Positions 1 to 64,000 of a stretch of DNA of 64,000 nucleotides are shown piece by piece. This DNA is from Perkinsus marinus ATCC 50983 (taxonomy: Eukaryota > Perkinsozoa > Perkinsida > Perkinsidae), in NCBI RefSeq assembly GCF_000006405.1, contig NW_003211161.1:1-64000 (forward strand). Reading direction: 5' to 3'. A program made the position numbers and the translations under genes. Position 1 is the stretch's first letter. Each line of letters opens with the position of its first letter. The notes beneath the pieces are model-generated. The model saw only the letters and a program-made list of their open reading frames with translations. It ran no database searches and was not told the origin of the DNA.

Positions 1-420
1 CAGCTTAGTCCCCAAAACTCCCCCAGGGTGGAGAGGGTGGGTTTAAAAGAAACAGTGAATTCATCACCTCCATCGTGAAACTATCAACATAACTTCATAT
101 CAAAGTGAACACAAGGGTCCTTCAATGACACAAATCATATTCAAAGTAGCGGCTGTGTTGGGAATACGAATTGTACTTTCGTGCAATAAAGTGCACTACA
201 CTACATGACTTTCTCATATAAGGCAAGAGTAAGACGCATCAGAGGTTTGTAGCCCTTTCGAACCTCGGCAGTTTGTGATAGAAAAGTCGAATACCATATT
301 CGATCTATCCTGGCCCCGGGTTCAAATCCACCCCACGACATTTCTCCCGCATTTTTTCTCGCTCGCCACAGATCTCTCCAGAATTGATATTTGAGCAGTG
401 CTGGTGCCTCACTATGTTCT
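1..420. other. Upstream region with a tRNA T-arm fragment
   Basis: No gene is supported here. At about 312-340 the + strand reads like the T-arm and 3' acceptor of a tRNA (a box-B-like GGTTCAAATCC), without a recognisable D-arm upstream. This is probably a degraded tRNA-derived SINE fragment. The rest is presumably promoter and 5' leader of the kinase that starts at 421. Confidence 0.35.
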
Positions 421-3136
421 ATGCATAAATACAAACTTGTTGCTAAGAAAGGTGAAGGCACGTTCAGCGAGGTAGCCTCAGAGGCCCACTGCCGAATCGA
501 GTCTTTGTTGTTGTTGCCGTGATAAGGTACTCAAGGCCCAGTCGCTGAGGACTAATCGTCACTATGCTATTAAGTGCATGAAGAACACCTTCCAATCTAT
601 TGAGCAAGTGAGAGCTCCAAAAGCCTGGTGGAATCGACTGACGTTCTAGGTTAACAATCTACGTGAAATCCAAGCCCTTCGCCGCCTTGGTGGCCACCGG
701 CATATAATAAAGTTGCATGAAGTGAATTCTCCTCCTCCTCCTCCACAGAGTACGAGATGAGTATTTATCTCGAGGTACTCTACGATGAACCCTCTGGTCG
801 CCTTGCCTTAGTTATGGAGCTCATGGACATGAACCTGTGAGGCCTTGCAAGGGACCGTTGCTGTGACGGCGCTACAGATACGAGGCTATTAAGAACCGAC
901 GTCATCATTTTCCTGAAGTCAAAGTACGTGAGTGGATGTACCAGCTGGTAAGCTGAACTTGGTCGCTTGCTGAAGTGGTTGTTGTGTCACATTAGATGCT
1001 CGCGGTGGACCATATGCACAGAAACGGCATTTTTCACCGAGATATCAAACCTGAGAACCTCCTTATAGTGAGCTTATTTTCGAATTCCTTGGATGCATTA
1101 AAACGATCAGGTTGACGATATGTTGAAGTTAGCCGATCTTGGTAGTTGTCGAGGTATATATTCTCGGCAACCCTACACTGAGTAGGAGTACTCCCTTAAT
1201 CCCTATAATGTATGTTTTTCATCAGTTACATCAGCACCCGTTGGTACCGGCCACCCGAGTGCCTATTGACCGACGGTTACTACACGTAGGGGAGAAGAGC
1301 TCTTCACTGGAGCAAGATTGTCGGATTTTTTAGATTCAAAATGGACATTTGGGGCGTTGGTTGTGTATTTTTTGAAGTTATGGCGCTTTTCCCGCTCTTC
1401 CCCGGTCGAGACGAGACCGATCAAATTACCAGAATTCACGCTATTCTGGGTAGGTCTGGGTGCATCACATCATCGCACGTCTTGGGTCCAGGCACTCCCC
1501 CAGCGAAGTTGTTGGAAAGATTCAAAAGGCACGGACCGGAATTTTTGAACTTCAGTTTTCCTGAGCAAAATGGCACTGGTATTAGGCGGATTTCTGATGA
1601 GAGTTTCTCAGTGTTGTCATCAGGAATAGCGAGGCTGTTGCCGCATGGGTCGTCAGAGCTCCTGGTCATCCTACAGGAGCTCTTATCGTACAATCCTGGT
1701 CGGTGGTCGATATTTGTTCTTCCAATAGAGTCACGGTTTTCGTAGATGATCGTATTACTGCTCATCAAGCCCTCAGCAGGCCATACTTTGCCAAGAATAG
1801 AAAGGAGGTTAGTGAACGTGCTTCCCCTCAATGGGGATATTTATCGAACTCGTAGGACCCCAACTGCCCCGATGGGCCAGCTGTACCCTCTAGGGTCACG
1901 AGTGGTCAATGGGTTGCTGGTACGAGGACGCACCCCGGCAACATTCTCTCTGATATTCAAGATGTGCCGACGCTTATTATGCCCACTCCAGCAGCCACTG
2001 TTTTGGGTGAAATTAGTCGAATTTTTGTTGACTTTTGGGAGATTTAGTGACAGATATGGAAGACTCCCATACGGATCCTGAGATGACCACTCGGGACCAC
2101 AGGAGAGAGGAGGAGGACGAGGAGATGGAGAAGAAGTGGGTCGAGCTTTTGAAGTGGCTTCTGGGTGACATGCAGTGTTGATAGGAGCTTCGCTACTACT
2201 GATTCCTATCTAGAGACGACTGGTGGGGCACATAAGTAGGGTCAGCTCTCGAGAGTTTTTTTCGAGTTCACCGTTACAGGTCATATGAGAGTGCTTCGCT
2301 GGTCCACGACCCGGGTCGGTTTGTCGCGGATGTGGTTATGCTGAATCCTCGAGAGTCTCTGCATGCGATAGCGGAATCTCCCAATGGGGCTTTGCCCCCA
2401 TTGCCGTTGGCGAGGATGAGGCATGGCGCTGAGCCGGGTGGGGCATCCTTAGTAGGAGTTTGTATTGACGTGTACAATTTCAGGTTGGCCAGGGGTCACG
2501 AGCATATCACAGGCGTACAGCACCCATCACAGCTCGTCAATGTTGGAATCAGGACGATCGACTAACTCTCATGGGCAGAAGGGGATGAATCCACTGGGAG
2601 CAACAAGTGGATCGGCAGTATTCAAAAGCACCAATAAAAGGGGTGGTAGAGGGGGAGCGAGGAATGGGAGCTTGCAAGGTAGGTTTGCCCCAGTTAGAGA
2701 GTAGCCAATATTTGTTACACCTCCGCCAGTATTTGTTTCTTCGCTTCCAGCAACCCGACGTAGTAATAATTCAAAATCGTCGATGGTAACATCTCGCGGA
2801 GGGAAAACTGTCTTCCGAAGACAGCCTCATAATCTGGCCTCATTGGCCGGGGGAGCGTCTGGCAGCAGCGTAGGAGGCTCAGGATCAAGTAGTGTGTCAG
2901 TAGACACTCGGGTAGTGAAGTTACTCGTTGCAGGCAGTACACGGAATCTGGTCGAAGTTGGTGAGAGTACACATGCTCGTCCAGATGTGTATAACACGTA
3001 AGAAGAGCGTCTCTAGAAAATCGTTCGATGCATTAACGGTATCCCTAGGTACATGAGCCGTACCTCGATGAGCTTCGCGGGAGGAGGAGGTGGCGGGGGT
3101 AGGCTGCTGAATAGGCAGCATAGCCATAGGAGATGA
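421..3136 (+). CDS. MOK/RCK-family protein kinase (spliced, C-terminal tail uncertain)
   Basis: A CMGC Ser/Thr kinase of the MOK/MAK/ICK (RCK) group; relatives regulate cilium or flagellum length. The start ATG opens MHKYKLVAKKGEGTFSEV (Gly loop). Exons 421-471, 527-607, 650-721 and from 775 join across introns of about 42-55 nt. Later exons give the catalytic loop HRDIKPEN (about 1035-1065), a DLG in place of DFG (ADLGSCRGIYS, about 1125-1165), the TEY activation-loop motif followed by ISTRWYRPPECLL (about 1225-1275), and the subdomain IX segment MDIWGVGCVFFEVM from 1341. The kinase core ends near 1805 with RITAHQALSRPYF. Further exons to about 3136 encode a low-complexity Gly/Ser/Arg-rich tail; those boundaries are my inference. 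The DLG variant is unusual, but the other catalytic residues are present, so activity is likely. Confidence 0.85.
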
Positions 3137-3859
3137 ATCAGTTGAGCATGCTCGTTATAATGACATGAATATGTTGATCTGGTTGTTGGAAGTACATGTC
3201 TTGAGTTCCAGTTTACGGGTGTGCAGTGTACTCGATTGATAATCTGAAACTTGTTCGTGCAGAGCCAGCTCATGGTCGCTGCTTCAATGTTAACAGAATA
3301 CTTTCTAGTGCCCTCAGGCAGAAGGGGTGCTTTATGCGTCCCAAATCATGCGCAACTTGATGGGGGATGAACTAGTGAGGCTTTACCTCAGGCTGAACGC
3401 TTGAGGATTATCGGGGATGTTTCGACTATCATAGATTTCATATTATAACAACGGGAAAGATGAAAGAAATATAACCTCAGTGGAAGGGAGCAATCTTTTT
3501 CCGGGGTATCACGTCGCCTTTGAATACCCGAAATATGCTGGGAACTATAGATTTTCATCCTCTTGTTATGTTGGCTCTCATGCAGATATTCGGGCTACTT
3601 TGGATAAGGAGTGCTTCGACGTATTTTCCACTTGCTTTCCCATATGTCATCCTCTGTACACGTCTGGGTGACAATGTACGAGTCCGAAAGGTAGATTTTA
3701 TGAAATTGCGTTGCGAGGATATACTACGACTGCCGGAAACTCAATTGAGATAAGTCGTAGCTGCAAGCGCTTATTCTTCTCATTACCTTCAACTTAGACA
3801 TCTCGTTGAGAATACTTAAACACAAATACTGTCGAAAAACGAGTATACATCAGCATGCA
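3137..3859. other. Intergenic stretch, no supported gene
   Basis: It lies between the kinase tail (+) and a converging minus-strand gene. Short overlapping + strand frames at 3480-3753 include a hydrophobic stretch, but show no recognised motif and no clear splice partners. I do not call a gene. Confidence 0.3.
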
Positions 3860-4640
3860 TCAACGAATAATGTAAAACTTCCCTCCTGTTGCCAAATGAT
3901 GACACAAAATGACAACATCCTCAGCTGCTGAAGTCCGCGATCTCGACACCGCGACATATGATAGCTCAACAGCTCTGTTCTGGTCATCGGTTAGTGACGC
4001 ACTATTAAGATTTTGGCCAGATACGAGCGCCTGGAGTGGTATTTGGCAACAGCTGTTTTCGTCAGAGGAACTACTACTTGACCTTTGCGAATGACGTCTT
4101 CCCCTTCGTAAACTAATATCAGCTCTTTCACGGCCTTACCTTCGAACGACTCTGAGATGATTCCATCGGGGATAACAACAAATGTCAAGCCGCAGTTTCT
4201 CACTGAGATCCATTCTAGCTCCCGAATGTATTGTAGATCTCGTGCCCGGAGAGTCAGTGCTTAGAGCGTACTGCATCTTGTCGTCGTGGAAAAGAACACC
4301 ACTGAAACGTAAAATGAGAACCTTCCAGGTCGCCTGCTCATGGAGCAGTGGAAGCTTTACCACTGAGCTGAGATGGATGTTGACAAACCAGAGAGAACGC
4401 ACGATTCGCTACTGCCGTTCCGCGACTTACGTTGCGGCTAAAACTTCTCCGATTTGAGTGGACTCTGGCAACCCCATAAGGAGTGTCGTCATCTCGTTGA
4501 GATGGCCGGAGTAGCCTGTCTCGAGAAATCGATCGATGTCGAGCGGCTGGTAAGCGAACGCCGCACTCACCAATCGACGTGTTCTCTCCAATCACTGTCT
4601 GGCGTTCCCAAGTCGCGCTAGTGAGTTCCTACATAGAAAT
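3860..4640 (-). CDS. Uncharacterised multi-exon coding region
   Basis: Several minus-strand open segments join through plausible short GT-AG introns. An exon near 4620-4560 is followed by one reading PLDIDRFLETGYSGHLNEMT (about 4558-4440), then SVVKLPLLHEQATWK (about 4375-4320), then LFHDDKMQYALSTDSPGTRS (about 4290-4215), then ESFEGKAVKELILVYEGEDV (about 4150-4090), and a last exon ending GGKFYIIR with a stop at 3862-3860. No family is recognised. It may be the 3' part of the gene whose large exon is 4910-6949, since the coding-like segments run almost continuously on the same strand. Exon ends are inferred and there may be one missed exon. Confidence 0.45.
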
Positions 4641-4909
4641 CACGAACATGAATCTTTATTCATGTTAACGCACTATGCATATTCTCGTGTGATGATCGGA
4701 TACGATCGTGTTGACCTTGTGTGCAACTTCAACACTGCTCGGGCAAAGGATGGGATTAGCTATCGATGTACGACTCGTCTGAGTGGACGACCACTGATCG
4801 AACTCGACTGACTTGTTCACCATGGCACATGCAACACGCAATGAGGGTGCTGCGTACTTCTTCGACAACTTCACATCTGGCGGACCTACAATAGGGATAC
4901 CCTAGAGAC

Positions 4910-6949
4910 CTAGGAGGAACACCATGCAGTCGCACCTAGTAGAGTGGCAATCTCATACAGGAACAGTGAGGATGGGCTGTCCGATCCAGCTATACGCTCA
5001 ATGTTGATCCAGATTCGATCGGTCTCCTCGCGGTGTACATCAAAACCATCCTGGCAGTCTTGGCCGATGATGATGTCCACTGCCTCATGCGCCTCATTCG
5101 CCGAGAGTACAACAACGTCCTTGATACCATAGCCACTTCTCCCCAGCTCTTCAATCACTTTCGTTACAGAAAGAGTATGCGGGATGATACCGAGCCATAG
5201 GTGTTCGAGTAGGCCGATATATCGTTCGAGTCCAACTGGACTAGTAGTGGCAAAAGCCAGAGGCTGTAGAGAGCAGCCTGGCATGATCGTGGTGATGATC
5301 TTGTTCGCGCCGTCTGCGTCTCCGGTGAACAATACATCTCCACGTACCAATGCTCGGTTACGCCATCTCGTCGTAATGAACTCCTTGATCGTCTCATGGC
5401 AACCCACCTTCCCTCGGAAGACACATGCGCACACAAAAGTCTTCGAAAAGCGTCTGTCGCCATTGAGCTTGTTAGCGCCGTAGGAGACGGACAGCGACTC
5501 CACAAGAGCTTCCTTCTGAGCCGTACTGAGCTTTACAGTAGCGCGCACCTCCAATCCAATGAGCTCAATGGTCGAGGCTGCCGGAGGTATTTCGTTCTCT
5601 CGTGCGATGATTGCTGGAGCATCAAAAAAGGTACACAGGTCCTCGACTGGTGTTGCCACATCTTCCGCATTGTCACCGAAAACCGCCATGACTATATTCT
5701 CAATCTCCACTGTTTTCCTCACAGCCGCTGAACTGAACGTATGGGCGGTAGACTCCTGGGCTTCGTACACCACAAACTTGGCGCTATCGAGTACGTCAAC
5801 CTCTCTACTTGGAGTCGGCCAACCTTGCTGACGATCACGCTGAAATGATGCAGTCTTCACAGCCTCTACCAGCCATTGTGCTGATAGGTCAGGTTTCCGC
5901 TCACATGTACATTCAACGAGCACTCTGCTTCTCTCGGTACAGCGAATGCGGTGTACACTACCCAGTCGTCTTATGAGTACGCCAACTATAGTCCCGAAAA
6001 TTTCCTGTTTCAGCACAGGAAGGGATATGTCAATGCAATAATCGGCCAGTTTGCTATAGTGTAGGAGAGAGCGTGCGAGCTCAGGAGGGAATGCGAAATC
6101 AAGGTTCGTTTTGAGACTTAACGTGCTGATCGACGGGAGTACTATGGCAGAGCCAAATTTCGCATTGACGCTGTCGGGATCAGTCCGCTTGGCCAGAGTA
6201 GGATCACCCGGACCCAGAATGCGACGCAGAGTTTCTCCACAGTTCGGTCCTCGCAAGCAAACCAGCAGCTTGGGATGGTCGTCGATCAGTTGCCGCCCTA
6301 CGAATGGCAGGTGTGCGCTCACAGGAGCGCCCTTCAAAGCGGCAGTACGCAGACCGATCACTGTTATACCATTGGCACTTGCCATTTCAATCAAGTGCCT
6401 CAGAGCTTCCACGCATGAGATCGGTAGAGCAATCGTCACACTCTGCTCGAACCTCTCCGATGTGGGAGAGGACGGAGCGCAGGAGGCGGCGGCATGCGGA
6501 GGCGTGGCCAGGTCGCGAAGTGCATCAGACGTATTCACTATCTTGACACGTGAGTAGGAGCCCAACTCTCGTGCTACTGCAGTCCACTGTCGGCCTTCGA
6601 TCGCCACAATGATCTTGTCCCCTTGCCATTCCAAAGCAGCAAGAGCCTCTGGATGGCCCATGACGTGACATGCTACCCCCACGATATCAGCAATGAGCTC
6701 CGAACCACAGTCTATTTCAAAGCACTCCAGTTGCGACTCGGGACAGGTCTTAAGCATTGACGTCACGATTGGACTCGACGGCTGCTCGCTTCGGTCGAGG
6801 TCGGAGTTTCCGCTGTGGGTAGGACTCGAGGTAGCGGAGCTGCATGGCGACCTCTGCCGGCGAGTCTCTTTGAGAGGGTCCGCTTTAGTTTTCAAATTGT
6901 TTGTGGCAGCGAAAGTGGTCAGGGACCGTCTGATAGCAGTCTCTACCAC
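4910..6949 (-). CDS. Hypothetical protein, 679-aa open exon
   Basis: This is one of the longest uninterrupted host-type frames in the window (679 codons) with balanced composition, so it is very likely coding. The N-terminal ~65 residues are Ser/Thr/Arg-rich and look disordered. The rest is mixed alpha/beta-like sequence with a repeated pattern of short hydrophobic strands, including EIDCGSELIADIVGVACHVM near residue 77. No catalytic motif, signal peptide or membrane segment is visible. It may continue into further exons downstream (3860-4900). It sits about 200 bp from the next minus-strand frame (7147-7920). Function unknown. Confidence 0.7.
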   Translation of the reverse strand: MVETAIRRSLTTFAATNNLKTKADPLKETRRQRSPCSSATSSPTHSGNSDLDRSEQPSSPIVTSMLKTCPESQLECFEIDCGSELIADIVGVACHVMGHPEALAALEWQGDKIIVAIEGRQWTAVARELGSYSRVKIVNTSDALRDLATPPHAAASCAPSSPTSERFEQSVTIALPISCVEALRHLIEMASANGITVIGLRTAALKGAPVSAHLPFVGRQLIDDHPKLLVCLRGPNCGETLRRILGPGDPTLAKRTDPDSVNAKFGSAIVLPSISTLSLKTNLDFAFPPELARSLLHYSKLADYCIDISLPVLKQEIFGTIVGVLIRRLGSVHRIRCTERSRVLVECTCERKPDLSAQWLVEAVKTASFQRDRQQGWPTPSREVDVLDSAKFVVYEAQESTAHTFSSAAVRKTVEIENIVMAVFGDNAEDVATPVEDLCTFFDAPAIIARENEIPPAASTIELIGLEVRATVKLSTAQKEALVESLSVSYGANKLNGDRRFSKTFVCACVFRGKVGCHETIKEFITTRWRNRALVRGDVLFTGDADGANKIITTIMPGCSLQPLAFATTSPVGLERYIGLLEHLWLGIIPHTLSVTKVIEELGRSGYGIKDVVVLSANEAHEAVDIIIGQDCQDGFDVHREETDRIWINIERIAGSDSPSSLFLYEIATLLGATAWCSS

Positions 6950-7146
6950 TCTACGTAGGAACGACAGCCTACCGATGCTTTCTATCGACTATGTTCTGAT
7001 GCATATTGTATTTCTCTTGCAGTGCGTGGGCCAATCTGTCTACTTCTAGGCGTTTTGTTGATACCTCGCGACTCGGCTCGGGCATGAATCCACTCGTTCC
7101 TGGTCTGACACATGGAGATTCTTAGAGAGCGTGAGAACACCGCGAA

Positions 7147-7920
7147 TTACCTATTCACTTCAGCCCGCTTGGACTCTGCGAAAGCAATGTATCGGGCGCG
7201 TTCTTGATCCGTCATTTTCTCAATCATGCGCAGGCAGTTGCCATATTTGAAAGGGTTCTCTTCCTCCACATGTTCTTCCTTGCGCTGTTTGACCTCTCTA
7301 CCCTTCGCGGTCCCCTCCAGCATTCGTTCCCAACCAACGAAATCTTCGTCTCTCATGGTTGGCCTTCCCGGAGGCCGCGGTAGCTTCTGACTCTCTCGCC
7401 AACAGCGAGTCACCACATCATTGTCCACCCCTGCTTTCATACTTTTCCTCATCATGTGTGCGCTAGCGATCTCAACATCTTGTTCGCCGATAGGTGGTGT
7501 TCTTCTCCTGTGGTTCGACTCGTCATCACGCTCTCTATCCTCCCAGTTCGGTGCATTGGATGCCCCGACCTGATCAATCAGTTTCGGGTTCTGCAGGGAC
7601 CTCGGATGCCGCGAGGAACTAGCCATAGTTCCACCATTTTTCACCACTGCATCGCTAACGGACCTCGATGCACTATTGCTTACTTTTGGCGACCGTTTCA
7701 GCGGCTCCACTGTACCGAAAGCGCGGTCTCTACTGAAGACTTCAGCGACCTCATCGCCACTTTCTTCAGAGTTAGGCTCGTCTGCCACCGTACTCGGTAG
7801 TTTGGCCTTAACGTGAGCATAAATAGCAGCAAACTCGTCACCCAAAGTGCGATCAAAAATAGAGTAGTTTGAAGGGGCTTCAAACTCGAACTTTTTGACC
7901 GTCGATTTGACGACTTTCAA
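7147..7920 (-). CDS. Hypothetical charged protein, 257 aa
   Basis: A complete minus-strand frame starting MKVVKSTVKKFEFEAPSNYS and ending in a charged helical segment, MIEKMTDQERARYIAFAESK. The middle (about residues 70-140) is Ser/Arg-rich and probably disordered. No signal peptide or membrane segment is seen. The conserved-looking ends with a disordered middle suggest a small adaptor or RNA/cytoskeleton-associated protein, but I recognise no family. Confidence 0.6.
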   Translation of the reverse strand: MKVVKSTVKKFEFEAPSNYSIFDRTLGDEFAAIYAHVKAKLPSTVADEPNSEESGDEVAEVFSRDRAFGTVEPLKRSPKVSNSASRSVSDAVVKNGGTMASSSRHPRSLQNPKLIDQVGASNAPNWEDRERDDESNHRRRTPPIGEQDVEIASAHMMRKSMKAGVDNDVVTRCWRESQKLPRPPGRPTMRDEDFVGWERMLEGTAKGREVKQRKEEHVEEENPFKYGNCLRMIEKMTDQERARYIAFAESKRAEVNR

Positions 7921-8154
7921 CTCTCTATACTCGTTGGAAGCTTCTGTTGCACTGAGAGCTCGACGTTACACGAGCGCGCACAGACCTTTCTCAGACTACG
8001 TCGTTATGAGGCGCCACTGTCGTTCAAGCGCTTCGGCAGAGAATAACTCCCCGACATCACCAACAGACAGGCCCGGGTCCTCATGGCAGAGCTGTTGCCG
8101 CACCTGTACGTGGAGGGTTTGCGAAAGCAATGTGAAAAAATATGCACATGCCCA

Positions 8155-8206
8155 ACCACATGCGTTGGTGGCAATATAAAAATTTTCATATTGTCACCAA
8201 CACATG
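8155..8206. repeat. Short perfect-looking hairpin repeat
   Basis: Two arms of about 20 nt (core GTTGGTG and CACCAAC, plus CAATAT/ATATTG) face each other around an AT spacer. A related half, GTGTCGGTGACAAAATGAAA, recurs at 27045-27064 next to a family-2 repeat, so this is probably part of that mobile repeat. Confidence 0.55.
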
Positions 8207-8239
8207 TGTAATTTCATTGAAAATCCTAAAAAAAATTTC

Positions 8240-8345
8240 GGGAAATCCTTACCAAACTCTGAACACTTCTATCCTAATTCGTATATAGAATTCTATAGCT
8301 AGCGAGGAAACTCCTGAGCTCAACTGTGAACCACGAGAGGGACCA
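8240..8345 (+). repeat. Family-2 dispersed repeat, partial copy
   Basis: It contains the family-2 signature: an ACACTTCTATCCTA block, then TTCGTATATA, then GAGGAAACTCCTGAGCTCA. Other copies lie at about 25565-25630, 26680-26745, 27085-27190, 29655-29815, 37005-37110 (inverted) and 46940-47055. This copy lacks the usual final TCCAACACTG. Confidence 0.6.
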
Positions 8346-8752
8346 TACCCAAAAAGAAAAGAGGTGCTTACTTCCTCAAATTCGCTTGCCACCTTATCGA
8401 AATCTTGATCATTGCGTTCCACACTAGCCAGAAGCTGCGCACGTAAGCCTTCAGGGAACGAACAAGGTTGGGTATACATAATTTCAGCAACTCTAAGGTG
8501 ATTCATTTCGCCTTGATAGAAAGATTAACACAACTTCGGATCAACTTCACTAGATTGTGAGAAACCCTGAAATTCGAAGCTCGCAGTAATATTCGAGTTA
8601 AGAAAGGAAGTGCAATGGAACATGTGCAAGCTATGATCTAATCTAATGCGAATCGAGCTATGTTAATAGATGCTTACATGGTCAAGAAACAAACAACGAT
8701 CTAGAAAAGAGTGAATACGATGAGAAAAAGTCTTCCCTATGTGAACAACTTC
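8346..8752. other. Intergenic, no supported gene
   Basis: An 85-codon minus frame overlaps 8249-8506, but much of it is repeat sequence, and it shows no family motif. I see nothing else here apart from the 3' flank of the protease gene. Confidence 0.3.
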
Positions 8753-9777
8753 TCATACAGTGATCATCTCGCATTCGGGAACCTTAGGTTTCAATGCCGA
8801 CCGGAATACTCTATCCCAGTCCTTGGGGCCGTAGTCTGCAACTCTCGGTTGAGCCTCAATAGTAGCCCATGCACACTCCGTTTCAATAGATAGAGCATTG
8901 ACACCACTCTTGACATAGAAATAGCCCTTGTCACCCCAGAAGCTCCCCCACGAGTTCTTCACTACCCAGTATTCGCCCTTCTCGGGATCGACGGCCCAGC
9001 CAACAATTACAACGTCATGATCCGTCTCCAACTGCTCGTCCTTAACATTGACAATGTTTGTCCTTGGCGTACCGTCTCCCTCGACCAGACTTGCAGTGAT
9101 GGCGCAAGAGATAGGGCCTCGAGTAAAGATCTCCGCTTTCATTTGGTGAACTGTGGGGTTCTCCATCTTACCATATTCGTCAACATAGTACTTACCGTAC
9201 CTGCAATGATCGATTTAGACCGGCCATAGAAAACACTAGGCACTTACCTTTGCACTGGATAGCATGGCGCTCCCACACTAGGAGGATCACAGTTAATGCA
9301 CTTGTGAATATCAGTACACTCCTGCTCCTCAGCAATATACCCTTGACACGAGTCATCAGGAATACCATATAGCGAGGCATACACAAAGACACCATAATCA
9401 GAACCACCATCACAGCTTCCAGCGACTTCACCACCACAGTTCAACACCACTTGACGTGCTAGCATCACCTCTGGCCATTGACCTTTACGAGCAATCTTCA
9501 GTCTGTCATTCAGGACACCAACGCCAGCATGTAACCAGCACGAACCGCAATATCTCGGAGCATGCTGATTGAGAACAGGAGTGATGAAGTTGGTCCCGTC
9601 AACGTTTCTCCAATCGAAATGCTCAGGTAGAGACTCCTCGGTCCTGTATGTATATGGCAACGGATGGATCACACGCTCAGGCATGTCATCGGCGGGCATG
9701 TCATTACGAGAGCAGTTGCAGTCACCACTGACCAACACAATCGCCGATAAGGAGAGGATCGCCGCTTTGAGAAACAT
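8753..9777 (-). CDS. Cathepsin Z (X)-like papain-family cysteine protease
   Basis: A secreted or lysosomal C1A protease. The start at 9777 gives a signal peptide (MFLKAAILSLSAIVLVSG). After a short propeptide the mature part begins LPEHFDWRNVDG. The active-site Cys is in QHAPRYCGSCW; the short insertion before the Cys is typical of cathepsin X/Z carboxypeptidases. The His is in ETDHDVVIVGW and the Asn in VVKNSWGSFWG. Two exons: 9777-9248 and 9200-8753, split by a 47-nt GT-AG intron that completes an Arg codon and keeps frame. Multiple Cys pairs are present (for example NCGGEVAGSCDGG). All three catalytic residues are intact. Assignment to cathepsin Z rather than C or L rests on the short propeptide and the HAP-containing loop. 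Confidence 0.92.
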
Positions 9778-9849
9778 AAGGAAGTTATATAGCTACCCAA
9801 CGAGAGATCAACTGTAGCTGAGAATGCTGCAAATTCCACCTCGACAAGT

Positions 9850-11050
9850 TGAACCATCCTAACATTGAAGTACGTTTAAGCTCTAGCTTACCGTTGCTAC
9901 ATCCTTTTCGGGACAGATGTCACAAAATGAACGAGAGTGTTGATAAGATCAGACAAGAACTACTTGGGCATTCTGTATCAGTCAAGACATATTTCGGGAG
10001 CGCGTTGGTTGAACATGATTCCAGGAGAACACTTCAAAAGTGCTATTCAGCAGCACTCTCAGGAGCCTGTTTTGTGTTGTTTCTTGAACCCCCCTGCTCT
10101 TTTCGTGAGGATGCTGAGCCGCGCTAGTTCTCGCTAGATGGTCAAATCCTCTGTTGGGAATTCATCGTAATAATAAGTGTTAACTAGTTAACACAAGTTG
10201 AATACCGATACGGAGGGCGCGTCACACAGTGCGTCTCCGTCACACACGCGCATATTATCCGCGGTGCGTCCTCCACCCTTATCCAGGGTGCGTCGTGAAA
10301 CGACCCGTGCGGCCGAACGTCGCCGCAGCTTTACAGAACCAGACGGCGTATGCCGTGTATGATTTCTCTCAACCCAGCCCGCCACTCCCGGGAGCAAACA
10401 TCGGTTGGTCGACCGTGCGCGGCGTCGCATCGCCGGCACGCGCCCGCCGGAGAGCAACGTGCCCGGCGCCAGCAGAGGCGCTCGTCGGACTAACTCGATG
10501 CTTCGAGCCTCGAAGTTCGAGGGCTGGAAGCCACAGACATCTTCTGTCTTCCAGCCCACCAGACCCACGCGCCCAGGAGTGGGATATTTAATACATCCCA
10601 GGATTACCCAGTATGGGGCAAGTTTCACGTGTGTCATAACAGAAGAAAGGTCGGTCACTCTATTTCCTGAATTCGAGTTCGCGAGTAGATCACATTTCAT
10701 CGTCGTCGATCACACGATACCACAAACATCCGTGAATCCGACCCGCAGGTCAACAGGGATTCGACAACCACAGTCCTTGCTCAGACGGGCTGAAATCAAT
10801 TCCAATGATTCACTCGAAGGTTTGATTCACAACACATCACAATCTTGTCAACTATCAGCTGGTGAGAATAAATGTTCAAATGTTGCTCGACTACATTTTC
10901 GACTCCCCTTAGGAAACAAGCGAACCCGATGATGCATTCGACAAAAAAATGCAACCTCGAATGTGAAGTAGTCGGTTTGCTCTTGAAAAGGACCCTTCAA
11001 TGTGCTGTGTGTAGCAACATATATAGAGACAGGGATGAGTGGGCACATTA
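9850..11050. other. Intergenic with a GC-rich patch
   Basis: No gene is supported. 10200-10560 is clearly GC-richer than its surroundings, opening frames on both strands (such as a 170-codon minus frame at 10188-10700) that look compositional rather than coding. A direct-looking CTTCTGTCTTCCAGCCC/GGGCTGGAAG pair around 10520-10555 forms a small inverted repeat. Confidence 0.3.
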
Positions 11051-11800
11051 TTACGGAATCTGAATATCTTCGTCAACAAATGGTATGGTAAAATTATGGC
11101 GTCCATATTTTTCCCAATAAATTGATACATCTAAGCCGCCATACAGATGCCAATTCAATACCGAACCACTTAGTGTAGACATGGCCAAGGAGAAGTTCAG
11201 ACGACTATTCGCCTGCTCGTCTCCACCGGTGGCCACGACAGAACCATTGAACTCAACATCGAAGTCCTGACCCAGGCTGGCGTAACCGAAAGGCGTCGAA
11301 AACGGCATGCTCATGAACTTCCTTCCCTGTGTGAAAATATCAACGTCACCATATATCTCAAAGTTGGAGACAAACTTCTTAGTGCTGTTATCATACGTTG
11401 TGTTGCCGCCTCTCGTTCCGATGGTCACTGCACCAACGAAGTCCTTAGGTCGCCAGTCAGGAAAGAAGTCGTGCTTCACCACAGTGGCGCGTCCACCAGT
11501 ATTCACACTGAGGTGTTTAGCAGTGCCAACGTCCTCAATCGCAAGGTTGAGCCCGAACTTCACACTATTGTTGACGAAGACATCGAAGAAATTCATATTA
11601 AAATCAACCAACCACTCCCTGCCCAAATCGAGAGAGCCGGTGATGCAGTAAGTGAGGTTGCCGACCCTCTTAGTAGGTCCACACCCTGGCGGGAGCGTGA
11701 AGTTCGATGGACGCATCTGACGAACTTGGAGATTCCGATTCGGAGTTGCCCGAGTCACCGCTATGATCAAGATTAAGGATGTTATTCGTTCAAAGACCAT
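11051..11800 (-). CDS. Secreted hypothetical protein
   Basis: The frame opens at 11848, but the second Met (11800) gives a clean signal peptide, MVFERITSLILIIAVTRA, so I prefer that start (about 249 aa). The mature part has several N-glycosylation sequons (NFT, NLT, NNS, NTT, NGS, NFS), a Cys pair (GCGPTKRVGNLTYC) and many beta-like repeats rich in Gly, Phe and Asp. There is no transmembrane anchor. It resembles the large sets of lineage-specific secreted proteins of parasitic alveolates. I recognise no domain. It could act at the cell surface or be exported. Confidence 0.65.
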   Translation of the reverse strand: MVFERITSLILIIAVTRATPNRNLQVRQMRPSNFTLPPGCGPTKRVGNLTYCITGSLDLGREWLVDFNMNFFDVFVNNSVKFGLNLAIEDVGTAKHLSVNTGGRATVVKHDFFPDWRPKDFVGAVTIGTRGGNTTYDNSTKKFVSNFEIYGDVDIFTQGRKFMSMPFSTPFGYASLGQDFDVEFNGSVVATGGDEQANSRLNFSLAMSTLSGSVLNWHLYGGLDVSIYWEKYGRHNFTIPFVDEDIQIP

Positions 11801-12437
11801 TTCTGTGATACAACTGAGCATTGTTTGGAACAAATCCCAACGCCTCAAGAGCTGCGGGAATTCGGAGTACTCGGGGCTGCACCTAGGGAGTTAATTCCGC
11901 CAATATACGCATATTATTATTCTCTCTTCCTGCACTCGAGAAAGGGCTTTGAGATATCTTTCAGATCGCAATTTTTCCGATGCTCAACTCCACACAATGT
12001 AAGAGGCTCACATCGACTTAAGAGGCTACACTCCGAAGTAAATTCACTTTTTCACGTAAGTTGTGCAATTCTCTCAGATAATTTTCGCTCGCCCATAAAT
12101 CTCGGCGCGCACAAGTATTGATGCACGTATAATACTTGCAGTGCGTGAATCTCGAGATATGGTAATGTCATTTGCAATTTCCGTATGACCTGTAATGACA
12201 GGTTTTCCTACTCGTATAACGCTTTTGATATGGCTGAAGTAATCGTTGAAAAGCTGAGAATTGTCCGAACATTAGTTACTCGAGTCAACTTTTATTATCA
12301 TCATAGCGTTGTTCTTCCATAACAATCACACATTGACATACGTGCCGCATCGCGAACGCGAGAAGATAGTCTTCAGGAAAACCATTGAAAAAGTCGTGTT
12401 AGCCTTGCAACAATCATGACGCCGCTCGCCCCACACA

Positions 12438-15400
12438 CTAGTGATGGAACAACCTCAGGCTAGAGAAGGCCATTGTCATCGAATATCTGACATACACTTT
12501 ACATAAGTTGCTCCACTTGATTCCCTACTGATCGCAAGCCTCGATGACCTCTGCATCAGCAACTGAGCCACCTGGTTGGACTACACTCGTTACCCCATAG
12601 CGACTGCATACATCGATAGAATCCCTGACACACAGCTGCCAGGCAGAGCGCCGTAGAGAGTTCGCCTACCGGAATGGGAAAAATGCATCGCTGGATACAG
12701 CAACACCCGTGAGAGTCTTCATAAAGGCGGCTTTCTCTTCATCACTCAGAGGCTCCGGTACCTAATGCTCACAGTCTAGTTCAGTCCAGACGTCACAGCA
12801 CATCACATCAGCAGGATCAAAGTTGTCGGCCTTCCAGTTGGTGTACTCGAGTTCACTCATATCCCCCTCGATATACCTCACACGGGCATTCACACGGGCC
12901 TGCTTCTTCACACTGCTTTTGAATTTCATACCCAAAACTTTGGGGTGTTGGCGGTGCCACCAATTTTGGACCTATCAATGCTAGTCAACGTGCCGTGGAT
13001 AGGGTGGAGTCACGCCCACCTTCCTAGCAGCCAGTTTCACACAGTCAACGCGGCTCTGCTGGCCCGCGCCAATTCCGATCATCATACCATCTTTGCAAAA
13101 ACCAACACTATTACTTTGCGTATACCTACCGGAAGGCCAATTCGAGCAGCGTAGTAACTCACAGTCTACTTCACAGCGATAGAGCACACGATGAGATCGA
13201 TGATCTGCTGCTGTGTAAAGGACGTAGACGCCTTAGTGACTATGTTCTGTAAGTACGACCTAATCATCTCGAACAGCCAACAGCAGTTTCGAGAAATGAC
13301 GCTTACGAATCAAAGATGATATCATTCCTCTTCTGCAGGAGACCGAGGCCACCCAGGGAGCGAACTTCAATTTCGGGACATACAAAGTTGGTATCCCCAT
13401 GGAGAATTACGAATTTACCTGAGTGAGTAAAAACGAAGGATGACGGCAATCTCCCTCCGGAAATTAAAGTCGACTCTATAACAGCCCCTCCTATCCTGTT
13501 TTCCAATGACTGCGAACACCATATGGAAGAAATAAGTCTGTCAGGTTCACGATGAGTTCTAGGATGAACAATGACACGGTGAGCAATAGTTTCCTCAGGA
13601 TCATGCTGGCTAAGGTCACTGGGATCCGACGGATCAATAGGCGGCTCGTTTGGATAGATGATAGACTCACTCTCAGAGATATAGGGAGAGCTTGATAAGG
13701 TAGAAGGGGTGATACGCCACAAATTGTGGTACTCCTTCTCTACTGTCACAACTGATCTAAGCTAAAATGCCCATGAACAAAAGCGCATCCGACCAGCGGA
13801 TGAAATCAGCGGTACAAACATGACGAAGCATCGTTAAAAATATGGTGCCGGAAATGAGAGGAAACACTTCGATGCGACCAGCTCCAGAGGACCTATAGCG
13901 AATGCGCTTACCTCCCTTCTTGGCCTTGAGAATCTCATACGCCTCAGGCTCGTATCCTGGCGCGATGATGCCATCCGATACGTCGGACTTCAGCAGGCTG
14001 GCCAAGGACACATCAACGGTTCCTACGACAAAGCCATCGTGCAACGAGCCCAGGCCGCTCAGACGTTCCCTATTCGTTTACTGGAGACCGCGACAAAGTC
14101 GCCGAAGCTACACATAGGATCCCCGTTTCGCGAACGGATATACGCCAGAGCCACCGGAGTCAAGTTACCACGTGCTGATGGAGCCACCTCGTATACGAAA
14201 GCCTCATTGCCTAAGTGGGAACAGACGGTTTCTCTCTACACTCGAGGGCATTATCATCGATCCCTGGGCCCTACCTTGCAACTCGGCGCTTGCCACCGCG
14301 GCACCAGCGGGACTCACGTGCTTGAAGCTAGCCGCGGATGGGAGTCTAACATGAGGAAGGAAATGAGTAGAAAAAGGTGGTATGAAACATACCCTGTGGC
14401 TGTATCCATTTCTCTGACCAGCATCCAAGAGTTAATCGCGTCCAGGAGGTTTATATACCCTGGAGTTCCATTCAGAACCTGCAACGAAGGGGAACTACTA
14501 GCTGATCCTGAGACAAGATGAAAACCTTAAAAGGCATCGCTCCGCCATTGCCGACCACACTGCACATAGCCGCTGGCTGCTGATGAGGATTGCATCCGTA
14601 TTTCAAAGGTGATACCACATCGAACGCCTGAGTACAGCATGGGTTGCGACAGTACATCGAACCACACTTAGTAGGGGTGGCTGAGTGCTCCCCCTAGTAG
14701 GGCAACCATACAATAGACGCACTCTGTAGACGTGAGCTATCACGCCAACTTACTTGCGTTACGGACCCTGCGAGAGGTTCCGTCGAATCCGCTAGCGAAG
14801 ACATATAGGCAGCTATCTTACTGTCGTATCTGAGGCATGACGAACAAACGTGATATCCTCTGACGAGGGCACAATGAGTAAGCGTCCAATCGGTGAGGCA
14901 GAGTATGAACTATCATATCATAACAGCAGCTTGGCGCAGTGGATAGCGTGTTGGGCTCATAACCCAAAGGTCCCTTGATCGAAACAAGGAGCTGCTATTT
15001 TTCCAACATTTTCTCACCTGGCTGTCAGCGCGAAAGCTTTGCATGCCATACGTCTGCGAAATTCCGGAGTGGTCGACCTGACTCATACAAACCTGGCACT
15101 CACAATAGAACTCGACCACAAGCACTACCCTTTGTTCATTGCTAGCTCCCTAGCTAACTCGTCGTAATCAGCCGTGCTGGTGAGGATACAAACACCATGG
15201 GAGTTCTTCGCAGCGGCTCGAATCTGCGCATGGGAACTCCGGCGCCGTTCTCCTTCCAAATCTCACCATGCATGGGCCTCCGATGTCAATATTTTCGATG
15301 CATGCAGAGAAGTCCGATGACATGGACGCTACTGCCTCCTCGAACGGATACCTAGGCGAACAATGAGTAGGCCAACAGAGAGCTCGCGCACGTACAAATT

Positions 15401-15889
15401 GACAACAACAAGATCTATTTTTTCAATTCCAAGTTCGACTAGCTGCCTCTCGTGAGATTCATTACCGCGCACCGCCAGCAACGCCCCATGCACCTGGAAG
15501 CATACACCCACTCTACTACTGATGCAAGATGATCACTGCACGCAAACACACACGGGACAATGCCTCACTTTAGGGTGTAAGGTCTTAACACGACCATCGA
15601 GAATCTCCGGACTCCCAGTGTACTCGCTGACGTCCATCACCGAGCAGCCCAAATCCTTCATCTTCTTGGCAGTCCCGCCCGTTGATAATATCTGATATAC
15701 AACCATCACCGAACGAATTCTTTGGTCGGCTTGAAAGTTCACCTTAACACCGTAGCTCGCCAGGCACTTTCCCAAGCTGTCGAGACCAGTCTTATCATAG
15801 ACCGACACCAGGGCGGTCCTCACCGCTATCGGACTAGCCTTGCCAGCGCCACTCACAGCACCCAAAATCCCGTTATTAGCACTAGTCAT
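12438..15889 (-). CDS. purH: Bifunctional AICAR transformylase / IMP cyclohydrolase
   Basis: It catalyses the last two steps of de novo IMP synthesis (AICAR to FAICAR using 10-formyl-THF, then to IMP). The multi-exon gene starts at 15889 (MTSANNG). The cyclohydrolase half shows [34 protein letters not shown] (15565-15600), then [20 protein letters not shown] and [12 protein letters not shown], and IDIGGPCM joined by a ~45-nt intron to [15 protein letters not shown]. The transformylase half gives LKYGCNPHQ (about 14600), [83 protein letters not shown] (K/H catalytic region), [13 protein letters not shown], and a terminal SLRLFHH before the TAG at 12440-12438. Order and motifs are complete, so the gene looks intact. 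Confidence 0.95.
14925..14997 (+). tRNA. Initiator tRNA-Met (CAT)
   Basis: A full cloverleaf can be drawn: acceptor AGCAGCT/AGCTGCT, D-stem GCGC/GCGT, anticodon stem TTGGG/CCCAA with loop CTCATAA (anticodon CAT), a 5-nt variable loop, T-stem CCTTG/CAAGG, discriminator A. It has the eukaryotic initiator hallmarks: an A1-T72 pair, three G-C pairs at the base of the anticodon stem, and a T-loop beginning with A (ATCGAAA) instead of TTC. Five T residues follow at 14998-15002, a Pol III terminator. It lies inside a purH intron on the opposite strand. Confidence 0.96.
14998..15002 (+). terminator. Pol III T-run terminator of tRNA-iMet
   Basis: Five consecutive T residues directly follow the discriminator base of the initiator tRNA, as expected for RNA polymerase III termination. 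Confidence 0.8.
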
Positions 15890-15891
15890 TA

Positions 15892-16021
15892 TGGAGTTTC
15901 ACCCTAGTGATATGAAAAACACTAGTGGAGAATATATTTCACGGCCACTGCAGCATAGCGCGAATATCGCGCTTTTTTCACAAAGAATTTCGCCACTTCA
16001 CGTAAAACGGGTGAAACTCCA
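15892..16021. repeat. MITE family 1, copy 1 (5' flank of purH)
   Basis: The ends are TGGAGTTTCACC and GGTGAAACTCCA, a perfect 12-bp terminal inverted repeat. Inside are the family landmarks: a CACTAGTG palindrome near the left arm, an ATCGCGAATATCGCG centre, and a GTTTTACG/CGTAAAAC hairpin in the right arm (the first half is altered here). It sits only 2 bp upstream of the purH start codon, so it occupies the promoter or 5' leader. Confidence 0.9.
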
Positions 16022-19000
16022 GTATAAGAGTGTCAAACCTCTGTGACAAGATGAACTATCTGCTATGCGATCGAACCACCGCAGTGATGCACTCAGTCGC
16101 CTCGAACGCTGTGGCCGCAACAGAGTACGCATCGTCCCAAAACGGCTGACAATCTGTATGTGATTCATCGCCAAAATCAGAAACAGACCTCGGCGGTAAG
16201 CGCGACCAAAATATGTTCCTAAACGACGGAAAAAGAATACAAAACATGCGATAAGGAAAGCTACCATTTCCTCATTAAAGCTATTACAACTCGACACAGA
16301 TACTCCACTTCCTCCACTCCAAATTACAACTATCATCACCACAGAAATCTACCCTCGCCCCAGTGACACCGCCGCATGCGGAATCGATATCACAGTTATG
16401 CTCTATCACGGTCCACACAACCTTGATAGAAACAGGCGTTCGCCTGACTAACAAAAACGGCGGAGCGATGCATCATAGGATGACAGCAACAAAGACCCGG
16501 AGTCGTAGCAATAGTGAAGGAGTCCTCGAAAAAATATATTCTACTTCGCGGCGAGTTCTCCTATTACCAGAAAAACATCATCTCGTTGACACATATGTGA
16601 GCGTTATTAGAAAAAATCGTGAAAAGTATATACCCGCTAAAACATACTACGGACAACAACGTGGGGCCAAAAAACATCTAAAAATAAGATTTCCAAAAAA
16701 AACGAAATAATTCGATATAACATGTATTCCCCTCGGGACATTAATCAACGTAGTTTCACGACAAGTATACCTCGACTCGCCTTATCAACCTCAGGCCGAC
16801 AGATCAGCTCTTCTCTTTGATCTTGACAGAACTCGAAATGAGGAAAAAGGCGTCGTTCGTTGGTAGTATAGAAAAAGCCCCGAGAAAGTCGCAAAGTAAT
16901 ATCTTCGATAGTTGTCGCTGCAGTTGTCACCACCATCTTCACAATGGAAAATTACTACCCAGGTGGTGACACAGGTGCGTTGGTGGTGACACGTGGTGGT
17001 TTCGGCGACAGCATTTTCTGTCCAGATGTTGTGCGTGGAGGAGACCTAGGAGGTTTCCCGCTGTTACTCCCAACAGTATCTATACGCGACGGCGAAGGGC
17101 GCTTGTGGAGATCTAATGATCTTCGCAAGCTATTGATACAGTTCATCGTTGCTCTTGTTGGTTGCTGCCCTCGAATACGTTGAAGTCTGATGACAACCAC
17201 ATACTGTCGCTCACTCGACAACACCGAGCATACTTATAATATGCAATAATGCATCTCTTGACAGCTTCAACCTCCTCCACGGTAGCTCTATACATACAAA
17301 CCGGCGGTGGGGTCTCCACCGCCACGACCGGATGAGAACGACGCGATACAGCTGGTGTAGCTCCACAAGATGGGCTGACTGACAAGTCACTGGGTGATGG
17401 CGATTCACGAGCACCTCGAAACGGATTAGAGCAAGTTGAATGCCGGTTGAAATGAAAACAGACAATAATTTTTTTGTTGAGAATTTGATTCGTGACGTTT
17501 TTTAACAACATTGTAGTGTTAGCAGATGTTATATACAAAATTTCAGCTTGCGACGAAAAGTGATGTCGGCGACACGAAACGAGCTCTTTAGACTGCGCCT
17601 AGTTCTATACATACACAATAAGTCCTACGAAATATCATAGCTCCAAAAGTTAACGATATACTAGATATAAAAGGATGATAAAACTGATAGAATTACCGTT
17701 AAATCAGCACACGAGCTGAATATGCTATTTCCGGGGAAATTACGGTATGTGCCAAAACCACTTCCCTTACTAGAATCTCGGCAGGAGCAGCAACATGTCT
17801 TCTCCTTCCCACCATGTTCATCATCACAACCGTCCGATGTAATAACAAGGGCGAGCGAGTCGACAATCGACTCCATAACGCAGAACAAACCAACTACCAT
17901 ACGGCGATGAACGGCTCATCACAAAGTACTTCAACGCGAACAACAGAGCGAACATTGAGTTCATATTGTTACTGTTTGATATTACTGTTAGAGTAGCATT
18001 GCAATCAATTGAATTTCTCTCAAATCGCGGCTTCACATTGGCGTGTGTAGTCATCTCTCGCCTCCACTCACCTCCCTAACCCCCTGTATGTCTAGTAGAA
18101 CTTTACAGTGGTCTACAACCCAACCGTGGACGCCGCGACAGCACCAAACAATAACAAGATACCCGATATCATCACCATCAATGCGATTGAGTTATCAAAA
18201 GTACCTACAAGAACCAATACTATTCTAATTGTCATAAAAGGCTCACCGATGAGAGGCAGCACGCCAGGAATCAGCTGCACTGGAAGCCGTCGATAGCACT
18301 GTCCTCCTACTGCAAGGCACAGACCCGTACCTGGACTCTAATGCAAAGTTTGATATCACAGATTTCAGTGTGATCTCATATAGCTCGCTCAGTTAAGAAA
18401 ATATCGCAAGATAAGGGCTAGTTGGGAACAACAACGGTAAAAACATGAAAAAAACAACAACAGCAACGACTACTTATAGTGAGTTGTCGAAGTCTATATG
18501 GAGTGATAATATATAAATCTAAACAGACTAGAATATTATATAAGGATAGCATGCGATAACTGACTCAGTTCTCGCACTTGCCTTATCGTCACTCACTTGC
18601 CAGCAAATGACTCAAGTTTTTGTTGCTCCCGAGTTCAACAAGGCCAGGTATATTCATACACCACAAAAGGTCTACTATATCGTCTGCTTTTATCATGCTA
18701 TACCATACCGATGGAATGTTCACTATCACATACAGTAGTATCTATGATTGCTGAATTATCACCGACCGATCAAATTTTCCTACCACTTCTTTGGCAAATC
18801 CTTGGACCACGACAGAGACTAACCGTAGTACCATAAGATACCACACAAGGCTGAGGCTGAGCGAATAAGGCCAATCAAATTGAATACATCAACACAACAA
18901 CCCTCTCCCGTCCGTGCATATTTTGGTACTACACTGACAAACTCCAACATAAATGTAATACAAAATCGCCGTGTTAATCATCTCGAGGAGTATCCTCTAT

Positions 19001-20257
19001 CACACGCCGTAGTTCATGACTTCATCGAATAGTTCAAAGTCCTGTTTCAAGCTCGCCCGACCGTTTTGATACTCGATACTTTCTACAGCATTTCCAGGTC
19101 AATTTGATATTCTACCCGCGTTTTTAATAATTTAACCACTTCTTTTGAAAAATACCTTTCTTTTTAATCTTTTACCGACTGATTTTAACTTATTACCCAA
19201 AATTTTAACATAATAGCTACAGAAGTAGCAACATGAGCAATTAGGTTTGATTACTCTCCTATGGTTGTGTTGAACATCACTGATCTCGACAACTCTCCCG
19301 AACACACGACTAACGAATGCGTATTAGCCAATGAGCATAGTAACCACCACTCCTCATCCCCTACAGTCAGTCGATGGGTTAAGACTCTCTATTCAGATGG
19401 TGTCCTCGTCCATTCCACGTCACCCGCCTCAGTGAGTATCACTCACGCGGAAACGATTCGAATGACTCAAACTTCGATAAGACAACCGCTGCCACAAGGT
19501 CGACCAACCTTCCCCTCGAGAAGTCCTCCTGAGCAAGGACTGAGCATACAGGAGCAGTGACGAGCCGAATCAACAACGTGATGCTACTCAAATTAAAATC
19601 AGTTCATGACTGTCATAGTGTATGTCGGTCGAATCAGTTCAGAAGATTCGACGAATATTTCCTTTCTCGATTGATATCAACTGCTCAGGTGCATGGTCTG
19701 GCCCTGTATACTGTAGTTGAACTGAAATGCACTTCTTGCCGAGGATTGCCTACATACACTTCGAGTTTTCTTCCGATCGCCCCAACATCGCCTCTCACTA
19801 GAGGAAACCTACGGTAGAAACTTCGCAGATTGAAGTGGACGTACAGTTGCATGCTTCACTCGATGATACAACACTGACTCCTGAAAGACAGAAGTAGATA
19901 GTTTGAAGCAAATCCCCGTTGCTTCAAGTAACGGCGGAGAATCTGGCGGCCAGATTCTCCCCTGCGAACCTTGATGCTGTAGTGGATAGCCGACCCGTAT
20001 TCCATCTTGCACGTTACCATTCCCAGTGTGAGAGTATATAATGCACGAAGATATGCTGGGAGATATGTGACGGTTTCGTGAAGATGAGGAAGAAGGCCAT
20101 AATATTGAGGGTTGTCCGTGAAAACAGTGAATCCTGAAAATGGTGAACCGGAAAAAATTACCCTCGAACCCTCAAAACAGTGAAGGAACGAGCGCGCGCC
20201 CGTGGCGCGCCAACAAAATTCAACTGAAGGTCCTCTTACGACTTTTGTGTTGTATCG

Positions 20258-20332
20258 AGCGATTGGTCTAGCGGTTAGGCGGTAGTGCTAGATATCGAAT
20301 GTCCAAGGTTCAAATCTGAAGTTCATCAAGGT
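20258..20332 (+). pseudogene. tRNA-like sequence (SINE head or tRNA pseudogene)
   Basis: A box-A-like TGGTCTAGCGGTTAGG and a box-B-like AGGTTCAAATCTGA are spaced as in a tRNA, but the acceptor strands do not pair. It is best read as a tRNA-derived SINE head or decayed tRNA gene. Confidence 0.5.
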
Positions 20333-20342
20333 AATTTTACAA

Positions 20343-20450
20343 CTGACTGTAATCCAACACCAACCAAAGGTTTGTAATCAATTAACATGGCGAGCGACAT
20401 ATACATGCTCTGATACATAATTGGTGTTGGATTACACTCAGTTAGACTGA
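20343..20450. repeat. Long-armed inverted repeat (MITE-like)
   Basis: Arms GTAATCCAACACCAA (20350-20364) and TTGGTGTTGGATTAC (about 20421-20435) are perfect inverse copies. They extend outwards imperfectly into ACTG/CAGT-type sequence and enclose about 55 bp. No coding capacity. Unrelated in sequence to MITE family 1. Confidence 0.75.
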
Positions 20451-22592
20451 GATAGTTTTTGCTGAGACGCGATTGAGGTACGCTCGGGCCAGTAAGCCTG
20501 CCTAACTTAGCTCGTGCGCTTCCTTAGCAGTTACTCCGGGTCATCCTGGATGACTCATCCAGGAGTTCAGTATAGAAGTTGTATTCGTTCATGTTCAACA
20601 GGAACAGACATTAGGACTTGCTGTCTGAGGCAGCCTGCCTACTACCAGAATTGTTCAACAACAAGGTTCCCACACTTCTTCTACAGTCGCTACTATGGAC
20701 TCAAACGCTTTGCTTATGGGAATCGCGTATTTCAGCTAGTTGCTAACGGATTGAAAACTCAATCCCTCGCAATGAAACAGTGGAACGGAAGACAAAATAG
20801 TTGATCAAAACAAGACTAGAGACGACACGGATTTCCGAATCCCTACAGCGTCCGTCGCGGATGCTCGCGGGAAAGGCGATATCCTGTCATTTATAATGCA
20901 ATCGTACGCATGCTCTCGCATCTGAGACTCATCGTAAGTGATATCGCTAAAATGAGGGGTTTGTAGGAGGATGTCTACAAAACGGGCCAAGACATGAAGC
21001 GTGCACAGGTTAGACAGTGGGTTCTGCTGCTGAAGGCCGAGGAAGCTATTACTAAGCCCTCCGTGTTCCTCGTACTTTTAAAAAGTCTCTTCAAGACACG
21101 CAACGAAGAACTAGGCGTGAAAAAGATATAATATCTGCATCAGCCCTCAGCAGCGCTGCGACGGGCCACCGCAGCTGCTCACGACCAGGCCGTGAGCAAG
21201 TTGACTACTCAAACATGAAGCAACCGGACAGTGTGTGATCATTGAAAGTTGAATCGGTTCGGGAAGGAGTGGTAGAAAAATTACTTATATTTGGAATACC
21301 GGTGCGGGCGAGTTTGTTGTTCACTATTGTCAGGCTTTCACCCGCTTTAGTGGGAGAAAAACTCCCTATAACGGATTCACTCGCCCTTCACCCTCTTCAG
21401 GATTCACTGTTTTCAGGAGGGACCATATTGAGGATGGTTCGTGATGATATGATTGGCCCCTTGCTTTATTCATCATCCTACATACCTGTTGCATTCTCCT
21501 CAGTGATTCTTTCTTCCTCTGATTCACCTGCCCACTCGGGTTCTGGATCAAGTCCGTCACCATTCATTCACCTCCCATCGACGAACTTGCGTTCACCAGT
21601 GACTCGGAGCACGAGGACTACTGTTCAGTCAAAGAGATGTCTACAATGCTATTCTCGAGGACAATCCCGACACGCAGTTATCGGAGTGACGAGTAACGCG
21701 GTAATGCATAATAACTATTAACGTATTAACGATGGCCTCAGTAGTTACATTCGTGTTACTTCCAAGCGTTGAGAAAAAAACGGCCAAACACCGCACGAAA
21801 CACCTGAAACCGTAATGGGGATTTTTCAGTTCAGAGTACTACACGGAGATATTCTGATGAAAATGTCATAAATTAGATTTGATCCACAGTCCTCCTCATA
21901 AAAGTCGGTCGCTCTACCACTCTCCCAATCATTCTCACAAATTACGATAACGTAGTGCGGCCCTGTTACTGTTAACTATTTTCGTGGCGCGTGACTGTTG
22001 TTCCTTGGAGACGCCGCGCACTTGCTTCTTACAAAATTCGCAATTGTTCCTTGAGAGGTACGGCGGGTGGAAGTTCTATGATAAGTATACGAAAACTCCC
22101 TAGGAAAGTTGCAGGCCGCCTTTCTTAGGAAAATCACCTCAGAACAAACATTTTAATTCGTACCTATTCGTGGTATGTGACGCCAAGTCTCCACAGATTT
22201 GAATATGAATACTCACGAATGTGGACTCAGTAAGGCCCACCCTTTGCTACTCGGTGATTTCTGGTTGTCTGCATCTCGACGAGTTATTCTCTCGTGTGAG
22301 TTGACCGATTTTTGGTAAGAACCTGCGATCGGGTCTGTGTTATGCAAGTAGTGGCGGAATACACATCCGAAACGGAGCATCCGAAATCCCCAGAAACTGG
22401 GATACCACAGCGATGGCGAGTTTGCAATTCTGGGAAGAGAGAACGACTCGGCGGTGAATGGAAGGCCGCGCCTGTCGAACTCATTATATTTCTATCACTT
22501 CACGGAATTGTATTTCGGTTCGCTCGATTTTGAAATTAAGGAATTCGGTTACCATCTTTCCCACAAATCACAATATACTTCATTAGTTCTCT

Positions 22593-24121
22593 ATGTCTTC
22601 CTCCCCGAGACTCCTATCGTCTCCTCCGGTTGAAGCCTCATCGGGCAGCCGACCGGCCAAGAAGGGTAAAGGAAAGGGCAAAGGAAATGCGATGAAAGGC
22701 GCCCAACAGGGCCGATCGGGACCGTCCGTGGAAACTTGCTGGGTGTGCTTGAAAAATGAAGGCAAATATAAGTAATAATGGTGACACTATTTTGAACTTG
22801 TCAAGAGGCACCGATGTAGATTAGTTTGTTGCCAACGCCGGTATTGTAGTATTAAGTGCTATAAAGAGCACACCAGCAAGCCTTGTACGGGCGGCATGCG
22901 TCGGGATGAAGATATACCCCAACGGAGAAAGCGGAAACCAGTAGTAGAAGCAGTTGCCAAGCATTGTGGCTCACAAGTTGTGTTCAGTTGTATGATTTCC
23001 AAGATGCTGAGTTGTCACTTTACAGTAGCTGCACCAAAGAAGACCTAGAGGTATCAATGGCATGTGGTCTTGCGCTGTATTAAACTACTCGCGATGTTTG
23101 TATACAATTTATCGATGGTTTCCGCTAATAGTAATTATTATTATTATCATTATTATTTCTAAAATTTTTCAGAGTTTCACCACCCTGGTGATATGAAAAA
23201 CACTAGTGGAAAACATATCCCACGACTACTGCACAGCGCGAGAATTGGAGTATTACGCCACTTCACGTGTGGAAACGGGTGAAAATTCATACCGTAGCAT
23301 CATAATATTATATTTGTTCTTGTTATAGCGTAACTTATATACTATATATCATTGGAGTTTCACCCTAGTGACATGAAAAAATTATTTCACGACTACTACA
23401 GGAATCCGCGAATATCGCGTTTTTCACCGAGTTTTACGACGCCACTTCGCGTAAAACGAGTGAAACTCTATTGTATAGACTATAGATATAGTTGACAAAT
23501 GAATACATCTGTGATTATGATATTCGACTGTAGTAGAAGTATGAGAGGGTTGTAGGGTATCAGTGGAGTTTTACGCGAAGTGGCGTCGTAAAACTCGGTG
23601 AAAAACGTGATATTCGCGGATTCCTGTAGTAGTCGTGAAATATGTTTTTCACTAGTGTTTTTCATACCACTAGGGTGGTGAAACTCCAGTATTAACGCGC
23701 GTATTGTGATAACAAACTCGAGTGAAAATTTTCACCTGGAGTTGTTCTTAGAAACTGCGGCATTCGAAACCTGTGTTGAGCAAACTGTCTCATCCTGTCC
23801 TACGGAAAGTGATAAAACGGATAGACTCGGCCGATGACAGGTGAACCCATCTAATATGTTTTGTGATTCACAGCATTCAGTCGTTTTAGAATTGCAGCAT
23901 TGGAAAAACAACTAAGTTGCGATGCGGATTTCGTGTCGTTCGTGGACGAGTGTTTGGCGGCGGTCGGCTTCAAGTATGTCGAGGAAGACGCGGATGAAGT
24001 AGCGACTAAAATTGAGGAAAAACCGCAGAAGTTGATCGAAGAGATTACGTCGGATGAGTCCCGCAGCTCTAGTGATTCCTCATCATCATCAGCAGGAGGG
24101 GAGGATAGTGATTCTGACTAA
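22593..24121 (+). CDS. HIT-type zinc finger protein (ZNHIT3-like)
   Basis: Exon 1 (22593-about 22772) encodes a basic Ser/Lys/Gly-rich N terminus and the first finger half, TCWVCLKNEGKYK. After an intron of about 45 nt the finger completes as RRYCSIKCYKEHTSKPC, the zf-HIT pattern of C/H pairs. After a large intron (about 23060-23740) holding three MITE copies, an exon reads LSHPVLRKVIKRIDSADDR. The last exon (about 23895-24121) reads IAALEKQLSCDADFVSFVDE followed by CL, matching the ZNHIT3 C-terminal region, and then an acidic Ser-rich tail. ZNHIT3 proteins help box C/D snoRNP assembly together with NUFIP1. Exon 2's 3' end is uncertain. Confidence 0.8.
23172..23290. repeat. MITE family 1, copy 2 (intron of ZNHIT3-like gene)
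   Basis: The left end GAGTTTCACCACCCTGGTGATATG and internal CACTAGTG are present; the right end is degraded (GGTGAAAATTCA). It lies in the large intron. Confidence 0.8.
23353..23470. repeat. MITE family 1, copy 3 (same intron)
   Basis: Ends TGGAGTTTCACC and GAGTGAAACTCTA, with an internal deletion next to the CACTAGTG block and the GTTTTACG/CGTAAAAC hairpin kept in altered form. Confidence 0.85.
23564..23688. repeat. MITE family 1, copy 4 (same intron, inverted)
   Basis: It is in reverse orientation to copies 2 and 3. Ends TGGAGTTTTACGCG and GGTGAAACTCCA. Copies 3 and 4 lie about 95 bp apart in opposite directions and could together form a long hairpin in the pre-mRNA. Confidence 0.88.
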
Positions 24122-24159
24122 ACGTTTCTTGGAGAGCGATATAGAGTTGGTGGTAAAAA

Positions 24160-24205
24160 TTTGCCGACCTAGGTTCGAACCTGGGTGGTATGCCCTAGCG
24201 ATGTG
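24160..24205. repeat. tRNA T-arm fragment
   Basis: CCTAGGTTCGAACCTGGG resembles a tRNA T-arm with a box-B core and is followed by a short acceptor-like tail. No D-arm is found. It is in the 5' flank of the GalNAc-transferase gene. Confidence 0.35.
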
Positions 24206-24373
24206 TGGTTTTGGAGCTCAAGTGGGGGAAAATTTGAGCTATACTAATTTCAATAACTACGAATTTGAATGTTATATATTTCATTTTTTCCCAATTTTTT
24301 AGTTGTATATTTTTGTCAACTGTTTGCAGGGTTATTGTTGTTATTGTTGTTGTTGTTTTGTTATTCTTCGGTG

Positions 24374-27300
24374 ATGGACTCTGAAGCGGCTCCTAAGGCG
24401 ACTGGTTACTGCCTTCCCAGATTCACCCGATTATGTTTTCGTAAATCGGTTAATCTGATTTACCATAATAGGAGTGAAATATTGTTATATATTCAATTAG
24501 CATTGGTGATGGTGATGGCGGCCAGTCTGGGGCCGGCGAATCGGCCTTTAGGTGAGTCAACATTAGAAAAGTAGTTGAGTTTCAACACCCTAGTGATATG
24601 TAAAACATATTTCACGACTATTGCGTACCGCGAATATCGCGTTTTTTACGGAGTTTTACGCCACTTCACGTAAAATGGGTGGTGAAACTCCATCGTTATT
24701 AGTAATATTTTATTATTATTGGAATATAGCGATCATTCGTGATGAATATCATTATATTATTAATATTTGTTTGTTTGCAGTTTCACCCGTTTTATGTGAA
24801 GTGGCGTAACACTCTGTAGGAAAATCCGATATTCGCGATATGCAGTAGTTTGCGAAACATGTTTTTCACTAGTGTTTTTTCATATCACTAGGGTGGTGAA
24901 ACTCCATTACTATATTTTCGATTGTCGTATGTGCTGCTGTTCGTGTGGTTCAGGTCGAATCATAATGGTATTGGTATCGTCATTAGTGTTCGCGGCGACG
25001 AGCCCAATGAGCTTAGGCACACAGCGACATAGCAAGAGCGTGCGGCGCAGCAAGGGGATGCATTTTCTGGTACTAACGATCTCATATACCTAACTGGGAA
25101 TCAGAGCTGATTGTTGTTTTTTTTTCACAGTAGTAGTGAGGAACATGGCTCCTGAGTGAGATATGGACATTTTCCTAAAAATTTATTATATATTATTCCG
25201 CCAGCGCTATTTGGTATGAACAGTATTGGAATTATATTGGAGTTTCACCACCCTAGTGATATGAAAAACACTAGTGAGAACAGATTCCACAACTACTGCA
25301 TATCGCGTTTTTCACCGAGTTTTACGTGTGAAACTCCGATGTATTCAGGCCCCTGTGCTTGTACCACTGGTTATGTTCTTGTTGTTGAAGCCCTTCGGAA
25401 CACCGCGTTCCTCATCTTCTGGAGTCGTCCTTGTGGATCCAGGTACGGGTCGGCAGGAAATTCAGGACTTACTCCCTGGTAAGTGTCATTGGTGATTGGG
25501 AAAAATGTTAAGTGAAATTTGAGGAAATTCCAATTGGTTTTTTTTTGCGAACTTGTACCAAAATTTGTATAATTAGTGAGGAAACTTGTGAACTCAGCTG
25601 AGGAAAGCGAACATATATTCCAACATTGCGTGTGGCATTTAGTCTCAAATTGGAGTTTCACTCGTTTCACGCGGGGTGGCATAATACTCGGCGAAAAACG
25701 CGATATAGTTGTGAAACATATTTTTTACTGATGCTCTCCGTATCGCGGGTGAAACTTCAATGATGAACTCAGGTACGACGATAGTAATTCCAGCGAGATT
25801 CGAAGCTGATTATTTGGTGAAGACTATTTACTATACTTTCCTCTACACTGAACCAGAGTTGTTGGCCGAAATTCTCGTGGTTGATGATAACTCTGAAGAT
25901 CCCCTAGAGCCTCTAGTAGTGCAGTCTTTTGATAAGGGTGGTGTGTTAGAGGATCTCACACCGGAGCAAAAGGGAAAAATACGTATACTACGGCTACCAG
26001 AACGGGAGGGATTAATACGGGCGAAGATTATTGGAGCTGATTCTGCTAGGGGTACATACATACTGTTCTTGGATGGTCATTGCAGAGTGGTGCCGGGCTA
26101 TATGCAATCTATGATAAACATGATAGCTAACAATGGGTATAAGACTATAGTAACTCCTATTGTTACTGATGTTAATGGTAGAAAAATGTCATCACCAGGA
26201 ATTGAACCCGGGTGGTGTGGTAGGTACTACGTGGGAGCACAGATCGATGGACGGTGGGTCTAAGATGATGTTTGAATGGAACTTTGAGTTTTATTGGTTT
26301 GATGATAACAACGATGAGGTGCCGATAGCAGTGGGTGGTATACAGCTGATGACTAAACGCTGGTGGACTGAGTCTGGAGGATACGACCAAGGTTAGCGCA
26401 GTTGAATTTCCGGCGTGTCGAAGTGCTCTTGGTGCTGCTAGGTATGTTGGACTGGGGTGGCGAGAATATAGAGCAGTCGCTGCGTGTATGGATGTGTGGA
26501 GGGAAGATATTGGTGGATCGCGAGGCTAAGATTGGGCACATTTTCGAGAGACCGGCACCGAAAAACAAGGTTCGAAGTGGACAGGTGAGCACATGGTCAA
26601 CTACAGAATTTTGAGGAAAATTTGGGAAAATTTTTATCATTTTCTGGACATTTTTACCCAATTTCTAACGTTTTTATTTTTGTGAAGAAACTCATGAGCT
26701 CGGCTGTGGAAAACGAACGTTTATTCCTCCAACACTGATTTGGTTTCAATGGAAAGTGAACTATGTGAATAGTGCTTTTGGATAGTGACATGACTGGAAG
26801 CGTTGATTAGTTGAAACATGAGAACTTGAGTGTTACAACATGAATTTTCAAAGTCAATGGGATGATGTTTTCTATCAGGTTCAGCGTAATCACGCTCGAG
26901 CCGGTTTCCTATATCTCGATGATAAGCTGGATTGGTTTATGGATCATCATGGCGCTGCTGCATATGAGATGACTCATAACCAGATGGGGCCTCATATAGG
27001 CGATAGGCTTGCTGTAAGCCGTGGAAGGGGGAAATATGCACATGTGTCGGTGACAAAATGAAAATTTTGGGAAAATTCTTGTTGGGTTCTGTACACTTCT
27101 ATCCTAGTTCGTATATAAACTCTTGTGATTAGCAAGGAAACTTCTGAGCTCAGGTGAGGGAAGCGAACGTATATTCCTCCAACACTGTGTGTGTTCGAGT
27201 AGGAGGAACAGTTATCAGGTACGGCATAGTTTACAATGCCAATCTTTCGAGGAAGGCTTCATGGAACGTTTCTGGTCGGTTTTCGAGAACCAAGGTCTGC

Positions 27301-28238
27301 TCCTTGATAAAATGCATGCTATACGTCATATACAGAGTGGCTTGTGCTTAGCATTGGTAAGTAGTGGTAAGTACAATGCGAACCAAACAGTTATGCATTT
27401 GGTGATACTCGATTCACATTGTTATCATGTTGATATTACTCAAAGTTGACTTTCTTGGGAGGCGTGGGAAATATTACTTCGCATAAAGGGTTGGTTCCCA
27501 CTGGAGGGTCTTCAATATTGAATCTACGAATGCTCCTGCTAAATGTTTACGTGTTGATAGAATTCACTGATTTTGTATGTCAGATCAGAACTACTAAGGA
27601 CTCCAATGTGAAGGACGAGAATGCACAGGTGGAGCTGAGATATATGCCTTGCGAGCCTCACGACACACGGATGATATGGACTAGGGTAGTCCTCCTGTAG
27701 AAGGCTAGGAAGAGATTTGTATCTCATCTCATTGTTATCAGACACATGCTGGTACTAGAGTGTATAATAAGAGGTATAATCGGTGTCTTGATCGCGGGAA
27801 TAAGCCCTTCGGTCGGGCCCAGCTGGTGGTGTATGGCTGCGATGAGCATCAGAGTAACGGCAATCAGCGTTGGTATTGGGACGGGGGCCGCATTTACAGG
27901 TGACAAAGATTAGGAGTGAAGTCATATAGTTGTTTTTCATCAGTCCGAATCGTCCGATTTCATCGTTCCGAGCACAGGCTGTGAAAGTTGATGAGAATAG
28001 TAAGGAAACTCTGTGTATGCTGGGACCGCAAGCAGATGGAAAGCAGTTAGAGGTGCCTCCCGAACAGGAATCTAAGGGAGGTAGAGTGAAGAGTTGAAGC
28101 ACTCTACTGATATGTGTTGTAGATGATCTTGTTAAGGAGGCGAACAAGTACCCGCTGGTTTACATAGAGCCGTGCCGGGCCAGGCCAGAAGCTGGTCAGC
28201 GGGTTTCAGCGGACCCTTTTGAGTTCGAGAGCATTTGA
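24374..28238 (+). CDS. Polypeptide N-acetylgalactosaminyltransferase (GT27) with ricin-B lectin domain
   Basis: It starts mucin-type O-glycosylation in the Golgi by moving GalNAc from UDP-GalNAc to Ser/Thr. The N-terminal exon (24374-24551) carries a membrane anchor (LLYIQLALVMVMAASL), as in type II Golgi enzymes. The catalytic part: TTIVIPARFEADYLVKTIYY (from about 25772), VVDDNSED, the metal-binding DGH in YILFLDGHCRV, then, across a 46-nt intron (about 26173-26218), DGGSKMMFEWNFEFYW, GGIQLMTKRWW, and the Gal/GalNAc motif DWGGENIEQSLRVWMCGG. The C-terminal ricin-B repeats show HIQSGLCLAL, PCEPHDTRMIWTR, RCLDRGNKPFG and QRWYW, ending before a TGA at 28236-28238. At least eight exons; several introns carry repeats of families 1 or 2. 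The exact ends of the small exons between 24900 and 25480 are inferred. Confidence 0.92.
24576..24692. repeat. MITE family 1, copy 5 (GalNAc-T intron 1)
   Basis: Left end TTGAGTTTCAACACCC, right end GGTGAAACTCCA, centre CGCGAATATCGCG. It begins about 24 bp after the splice donor of intron 1. Confidence 0.85.
24779..24906. repeat. MITE family 1, copy 6 (GalNAc-T, inverted)
   Basis: The left end is fused to an acceptor-like TTTGTTTGCAG, whose AG forms the first two bases of the element's AGTTTCACCCG end. The right end is GGTGAAACTCCA. It is opposite in orientation to copy 5, and the two are separated by about 85 bp. Confidence 0.85.
25238..25337. repeat. MITE family 1, copy 7 (GalNAc-T intron, shortened)
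   Basis: Ends TGGAGTTTCACCACC and GTGTGAAACTCC. The right-arm GTTTTACG hairpin has lost its second half. Confidence 0.85.
25565..25632 (+). repeat. Family-2 repeat (GalNAc-T intron)
   Basis: GTGAGGAAACTTGTGAACTC, then AGCTGAGGAAAGCGAACATA, then a CCAACATTG end. It lies in the same intron as MITE copy 8. Confidence 0.75.
25651..25759. repeat. MITE family 1, copy 8 (directly before a GalNAc-T exon)
   Basis: Ends TGGAGTTTCACTCG and GGTGAAACTTCA. The right end is only about 12 bp from the acceptor AG before the exon encoding TTIVIPARFEA. Confidence 0.85.
26680..26745 (+). repeat. Family-2 repeat (GalNAc-T intron)
   Basis: GAAGAAACTCATGAGCTCGG, CGAACGTTTATTCCTCCAAC and an ACTG end; preceded by the AT-rich GAGGAAAATTTGGGAAAATT tract typical of the family. 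Confidence 0.75.
27045..27190 (+). repeat. Family-2 repeat, long copy (GalNAc-T intron)
   Basis: The order is a GTCGGTGACAAAATGAAAATT head, TACACTTCTATCCTAGTTCG, AGGAAACTTCTGAGCTCAGG, then ATATTCCTCCAACACTG. It fills most of the intron between the GPHIGDRL exon and the next coding segment. Confidence 0.8.
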
Positions 28239-29321
28239 AGTGCAGTACTTGTTCATTTTTCCGAGGATATGTATTCAGCAAAGAAGGTTTCGGTAGATAT
28301 GAAGTGAGTGATTGTTCAATTCGGTAGCAGTTGAAGAGTTAGAAGCGTCCCGACGGAGATTTGAACCCGGGTTCATTTTCGTGAGTAACTATATCCTTGC
28401 TTGTTTTCAATCTTCTACCGTTACTGACTGAATGCATTTCAAATAGTAGCATCACTATTATGTCCAGTTAGCAATATCTGTTCTTTCCTCCATTTTTGTC
28501 GATCAGCTTTAGTTCTAGTTGTTAATGCGTATGACTTTGCTGTAGTGACGTAGTTATGGTTAACATCGCTTTGTGATAAATGTGACATTTCGAGACTATG
28601 CTAGCGGCAAGTTTTTCACTTTCATTCTGTGATCAACGACATGTGGGAATCGTGTGCTCACTCAGCAGGTGGAATTCTTTCTAGAGGAGCGTAGTATGTA
28701 GGACTGGTGATAAACGCTGAAAAAATGGTAGTTATGGTTAAGAGGTTGGATGATAGTAAAGTCACTTAAAAGGATAGGGGAGAGTTATGGTAGAGTGGGA
28801 TGACGGCAATTATGAGATGTGGTTGAGACTTGTTGAAAATAGAAATTACTGATGGAATATTCATACCGATACATGAGATGAAATATGTTACAGGAGGAGG
28901 AGGAATCGCGGATGACGAGATAAGGTGTTGATAGGCTCATCGACGGTATTTCGTGGGGCTAGCTTATACCGTAATAGAGCTGTAAAATTGCATTCCAAAG
29001 CAGGCAGGTGTAATAGGTACACAGAGCTTGCAATTGGAAAACCGAAAGCAGCCGTCAGTGTTTCGGATCTGCATTGACGGGAAGGAGTGAACGCTTGATG
29101 TCGAGCGTAGCGTTCGTGGCTCCATGTTGATTGTTGCCGCATTGGCAGCTATTTTTGATCGCATTCAAGGAGGTTGACTATGGTTATGCTGTTGTTGTGT
29201 TACTGCGATCGTTTCCCCTGTCGCCGTTGTTATTGCTAGATATTGCATTTATGGTTGTGCCTGTTATTATACCCGAGATTGATCCTAAACCAATCTCAAG
29301 GTGAGAGGGATAGGCGTATGC
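28239..29321. other. Intergenic, GalNAc-T to S9 peptidase
   Basis: A degraded tRNA T-arm-like piece (minus strand, about 28347-28370) lies here. Minus-strand frames at 28888-29164 show no motif. It may hold the 5' end of the S9 peptidase gene. Confidence 0.3.
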
Positions 29322-32300
29322 ATGGCTGACCCTTGGGAACGTCGTCTTATTTTCAGTCCCGACGAAGTGCCCAGCGAGACTGCATCGTTGAACGCCTCCA
29401 TTTGCTTTGTTACTGTGGTAGAGGACAGATGTCTGGTCCTACTGCGGTATGCGGCAAGCGATGCCTCTTCGGTCAAGTCCCATGAGGGGGAGAGGCTCAA
29501 CGATGACAGCAATTACAGGCTGGCTCTCACTACCTCGACCATCTCTATGTAGGGATACTCTACCATTGATTTTGTCTTATACCTAAGTGTTGGTGACCAT
29601 GAAGAAACTTCGAGAAAATTTTGTGGAAACTTTGAGGAAATTTTGAGGAAATTGTCATTCGTTACTGTGCACTCCTACTCTAAGTCCTATGTAAATTCGA
29701 AAAAATGTTATTAATTTTTGTACACTACTACCATAGTTCGTACGTAAACTCATGGTATAAGTGAGGAAACTCGGCAGCTCAGCTGAAGGAAGCGAACTTA
29801 TACTCCAACATTGCCAAAGTCTGTTATTGGTTCTTCAGAACGTCGTGGGATTTGACTGATGTTGCATTAAAAGTTATCGATTTGACTGGTTCACACTATA
29901 GTGGTCCTGGAATACGATCTAAGAAATCCTCGAACAGTACAGCACGCTCGAAGTAATAGTTACTTTCCTAGCCGTTCGAATCAGTGTGTAGTGTCAGAGC
30001 TGGCGGCGGCGGTGGCGGATCTCGCCTTCTTTCGCGACACTTTGGGTTTTCTCTATCTGGAGTACAACAGGCCATCCCGAGTAACGAGCCCGACTGTGTT
30101 CTGTTCAAGATGTGGAAAGGGGGACTTTGGCGAGGTGAGTATTGATGAAGAGGGTGGTCATTACTGCTGTGCAAGCAGCACGCTGCAGTTGACCATCTGG
30201 TCCACTAGGAGGGGGAGGTCCGCATCCTACCTTCTGATGATAATGGTATACAGAGAATTGTCCGGGGAGACTCACTTTGAATTTTCCACGTATGGCTAGG
30301 AACACATTCTCCGATCAGTTTTCCCATGTGAATGTTGTCACTTAGGAGCACTTCCCTTATGGGGGGTCCTCACTTGTCGTTATGCTCAGGCGTGCTCAGT
30401 ACCCCAGTGTCAGCAGTGGAGCCAATTCTGGTCGTTTCACAAGTACTTTCATGGCCGGACACTATCAAGAGCATCGATGCTACTTTCGTCCCCGGTGAGC
30501 GGTTCGAGAGAAGGAATTCGGTATTGAAAAAAGCGCAAAAAACCCCGCATTGGAAACAGCCATTGGAGAGATATGTTGAGTCAGGCTTCGGAGTTTGTTG
30601 TTGCCAATGATGAAATTACTACTTCCCAATTCCAAATTGAGCAAATGAAAAAACAAATTGAAAGAATGGAAATGGATTTTTGCAAAAATTTTTATACGGA
30701 ATTTTACTTTTACCATTTCGTGAAAAACTTCTATTGTGTGATGAGAGGATGTAGTAGGATGAACGTAATAATTTTATCGTGAAGATTGGATTGAAGTAGA
30801 GGTGGACTTTCCTGGTTCCTCAGGGCTAGGCCCAGTGGCGGTCGCTATCGCATACGGCACTACTGAGGGGGATGATGATGATGACGATTTGGAGGGAATG
30901 TGAGTTTGCCGATTTGCTTCTCCTGAAGTAGTCGTGCTCTCTTAGTGTGTTCGAGCCTGGGGTGCACGAGAAGAAAAGGCCAGGTTGTGCATTGCTAAGG
31001 TAAGACTCGTTTAATGGAGTTTCACTACCCTAGTGATATGAAAAAAAACACTAGTGAAAAAAATCATATTTCACAAACCACTGCATATCACCGCGAATAT
31101 CAGGTTTTCCACGAGAGTATTACGCCATTTATGAAACTTCAAGGTATGGGAAGTGTGGAAATTATGATCTACAGTACGTGACATCTAAAAGGCGCAATTG
31201 TTGTCAGGCAGGTTTTCATTAACTAGATGGGGTTTTGAGCTAATTTCACCTTCACCAAAAATCTGATATTAAAATGTATGTATATAATCTTCAACATTGA
31301 CCGTGTGGGAAGGTGTAGTGACTGAGTATAGAACTAGTCTTGTTGAGCGACGCCGGGCAGGCGAATGGTTTATGAATCTTTCGAAAATGTTGAGATTCGT
31401 TTTATCGTTTTTTTTTCCGAGATACGGCCCTCGAACTGGATGGAGCGAAGCTCTAATTAATGACCCAGAGCTACTGCCCAGACTTGCTAATGGTGTGAAG
31501 ATTGCTCGCAATGTGAGCTGGGCTGTATGGAGAGTTGATAAGACCGACGTAAGGATGTGTCGCACTGAGTTGTTAGTGTTCTCTTACAGTTGCCGACGGA
31601 GGCGTCTCTTGGGGATTTGATGATGGTCGATTTGGAGCCACCGCCCATTGGAGGGAAGGCGAGAGCGCTTACCACTGAGGCGGGGAATCTTGGTAGGTCT
31701 GGGGCTCATCTAGCTCGATCGAGGATGATACTCTAATTTATGCAAATTAGGATGCTTAGTTGTTCTGATCCGACATACATCGCCACTGAATTCTATCAAC
31801 AGTAGCATCTAATACGCACTGTATTTCTAATATGGCAACGCCAAATTCATTACGGAGTTAAAATGTATGTTAATTTCTAATGTATCTGTTTAGTACTAAC
31901 TTAAATAAGTCTTCATATATTTCAGATCGTTATGAACCTTCACCTTGTGGGAACTACATTGCGTATATGGCGAACTACGTAGAGCCTGCAAGGTCGGCAC
32001 CAGCAGCTTCGACCCATTTGAATTTATATGTTGGAATTTCCACTGACGATATGAACAAAACACGAGTAAGTGGCAAGTGTGACGAAGCAGGATCTCGTGT
32101 GACACGTAGGCTGTGGCGGTGTCACACCCTGGTGACCTTATCGTTGGTTTCGGATGGGTAGAAGGGCTTCCTAGTACCCTATGGTGGACAGTGCAGTGCG
32201 GCTTCCATAACAAGACGTAGTGGTCATTATGACTTGATCATCTTACACTGTTTACGGTAGGTATATCAGAGCCGTCAGTGCTGAGTTTAGTGACACTGAT

Positions 32301-34230
32301 GCTCTCCTGGGCTTGTCTGTGCCCTGCACTACTAGAACGATGGGCTATCAGCCAGATGGAGGAGTTTACGTTTACGGGAGCGATACGTTGAAAGAGTGAG
32401 GCTACCGTGATTAGTCCGGCGCGTGGTATGGAAATGTGATCGTTTCAGTGCACTATCTCTAGTTGCTGTTGACGCCAAGACAGGCAAGCTAGCCGGAAGC
32501 ATCGCTCTCCCATACGACGTCAGCGCTGATTCGTTGGCAGTGACTGAGCTCGAATGGGATGTTGAGCCTGGGCATCGGTGTTGTGGTATGTTATACTACC
32601 TACAGCAGAGGGATGATGCTGTGTCCCGCCCGGGTTGCCCGTTGGTGGTCAGCCTACATGGTGGTCCCTGCTCGAGGATCTCCCCTATTAATAAAGTTGG
32701 AATATATGCCAGGTGCGACAATCGTGAATCGTTGCACAATCCGACTGTGTGCATTTGGTAGATATCGAGACCTCCTGACGGGAGGGTATCGAGTTTTTGT
32801 ACCGGCTTTCAGTGGCACACTGGGCTTTGGTGATTCTTGGAGTAAAGCGACTATCGGCACACAGGGTGAGAGAAATCGTCAGCTGCTTGTGGACGGATCT
32901 GATAACTGTGGCGAATATGCATGGGAAACTGATTTCAATTGCTCTTAGTCAAGTGGGAAATTCGAAATAAAGTTGCTCCCGGGAACATCGTAGGTTTGTG
33001 GATGATCCCTGAGTCCAGGTAGTCGCGATGTAGAGGAAGTTGTGACTGGCATACAGCATGTGCAGAGAGAAATGAGAGGGACGTCAGCCGGTCGTGTTAG
33101 CCTTGTTGGTGGCAGTTATGGCGGGTGAGTTGTTGTCAAGTTGCTCAGCTTCGAATTGTGAGGCTTGGGGCTCTCTTCTCAACAGATAATAAATCGATCT
33201 CGATCGTGTAGAGAATTCTGATAATAGTTTTGGGAAAAATCAGAAGTGTCAAGTGGACACTATTGCTACATGTATCCCTTTGTCGCTGACCTGAATTCAC
33301 TCAGCAACAATTTGTGTTTCAGTAGATACCTAGCCTTGCGATGCGTCATACTCCATCCGGAAATGTTTCAATGTGTGGTGGCGAGATACCCGTGGGTTTC
33401 CACCAGATGGAACGGAGCGGAGACGGGTGAGTCTAGTGTGTATTCCTCCCAACTTGTATAAGCATATCTCAGGTGACTTTACTTATGAAGATGAGTTTTG
33501 GGCAAACAAGTCTGAAAGTACAGCGTGGCCGGTACCGCCGCAGCTGCAACAAGCTGATATACTCGGGCCCCAGGTTCTGCAGTTGCTCAAAGTTCCACTA
33601 CTGCTCATGCACGGTAATCCTATAGCATTGACTTGATGGTGAAGCGAATCACTCCAACGGAGTGTTTTTGATGATTGGTGATAGTGATTGGCTATTCAGT
33701 GGAGTTTCACCCGTTTTACGTGAAGTGGCGTAATACTCTGTGGAAACTCCGATATTTGCGGTATGCAGTAATTTTCACTAGTGTTTTTCACATCACGGGT
33801 GAAACTCTAATATATTCATAGCTCATCATTAAATTCAAGCCTTGTTGAGGTTTCAGCATCAAACACTGCTCAGTTAGTGTGAAATGCTAAATTTTCAAAT
33901 TTGCCTAAGAAAAAAATACGCTCCTTATGTGATAGTAATAGTGCTCCATAATTTTTCAGGGTCGAAGGACAACATATGTCCTGTATCGAACAGCAAGGTT
34001 CTCTTCAATGTACTTGACAATCAACGAGGGAGCTCGGACGGCATGGCCGCCGATCTTCGTTTTGTCGTGTTCCCTGGCGAAGGCCACGGCTTTAGAGGTA
34101 GCGCTGCGGCAGAGGCAAATATGAGGCAGCTCAAATGGCTCCATAAGGTAAGTGTATATAACGCCAAGTCGTTATGATGCATCTAAAGCCATTTCAGTTC
34201 ATGCCGGTGACGGAGAATGTATCGGTTTAA
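29322..34230 (+). CDS. Prolyl-oligopeptidase family (S9) serine peptidase
   Basis: An alpha/beta-hydrolase peptidase with an N-terminal beta-propeller. Propeller exons include LINDPELLPRLANGVKIARN (from about 31457) joined to LPTEASLGDLMMVDLEPPPI, then DRYEPSPCGNYIAYMANYVE (from about 31926). The catalytic domain: CPLVVSLHGGPCSR (oxyanion region, about 32630-32675), FVPAFSGTLGFGDSW, the nucleophile motif LVGGSYGG (about 33098-33121), LALRCVILHPEMF, LLLMHG joined across an intron to SKDNICPVSN (catalytic Asp), and FPGEGHGFRG (catalytic His, about 34070-34100). The last exon encodes FMPVTENVSV and a TAA at 34228-34230. Acylaminoacyl-peptidase-like (S9C) is my best sub-assignment. The N-terminal exons (29322-31290) are uncertain, so the true start may differ. 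Confidence 0.85.
29655..29815 (+). repeat. Family-2 repeat (S9 peptidase 5' region)
   Basis: A double copy of the TACACTNCTA block is followed by GAGGAAACTCGGCAGCTCAG and CTTATACTCCAACATTG. It lies in a probable intron or upstream region. Confidence 0.7.
31015..31141. repeat. MITE family 1, copy 9 (S9 peptidase intron)
   Basis: Ends TGGAGTTTCACTACCC and ATGAAACTTCA, with the internal CACTAGTG block. It starts about 15 bp after a good donor (GGTAAGACT). The right arm is partly lost. Confidence 0.82.
33700..33809. repeat. MITE family 1, copy 10 (S9 peptidase intron)
   Basis: Inverted orientation: TGGAGTTTCACCCGTTTTAC ... CACTAGTG ... GGTGAAACTCTA. It lies within the intron that splits the Gly codon before the catalytic-Asp exon. 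Confidence 0.88.
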
Positions 34231-34801
34231 TTTTCGGATGTGTGAGGTTGATAGTGATTGGAGTTTCTCTAAATGCTCTGGGTTTGAGTTCTTCGGAGTG
34301 GTTGAACCCAGTTATAGCAGAGTCATAGCAGTAGTCTACTCACTGGAACTCAGTGATTAACAGCGGATGTACCGAGTACACCTATGCAGTGATTGAATTC
34401 GCCACTGATTTCGAAAGGCGAGTGACCACCTATTTGTAAAGCTTCCTGTCGGCATCGTTATCTGGACGGAACGTACTGCTGCCCATGAGGGTACCGCCAT
34501 TTTTCACTGTGATAGATTCGGGTATACACCGAATCAGTGGTAATATCAAATATACCAGTTGGAGGGACGGATCGCCTTTCATAAAAGGAGGGAACGGGGG
34601 TGTGAGAGATACGCTCCCATGAGCGTTCATACGTCTGTTATCAGTGCATTCGACCACCACGTTGTCTATTCTGTGATACCACATTTCTTCAACTTTTCAC
34701 ACTCAAGTCCGCCTGAATCTCACGAAGCACGATCGATTATTGTACAGCAGCACGAGATATAAGCTGTGTTGAATGTTCAAAAAATATGATAATATCCAAA
34801 T
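34231..34801. other. Intergenic between convergent genes
   Basis: It lies between the S9 peptidase stop (+) and the stop of the PX/F-box gene (-). I see only short frames and no repeat of the two named families. Confidence 0.3.
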
Positions 34802-36823
34802 CTATAGTGGCAATGGTTGAACGATGAATCTGGGCGACCTATGGATGCCATCGTCTCGAGGGATAGGCTCATATATATGAGCATAGGGCAGAATCGTCAA
34901 GACGGTCTCGTGGCACAGGGAATTGCTACTGCTGTTACTGGCCAGCAAACCAGTGCCGTTGGTCCCACTCAAATGGGGATGGATTCCTAGACTGGCATGC
35001 GACCTCGAACTCATCCTTATCGAGGGGCCCAGTGCCTGCGAAAAGAAGTGAGAAGTATGGCACGATGGTCCAGAGCGTACATGTTCGAATAATCTTCCAC
35101 TCATTAGTTCTTCCGCGTGCGCCAAAGGCGTCAACTCTCTCTTCAAATGGTTAATAGCCGCATCGGTCATATTCCGACTCCGACTCAGCTTCAACACTGA
35201 TAAAGAGCCCATAGACTCCATGTCCTCGAGGAAAGCATCACTCCATAGATCGTTCACACCAATCAGCTCTAACCGCTCCAAACGCACGAGCTTTCCCGAG
35301 TTCAGAATTGCCCCACACTCGTCCGACAGGTGCCAAATGGAGTCCCGAATCGCGAGAACTCGCAGGTTCTCGGCAGTAGCATCCACTAGTGCGGCCAAAC
35401 CCGACGTCGCCAGGGAAGCGACAGCCGTCAGTGTTATATCAGTCAAGTGAGCGAAGTGAAGACTGTCACTGAGGGAATATATCGGCGGTAAAATTACGCC
35501 TTGGAACATCCATCTCTGTGTTGGATTCTGGAACTCTTCCAAATGAAGTGAAATCAAATTCGGCGATAATTTCGGCAAAAGTTGTGCAAATACATTTCCT
35601 CGAATATTCGGCGCTGCTCTGAGTCCAGTCATGTGCATAACAATAGGTCGTAGGGCCTCCTCCGGCATAGAAAAGGTATTCATCAGCTGATTGTCGTCGA
35701 TGAAGTCACACTCGAAGGCGTCCAATAAAGGGAGCTTTGCCACCACAGCAATCAAGTCTGTGAATGTCGATCGCCTCAGGCGTGTTTCGTCTTCTGCCAT
35801 GATTGCCAACGCCCGCAAAGACTTAGCGGCTGATAGCATTTCCTCAACTACAATGCAAATGTCTTCAGTCAAATCAACAAAACCAAGACGGGGATTGTCC
35901 GTCCAAGTGAGTCGGAGGTTGACCAACTGCTTAATGACCTCTTCAAGAGGACGGAGACACTCCATGTCGAGGGGGCCACAAAGATCGAGATCTCGCAAGG
36001 GCATGTAGTCCGACGAACACACACTATCCAGAATCTCACAGAACAGTTGGTAGGAAGCACCGTCCCGTGTACGCATGCACAGCCTCGTGAGACGATTAAA
36101 GTGCATGCACATAGGCAACGACTGTCGCAGCCTCGGCGTGCCGTTGAATCTCAATTTAAGGACCATTTGCGGCAGCGTCGATGCAGCCCTGTACAAGATC
36201 CTGATCAGGCCTTGCTGACGTCGTTCCAAATCTGGACAAGAGAATTCCAATCCGGTGCTCGACCAGAGTAGAGGGTCCGTCGAGGCCTGCCAGAAGCCCT
36301 TGCATACAACCGACAGATGGGAAGAATCCCTAGTCTCAAGGTAAGAGAAGATATAAACCGGAAGTGGCTGCACCAGGAGAGTCCGCCCGTCACGACTGCG
36401 AACAGGAGGGCCGACTGGACTGTTGTTGTCAAGTCCGACCGACATATCAGGTGGTAGAGATTTACATGGTTGAAACAGATTAAGAAATTGCCGCAATGCA
36501 ATCGACATAGGATCAGGCTCTACTGATCTGAGTATTTGGTTGAGCCAGTCTGTCAACGCGTGGGCACGCTCGTTGAGAACCCGATCTGGTGCCAACGAGG
36601 CGAATATGATCTTCTTGGGGAAGGCTATTCTAGGCACTTGCACTGGATGAGATAGGGCAAGGACGTCGCGCAAGTCGAGGAACTCCGAATAACGACGTGT
36701 TATTCGCCATTTGAAGGGCGCTGTGGCGAGGGAGATCTCTAGAGTGTAACGAGTTACAAAATTGGAAGTGTGAAATGATACGAATGACGCTGCATATTCG
36801 GGCGTGTTGGAATCGAAATCCAT
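34802..36823 (-). CDS. PX-domain / F-box protein with LRR-like repeats, 673 aa
   Basis: A single open frame. Residues about 8-120 form a PX domain (phosphoinositide binding): ATAPFKWRITRRYSEFLDLR carries the basic and aromatic RRYSEF signature, and the following VQVPRIAFPKK supplies the proline-containing loop. Residues about 148-195 are an F-box: LLVQPLPVYIFSYLETRDSS then LSVVCKGFWQASTDPLLW. The remaining ~450 residues show irregular leucine-rich repeats (for example LRDLDLCGPLDMECLRPLEE, LERLELIGVNDLWSDAFLED, LSVLKLSRSRNMTDAAINHL). The layout suggests an SCF ubiquitin-ligase adaptor recruited to endosomal membranes. That role is inference. The C-terminal ~90 residues are Ser/His-rich and probably disordered. 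Confidence 0.82.
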   Translation of the reverse strand: MDFDSNTPEYAASFVSFHTSNFVTRYTLEISLATAPFKWRITRRYSEFLDLRDVLALSHPVQVPRIAFPKKIIFASLAPDRVLNERAHALTDWLNQILRSVEPDPMSIALRQFLNLFQPCKSLPPDMSVGLDNNSPVGPPVRSRDGRTLLVQPLPVYIFSYLETRDSSHLSVVCKGFWQASTDPLLWSSTGLEFSCPDLERRQQGLIRILYRAASTLPQMVLKLRFNGTPRLRQSLPMCMHFNRLTRLCMRTRDGASYQLFCEILDSVCSSDYMPLRDLDLCGPLDMECLRPLEEVIKQLVNLRLTWTDNPRLGFVDLTEDICIVVEEMLSAAKSLRALAIMAEDETRLRRSTFTDLIAVVAKLPLLDAFECDFIDDNQLMNTFSMPEEALRPIVMHMTGLRAAPNIRGNVFAQLLPKLSPNLISLHLEEFQNPTQRWMFQGVILPPIYSLSDSLHFAHLTDITLTAVASLATSGLAALVDATAENLRVLAIRDSIWHLSDECGAILNSGKLVRLERLELIGVNDLWSDAFLEDMESMGSLSVLKLSRSRNMTDAAINHLKRELTPLAHAEELMSGRLFEHVRSGPSCHTSHFFSQALGPSIRMSSRSHASLGIHPHLSGTNGTGLLASNSSSNSLCHETVLTILPYAHIYEPIPRDDGIHRSPRFIVQPLPL

Positions 36824-36959
36824 TGAGAGTTCAAAGACTACAAAAACACACTGCGAGAGTATGCAAAAAACAATCCTGATGCGTGCCGTTTTTCTTGAGT
36901 GGAAACTAAATTATAGTCGAACGTAGATTGCCGATGATGGTGATGCGTGCCGTGATCTC

Positions 36960-37627
36960 ATACCCTTCCAACACCGAGACGAGTATATGAGAAACTCCCA
37001 TCCAGTGTTGGAGGAATATGTAGATGTTTCCTTTCCTCAGCTGAGCTCAGGAGTTCCATCACTAGTTATAGAAGTTCACATACGAAGTGTACAGAAACCA
37101 ACAATAATCTCTCAAAATTTCCTCACAATTTTCATAGCCCGGGGGGTCGTGCAGCATATTTTTCCCCCACAAAATTCTCACCGTAAAAAGATAAAGAAGA
37201 ACATCACGTTTCGGCAAAATAGAGTTGATGAAAATTCCCTTAGTAGCATTACCCTTGGCCGAAGACACTGCACTACTTTGACGTACTCCATCACCATCAT
37301 CACCATCATAGTATTGATTCATAAACCATTGACGGTTTCTGAAAGGGCCTATTCAAGTTCCTACTAAAAGGACCTTTGAATAGGAAAGTGAATAAGCTTC
37401 GATTCATACCACACCAAATTGAACTACTCGAAATCGGTTCAGTTTGAAATCGATAAACTTCCAGAGTTACAGTCGTTATTGCTCTACTTGATAACCTTCT
37501 TGAATGTTTTGATTTCAACAGCCTCACACGAGCGAATCTTCCTACCCGACCGCCTCCCTAGATATTCGCCTCGAAGTGTTACGGTTCAAATATCTACGGA
37601 AACACTATAATGTTATAACAGCTGTCA
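36960..37627. other. Intergenic with an inverted family-2 repeat
   Basis: 37005-37110 is a reverse-oriented family-2 repeat: CAGTGTTGGAGGAATATGTA, CCTCAGCTGAGCTCAGGAG, then TACGAAGTGTACAGAAACC. The rest has short frames only. Confidence 0.6.
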
Positions 37628-37894
37628 TCAGTTCGGAACAGTATTGAGATCACCAGGATGCAGGTTGACATTAGCATAGGCGTGCTCGATCTCTTCAGCC
37701 GTCTTGAACGCCTTCAATTGAAGTCGGTATGCTTTCAAAAAACCGAGGTATTTTATGAAAATTTTGGGGAAAAATAAAAAAAAGTATTTTTCCAAAAAAG
37801 GTGGGTAAATTAATGAAAATTCGGTTAAAATACTAAATTGCCCTAGCAATGCGGTAGCCATTGTACGAACAGCAGCCGATAGAAGAGCATTCAC
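37628..37894 (-). CDS. Small two-exon hypothetical protein (~54 aa)
   Basis: Exon 1 from 37894 gives MNALLSAAVRTMATALLGQF. An AT-rich intron (about 37838-37733) follows. Exon 2 gives YRLQLKAFKTAEEIEHAYAN and ends HPGDLNTVPN with a TGA at 37630-37628. Joining these keeps frame; reading through the intron would insert a run of Phe/Lys codons from AT-rich DNA. The N terminus looks like a short mitochondrial-type presequence. It may be a small mitochondrial complex subunit; no family is recognised. Confidence 0.5.
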   Translation of the reverse strand: MNALLSAAVRTMATALLGQFSILTEFSLIYPPFLEKYFFLFFPKIFIKYLGFLKAYRLQLKAFKTAEEIEHAYANVNLHPGDLNTVPN

Positions 37895-37934
37895 GATTGT
37901 GGGGAATTCAACGTTTTCATCACTTCCTCATATT

Positions 37935-38012
37935 GCTCCGACCGGGGATCGAACCGGGGTGCATCGATAGGCTCTGGCTAAGACTGAGCTGAGCTCTTGT
38001 AATCTTGCATTA
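37935..38012 (-). pseudogene. tRNA-like sequence (degenerate)
   Basis: On the minus strand a D-arm (GCTC ... GAGC) with box-A-like AGCTCAGTC and a box B (GGTTCGATCC) are present, but the acceptor strands do not pair and the T-stem has a mismatch. A tRNA pseudogene or SINE head is likelier than a working tRNA. Confidence 0.5.
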
Positions 38013-38339
38013 TCTCCACGCTTCTTGCTGCGCTTTCTGCGCTGAGGCTTCTTCTATCTGAAACTACCCTCGCTGTGCGTGAGCGTGATGAGCTTTAGGT
38101 GAGAGCCTTTGCAAGCTCTCTTAGTATCTACAGAGTTCATTCCGGAGACTCGCTTGACCTCGTGCCTTGTCGTGGTGTTGATGGGAAAGTGTAGTTGCGT
38201 TTTAGCGATCTTAACTCTTCGAGCTCTGTGATGTAATCTCTTGCAGATTTGACGGGAAGTCAGCTGTGTAGTTCCCGGGTAGAATTTTGACTTGTTCTTT
38301 GTTCAGAAGTTTTTTCCGGTTTAACCAGTTCTCCCAGAG

Positions 38340-39452
38340 ATGTCCCAGCAAATGCCCCCAGCCAACCGTATGACCTTGCAGACCTTCAAGGCCAAGGGTG
38401 TCGGCGCGAAGAAGGGCCATAGTCTTCTCAAGAAGAAGCGTGATGCCCTTAAGAGCAGATTCTCACAGATGCTCAAGGAAATCGTCGATGTCGGTTTGAC
38501 AATTGTATAAGTGCTTTTTCATCATTCCTTCTTGTCAGACTAAGAAAGCTGTTGGCGAGAACATGGCTGATTGCTCCTTCTCTATTGCTAAGGCTAGATG
38601 GGCCGGCGACAGTGATTTCGTCCAGACTGTTATCCAGCGAGTCAAGAAACCTAGGTAAGCTTGGTGATGTAACTATTCAGTCTGCTGATCTCGTTTTTCT
38701 CTTAGTGTCACTCTGAAGGTTTCAGCTGAGAATGTTGCCGGTGTCTTCCTTCCCAAGTTCGATCTTCAGAGGGATACGACGTTGGACGTAAGTCGTTCAT
38801 TCGATTTCATGTCATTGGTATCATTTCTTTTTGACTTCAGGGCCCCATGATGAGCCTTGGTGCTGGACAGGGTGGCCAAGTGATTCAAACCTGCAGACTG
38901 CAACATGCCAAGGTCCTTGAGCTCGTAAGTGCTTCCTGTGTATACTTGTGAAATGTGACGACTTCTCCCTCAGCTCGTCAGGATGGCCTCCTTGCAGACA
39001 TCTTTCATCACTCTAGATGAGGAAATCAAGATGACTTCGTAGGCTAGTGTTGGTATTTCATGTGGCTGTTGTTGATGTTTCCTGTCCATAGACGTCGTGT
39101 GAACGCTCTCGAATATGTGGTGATTCCTCGTATGGAGACAATTATTCACTTCATCGAGCAAGCTATGGACGAGCAAGAGCGTGAGGAGTTCTTCAGAGTG
39201 AAGAAGATTGTCGAGAAGAAGAAGGAGAAGCAGGCTAAGGAGGCCGCCGACCGTGCCGCCGAGGGCGGAGGTACGTGTGTGGGAACAAGGCTATCACAAT
39301 GGAATTTTAGTCTCCAAAATGACGATGTAATTCTTCCCTCAAATGTTGTGTGTTTTTCAGAAGCCGGTGTTCTTGCTATGGCCGTGGGCAACGAGGACCA
39401 GGTCGGCACCGCCTTCGATGACGTGAAGAAGGATGCGGAACTGGTGTTCTAA
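38340..39452 (+). CDS. V-type H+-ATPase subunit D
   Basis: The central rotor-stalk subunit of the V1 sector, which couples ATP hydrolysis to proton pumping into vacuolar and endosomal compartments. The start is at [20 protein letters not shown]. Seven exons: 38340-38489, 38539-38654, 38706-38787, 38841-38934, 38974-39038, 39092-39270, 39361-39452, with introns of 39-90 nt. Family landmarks are [18 protein letters not shown] near the N terminus, [20 protein letters not shown] in the middle, and [20 protein letters not shown] in the C-terminal helix followed by [19 protein letters not shown]. The two long helices that form the stalk coiled coil are intact. Length (~245 aa) is normal. This gene gives the clearest picture of local intron structure. 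Confidence 0.97.
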
Positions 39453-40643
39453 GAGCATCGGTGTAGCTGTCTAATATCTTCGTTGGCTCAGTGGCTTGTT
39501 CCCCATAGTGGTCGGAATTTCTTCATAGTCTGTCGCATTTCTTGTGACTATTTATCCCCTTCAACCAGACTGTTCAACTGATTGTGTGTGGCTGATGCCA
39601 TCGCACGTGACTGTTATAGCGTGTTCCTCCCTGCGAAGATCATCACTGTGTTCTCATCGAGTTGTTAATTCTTTGGGCGTATGGGTCGGTAATGTGGAAG
39701 GCTTAATTGATGTAGTAGTTACCGTTTTGGTGGTTAGTCGGCTTCGAGAGAAAGTTCAAGGGGTCGCAGATATTAGCAGTTTCTAAAACTTCATCTCTTC
39801 CGCTGCTACTGCACGTCACCTAATACGGGTGATACTTCCCATCATGGGGAAGTCCCCAAGGTGATCGGCTGTCAGTGGGAGAACCATGAATTCCGATTCA
39901 GCTTTATGATCCTGGTGAGTCTGACTGTCATTGAAGCTAGTGGTGTTCGAAAGGATGCTCCGGGTCAAGATGGCCACATGTTCGAGGCGAACCATTTCGC
40001 CCGAGCCGCACGCGCCATTGATGACTGTGCGTCTGCGTAGTGCTATTTTCGCACGCAGACCCGAGTTCTGGTATAGATCCTCTACACATTCTTATGTTGT
40101 GTTGAACAATGACGCGCATTACAATGAAATCTCGCTGCCTGGTCTCGGGTGTATGAGGGGGAACTCTCATTCAGGCTCCTATCAATCTCGTATGGGCATT
40201 TACTGGGTTGGTCTTGAAATGTTGTAGAGCCGCCGTCGAGGAGGTTGTAGAGAAAAACTACTTTCTTCGATATGTTTAGGTTAATGCGTGGAGTGATATG
40301 GAGGTGACTTGGTTGAAAATAGTCGGCCAAACTAGAGAGAAATATTTGACAAATCCGTTGAATTGACTAGAGTGAGAAACGCAAAAGTTTTCTTACCCAT
40401 TATACATAGATGAACTCTTTTATTTTCAAGGGCAGCCAAATATCCTCATATGTCAAGTCTCTGACTATCAAACATAAATTTCGAATTGGTTGTAAACCTT
40501 CGCACAAGAGCTTTATTTTCGGGTTTAGCATGTAGTATATGTTCATTTCTTGATAGGGACTTGATCCTGGATAACGTTTGCGAATTATGTGAGAGTCGGC
40601 AAGTCTAACTTGGTAAAAAATCATCATTCGCAGTTCGCTAGCT
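39453..40643. other. Intergenic or unrecognised exons
   Basis: A frame at 39931-40227 and a few shorter ones show no family motif. The region may include the 5' exons of the macro-domain gene that follows. Nothing else is supported. Confidence 0.3.
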
Positions 40644-42758
40644 TTGTTAGGAATGTTGATCCACGTGGCCTCCACCAGTGGTACTTTCTCCTCACCAGTA
40701 GCTGTCCAGCGACGGTGTCTATCGTGGTTGGGCAAACAGAAGAGCAAGGCTCGGAATTTGGCATTACATCAACACAATCAATGGATGACTGAGCTGCAGG
40801 CGGCTAATGAGGCTGACAAACAGATATGGATGGTGGACAAACAGCTAAGGTCGCGACACGTGGGGGAGTATATCGTGTTTATGGATTCTCATTCGAACTC
40901 CAGTTATGTTCCCTGTGGTGGATTTGATCGCGAGTTCAGGTCACCGAGGCAACGAATAGAAACCAAGTTTCGATACTCCTCCCCGCATAAGCAGAAGTCT
41001 CAACAGCAGGGAGAAGTCCCAACGGGGGTATGGGCGGACGAGGATGATGAAAATCTGACGAGCCTAGAGGAGCTCATCAAACCTACGTATCGGGGACCTG
41101 TTTGCAACGTCCCTGTCGAACCGGTAATCTGATCAGTTCAGTGTTGGCATGCATATGCTCAACTGCATGTCTAGATTTTGAGCAAATTTCTGCGAAATTT
41201 GTCCTATACGAATTCACATACCAGTGTACAGAAAGCAAAAGAACTTTCATGGTGTCACCAAAACTCGTCGCTCACTAAGTGCATGATCTCTCACATTGAT
41301 TCGGTCGGTTGATATGAACCAGTGAGTGGCAATTTTCAGTTCGGGAGCATCACGGTTCAGCACGGTAGCATCTTCGAATGGCAAGGAGATTGTCTGATTT
41401 TGCCGATGTCACCGAATATCATGCCTTATAGAGGCTTGCCACTCGAGGCCTTAGAAAGAGGTAGCAGGGCGATCACTCACTTTATTTTTTTTTCGGAGTG
41501 TTGGGTGAATTCGGAGTGGCGACCCGACTTGATTCATCGCATGTTGTCAGGTGGTCGCGATCTCATCAAAGATGTTTTTGGATTTGTCCGATCGGACGAG
41601 TCCCTTCGGGAGCAAATAGAGCCTCCTGATCTCGGCCCGACGGTGAAGGCCAACTTCAATTCAGGTCTACCGGTCGGAACAGTTATACCGGCGCCGGCTC
41701 ACGGTACTCTGCGATAGAAATCTGTCGGTTTGACTTCGACTTTTCACCAACGATGTTAGCGTGTATGTAACCGATATCATTGATAATTATTTTTTAATAA
41801 ATATGAAAATATAAAATTACTCGATAGTGTACTATACTTCATAGTAATATATACGGCTTTGTACTCGCGATGTAATAATAGGTATCGAATTGAATTCGCC
41901 ATCGTGTGGTATGTGGCGATTTCGTCCAATGCTGTTATATGGCACCGCTCAGGTATCAACAACGTAGCGGCAGTATTCTTCGTAGTTATGCCATATTTTT
42001 GGCAAGGGTCAAGTACAGATGCTGAGAGACGGTTTAGATATGCGATCCGATCAGCCTTGGAATATGTGTCGTCTCACGCCGAGATCAGATCAGTTGCCAT
42101 CCCTCATTTGGGCCGGGGGATCTTTGGGTTTGCCGATCATAAAGGCTCGATGGGTAATACGTATACCATTCGTATTTACTCTAATAAGGTAGCTTTGGAA
42201 TTGTGGATAATATTGGAGCTTCACTCTAGTGATATGAGAAACAATAGTGAAAAGCTAATATCACGACTACTGCATATCACCGCCGTTTTTCTCACCGAGT
42301 TTTACGCCACTCCACGTAAAACGGGTGAAACTCCACCGTATTATTAGCTCGACTTGCTAGAATCATCTCATTAGCATATTGTTCGCGGCCTGGCCTTACA
42401 TGTCCTAGGGCGGCCACATATAGCAATCGGTACACTGCAAAAGATCGAGCTCTCGTATACTGGCGATGCTGATGATGTTAGTATAGGTCCAACGATGATT
42501 ATGGCAGAGGAGGCCTTCGATGCTATACTATGCCGAGATCGTACTAGTAATATCAACTACTCACTGCAGAATGTGACACTCATCGATATCGACAACGACG
42601 TGGTGGAGATGATGCGAGATAGTTTATTAATGGTAGTATATAGCCGAAATTGTGATAGCCATCTCCCTGCGGTTAGGTCGCCGAACGGACCTTTCCTGAT
42701 AAGCAAGTGGAGCCTGCTGCACTACATCAGGGAAAGCTGGCCAGGCGGCTCATTATGA
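40644..42758 (+). CDS. Macro-domain protein (ADP-ribose binding or hydrolysis)
   Basis: An exon ending NVPVEP at 41123 joins, across the intron 41124-41339, to FGSITVQHGSIFEWQGDCLI. Frame is kept. The macro fold is seen as the N-terminal GSI/GDCLILPMSPN segment (in place of the usual VDAIVNAAN), the Gly-poor loop PYRGLPLEALERGSRAI, LPVGTVIPAPAHG (41664-41703), and, after another intron, RSALEYVSSHAEIRSVAIPH then LGRGIFGF (about 42050-42130). The following intron contains MITE copy 11. Downstream exons (about 42390-42758) are less certain. The N-terminal ~150 residues are charged, with no known domain. The degenerate N-terminal loop means hydrolase activity is doubtful; ADP-ribose binding is possible. 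Confidence 0.72.
42214..42335. repeat. MITE family 1, copy 11 (macro gene intron)
   Basis: Ends TGGAGCTTCACTCTAG and GGTGAAACTCCA; the GTTTTACG/CGTAAAAC right-arm hairpin is intact. It sits shortly after a donor in the macro-domain gene. Confidence 0.88.
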
Positions 42759-42806
42759 TGCACGATATGCATGAGCTTAATCTAACTAGAAAACGCGATA
42801 AGTGCG

Positions 42807-43243
42807 TTGTTCGATCGGGGGGCATTTGAAGTTGAGAATTATGTGAGTATCAGATACAAATTTAAGAAGTACTCGGGTGTCATCCGGAACAGGGCGGACC
42901 ATTGGCGTGCTAATATTATGCCGTGGGTGTGGAGATCACAGAAAGTTAATATACCACCACCTTTGATGGTTCGGAAGAAGACTGGTACGCCTCCAGGCAT
43001 TGGAGAGGACACGAGGTATGTTGTTACTTGTGAAGAATCGATCACCATGTATTTGTGATTCTGTTTAGTTCACGACTTCAACCTAGAGGGCGACCACACT
43101 ATTATACGAACGTCAGTCACTGGCTCTTCCCCACTGACACACAGTCGGGCTTTAAGAGCATACGGAGAACAGCTGGTGGACGATGGGTTGGACAGTCTCC
43201 TGGCATGCCCAAGACGCAAGACATGGTTAAACCTCGAGCTTAG
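42807..43243 (+). CDS. Hypothetical protein, two visible exons
   Basis: Exon A (from about 42807) reads YVSIRYKFKKYSGVIRNRAD, then KVNIPPPLMVRKKTGTPPGI. A 53-nt intron (about 43016-43068) joins it in frame to LQPRGRPHYYTNVSHWLFPT and KSIRRTAGGRWVGQSPGMPK, ending with a TAG at 43241-43243. The basic, aromatic composition resembles small organellar ribosomal proteins, but I cannot name one. It could be the 3' end of the preceding macro-domain gene. Confidence 0.45.
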
Positions 43244-43742
43244 CTTGTATGTTTTGCATGTTTGTGAATCTGGTTTCTGTGTAACAAGAGGGTGGTTGTG
43301 TGCATAGACATAGTCGGCTTTGGAAGCAACTCATCACAATATGCACAAGACTCGGTCAAATTAGCATCAACTATCCTTACACAAAGTATCGAGTAGTAAT
43401 AGTGTATGTAATGGTAACATATGTAAACTATATTATGTCTATTATACTTGTGACTTGTATTAGTATAATACACATAATATTCTATGTGCCCATTTAATCA
43501 CGCAGTGAGTATCATGGGAACTCAACAGTACGAACAACAGTCGAAAACCCCTGTAAAAGAATGGGAAATGACCAGACGTACGAGACAGTAAATCAAGAGT
43601 TGATGAATTCGATGCTGCAGCGTTAAAACTGAACAGCCACAGCATCACGGTATTTTTATGACGAACTGAGCAATACACTAATTCGCCACAAATAAGAGGA
43701 GATATTTCAGGAGAATACATTGGAGCGCTTTAATAATCGACC
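43244..43742. other. Intergenic between convergent genes
   Basis: AT-rich. Short frames on both strands read as low-complexity Ile/Tyr-rich sequence and are not credible genes. Confidence 0.3.
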
Positions 43743-46475
43743 CTACATGGTCGGCTTGTTCTTCCTCAGGTTAATGGAGGCCCTACTATCTACCTCAGTG
43801 TGGTCCGATTCAGAATGATCTGCCGAGTTATCAGCAATCACTTGTCGACCGAAAATGTTACGCTCCAAAGTGCTCCATTTCACGGCGAACGCCGTCAAAG
43901 CATAGATTGTGTGATAAATCCTGAATCCACTTTCCCTCTTGAGTTTACGTAGATCACTCTGACCGTCCAAAATATCAACGAGATAATCATTACGCACTTC
44001 CACCAGAAGGTCAGTGCACTCTTGTACTTGCACGTTTACATCGTCAACGATGGGTTCAATTTCAGCCTTCTGTCCAGAAGAAAGCACTGCTGATATCGTC
44101 TCGGCCGACTTCCCCACGGCCTTCTGAAGACCATTTATCGCTCCTATAAGCGGACGCAGGGCTTTCCTTGCAGATGGATCCGCCAGGAAAGGCGCTGCCG
44201 AACCCAAGGAGCTGCTGAGCACCAACGCATCACGCAAGACTTCCGCGATCAGTTCTTGCTCCAACATAACTCTGCGATCAACATCCAAGATTTTTGTGAA
44301 GGGACCGAAGACCGCGATTTCAGCCCTAGCGTCGCTCTTGAGAGATTCTCTGTTGGCTAGCGACCGATATATCTTCAAACCGAGATCTTTCACGCCCTCA
44401 GCAAGCTCGTCTCCGGCGACTGTACTGTCATCATCAGGTTTAATGGACACCACTAATTTGAACTGGCGCTCAATCTGGCTCACCACATCCTGCAGCACAC
44501 GCCCGGAAGCCCGGCGTAGCTCATCAGAGGCAAACTGTGGGAAAGCAAGGATGCTCCCGGTCATGGCGATCACTATTCCGCACAGAGTGAAAGCGATACG
44601 CCAACAAGCGTTATAAAGCATGAAACTCGTCGAACCAGTGAGGAGTAGCGAACCAAAACCAACCACGGTGAAAGTCAGGGGGAAGACGAAACCAGCGTAG
44701 TCGACCCAAGGTACCGCGACACGACCCAGTCTACCAATAAAGCTGAAGATCAGCAGCTCCAGCAGAAACGCGGCCTTGTCTCCAGGATTGGCAGCAATAC
44801 ATATAAGTGAACACACCGCGCCCAGTACGGTACCAATCGCACGTCGCGTCCCCTTGAGCAAAGATGCTCCCGGGGTCGGCAGGAAACACATATAGATGGG
44901 CACGACCGACCAGAAAGCATGCATTCTAACATTTTCGCTGTATTTCGCCCAAGCTGACAACGGCAGTACCACACAGAAGAGCGCGATACTGTAACGTATT
45001 GGGAACTTCAACCGACGACGCAAGTCAGCCTTGTCCTCGAGGTCAGCGAAGAATGGTTTTTCCCACCATCCAGCAAGAGCGCGCCCAAAACTAATAAATG
45101 GACGTACGTAAGAACGAACCTGAATAATCGTTCAATATACCGATCTCGAAACTCAGAAACAGCGATTTCAGAATCGCTTCTTGAACGTATAATACGATGC
45201 TAGAATCCATTCTGAATTCCAGAACAAATTCAATTAACATCGAGTGAAACTCTCACAGACAGATGCCACACTAACCCTGCTCGACTCACCTCGTTGCCGC
45301 CCTCATAAGCCTTCTGTCCCTCCTTCACGACGACTTCTCTGTACTTCTCCACAAGGTACGCGAAATACACCAGCGAGCCCATAGCATAGTGAAATCGGAT
45401 GACCTCAGGGGTAGACGGGCCGTTTTCTATACCATTTTTGGCCACAACCATCCCGACGTCTTCCAAGGACCTCAGGAGACTGCCCTCACAGTCGCCAAGC
45501 TTCTGCTTGAGCTTGCCGTTATCATCATCAGTATTGCCCTCAGCCGTCCGCGACAACACCAAATCGACTTCAGTTCTTAGCTCCAGAAGGTCACCAGCGA
45601 TGGGTTTCCACAATAGGTTTACAACAGCTGGTTCAAAGTCGCCCATCTCAGTGAGACTCTCATGAAGGGCGAAAAGCTCTCCCGACATGTGGAAGAGAAT
45701 AGTAGCGACATCCGGGGGCAGGGGACTTCTAGCAAGATTCACACAGATACCACTGAAGCGTTTCTCAGCAGCATCCAGGAGCTTTCTGTGCGTGCCTCCA
45801 CTGACGAAGTAATCAGTCAAAATTCCGTTGAACCTAGCGGCCTCGTAAGCAAACCTCATCTTAGCCGGCGGACCAGGGGTAATAAGCAAACCGAAGACCT
45901 TGAGAATAGCCAGCAGCACCAGAGGTAGGCAAAATGCATATATGGCCATAACGAAGGCAACTAGAGTCTCCTTGGCTGGTTCTTCAAAGTAAAGTGAAGT
46001 AGGAATGTACACGAAAGCCGAGGCAACGTTGGGCATGATATAATCTCCAAGTTTGCATCGTGACGTTGGCGTACCCAATGCGAAGAGAAGGCTGAAGGGA
46101 TAAGTAACCACTGTGGCCCAAATACGGGAGTATTCAGCATTCAAGCACTGGCAAACGGCCAAGACGACTTGGTACATGATCTCGCCAAAGCCGAATGCAA
46201 AGCAGAGGGTGATGACGCCTTTGAGACAGAACATAGATGCGGCTCGCATGTCCATAGTAACTCCTTGAGAAACCACAGCTCCGACCATCTGAACATAAAA
46301 CATGAAAAATAACGTAGTGAATAACAAGAGTGATTACAAGTCTGGGGACGAGGACTGCATCTTTCATATGGTAAGCATAGCAAGGAATAACGGCGAATCC
46401 AACACATGCAGTGGTGAATAACGCACTCGCCAGAGCATACGTTGAAACCGAGGAAGGCTCCTTGGGTGGTGACAT
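43743..46475 (-). CDS. Double FUSC/ALMT-like membrane transporter (~837 aa)
   Basis: Three exons join in frame: 46475-46338, 46288-45290, 45119-43743. The first intron is 49 nt; the second uses the acceptor just before VRSYVRPFISFGRALAGWWE. Two similar halves follow each other. Half one has hydrophobic helices (TYALASALFTTACVGFAVIP, VVSQGVTMDMRAASMFCLKG, and others) followed by a long soluble helical segment. Half two repeats this (YSIALFCVVLPLSAWAKYSE, RRAIGTVLGAVCSLICIAAN, ASDELRRASGRVLQDVVSQI). The pattern of about six helices plus a cytosolic helical domain, and the GTxxGAxxS-like helix (RRAIGTVLGAVCS), fit the fusaric-acid-resistance / aromatic acid exporter / ALMT superfamily. The likely role is export of organic anions across a plasma or vacuolar membrane. 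The substrate is unknown. Confidence 0.75.
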
Positions 46476-47193
46476 GCAGGACTGAATGCTAAGCTGAGTT
46501 GAAAAACAACAAATGGCTGAGAGGATCTCGATAGCGTTACGAGCAAAAGCACCGCTACGGCCGCTTCAGAACAATACCACTTTAGAGCAAACCGAAATAG
46601 ATCTCAGTGGCAACACCGAAACACCATGTAGACTGGAAACGGCCAGAAGATATGCAGCGTTTCATGAAGATATGGACGCCCAGTTTTGGAAGATATGCAC
46701 ATGTTCGACTAAGAAACTCGTTAACGACTTGTTACAGAGGTAGTTTGAGCATGTAGATGTCGATCGAAGGCCTCCTCCGCCTCCTTAAGAGCAGAGAAAC
46801 GTGGTGATCCAATCGTGTATTGCTTGTATGATGAGGAACGTTTCAATCGAACTCGTTAACGAGAAACGTCGTATTTTCGAATTTGCCTGGGAAAAAATTA
46901 CGCTCCTTACGGGAGTTGAGAACGGTGAGGAAACCTTGGGTGATTCTTGTAGATTTTCATACACCTCTACCCTGAATCGTGTGTGAAAGAATATAATCCA
47001 GTTAGGAAACCTCTGAGTTCAGCTGAGGAAAGCGAACACATTTCCCTCCAACACTAGTAGAAGTCTGAAGTGTCATGAGTACGAACTTGCAATTTGACGA
47101 AAACACCACAGACTACCGACACAACTTCGCTGTGGCATTCCGATCGTGACCCGAGTTCGATTCCTGGGGCAGCCTTTTTTCTGCAAGTGACTA
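46476..47193. other. Intergenic with family-2 repeat and tRNA-like end
   Basis: 46940-47055 is a family-2 repeat (CACCTCTACCCTGAATCG, GTTAGGAAACCTCTGAGTTC, TTTCCCTCCAACACT). At about 47115-47172 a tRNA T-arm-like sequence (GAGTTCGATTCCTGG) is followed by six T residues (47174-47179), a Pol III-type terminator. This marks the entry to the mobile-element domain. No gene is supported. Confidence 0.6.
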
Positions 47194-48246
47194 GGTGGAT
47201 CCCGCGCCGGTTTCGCCAAGAAACCCAACCCAACGCCTTAACAAAATTGCGCGCGCTGGGGTGGGGGCCCCGGGCGCGCGCTAAAATCAAACCGGCATTA
47301 CCTGCGGCTAGAGTATATAGGCAATTTGAAAGCGTCTTTTCGCGACCTAGCCATTCAATTGCGTTGAGGTTTAAATAGCATACGTAGCAGCCCGACACAG
47401 GTTGAGCACGCACTAGTCTGCACAAATGTAACACAACAGTTTCGACAAGGAGCCGATTTAAAATGACCGCAAGTTCGAATCCCAGGCCTGACAATTTTAA
47501 ATCTTTTATTCATGTCACAGAAACCTAGCGGAGCGATGCAGTCCAGCAAGATTCACGCAATTGTGCTGTCTCTGAAAGTCGTCTCCGCCCGATCCGTGCA
47601 GCTCAGTTGGTAGAGCGCCCGCCCATTATGCGAGTTTACGCAGGTTCGATTCCCACGGTTGGCGTTTTTCATATATCTTCGTAAAACGTGTGTGTAATGT
47701 TGGATTGCTAACTTCAGTGTGATTTTATCTCCTATTATCTGTAAAAAACGAATAACAACGTCGGATGATGTATATTTGTGTTGCAAAATATTAGCTCGAT
47801 GTTTTGTCAAGAAAAACGTTGCGTCAGAACACCGTGCGATGTTTTGAGAGGCATCCATTTCCACGATTGCTAATTTCTCGTGTGTATCCAAAACGTGTCG
47901 AACATTTTCTTGAGATAAGTATGTAACAAAATATATTTAGTAAGTCTCGTTGGTAACCTATTATACCTGATATCACTTTTTCTCTAGCTCACCACGCCTG
48001 TACATTACTTGGCGGTTCGGACAGATTTTCTGGCCGAACCGCCCCAGCAGCAGTAATGCCTTTATTTGCTTTTTCTCTTCGTCCGTTTCTTTCATCATAT
48101 GAGAAGTACTGCTCCATAGGCCTCTAAGATTGAAATGTGCATCACAAGTTAATTGCTATCACGGCAGTGCCGTTTTGGCTTCGAAGAAGCACGCTTGTGG
48201 CTCTCATTTTTCACCTAGCGTCCTCATACCTTCTCGCACCGGACCC
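47194..48246 (+). mobile_element. ~1.06-kb repeat, unit 1 (Helitron-like, non-autonomous)
   Basis: It begins GGTGGATCCCGCGCCGG and ends CGCACCGGACCC. In order: a GC-rich palindrome near 47245-47280, a leader resembling GAGCCGATTTCGCG..CTAGCC, a box-B-like AGTTCGAATCCC near 47472, a tRNA-like stretch (about 47587-47664) with box A GCTCAGTTGGTAG and box B GGTTCGATTCCC followed by five T residues, and near the 3' end a 10-bp hairpin GGCGGTTCGG/CCGAACCGCC (48011-48043). No protein is encoded. It is preceded by CTAG, and at its end another related element begins immediately. Confidence 0.85.
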
Positions 48247-48548
48247 TTGGTGGATGGCGCCTCTCCGCCCTTATCGACCGCCGCGCATGGGGGAGGGGTC
48301 CCCATATGCGCGTTTATTTTTTACCTTTAGGAGCTCCCATCAAAAATGTGTAACTGCGGAGCCGATTTCGCGATCTAGCCTATAAATCCCACAAATTCCT
48401 TCACCAATCGACAGATCTCGATCTGCTGGACATCGCTGTGAAGCCGGATTTTCGATTTATAGGCTCAATAAAAAGTTATTAACGTTTTAGTTTTCATCAA
48501 TTCTATGTGAACCATGTTGCATAAGCAACTTCTTCTTCAACAGTCCTT
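48247..48548 (+). mobile_element. Related element with the shared 5' module (element X)
   Basis: Directly after unit 1 it starts TTGGTGGATGGCGCC. It then has its own GC hairpin (CGCGCATGGGG / CCCCATATGCGCG, about 48273-48304) and a leader with GGAGCCGATTTCGCGATCTA matching the leader of the 1-kb units. Its body differs from theirs. The 3' end is not located. Confidence 0.6.
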
Positions 48549-49500
48549 CTAGTCTGGCAGGTTAAGGGCGTGCGCCATCACTCGAGACACCCAGGTTCGA
48601 ATCTCGGTGAGATTATATTGCGGAATAAGGTTCAGCACTCGGAGTAGGTCAGCAACTTGGGTGGCACAGCGGTCAGCAGTGTACCAGTGAGAAGGACAAT
48701 GCCCTCTGGGCTCTGGGTAGGCTGTAAGTCCATGCTCAGTGCTACCAAGCAATACTCAACTTTCGGCTGGCGACTCGTACACTTTTAGTATATATAGCGA
48801 GTTTGGTATAGTGGTTAGTGTGACGGATTGTCACTCGAGTGATCCAGGTTCGGATCTGAGTAATCACAATTTTGTATATCATCGCAGTAGGGATAGACCG
48901 TATAAATTTGGTTCAGTCTCATGGAAAGTGTCATGCTCTGCCATGCGGTTGACCTATATCCGACCTCTGACAGTTAATACTCGTACTAAGTACTGGTGAT
49001 AACGTGCAGCACAAGGTCTTCGACTGTGATTTAACTAACCACCACGGTGTACGGTACTAGAGACTGGCGACCCAAGACGAAACACATTTATTTGAACGAG
49101 GTATTACTTTAGTGGTTATTCTGTCCGACTCTCATCCTAAAGGTCGCAGGTTCGAACTACGACGGGTCCGTGCGGGGTCCCCACTTCAGTGGGGTGCACG
49201 GACCAATCAACCCTGCAGAATCGAACCCCCTCGAAGCAATGTAAAGTAGCGCGCGAGAGCGCATCAGAGAGTGGAGTAGCACTCTAATCTACATCGGAAA
49301 ACTCAGAGCAGTGCGCACGGCTAACAGTGCGCACTCAAGCCAGTGGTACTGGCTCAACACCAATCTAGTAATAGTGGTAAGCCACCATCACGAGTGTGTC
49401 AGGCAGGATGATGCCGGACGACAACGCTAAGTCTGCCACAGCGTGGCAGGTAGACTAGCAACTGGCACCGCAGGTGACAGGATCAACCAGCACACCGCTA
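48549..49500 (+). repeat. Cluster of three tRNA-like (SINE-type) sequences
   Basis: Three different tRNA-like segments lie at about 48549-48615 (box B AGGTTCGAATCTC), 48796-48868 (TGGTATAGTGGTTAGT and AGGTTCGGATCTG, Asp-tRNA-like) and 49098-49165 (TTTAGTGGTTATTC and AGGTTCGAACT). None folds into a full cloverleaf with a paired acceptor. They look like heads of tRNA-derived SINEs or decayed tRNA genes. No gene is supported in the rest of this stretch. Confidence 0.55.
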
Positions 49501-50500
49501 GGTGGATCCCGCGCCGGTTTCGCCAAGAAACCCAACCCATCGCCTCAACAAAAATTGCGCGCGCTGGGGTGGGGGCCCCGGGCGCGCGCTAAAATCAAAC
49601 CGGCTTTACCTGCGGCTAGAGTATATAGGCAAAATGAAGCCGTCTTCTCGCGACCTAGCCGTTCAATTGCGTTGAGTTTTAAATAGCATACGTAGCAGCC
49701 CGACACAGGTTGAGCACGCACTAGTCTGCGAGAATGTAACACAACAGTTTCGACAAGGAGCCGATTTAAAATGACCGCAAGTTCGAATCCCAGGCCTGAC
49801 AATTTTAAATCTTTTATTCATGTCACAAAAACCTAGCGGAGCGATGCAGTCCGGCAAGATTCACGCAATTGTGCTGTCTCTGAAAGTCGTCTTCGCCCGA
49901 TTCGTGCAGCTCAGTTGGTAGAGCGCCCGCCCATCATGCGAGAGTGCGCAGGTTCGATTCCCACGGTTGGCGTTTTTCATATATCTTCGTAAAACGTGTG
50001 TGTAATGTTGGATTGCTAACTTCAGTGTGATTTTATCTCCTATTATCTGTAAACAACGAATAACAACGTCGGATGATGTATATTTGTGTTGCAAAATATT
50101 AGCTCGATGTTTTGTCAAGAAAAACGTTGCGTCAGAACACCGTGCGATGTTTTGAGAGGCATCCATTTCCACGATTGCTAATTTCTCGTGTGTATCCAAA
50201 ACGTGTCGAACATTTTCTTGAGATAAGTATGTAACAAAATATATTTAGTAAGTCTCGTTGGTAACCTATTATACCTGATATCACTTTTTCTCTAGCTCAC
50301 CACGCCTGTACACTTACTTGGCGGTGCGGACGGATTTTCTGGCCGCCCCAGCAGCAGTAATGCCTTTATTTGCTTTTTCTCTTCGTCCGTTTCTTTCATC
50401 ATATGAGAAGTACTGCTCCATAGGCCTCTAAGATTGAAATGTGCATCACAAGTTAATTGCTATCACGGCAGTGCCGTTTTGGCTTCGAAGAAGCACGCTT
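49501..50500 (+). mobile_element. ~1.06-kb repeat, unit 2 (3'-truncated)
   Basis: Preceded by CTAG like unit 1. It has all internal landmarks (GC palindrome about 49553-49588, tRNA-like part about 49895-49972 with a T5 tail) but stops at AAGCACGCTT, about 60 bp short of the usual end, where unit 3 begins at once. Its 3' hairpin is broken (GGCGGTGCGG with a deleted partner). Confidence 0.85.
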
Positions 50501-51562
50501 GGTGGATCCCGCGCCGGTTTCGCCAAGAAACCCAACCTATCGCCTCAACAAAAATTGCGCGCGCTGGGGTGGGGGCCCCGGGCGCGCGCTAAAATCAAAC
50601 CGGCTTTACCTGCGGCTAGAGTATATAGGCAAAATGAAGCCGTCTTCTCGCGACCTAGCCGTTCAATTGCGTTGAGGTTTAAATAGCATACGTAGCAGCC
50701 CGACTCAGGTTGAGCACGCACTAGTCTGCACAAATGTAACACAACAGTTTCGACAAGGAGCCGATTTAAAATGACCGCAAGTTCGAATCCCAGGCCTGAC
50801 AGTTTTAAATCTTTTATACATGTCACAAAAACCTAGCGGAGCGATGCAGTCCAGCAAGATTCACGCAGTTGTGCTGTCTCTGAAAGTCGTCTCCGCCCGA
50901 TCCGTGCAGCTCAGTTGGTAGAGCGCCCGCCCATTATGCGAGACTACGCAGGTTCGATTCCCACGGTTGGCGTTTTTCATATATCTTCGTAAAACGTGTA
51001 CGTAATGTTGGATTGCTAACTTCAGTGTGATTTTATCCCTTATTATCTGTATACAACGAATAACAACGTCGGGTGATGTATATTTGTGTTGGACAATATT
51101 AGCTCGATATCTTTTCGAGAAAGAAGATGTTGAGTCAGATGATTGTGCGATGTTGTAGAAGTATCCGTCTCCACGATTACTCACTTGTCGTATGTATCAG
51201 GAACGTTTCTAATATTTCCTTTAGATATAAGTATGTAACACAATATAATGAGTAATTCTCGTTGGTAACCTATTATATCTGAATATCACTTTTTCTCTAG
51301 CTAACCAAGCCTGTACACTCACTTGGCGGTTCGGACAGATTCTCTGGCCGAACCGCCCCAGCAGCAGTAATGCCTTTATTTGCTTTTCCTCTTCGTCCGT
51401 TTCTTTCATCATATGAGAAGTACTGCTCCATAGGCCTCTAAGATTGAAATGTGCATCACAAGTTAGTTGCTATCACGGCGGTGCCGTTTTGGCTTCGAAG
51501 AAGCACGCTTGTGGCTCTCATTTTTCACCTAGCGTCCTCATATCTTCTCGCACCGGACCCTT
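50501..51562 (+). mobile_element. ~1.06-kb repeat, unit 3
   Basis: Full length, in direct tandem with units 2 and 4. The tRNA-like part is at about 50895-50972 and the intact 3' hairpin at 51325-51358. The stretch 51095-51290 is more diverged than in other copies, so it is not a recent duplicate of its neighbours. Confidence 0.88.
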
Positions 51563-52624
51563 GGTGGATCCCGCGCCGGTTTCGCCAAGAAACCCAACCC
51601 ATCGCCTCAACAAAAATTGCGCGCGCTGGGGTGGGGGCCCCGGGCGCGCGCTAAAATCAAACCGGCTTTACCTGCGGCTAGAGTATATAGGCAAAATGAA
51701 GCCGTCTTCTCGCGACCTAGCCGTTCAATTTCGTTGAGGTTTAAATAGCATACGTAGCAGCCCGACACAGGTTGAGCACGCACTAGTCTGCACAAATGTA
51801 ACACAACAGTTTCGACAAGGAGCCGATTTAAAATGACCGCAAGTTCGAATCCCAGGCCTGACAATTTTAAATCTTTTATTCATGTCACAAAAACCTAGCG
51901 GAGCGATGCAGTCCGGCAAGATTCACGCAATTGTGCTGTCTCTGAAAGTCGTCTTCGCCCGATCCGTGCAGCTCAGTTGGTAGAGCGCCCGCCCATCATG
52001 CGGGATTGCGCAGGTTCGATTCCCACGGTTGGCGTTTTTCATATAACCTCGTAAAACGTGTGTGTAATGTTGGATTGCTAACTTCAGTGTGATTTTATCT
52101 CCTATTATCTGTAAACAACGAATAACAACGTCGGATGATGTATATTTGTGTTGGACAATATTAGCTCGATATTTTGTCAAGAAAAACGTTGCGTTGTCAG
52201 AACGCCGTGCGATGTTTTGAGAGGCATCCATTTCCACGATTGCTAATTTCTCGTGTGTATCCAAAACGTGTCGAACATTTCCTTTAGATATAAGTATGTA
52301 ACACAATATAATGAGTAAGTCTCGTTGGTAACCTATTATATCTGAATATCACTTTTTCTCTAGCTAACCAAGCCTGTACATTACTTGGCGGTTCGGACAG
52401 ATTTTCTGGCCGAACCGCCCCAGCAGCAGTAATGCCTTTATTTGCTTTTTCTCTTCGTCCGTTTCTTTCATCATATGAGAAGTACTGCTCCATAGGCCTC
52501 TAAGATTGAAATGTGCATCACAAGTTAATTGCTATCACGGCAGTGCCGTTTTGGCTTCGAAGAAGCACGCTTGTGGCTCTCATTTTTCACCTAGCGTCCT
52601 CATACCTTCTCGCACCGGACCCTT
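51563..52624 (+). mobile_element. ~1.06-kb repeat, unit 4
   Basis: Full length, following unit 3 without spacer at the shared CCCTTGGTGGATCCC junction. The tRNA-like part is at about 51957-52034; in this copy the anticodon stem CCCGC/GCGGG pairs perfectly. The 3' hairpin is at 52387-52419. Confidence 0.88.
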
Positions 52625-53653
52625 GGTGCAACCACCCACTTCGGGAGACAAGAGTCTTCCGCGAGCCGAGTGTGGGGAGGGTACCACCTTTGGGCGAGCG
52701 CTAAAATCAACTTCCGGGCATCCCTGGCCGGAACCTATCGTGCTTCGGTTTGCCCATTGCTTACGCGATTTTCGCTGTCTACCGTCAGATTTCGTTCAAA
52801 CTTCCCAAATACTCTCCAACACTCACAGAAAGAGGAAATCTACTCAAAAGACTTTTCTGTACGCATTGAGGCCTCTGAAATAACTTAAAAACATCGTTTT
52901 TTAGCCGTCTCTCGCCTTGCTCTCTTAGCTCGTTCCTGTCTCGTTTTGAGCAACTCACGTCTCCTGTGGAAATCCGGATCGCCCGGGCCGAGTGGAAATT
53001 GCTCGCTTACTCGTGCAAGAGCGCGCGCCCACTCACAACAGACAGTGTCACAAGAGACGGTTTAACGCAAATGCAGTCTCCTCGTGTAAGATACTGCGAT
53101 TGGTGATTTTGTGATTCTTCTCTTTATATCTTTTACAGTGCGCCTCTTCCGATAAGCGCGCTGTAATTGGCAGTCTGCAAATCTCAAGTAGCTCTTGCAA
53201 TAAGTGTGGATTCAGAATACGACGTTTTTGTCTACAAATAATGCCTCAAAGCCTTCTCGAAGGAGACATGCGCTATATCTGACATATGATTTCTCAGAGT
53301 GATCTCGTGGGAGTGTCTGGCGAAGTATCCTCACCATATCATTGTGCGGTTCAAGAGGATCCGCGAGGAGCCTAGACGAACCGCTTCTCCGAAAGCCTAT
53401 TGCCTTATACACTTTTGTCAGTGGCGTTAGCGGGTGTACCGCATCTACGATGCGTCAACGTCTTGAACTGACGCAGTCAATGCTTCTGCTTCATGGTAGT
53501 GAGGAGATGCCTGACTTTAGCACTTCCTCTCATGTACATAAGTACATGTTTTGCACTATCTACCGACTGCGCGGCTGGTATTCATTGTTCGGCGAGTCCG
53601 TTTGACAGAAATCGGAGACAAAAACGCCTGTAAAGGTAACCCCCCAGTCTCTT
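52625..53653 (+). mobile_element. Related element with a diverged 5' module (element Y)
   Basis: It starts at the end of unit 4. It carries a diverged GC segment ending GGGCGAGCGCTAAAATCAA (compare CGCGCGCTAAAATCAA in the units) and CTACCGTCAGATTTCGTTCA (52779-52798), closely matching the leader of the autonomous element near 54865. The body to 53653 shows no coding motif. Where the element ends inside this stretch is unclear. Confidence 0.55.
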
Positions 53654-54713
53654 GGTGGATCCCGCGCCGGTTTCGCCAAGAAACCCAACCCATCGCCTTA
53701 ACAAAATTGCGCGCGCTGGGGTGGGGGCCCCGGGCGCGCGCTAAAATCAAACCGGCTTTACCTGCGGCTAGAGTATATAGGCAATTTGAAAGCCTCTTTT
53801 CGCGACCTAGCCATTCAATTGCGTTGAGGTTTAAATAGCATACGTAGCAGCTCGACACAGGTTGAGCACGCACTAGTCTGCACAAATGTAACACAACAGT
53901 TTCGACAAGGAGCCGATTTAAAATGACCGCAAGTTCGAATCCCAGGCCTGACAATTTTAAATCTTTTATTCATGTCACAAACATCTAGCGGAGCGATGCA
54001 GTTCGGCAAGATTCACGCAATTGTGCTGTCTCTGAAAATCGTTTCCGCCCGATTCGTGCAGCTCAGTTGGTAGAGCGCCCGCCCATCATGCGAGAATGCG
54101 CAGGTTCGATTCCCACGGACCACGTTTTTCATGCAACTTCTTAAAACGTGTGTGTAATGTTGGATTGCTAACTTCAGTACGATCTTGTCTCCTACCGTTT
54201 GTATACAACGATTACCAACGTCGGATGATGTATATTTGTGTTGGACAATATTAGCTCGATATTTCGTCAAGAAAAACGTTGCGTTGTCAGAACACCGTGC
54301 GATGTTTCGAGAGGCATCCATTTCCACGATTGCTAATTTCTCGTGTGTATCCAAAACGTGTCGAACATTTTCTTGAGATAAGTATGTAACAAAATATAAT
54401 TAGTAAGTCTCGTTGGTAACCTATTATACCTGATATCACTTTTTCTCTAGCTCACCAAGCCTGTACACTTACTTGGCGGTTCGGACAGATTTTCTGGCCG
54501 AACCGCCCCAGCAGCAGTAATGCCTTTATTTGCTTTTCCTCTTCGTCCGTTTCTTTCATCATATGAGAAGTACTGCTCCATGGGCCTCTAAGATTGAAAT
54601 GTGCATCACAAGTTAATTGCTATCACGGCAGTGCCGCTTTGGCTTCGAAGAAGCACGCTCGTGGCTCTCATTTTTCACCTAGCGTCCTCATACCTTCTCG
54701 CACCGGACCCTTG
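53654..54713 (+). mobile_element. ~1.06-kb repeat, unit 5
   Basis: Full length. The tRNA-like part (about 54047-54124) has an altered 3' acceptor (CACGGACCACG followed by T5). The 3' hairpin is at 54475-54508. It ends at CACCGGACCC, and after a short TTGTTC the next element start (TTGGTGGACC) begins the leader of the large Helitron-like gene. Confidence 0.88.
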
Positions 54714-55511
54714 TTCTTGGTGGACCTCTTTAGGCCAATATAGGCCAATACCTCCAAGCGGCGGGGGAGGGGTCCCCGCGCGTTTTCGTGCAGTTTTCCT
54801 GCAATTTGGATAACTATGCGGCAAATGAGCCCGTGGAGCCGATTTTTGCGTTTTACCGTCAGAATTCCTTCAGTATTCCCTTGAAGACAGATGTTGTACT
54901 AGCTAAGAAAAATCACTAATAAAATGCCAAATCGACCGCAAGAATAGCGATAGAACAATGCGCGAATGTCGAAATGGCGCGCGCTTTTCAAAAAAATAAT
55001 CGATTTGATAGCGTACAAACTCACAACGCATGATGGAAATGCGGAAGAAAAAGGTTTTCTAAGCCGTACTGGTCAAACAGCGTTTGCCGTCGATTAGCTG
55101 AACTACTTCTAAGTGAAGCGTGATAAGAAATACTATAAGTCAAAGTCAATAATAGTTTGTGACTGATCATGATGTCTATAACATAGTTATGTTTGAGGAT
55201 TGAGTTGTTTACTTAAAGATGCGTTGTGCAAGCTGTTGTTGGAAGTTTGAATTTGGCTGAATAGAGAAGAAGTGAGAATTACGCAAGTTTAAATTATATA
55301 TGCAATTAGTTACGTCATATAGACTCCATATTATGAATAAGGTTTGTGTTATTTGTAATTGTGAAGTGAGTCTGAATGTTGATCAAAGATGGAATGTGGT
55401 TTAATAACTTTGTCCTTTTATTTGTTCAATGAGCCGTTCCATATTGAATATATTTATCATGTAGTTTGTTGTTATGTTAGAGAATACACATAGTATTTTG
55501 AATCTGTCGCA

Positions 55512-58500
55512 ATGATTCCTTCCGTGCATTCCATTGAAGTAGCTAATCCGAGGATATATCAAGAACCAGCGGAGCGTACGGATGCTGCGAGGGAATGGAA
55601 TGCTTTTCTGTTGCGTCATAGAGACCATATAAGGAGGAATTTAATGATAGGTAATTCTTATTGGGTATAGTGTTTCTTTAGTTTCGTTCGATTCATATTA
55701 GTTCAAAATTATTGGACTAATGGTGTTTACATAATTGTACTGCTATGAGTACGATGGTTTATGATTCTTTGAAATGTTGATTATATTTTAAAGATTCTTT
55801 TATAACTTAGCAAGTTGATTCTGTATTTTACTATTGAGTGGTCATTACTCATAACTTATTAGTATTAGTAGTTTGTATTTTAGGTGAGAGATACGTCTTG
55901 GATGAACATGAGAGTTTAGAGTATTTTCGTGGTACAAATCCCGATGGTCATTGCTTTTTCCATTCTGTCATTGCATCATGTATTCCTGAGAGAACACTAA
56001 ATGATGACAGAGATTACGGTATAGCAGTGCATCGTTGGGCGGCTGTTCAAATGGGTCGTCTAGTAGAAGAAGGTATTCTAGATTTTTCATTTTTAGCAGA
56101 CTATTTGGGGGTTCAAGGAGGAAATGTTGCTGATGCTATCGAAATAGCACAAAGAGATTTTGCAAGACCAACAATACAGTTTACTCTGGCACATCTTATT
56201 AATAGACCTATTGTCTATGTTAGTAGACAGTCATTGACAGATGATACTATGCTTCCGACTGTTGGTGTGTATGTGCCAGATGATCCATATGGCGCTTCTT
56301 GTGAGCCTGTCTTCGTTGGTCATGAGCATTATCAATCTGCATCATCTCTAGATGGGGGTTCCGGTCATTATATTGTTTTGAGGCGTAGAAGTGTAGCACA
56401 AACTGCGGCTTCGGATTCACTAGCTAGAAGTGATATAAATGTTGTGTCAAATATAGGTGAGGGTTTGATGGAAAGGAGTACTGTTTCGAAGCCTATTATA
56501 GGTAATATACGAAGTGCACTTTCTGTTTCATAGTTATATTTTTTTCTTTTGAACAAAATAACAGTTAATGAATGTGTATAGGAGTGAGATGATGAAGAAT
56601 AAATTTGATGGAACTGCTGTCATTGTTTTAGTTAATGTCTTAGCTACTGTTGCTAATTGAAAGATGCTTATAGATTTGTTTCAGGCGCTCGTCCAGTACG
56701 TGATACTATGAAACCTTCCAAGCTTGGGAGCAGTAAGAAACGTAGTAAAAAGATAGAACGTGAGTGCAATCGTTGCCTAAATTGTGGAGGATTTATGAAC
56801 GAAGATGGGCAGTGTAAAAAATGTGATTCTCGTAAAAGATGTGGTAAAAAATGTAGAACTGTTCAGCCGGCAACTGTTGAGAATCCTGTATCTGTGCAAT
56901 GTAGTAAGACACAGTATCCTGATAGTGATAGGAGTGAAAATGTCTCGCATGTGAAGTGTACTCCAAAGTTGTATAGTTTTTGTGCTAAGGACGTGTTTTT
57001 CAATGATGTAAATTTTACAGTTATAACTGATAATGATATAATAATGTCGGAAAAAATATCGCATTGTGATAATTGTTTACGATGGTCGACGAAAAAGTAT
57101 AAACTTTACTTTAAAAAAATGCGCGTATCTGAAATCATTTGTCGGAAATATTTATTGATTGATAGAAAAAACTTAAAATCTAAGGATAAAAAGGAATACT
57201 ATTTTTGTGATGAGTGTTATTGCTATATATCTGGTATGAGGTATAAGGCTAGTTCATGGGGTGTAGCGTGGCCAAGTTTTATCGCATTCATTCTTGTAAA
57301 GATAGGCTTCGTACAAGTCTGGTCATGGATCCCAGTAGATTTGAGAATATCGTGGTTACCCTCTCGTAAGTTTTTTCATGAAGCGTTAAGGAACGTTTCA
57401 ATATTGACACCCACTCCGTATTTTGAGGATAAAACATATAATCGTGCAAAACTCTTGGATGCGCTAGAGAAAATGGAGGGTGCAAATTTGAGTCGTTGTT
57501 TAGATGAAAGTTGTGTAGCTGATGTTAGATGTTTTTGTGGTTCTCAAGAATTTCTCGAAGACTGTAGTCTTTTTTCCTTGCAGTACGGGTTGGTGCATGA
57601 GTATTCTAACATGCGTAAATTGGGTGTGTTGCTACGGGGAGATCGTTGTAATCGTGATTATCTCGCAGCGGCTCGTTTCGATTGGCTATATTCTTGGCTT
57701 TTTCTTGAAAAATGGAGGATAGGTCCTTGTGTAGTTGTCGATTCGCAGTATGGGTTATGCTTGCTTGTTTGTAAAGAGCATAGAAACGGTAGTTTATTCA
57801 GGCATGTTCATTTGGCATACAATCCCATACAGAAAAATAAGCCCCTTTTAATACCAGATAGGTTGGGTGGACTAGTATTAGCACCACAGATAGTAAAACC
57901 CCTTGTTAAAAAATATAATGTAAACACTTATGAGGTGTTACGTATGACTGGATCTTATAACGGTCTCAGCTCTTGTATGTTACAAACTCGACGTAGGTGG
58001 GATATTACATCAAATGCATTGGCAGATTCTGAGAGGTTGCAATTTCATTGTCGAAATGATATCCGCAATCGTGTAGAGGAATTTTTCAAGAGTGGAGATA
58101 TATCGCGTGAAGTATACGAGTCGTTTGTGAATGATGTACCATTATCTATCTGCGAAAAGGAACAAATATCATTTTGTGAGAAGTCTGCAACTGTTTTTGG
58201 GATTGACAATCTATTAGATTGTCGTAAGGCTTTATATGAAGGAAAATGTAATAGGAGGTATTGTGTTACTCGAGTAGTAGAAGATGGTGATAATATTAGA
58301 CGGATAAGATATAATTATCCGTGGCCATTGAGGTTATTAGAGGTTGTTGCAGGGTCTTTCCCGTTATCTTTCAATATAGTTAATAAAATTCGGGCGAATT
58401 CTTGTGAAACTTGTTCCGGTTTTTCTCATGTATGGTTGTTGTCCTTATTATTATCTACGGTTTCACATTTGTGGGGATTAGTGGTAGATCGTGCGATTTC

Positions 58501-61500
58501 TGATGAAAATGAGAATTGGGAGGGCCATTTACTAAGGTTCATTACAGTGAAAGTTTTGAAATTGAAAATTACTCCTTTTGGAAAGGACAATCCTTACAAA
58601 AGTGTTCTAGGAATTGATCAGTTAGAGGCTAAAATACGAAGTTCATTTAATGTTGGCAGTAGTGCTGAATGTAATGTAATATCATATTTAGGGTCTTTCC
58701 CAGATGTTTCTCAAAGATCTATAAGTAGTTTAGATGTACCTCAATTAGAAAGTTTATATGATGTAAATATATCAAGCAAAATATTGCTTATTAATCGCAC
58801 TGATGCTAGTAGGATAAGTAAATGTGAAATAGCAAATGTGTTACGAATTGGGAGTAAATTGTATAGTTTACGGTACATAGGGTTTTCTCAACGAAGTAGT
58901 AAATTTTCTAATGATGGTTTTCATGCCGAAAGTTGTACTATACCCCTGTGTGCGGTTGACAGAATTATTTACTACTCTTCTAATAGTGCTTTGTCGAAAA
59001 TAGTCGAGGAAATCCCTGTTAGCATTAAGCAACATTGGACTGTATTATGCTATGAACTTGTCCAGAAACAGACTCTTGAGGAGTATAGAATTGGTTATAT
59101 GCAGTCACTTGATAGTACAGCAATATTTTATTGTGTTAAGCACAGACTGCCTCTCGTTAGGGACATTCGGGAAAGTACCTGTTCTTGTTGTATATTATTA
59201 GCGGAAGGAAATAAATGCGATCGAAAGAGTCATGTTAGATGTATATCAAGTTCGTGCCATATATGTTTATGCAAAGTGCATTATTTATATTATCAAGATA
59301 TCACTCAAGAAGTGCCCAATATAATATCACGTATTCCTGTTACTCCTCATTCAATTTCTTCGTCTGGTAGGAATTTTGATGGAACATGCGAGTCAGATTC
59401 CGATGTATGTACCGTGTCGGATGAGTCTATAATTGAAACGTCTTCTTTTTCTAGTGAGTCAGTTTTAGTCAACGATCGTGATAGTGATTCGGGTTGTAGT
59501 GAGTCTTCTATATATCAACTGAGTGATGTTGATCCTCTGGATTTAGTTGAACTGGATCGTATTGAAAACACTGATACATTTGTGAATGAAATTGGTATTG
59601 TAGATCCTGAGGCAGTAAAGTACTCTATACCTCGCCATGCTGTTTTTAATATCGATTCGCAGATTCTTAAGAGAAATACGACTAGGATAAGTGGGAGTCT
59701 CGCGCAAAGGCGGTTTCTCTATTCATTCGTGTGTACAGATCGTGGCCGATCTTTGTCGTTAATTAATTTCGAAGCTGATGTCTTTCCATCTATATTTTAT
59801 ATTCAAGGCATAGACGGTCTTTTTCCGGGTTCTATTCCGCAATTTCTCTACGATAGTGAGATGAGTAATCGATATTTCGGATTCGATGGGATAGACACGA
59901 TGTTAAGAACTAGAATAAAAGATGGCGCATCCTTGACGGGATGTGATCCGAGATATATTGGACACGCATTCGATGCGATAGTTAATTTAGAGTTACGTGG
60001 GTCTGATACTCGTTTAGTACAAAGTCGTGGGTTTGAACATTTAATTGGGTCGTATGGAAATAAAGTGAGTGAGAGTCGTATGAGCTTCGACAGTGTGGAT
60101 TCGAGACGTAGAATTTGTGAGGTGGCGTCATTTACTAAAAAGTCTCCCGAGTTTTTTTACACACATACGGTAAGTATGAGACATCATCCTGGTGTTCGTT
60201 TAATATTTAAAGAGGCTGAACTATTAGGATATATTGATAGTGATAATGATTTATCGAGAATGAGGGATACTTCAATTGCTGTTCAACTCACTAGATCTGC
60301 TGAGAGAGCGGTCAGATATATTTGGGAGTATATTTTGAGAAGTCCAGAAAAACCGTTGGGCGAAGTAGAATCTTTGTGGTATAGATCCGAATGGCAATCG
60401 GATGGTAATCATGCTGGGAATTTACCACATACACATGGTTTGATTAAATTAAAAGAGGGGACTCAAAATCTTAATGATTGTTTAGAGCGGATAATATGTT
60501 CGAGTTCACGTTTGTTTAATAATAAGGAGTACTTGATGGAGATAGGGTTAATAGAATCGGAGTCCGACTACGAAGAGTTACGTGACCGGGCTAGTCGGGT
60601 TCAAAAACATGATTGTCGTGCAGCTAATTATCGATGTCACAGAATAGTTGGTGAGAATGAGTCGTCTCGTTGTAGGACACCACATTATCCACCATCGGAG
60701 GAATATCGTTTCGTTGATTATACTCCTGAACACAGTGAATCTGCTTTAGAGTTGCTTATAAAGATAGGTCTGGCTCGTAGAAACTTGGAGGGTGATATTA
60801 TTTGGAATGATCAGTTGATAGGGGGAAAATATTTTTATCCTGCTGATAAGTACGAGCATTTCATACCGACTAATAATCATCTATGGGCGTTACATCGAAG
60901 TCAATGTAATCTTTTGTATTGCGATCAATATAGAAGAAGTAGATATATTGCGAAGTATATAGCTGCTTCAGAATCTAAAGCTGCAGTTTTTCTCAAAGTA
61001 GATAAATCGGATAATGTGATTGGGCCTCGAGGGGAAGGATTGCAATCGGTGCGTGCAGAAATTGGTCCTCGTGAAGGGTCTAAATATAGAAATGCTGGTT
61101 CATATAAGAAAGGTCGTGAAACGGTAGGTCGTTTGAGTCCTTTTACAGAGATAGTTTATCACGTTCTGAAGCTGAAAACCTTATGTACTAATGTAGAATT
61201 CATTAAACTTCCAAGTGTTCCGTTTGAAAGCAGAGGTGGTATTTATTTAGGAAAATCCCCAATTGTAGTTTCGCAGCAATCATCTGATTTATCACATGGA
61301 AATCAACCTGAATGTATCAGATTGAGGTTTAATAAGGGGTTGCCATCGTGGAGACTGTTTACCGTGTCCCAAAGTATACTTTATAACGATCGTGCTACTT
61401 CTTCTGTGAGTGTAGATAAGTATACAGTTTTTTCTTTGAGACCTCCTGAATTAATGATAATTTCGTCACCAAATGATTATTTCCGATGGTTTGTACGTTC

Positions 61501-64000
61501 GCCTACCAAAGTTTCACAGTCAAAGAATTTTGATAATTCACTTAGTAACCCGTTGGAGTTTATGATTCAAGTGAATTTATCAGAGTCATATTTTGTAGAT
61601 ATGTTAGACCATGTCGTGTTCATTCGTCGAAATTGTATCAAAGCATGTGTGGAATTTTTGGAGAATATTACGATGGATATCATGCATTCAATCCAGGAAT
61701 TTATCATCGCTCGTCAACTTTTACATGATATATTTTTACCTTTGAGTAGTATTATTGCTGGTGTTTCATCGTCGGCTTCATCGGAATTTTATCATAGATA
61801 TGTTAAGGAAATAAGTGAACCAGTTTTGGTTAACAGTAATATATCGCCAATTAATCAATGTAAATTTCTTATTCATTTAGCATTAACATTAGGGCATTTC
61901 GAAACAGAATTAGACTTATTCAAAGGTCCCTCAATATTAGATGTGTTCGTGCGGTCTAAAATCATAGATAATGATTTCTCTACTGATTTTGATGAAGAGC
62001 ACATTTTTAGTGTATTACGAAAATATGTATTGACAGAACTTCTATATTATCCAGGTGGTGGAACCTTTACATTTGATTCGTATCTGGTTGCAGCTTACAC
62101 ATCCCTCCGAAATAGTTTGTTAGATGAGTCGTACGCATCTGATCTTCCTGGTGTTCTTTTGAGTGATATTTCGCAAAATGCTTCAACTGAATTGCGTAAA
62201 TTTATAGATGATACTAAATCATCTACCATACAAGCATGCTTGGCTGAGATCCATTTGATATCTCCCACTGAGAGGGAATTTAGTGAAGCCACTCGTTTTA
62301 ATCCTTTACAGTGGATACCTGTTGCTGATGAGTTTGGTGTATTAACTCAAACATCTGCAGTTGAACAAACTCTTGCACTTAACGATCTAATAACTTATAT
62401 CGATTCTTATGCTAATGTCACATCTGGTTTTAGTCGCTTTCCCGTGATCATCGGGAGTCCTGGAGTAGGAAAAACATCTCTACTAGTGAAGTTAGCTTTA
62501 TATTGCATTGGACGTGGTTTATTAACCGTCTTTACCAGTCTTACAGCGGAAACATCATTACGTTTTGGTGGAATTCATTGCCATGCACTCCTACCGATTC
62601 CGATTTCAAATCAATCGCGTTTTATAGATGTGGATCGAATGACTGAAAAGTGCATTTTTTCGTTGAGTCGTAATCCGAATAAAACAGCATATTTAAAATG
62701 TATTAATGTTATATGTATAGAGGAATTGGGCCTTGTGAGTGCAGAAATTATCTCATTATTAGACAGAGTATTACGGGTTATCAGAGGATCTACTTTACCT
62801 TTTGGGGGGGGTTGTGGTACTTGCTACTATGGATCCTTTCCAACTTCCTCCTGTGGAAGGGAGGCCTTTGTTGGTTTCACCTTTATTTCTCACTATGTTT
62901 CGAATGGTAAAATTATCTTCTTATGTACGGTCAGCTACGGATCCGCGATTACAACGTATAAATGAAATTGGACGATTGCCTAATCTAGTAGAAAATCCAT
63001 CGTTGATTGATGAATATTGTTCTATCGTAAGGGAGGGATGTAGGTTTGAATCTGATATTCACAATGTTCCACGTACCGTTTTGAGAGTAGTAGGAAAGAG
63101 AGTTGCGGAACAGGAAGCCATATTGACTCGGGAGAATGAGATGTTGAGAATTTTACCAGCGGATGAGGTTTATATATCTTTTTCAGTCGATAAGGAAACT
63201 ATTTCGGAAGGTCTTAATTGGAAGAATGCGACAAATGAAACAATATATGGATTGAATAGAAAATGTCTTTCTCCTAGTAGATTAGTTTTGTATAGGTATT
63301 GTATAATGCGTTTGACAGAAAATGATACTTCGAATAGAACATATTCTCAGGGTCAGTTGTGTGTGATCGAGTCTGTTCCATCGTGTGATCGTGGAAGTGT
63401 AGGAATACTTTTATCACCGCCTGGAAATCGTTCTCTCCCGGATGATAATGACTATAAAGCTGCGGGATGGCTACCTATATCTCTATCGTTTCCTAGCACG
63501 TCTAGAGACGTATATATTAGAAAAGGTTTATTAGGTCGCCGATTACAGTATCCACTAAACCGTTTGTGGCTATAACGGTGCATCGATCGATGGGATGTAC
63601 ACTTCCTTCTGTTTGTGCTAAATTAAGTTTAATTGACTCAAAAGATCATTTGTGGTTACGCTCGCAGTTATACACTCTCTTTTCTAGAGTAGAAAGGCTG
63701 GAAAATATCATACTCATTGGGAATATTACTTCCATTCTCGCAGTCATAAGGCATTTACTTGTTAAACCACAACAGTTTGATCAATATGTACATGAAGTTT
63801 TGAAAAGCTTTGAATCGATCCAGCCACCAACGTATTTTTCGTCGTTAAACCAGAATGTATCAAATGTGAATTTAATAACTAGTTGGCCTTTTCATACGTC
63901 TACTTTACCCCTACCAGATACATCTAATATAGGTGGGTGTGTATATTTGTTGTGCAGTATGCGTAATAGTAATATATGTTATATTGGTCAAACTACGTCT
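55512..64000 (+). CDS. OTU protease - Rep nuclease - Pif1 helicase - GIY-YIG polyprotein of a Helitron-like element (partial, frameshifted)
   Basis: Exons 55512-55650, 55884-56501 and 56685 onward join in frame through GT-AG introns. Domains in order: OTU cysteine protease (GTNPDGHCFFHSV with catalytic Cys; GGSGHYIVLRR with His); Cys fingers CLNCGGFMNEDGQCKKC (56782-56832) and later CDNC, CDEC and CHIC pairs; the Rep nuclease with metal-binding HTH at 60428-60436 and the two-Tyr motif YIAKY at 60944-60958; the Pif1 helicase with Walker A GSPGVGKTS at 62453-62479 and Walker B CIEELG (about 62716-62733). A run of eight G (62814-62821) is followed by a frame change; motif III (DPFQLPP) continues in another frame. 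A second change near 63555-63570 precedes ITVHRSMGCTL. The chain then reaches a GIY-YIG start: VY at 63941-63946 and YIG at 63980-63988, 11 residues apart. Rolling-circle transposase. Confidence 0.88.
62814..62821 (+). other. G8 run at the helicase frameshift
   Basis: The frame carrying Walker A and B ends shortly after this eight-G homopolymer, and motif III of the helicase lies in another frame that starts here. It could be an indel, an assembly error, or less likely a slippery site. Confidence 0.8.

What the first reader, a model, noticed from the sequence alone, without database searches (positions are those of the whole stretch)
55512..64000. One spliced gene fuses OTU, Rep, Pif1 and GIY-YIG domains in a Helitron-like element
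Both introns between the OTU part and the Rep/helicase part have GT-AG ends and keep the reading frame (ATA-G|GT; G|GC), so the OTU protease is the N terminus of the transposase. The downstream frame ends in a GIY-YIG start with canonical 11-residue spacing. Known Helitron variants can carry OTU or AP-type endonuclease domains; I do not recall this four-part order with a C-terminal GIY-YIG as standard. It would give a rolling-circle element a second, independent nicking nuclease.
Basis: partly seen in the sequence, partly recalled or inferred. Interest (0 to 1): 0.9.

Follow-up and report, generated by a model that had tools for sequence, protein, structure and literature searches.

The report
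Helitron with fused SLX1-type GIY-YIG nuclease
A rolling-circle jumping gene in a perkinsid-like protist carries, fused to the end of its copying protein, a nuclease domain that resembles a DNA-junction cutter of host cells, and the same fusion occurs in related elements from other genomes.

Summary

Corrections: the window copy has two frame breaks, near 62.8 and 63.55 kb. OTU is weaker: Pfam below cut-off, failed model, frame-keeping uninformative (21 of 66 GT/AG pairs). In this genome a search with it finds only itself. But P0015 has OTU, Rep, Pif1, GIY-YIG in that order.

Host: perkinsid-like. Element ends not found. Eight searches of the held papers showed no GIY-YIG Helitron. New variant of a known kind.

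The parts
55512..55650 (+). candidate exon 1 (starts with ATG; no homology support)
   Evidence: GT at 55651; in-frame join; no relative of it was seen
55651..55883 (+). candidate intron 1 (233 bp, GTAATT...TTTTAG)
   Evidence: frame-keeping 25 of 66 pairs
55884..56501 (+). OTU-like exon 2: DGHC block at 55943-55954, GHY (candidate catalytic His) at 56363-56371
   Evidence: Peptidase_C65 E 0.082, below cut-off; 4 of 4 PDB rows OTU enzymes, best E 0.037; reversed control 0 of 5 rows OTU; single-sequence model pLDDT 37, inconclusive
56502..56684 (+). candidate intron 2 (183 bp, GTAATA...TTTCAG)
   Evidence: frame-keeping 21 of 66 pairs
56685..62800 (+). Cys-rich N part, Rep and first half of the Pif1 helicase (open frame 56657-62965, 2102 aa; it leaves the helicase reading near 62.8 kb)
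60416..60436 (+). Rep HUH motif GNLPHTH
60944..60958 (+). two Rep tyrosines, YIAKY
62453..62476 (+). Pif1 Walker A, GSPGVGKT
62800..63550 (+). middle of the Pif1 helicase in another frame (open frame 62763-63575); frame breaks near 62.8 and 63.55 kb
   Evidence: read in one frame in P0030
63550..64000 (+). last helicase motifs, linker and start of the GIY-YIG domain (open frame from 63521; stop codon ends at C118:64264, outside the window). GIY-YIG Pfam match C118:63935-64162
   Evidence: model pLDDT about 92 in the core, SLX1 fold

Best explanation
It is a Helitron-like (rolling-circle) element of a perkinsid-like alveolate. Its transposase is one long protein: a Cys-rich N part, an HUH Rep nickase with two tyrosines, a Pif1 helicase and a C-terminal GIY-YIG nuclease domain with the SLX1 fold. 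An OTU-type deubiquitinase-like domain is encoded just upstream and probably joined by splicing. Most likely working: Rep nicks and covalently holds the element's 5' end, Pif1 unwinds the strand, and the SLX1-type domain nicks a branched DNA made on the way (a flap, or the junction at the element end or insertion site), so the single strand can be released or fixed in the target. The OTU part would protect the long protein or act on host ubiquitin. Shown: domain order, fusion, residues, predicted fold, low dN/dS between two relatives. Inferred: every biochemical step, the splice to OTU, and the substrate.
Against: The window copy has two frame breaks. Its OTU is below Pfam cut-off, its model failed, a profile comparison with six OTU-bearing relatives matched only 12 columns (probability 1.1%), and no other copy here was found to have it. 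In P0005-P0009, the best-supported OTU carriers, the GIY-YIG residues are decayed, as in P0031, and P0035 showed no GIY-YIG, so the nuclease is dispensable in some lines. Element ends, a clean empty site and activity were not shown.
Confidence: 0.8

Rival explanations
1. The GIY-YIG domain is fused, but it works as a target-site nuclease, cutting the duplex target rather than resolving branches, in the place of the AP endonuclease of Helentrons.
For: Position is the same as the C-terminal AP endonuclease of Helentrons (PMC4067079, passages); no AP endonuclease family appeared at E <= 0.1 in the Pfam scans of P0030 and relatives.
Against: The fold is nearest to SLX1, a branch-specific nuclease, and farther from the homing nuclease I-TevI.
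Confidence: 0.3
2. OTU is a separate gene next to the transposase gene, not its N terminus; the proposed intron 2 is a chance GT-AG pair.
For: 21 of 66 GT/AG pairs keep the frame; P0030 holds no OTU; an in-frame ATG lies at 56708; published Helentrons carry OTU as an extra ORF (PMC4067079, passages).
Against: P0015 and P0005-P0009 have OTU in the same protein as Rep and Pif1, although those are database predictions whose exons I could not see.
Confidence: 0.35
3. The GIY-YIG stretch belongs to a neighbouring retroelement (Penelope-like) and the join is an accident.
For: GIY-YIG in eukaryotic transposable elements is described as part of Penelope-like elements (PMC5718144, passage).
Against: The same order stands in one frame in six other loci here and in proteins of other sources; part of the linker before GIY-YIG is conserved in six copies.
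Confidence: 0.02
4. The GIY-YIG domain is a decayed, structural leftover without activity.
For: Residues are lost in P0005-P0009 and P0031.
Against: All six catalytic positions are kept in the other 24 of 30 rows; dN/dS 0.068 (few changes).
Confidence: 0.08

Closest known systems
Helentron (Helitron-like elements with C-terminal AP endonuclease, often OTU)
   Same: RepHel with an extra nuclease at the C terminus, and OTU (PMC4067079, PMC6431247, PMC9741609; passages)
   Different: GIY-YIG of SLX1 fold in place of the AP endonuclease; Rep motif G-N-L-P-H-x-H, neither the G-S-P of Helentrons nor the G-L-P of Helitrons
proto-Helentron of Phytophthora infestans
   Same: RepHel without AP endonuclease, about 14 kb element with extra ORFs, in a protist (PMC4067079, passages)
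   Different: RepHel of 1,783 aa with no endonuclease domain reported; its sequence could not be compared here
Helitron2 (Chlamydomonas)
   Same: Rolling-circle group apart from canonical Helitrons, with hairpins at the ends (PMC3627910, passages)
   Different: Single ORF without endonuclease domain (PMC4067079); its terminal hairpins and ATIRs were not identified here
SLX1 structure-specific endonuclease
   Different: Here the C-terminal domain of a transposase that ends soon after it; no RING part (SLX1's RING is recalled)
Penelope-like retroelements and Terminons
   Same: Eukaryotic mobile elements with GIY-YIG (PMC5718144); Terminons also carry separate GIY-YIG-like and Rep ORFs (PMC6431247, passages)
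   Different: Retroelements; the GIY-YIG is not fused to a RepHel protein
Mariner-type element PGv-1 (virus-associated)
   Same: DNA transposon with a GIY-YIG nuclease (PMC3627910, passage)
   Different: GIY-YIG is a separate 291-aa protein of a Mariner, not a RepHel fusion

Membership tests
Helitron superfamily (RepHel) | HUH Rep with two catalytic tyrosines | tested here: met
   GNLPHTH and YIAKY in P0030, GNLPHIH and YLAKY in C54. Helitron_like_N over its cut-off at four places of this lineage in the genome search, for two of them only with neighbours in the frame, but under it in the window protein and P0030
Helitron superfamily (RepHel) | Pif1-type helicase in the same protein | tested here: met
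   PIF1 40.9 bits in P0030, cut-off 25.9; PDB Pif1 matches at both ends of the helicase. In the broken window frame 25.7 bits
Helitron superfamily (RepHel) | defined ends and an insertion without target duplication | tested here: inconclusive
   Ends not found; contig C155 lacks 21 kb including the element, and homology resumes at C118:68472; not a clean empty site
canonical Helitron (Helitron1) | Rep signature RG-L-P-HxH | tested here: not met
   GNLPHTH here; the canonical Helitron in this genome (C267) has RGLPHLH; rule from PMC4067079 (passage)
Helentron | C-terminal AP endonuclease | tested here: not met
   GIY-YIG instead; no AP endonuclease family at E <= 0.1 in P0030 or the long copies scanned
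Helentron | Rep signature RG-S-P-HxH | tested here: not met
Helitron2 | asymmetric terminal inverted repeats with a hairpin at both ends | tested here: inconclusive
   One 18-bp-stem hairpin at C118:65377-65421; no convincing ATIR pair in the stretches compared
GIY-YIG nuclease superfamily | Y..Y-x-G, Arg and Glu residues, fold | tested here: met
SLX1 | SLX1-type GIY-YIG fold | tested here: met
SLX1 | C-terminal RING domain binding SLX4 (recalled) | tested here: not met
   The window's protein ends 40 residues after the conserved Glu; no RING family in the scan of P0030
OTU protease (window exon 2) | Asp/Cys block, His block and profile match | tested here: inconclusive
   Motifs present; Pfam below cut-off; model failed; PDB rows 4 of 4 OTU but E 0.037 or worse

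The most novel reading that the evidence does not exclude
An SLX1-type GIY-YIG nuclease marks a separate, ancient lineage of eukaryotic rolling-circle transposons, beside Helitron, Helentron and Helitron2. The nuclease is ancestral in the lineage and acts as a built-in resolvase of branched transposition intermediates, with OTU gained or lost several times.
Probability: 0.35. Interest if true: 0.75.

Novelty: new variant of a known kind. Interest (0 to 1): 0.6.

Why it matters
How Helitrons finish transposition (release of the strand, cutting of the target, repair of the junction) is poorly understood. A lineage whose transposase carries its own branch-type nuclease makes that step testable with a small, well-modelled domain. 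It also puts GIY-YIG, known in eukaryotic mobile elements mainly from Penelope-like retroelements and as separate ORFs in Terminons and a Mariner, inside a rolling-circle transposase, and gives a marker for classifying such elements.

Tried and rejected
Retroelement origin of GIY-YIG: rejected by one-frame fusions elsewhere. OTU in the other copies: protein search of the genome found only the window; a motif scan of the fetched stretches L011-L017 found none, but 5' stretches not fetched were not scanned. PF02338 gave 3 genome places, none at a copy. OTU model without relatives: pLDDT 37, not used further. OTU against six OTU-bearing relatives by profile: 12 columns only. Frame test: one search counted 30 of 66 with an off-by-one; one search gives 21 of 66 (intron 2) and 25 of 66 (intron 1). 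Viral contigs: no relatives of the OTU exon or of P0015 with the patterns used. Viral structure library: GIY-YIG matches in giant viruses, best E 2.1e-6, no fusion implied. Element ends: no shared repeat beyond 12 bp between the flanks compared and no inverted one beyond 10 bp; the hairpin arm was found nowhere else in the genome at up to 1 mismatch. Flanks of C54 and C191 gave no ends. Gene at C118:65881-66897: no Pfam match at E <= 1 and no PDB match at E <= 10.

Trees of Rep-helicase cores are long-branched. Complete GIY-YIG residues occur in the window, in the Perkinsus group, in P0029, in the group of P0032-P0037 and in that of P0012-P0019 with P0015; they are decayed in P0005-P0009 and P0031 and unjudged in P0020-P0028. 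One search put the window with P0029, C214 and the Perkinsus copies (support 100, long branches), with another model and more rows, left it unplaced. P0002 and P0004 were left out of both trees; 12 rows in all were dropped before the second as near-duplicates or fragments, or replaced by P0030. Relatives whose C terminus could not be judged: P0010, P0011, P0020-P0028 (11 of 25), P0004 and P0038. The C214 domain was not in the 30-row alignment because my script did not pick it up. In P0012-P0019 the place of the W after the Glu holds I or L, and G96 is N. The database's own labels list OTU only for P0006, P0007, P0009 and P0015; my scans put P0005 and P0008 just over the cut-off as well.

Not-in-print claim: searches (the last listed 25 of 51 papers). 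Repbase and subscription papers were not searchable, and the HELIANO paper was not among the papers listed. Papers seen: passages only of PMC3627910, PMC6431247, PMC4067079, PMC9741609, PMC5718144 and PMC12910113; the others as listings with abstract starts.
Full report
What is there. The window is the first 64 kb of contig C118 (226,312 bp) of a 54.46-Mb, 347-contig genome. The host is a perkinsid-like alveolate. The dinoflagellate/perkinsid spliced-leader sequence (recalled) has 34 exact matches and its backward control none, and the two named proteins among 5 hits of the C252 copy are from Perkinsus olseni. The species was not determined. From about 55.0 kb to C118:68.5 kb the DNA has 31-42% G+C and mostly positive GC skew, against 40-52% in the 5 kb to the left and 44-51% from 68.5 to 71.5 kb. 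The stretch 56657-64261 has 37% G+C against 44-48% in the five other copies measured, so this copy is compositionally odd in its genome.

Coding parts. An OTU-like exon (55884-56501) is followed by a 2102-aa frame with Rep motifs and the first half of a Pif1 helicase. The helicase continues in a second frame (62763-63575), and a third frame (63521 to a stop ending at C118:64264) holds the last helicase motifs and GIY-YIG. A 2519-aa database protein, P0030, holds Pif1 (40.9 bits) and GIY-YIG (36.4 bits) in one frame. It matches the three window frames at 99.0% over 2,051 aa (4 mismatches, one 16-residue gap), 99.6% over 252 aa and 100% over 235 aa. It is listed with '-' as source, the tool's sign for a protein that the window itself encodes, so it may be another record of the same locus. 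Whether the breaks are assembly errors or mutations is open.

Relatives elsewhere. A search with the C252 copy returned 5 proteins: 3 with GIY-YIG (P0001-P0003), P0005 with a decayed one, P0004 with none seen. A search with P0005 returned 25 including itself: 9 with all six catalytic positions (P0012-P0019, P0029), 5 with a decayed domain (P0005-P0009), and 11 whose C terminus is missing or unjudged. A search with the window Rep returned 9: 6 labelled GIY-YIG including P0030, P0031 decayed, P0035 and P0038 without one seen. In one alignment of 30 C-terminal rows, some near-duplicates, Y45, Y57, G59 and N72 are kept in 27 of 30, H71 in 25, R67 and E110 in 24, and P87 and W88 in 30. Hosts of the 'ena' proteins were not named. 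Trees of the Rep-helicase core show complete GIY-YIG in several deep groups (window, Perkinsus copies, P0029, P0032-P0037, P0012-P0019 with P0015) and the canonical Helitron of this genome (C267) far outside; deep forks are uncertain.

The OTU part. OTU is over the Pfam cut-off (23.3) at the N terminus of P0005-P0009 (24.3-37.6 bits) and P0015 (27.2), that is, in 6 of the 23 database proteins scanned, P0030 counted. In the window the OTU call is weaker: DGHC and GHY motifs, Peptidase_C65 at E 0.082, 4 of 4 PDB rows OTU enzymes at E 0.037 or worse, reversed control 0 of 5. The structure prediction failed, and a profile comparison with the relatives aligned only the DG.C block. The splice to the transposase is possible, but keeping the frame is met by 21 of 66 GT/AG pairs around intron 2 and 25 of 66 around intron 1. 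I hold the splice at about two in three, mainly because of P0015 and P0005-P0009.

Placement among known systems. Rep (HUH, two tyrosines) and Pif1 make it a Helitron-like element. By the published signature (PMC4067079, passage) Helitrons have RG-L-P-HxH and Helentrons RG-S-P-HxH. The window and many relatives have GN-L-P-HxH, and others GN-x-P, GN-Y-Q, GN-L-S or AN-L-Q. It has no AP endonuclease in the scans. So it is neither a canonical Helitron nor a Helentron by these tests; Helitron2 membership is open because the ends were not found. Known GIY-YIG cases in mobile elements of eukaryotes and their viruses, from passages seen: Penelope-like elements (PMC5718144), separate GIY-YIG-like ORFs next to Rep ORFs in rotifer Terminons (PMC6431247), and a separate GIY-YIG protein of a virus-associated Mariner (PMC3627910). 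Eight searches of the held papers showed no RepHel-GIY-YIG fusion, within the limits of that library.

Likely mechanism. Rep nicks and carries the 5' end and Pif1 unwinds (recalled, general for Helitrons). The SLX1-type domain would nick a branched intermediate at the element end or target; this is inferred from fold and residues only. The alternative, a target-site nuclease in the place of the AP domain of Helentrons, stays open. OTU may protect the transposase or its host partners from ubiquitin-dependent removal, as suggested for Helitron-borne deubiquitinases (PMC9741609, passages).

Boundaries. Contig C155 carries a homologous stretch that matches C118:46555-47192 and again from 68,472, so it lacks 21 kb including the repeat arrays and the element. 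This bounds the element on the right at 68,471 but is not a clean empty site. A hairpin with an 18-bp stem (C118:65377-65421) has no second copy in the genome at up to 1 mismatch per arm, and its role is unknown.

Noticed in passing
window 54500-54713 and C118:48036, 50343, 51350, 52412: A 214-bp unit repeated in the contig and on C78, C157, C229, C4 and C251 at 87-100% identity, one copy left of the element.
   Followed up: partly
L009:3881-4897 (C118:65881-66897): A second open frame (339 aa) downstream on the same strand, by eye followed by GT-AG introns, with no Pfam or PDB match; perhaps another gene of the element.
   Followed up: partly
C118:65377-65421: Hairpin with 18-bp stem and 9-nt loop, no second copy in the genome at up to 1 mismatch per arm.
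   Followed up: yes
C155:56800-58300 (L057): Homologous region lacking 21 kb of C118 that includes the element and repeat arrays, with a 438-bp stretch without match in C118:1-82000 instead.
   Followed up: partly
L001 (G000:C267:182516-186049): A canonical Helitron Rep (Helitron_like_N 211 bits, RGLPHLH) in the same genome.
   Followed up: no
P0005-P0009: Relatives with the clearest OTU have decayed GIY-YIG residues, possibly one nuclease function lost after OTU gain or by chance.
   Followed up: no
P0035: A related RepHel with a sub-threshold OTU match (17.9 bits, cut-off 23.3) near its C terminus instead of GIY-YIG.
   Followed up: no
G000: 34 places: Exact dinoflagellate/perkinsid spliced-leader sequences, several in pairs about 5-6 kb apart.
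   Followed up: no
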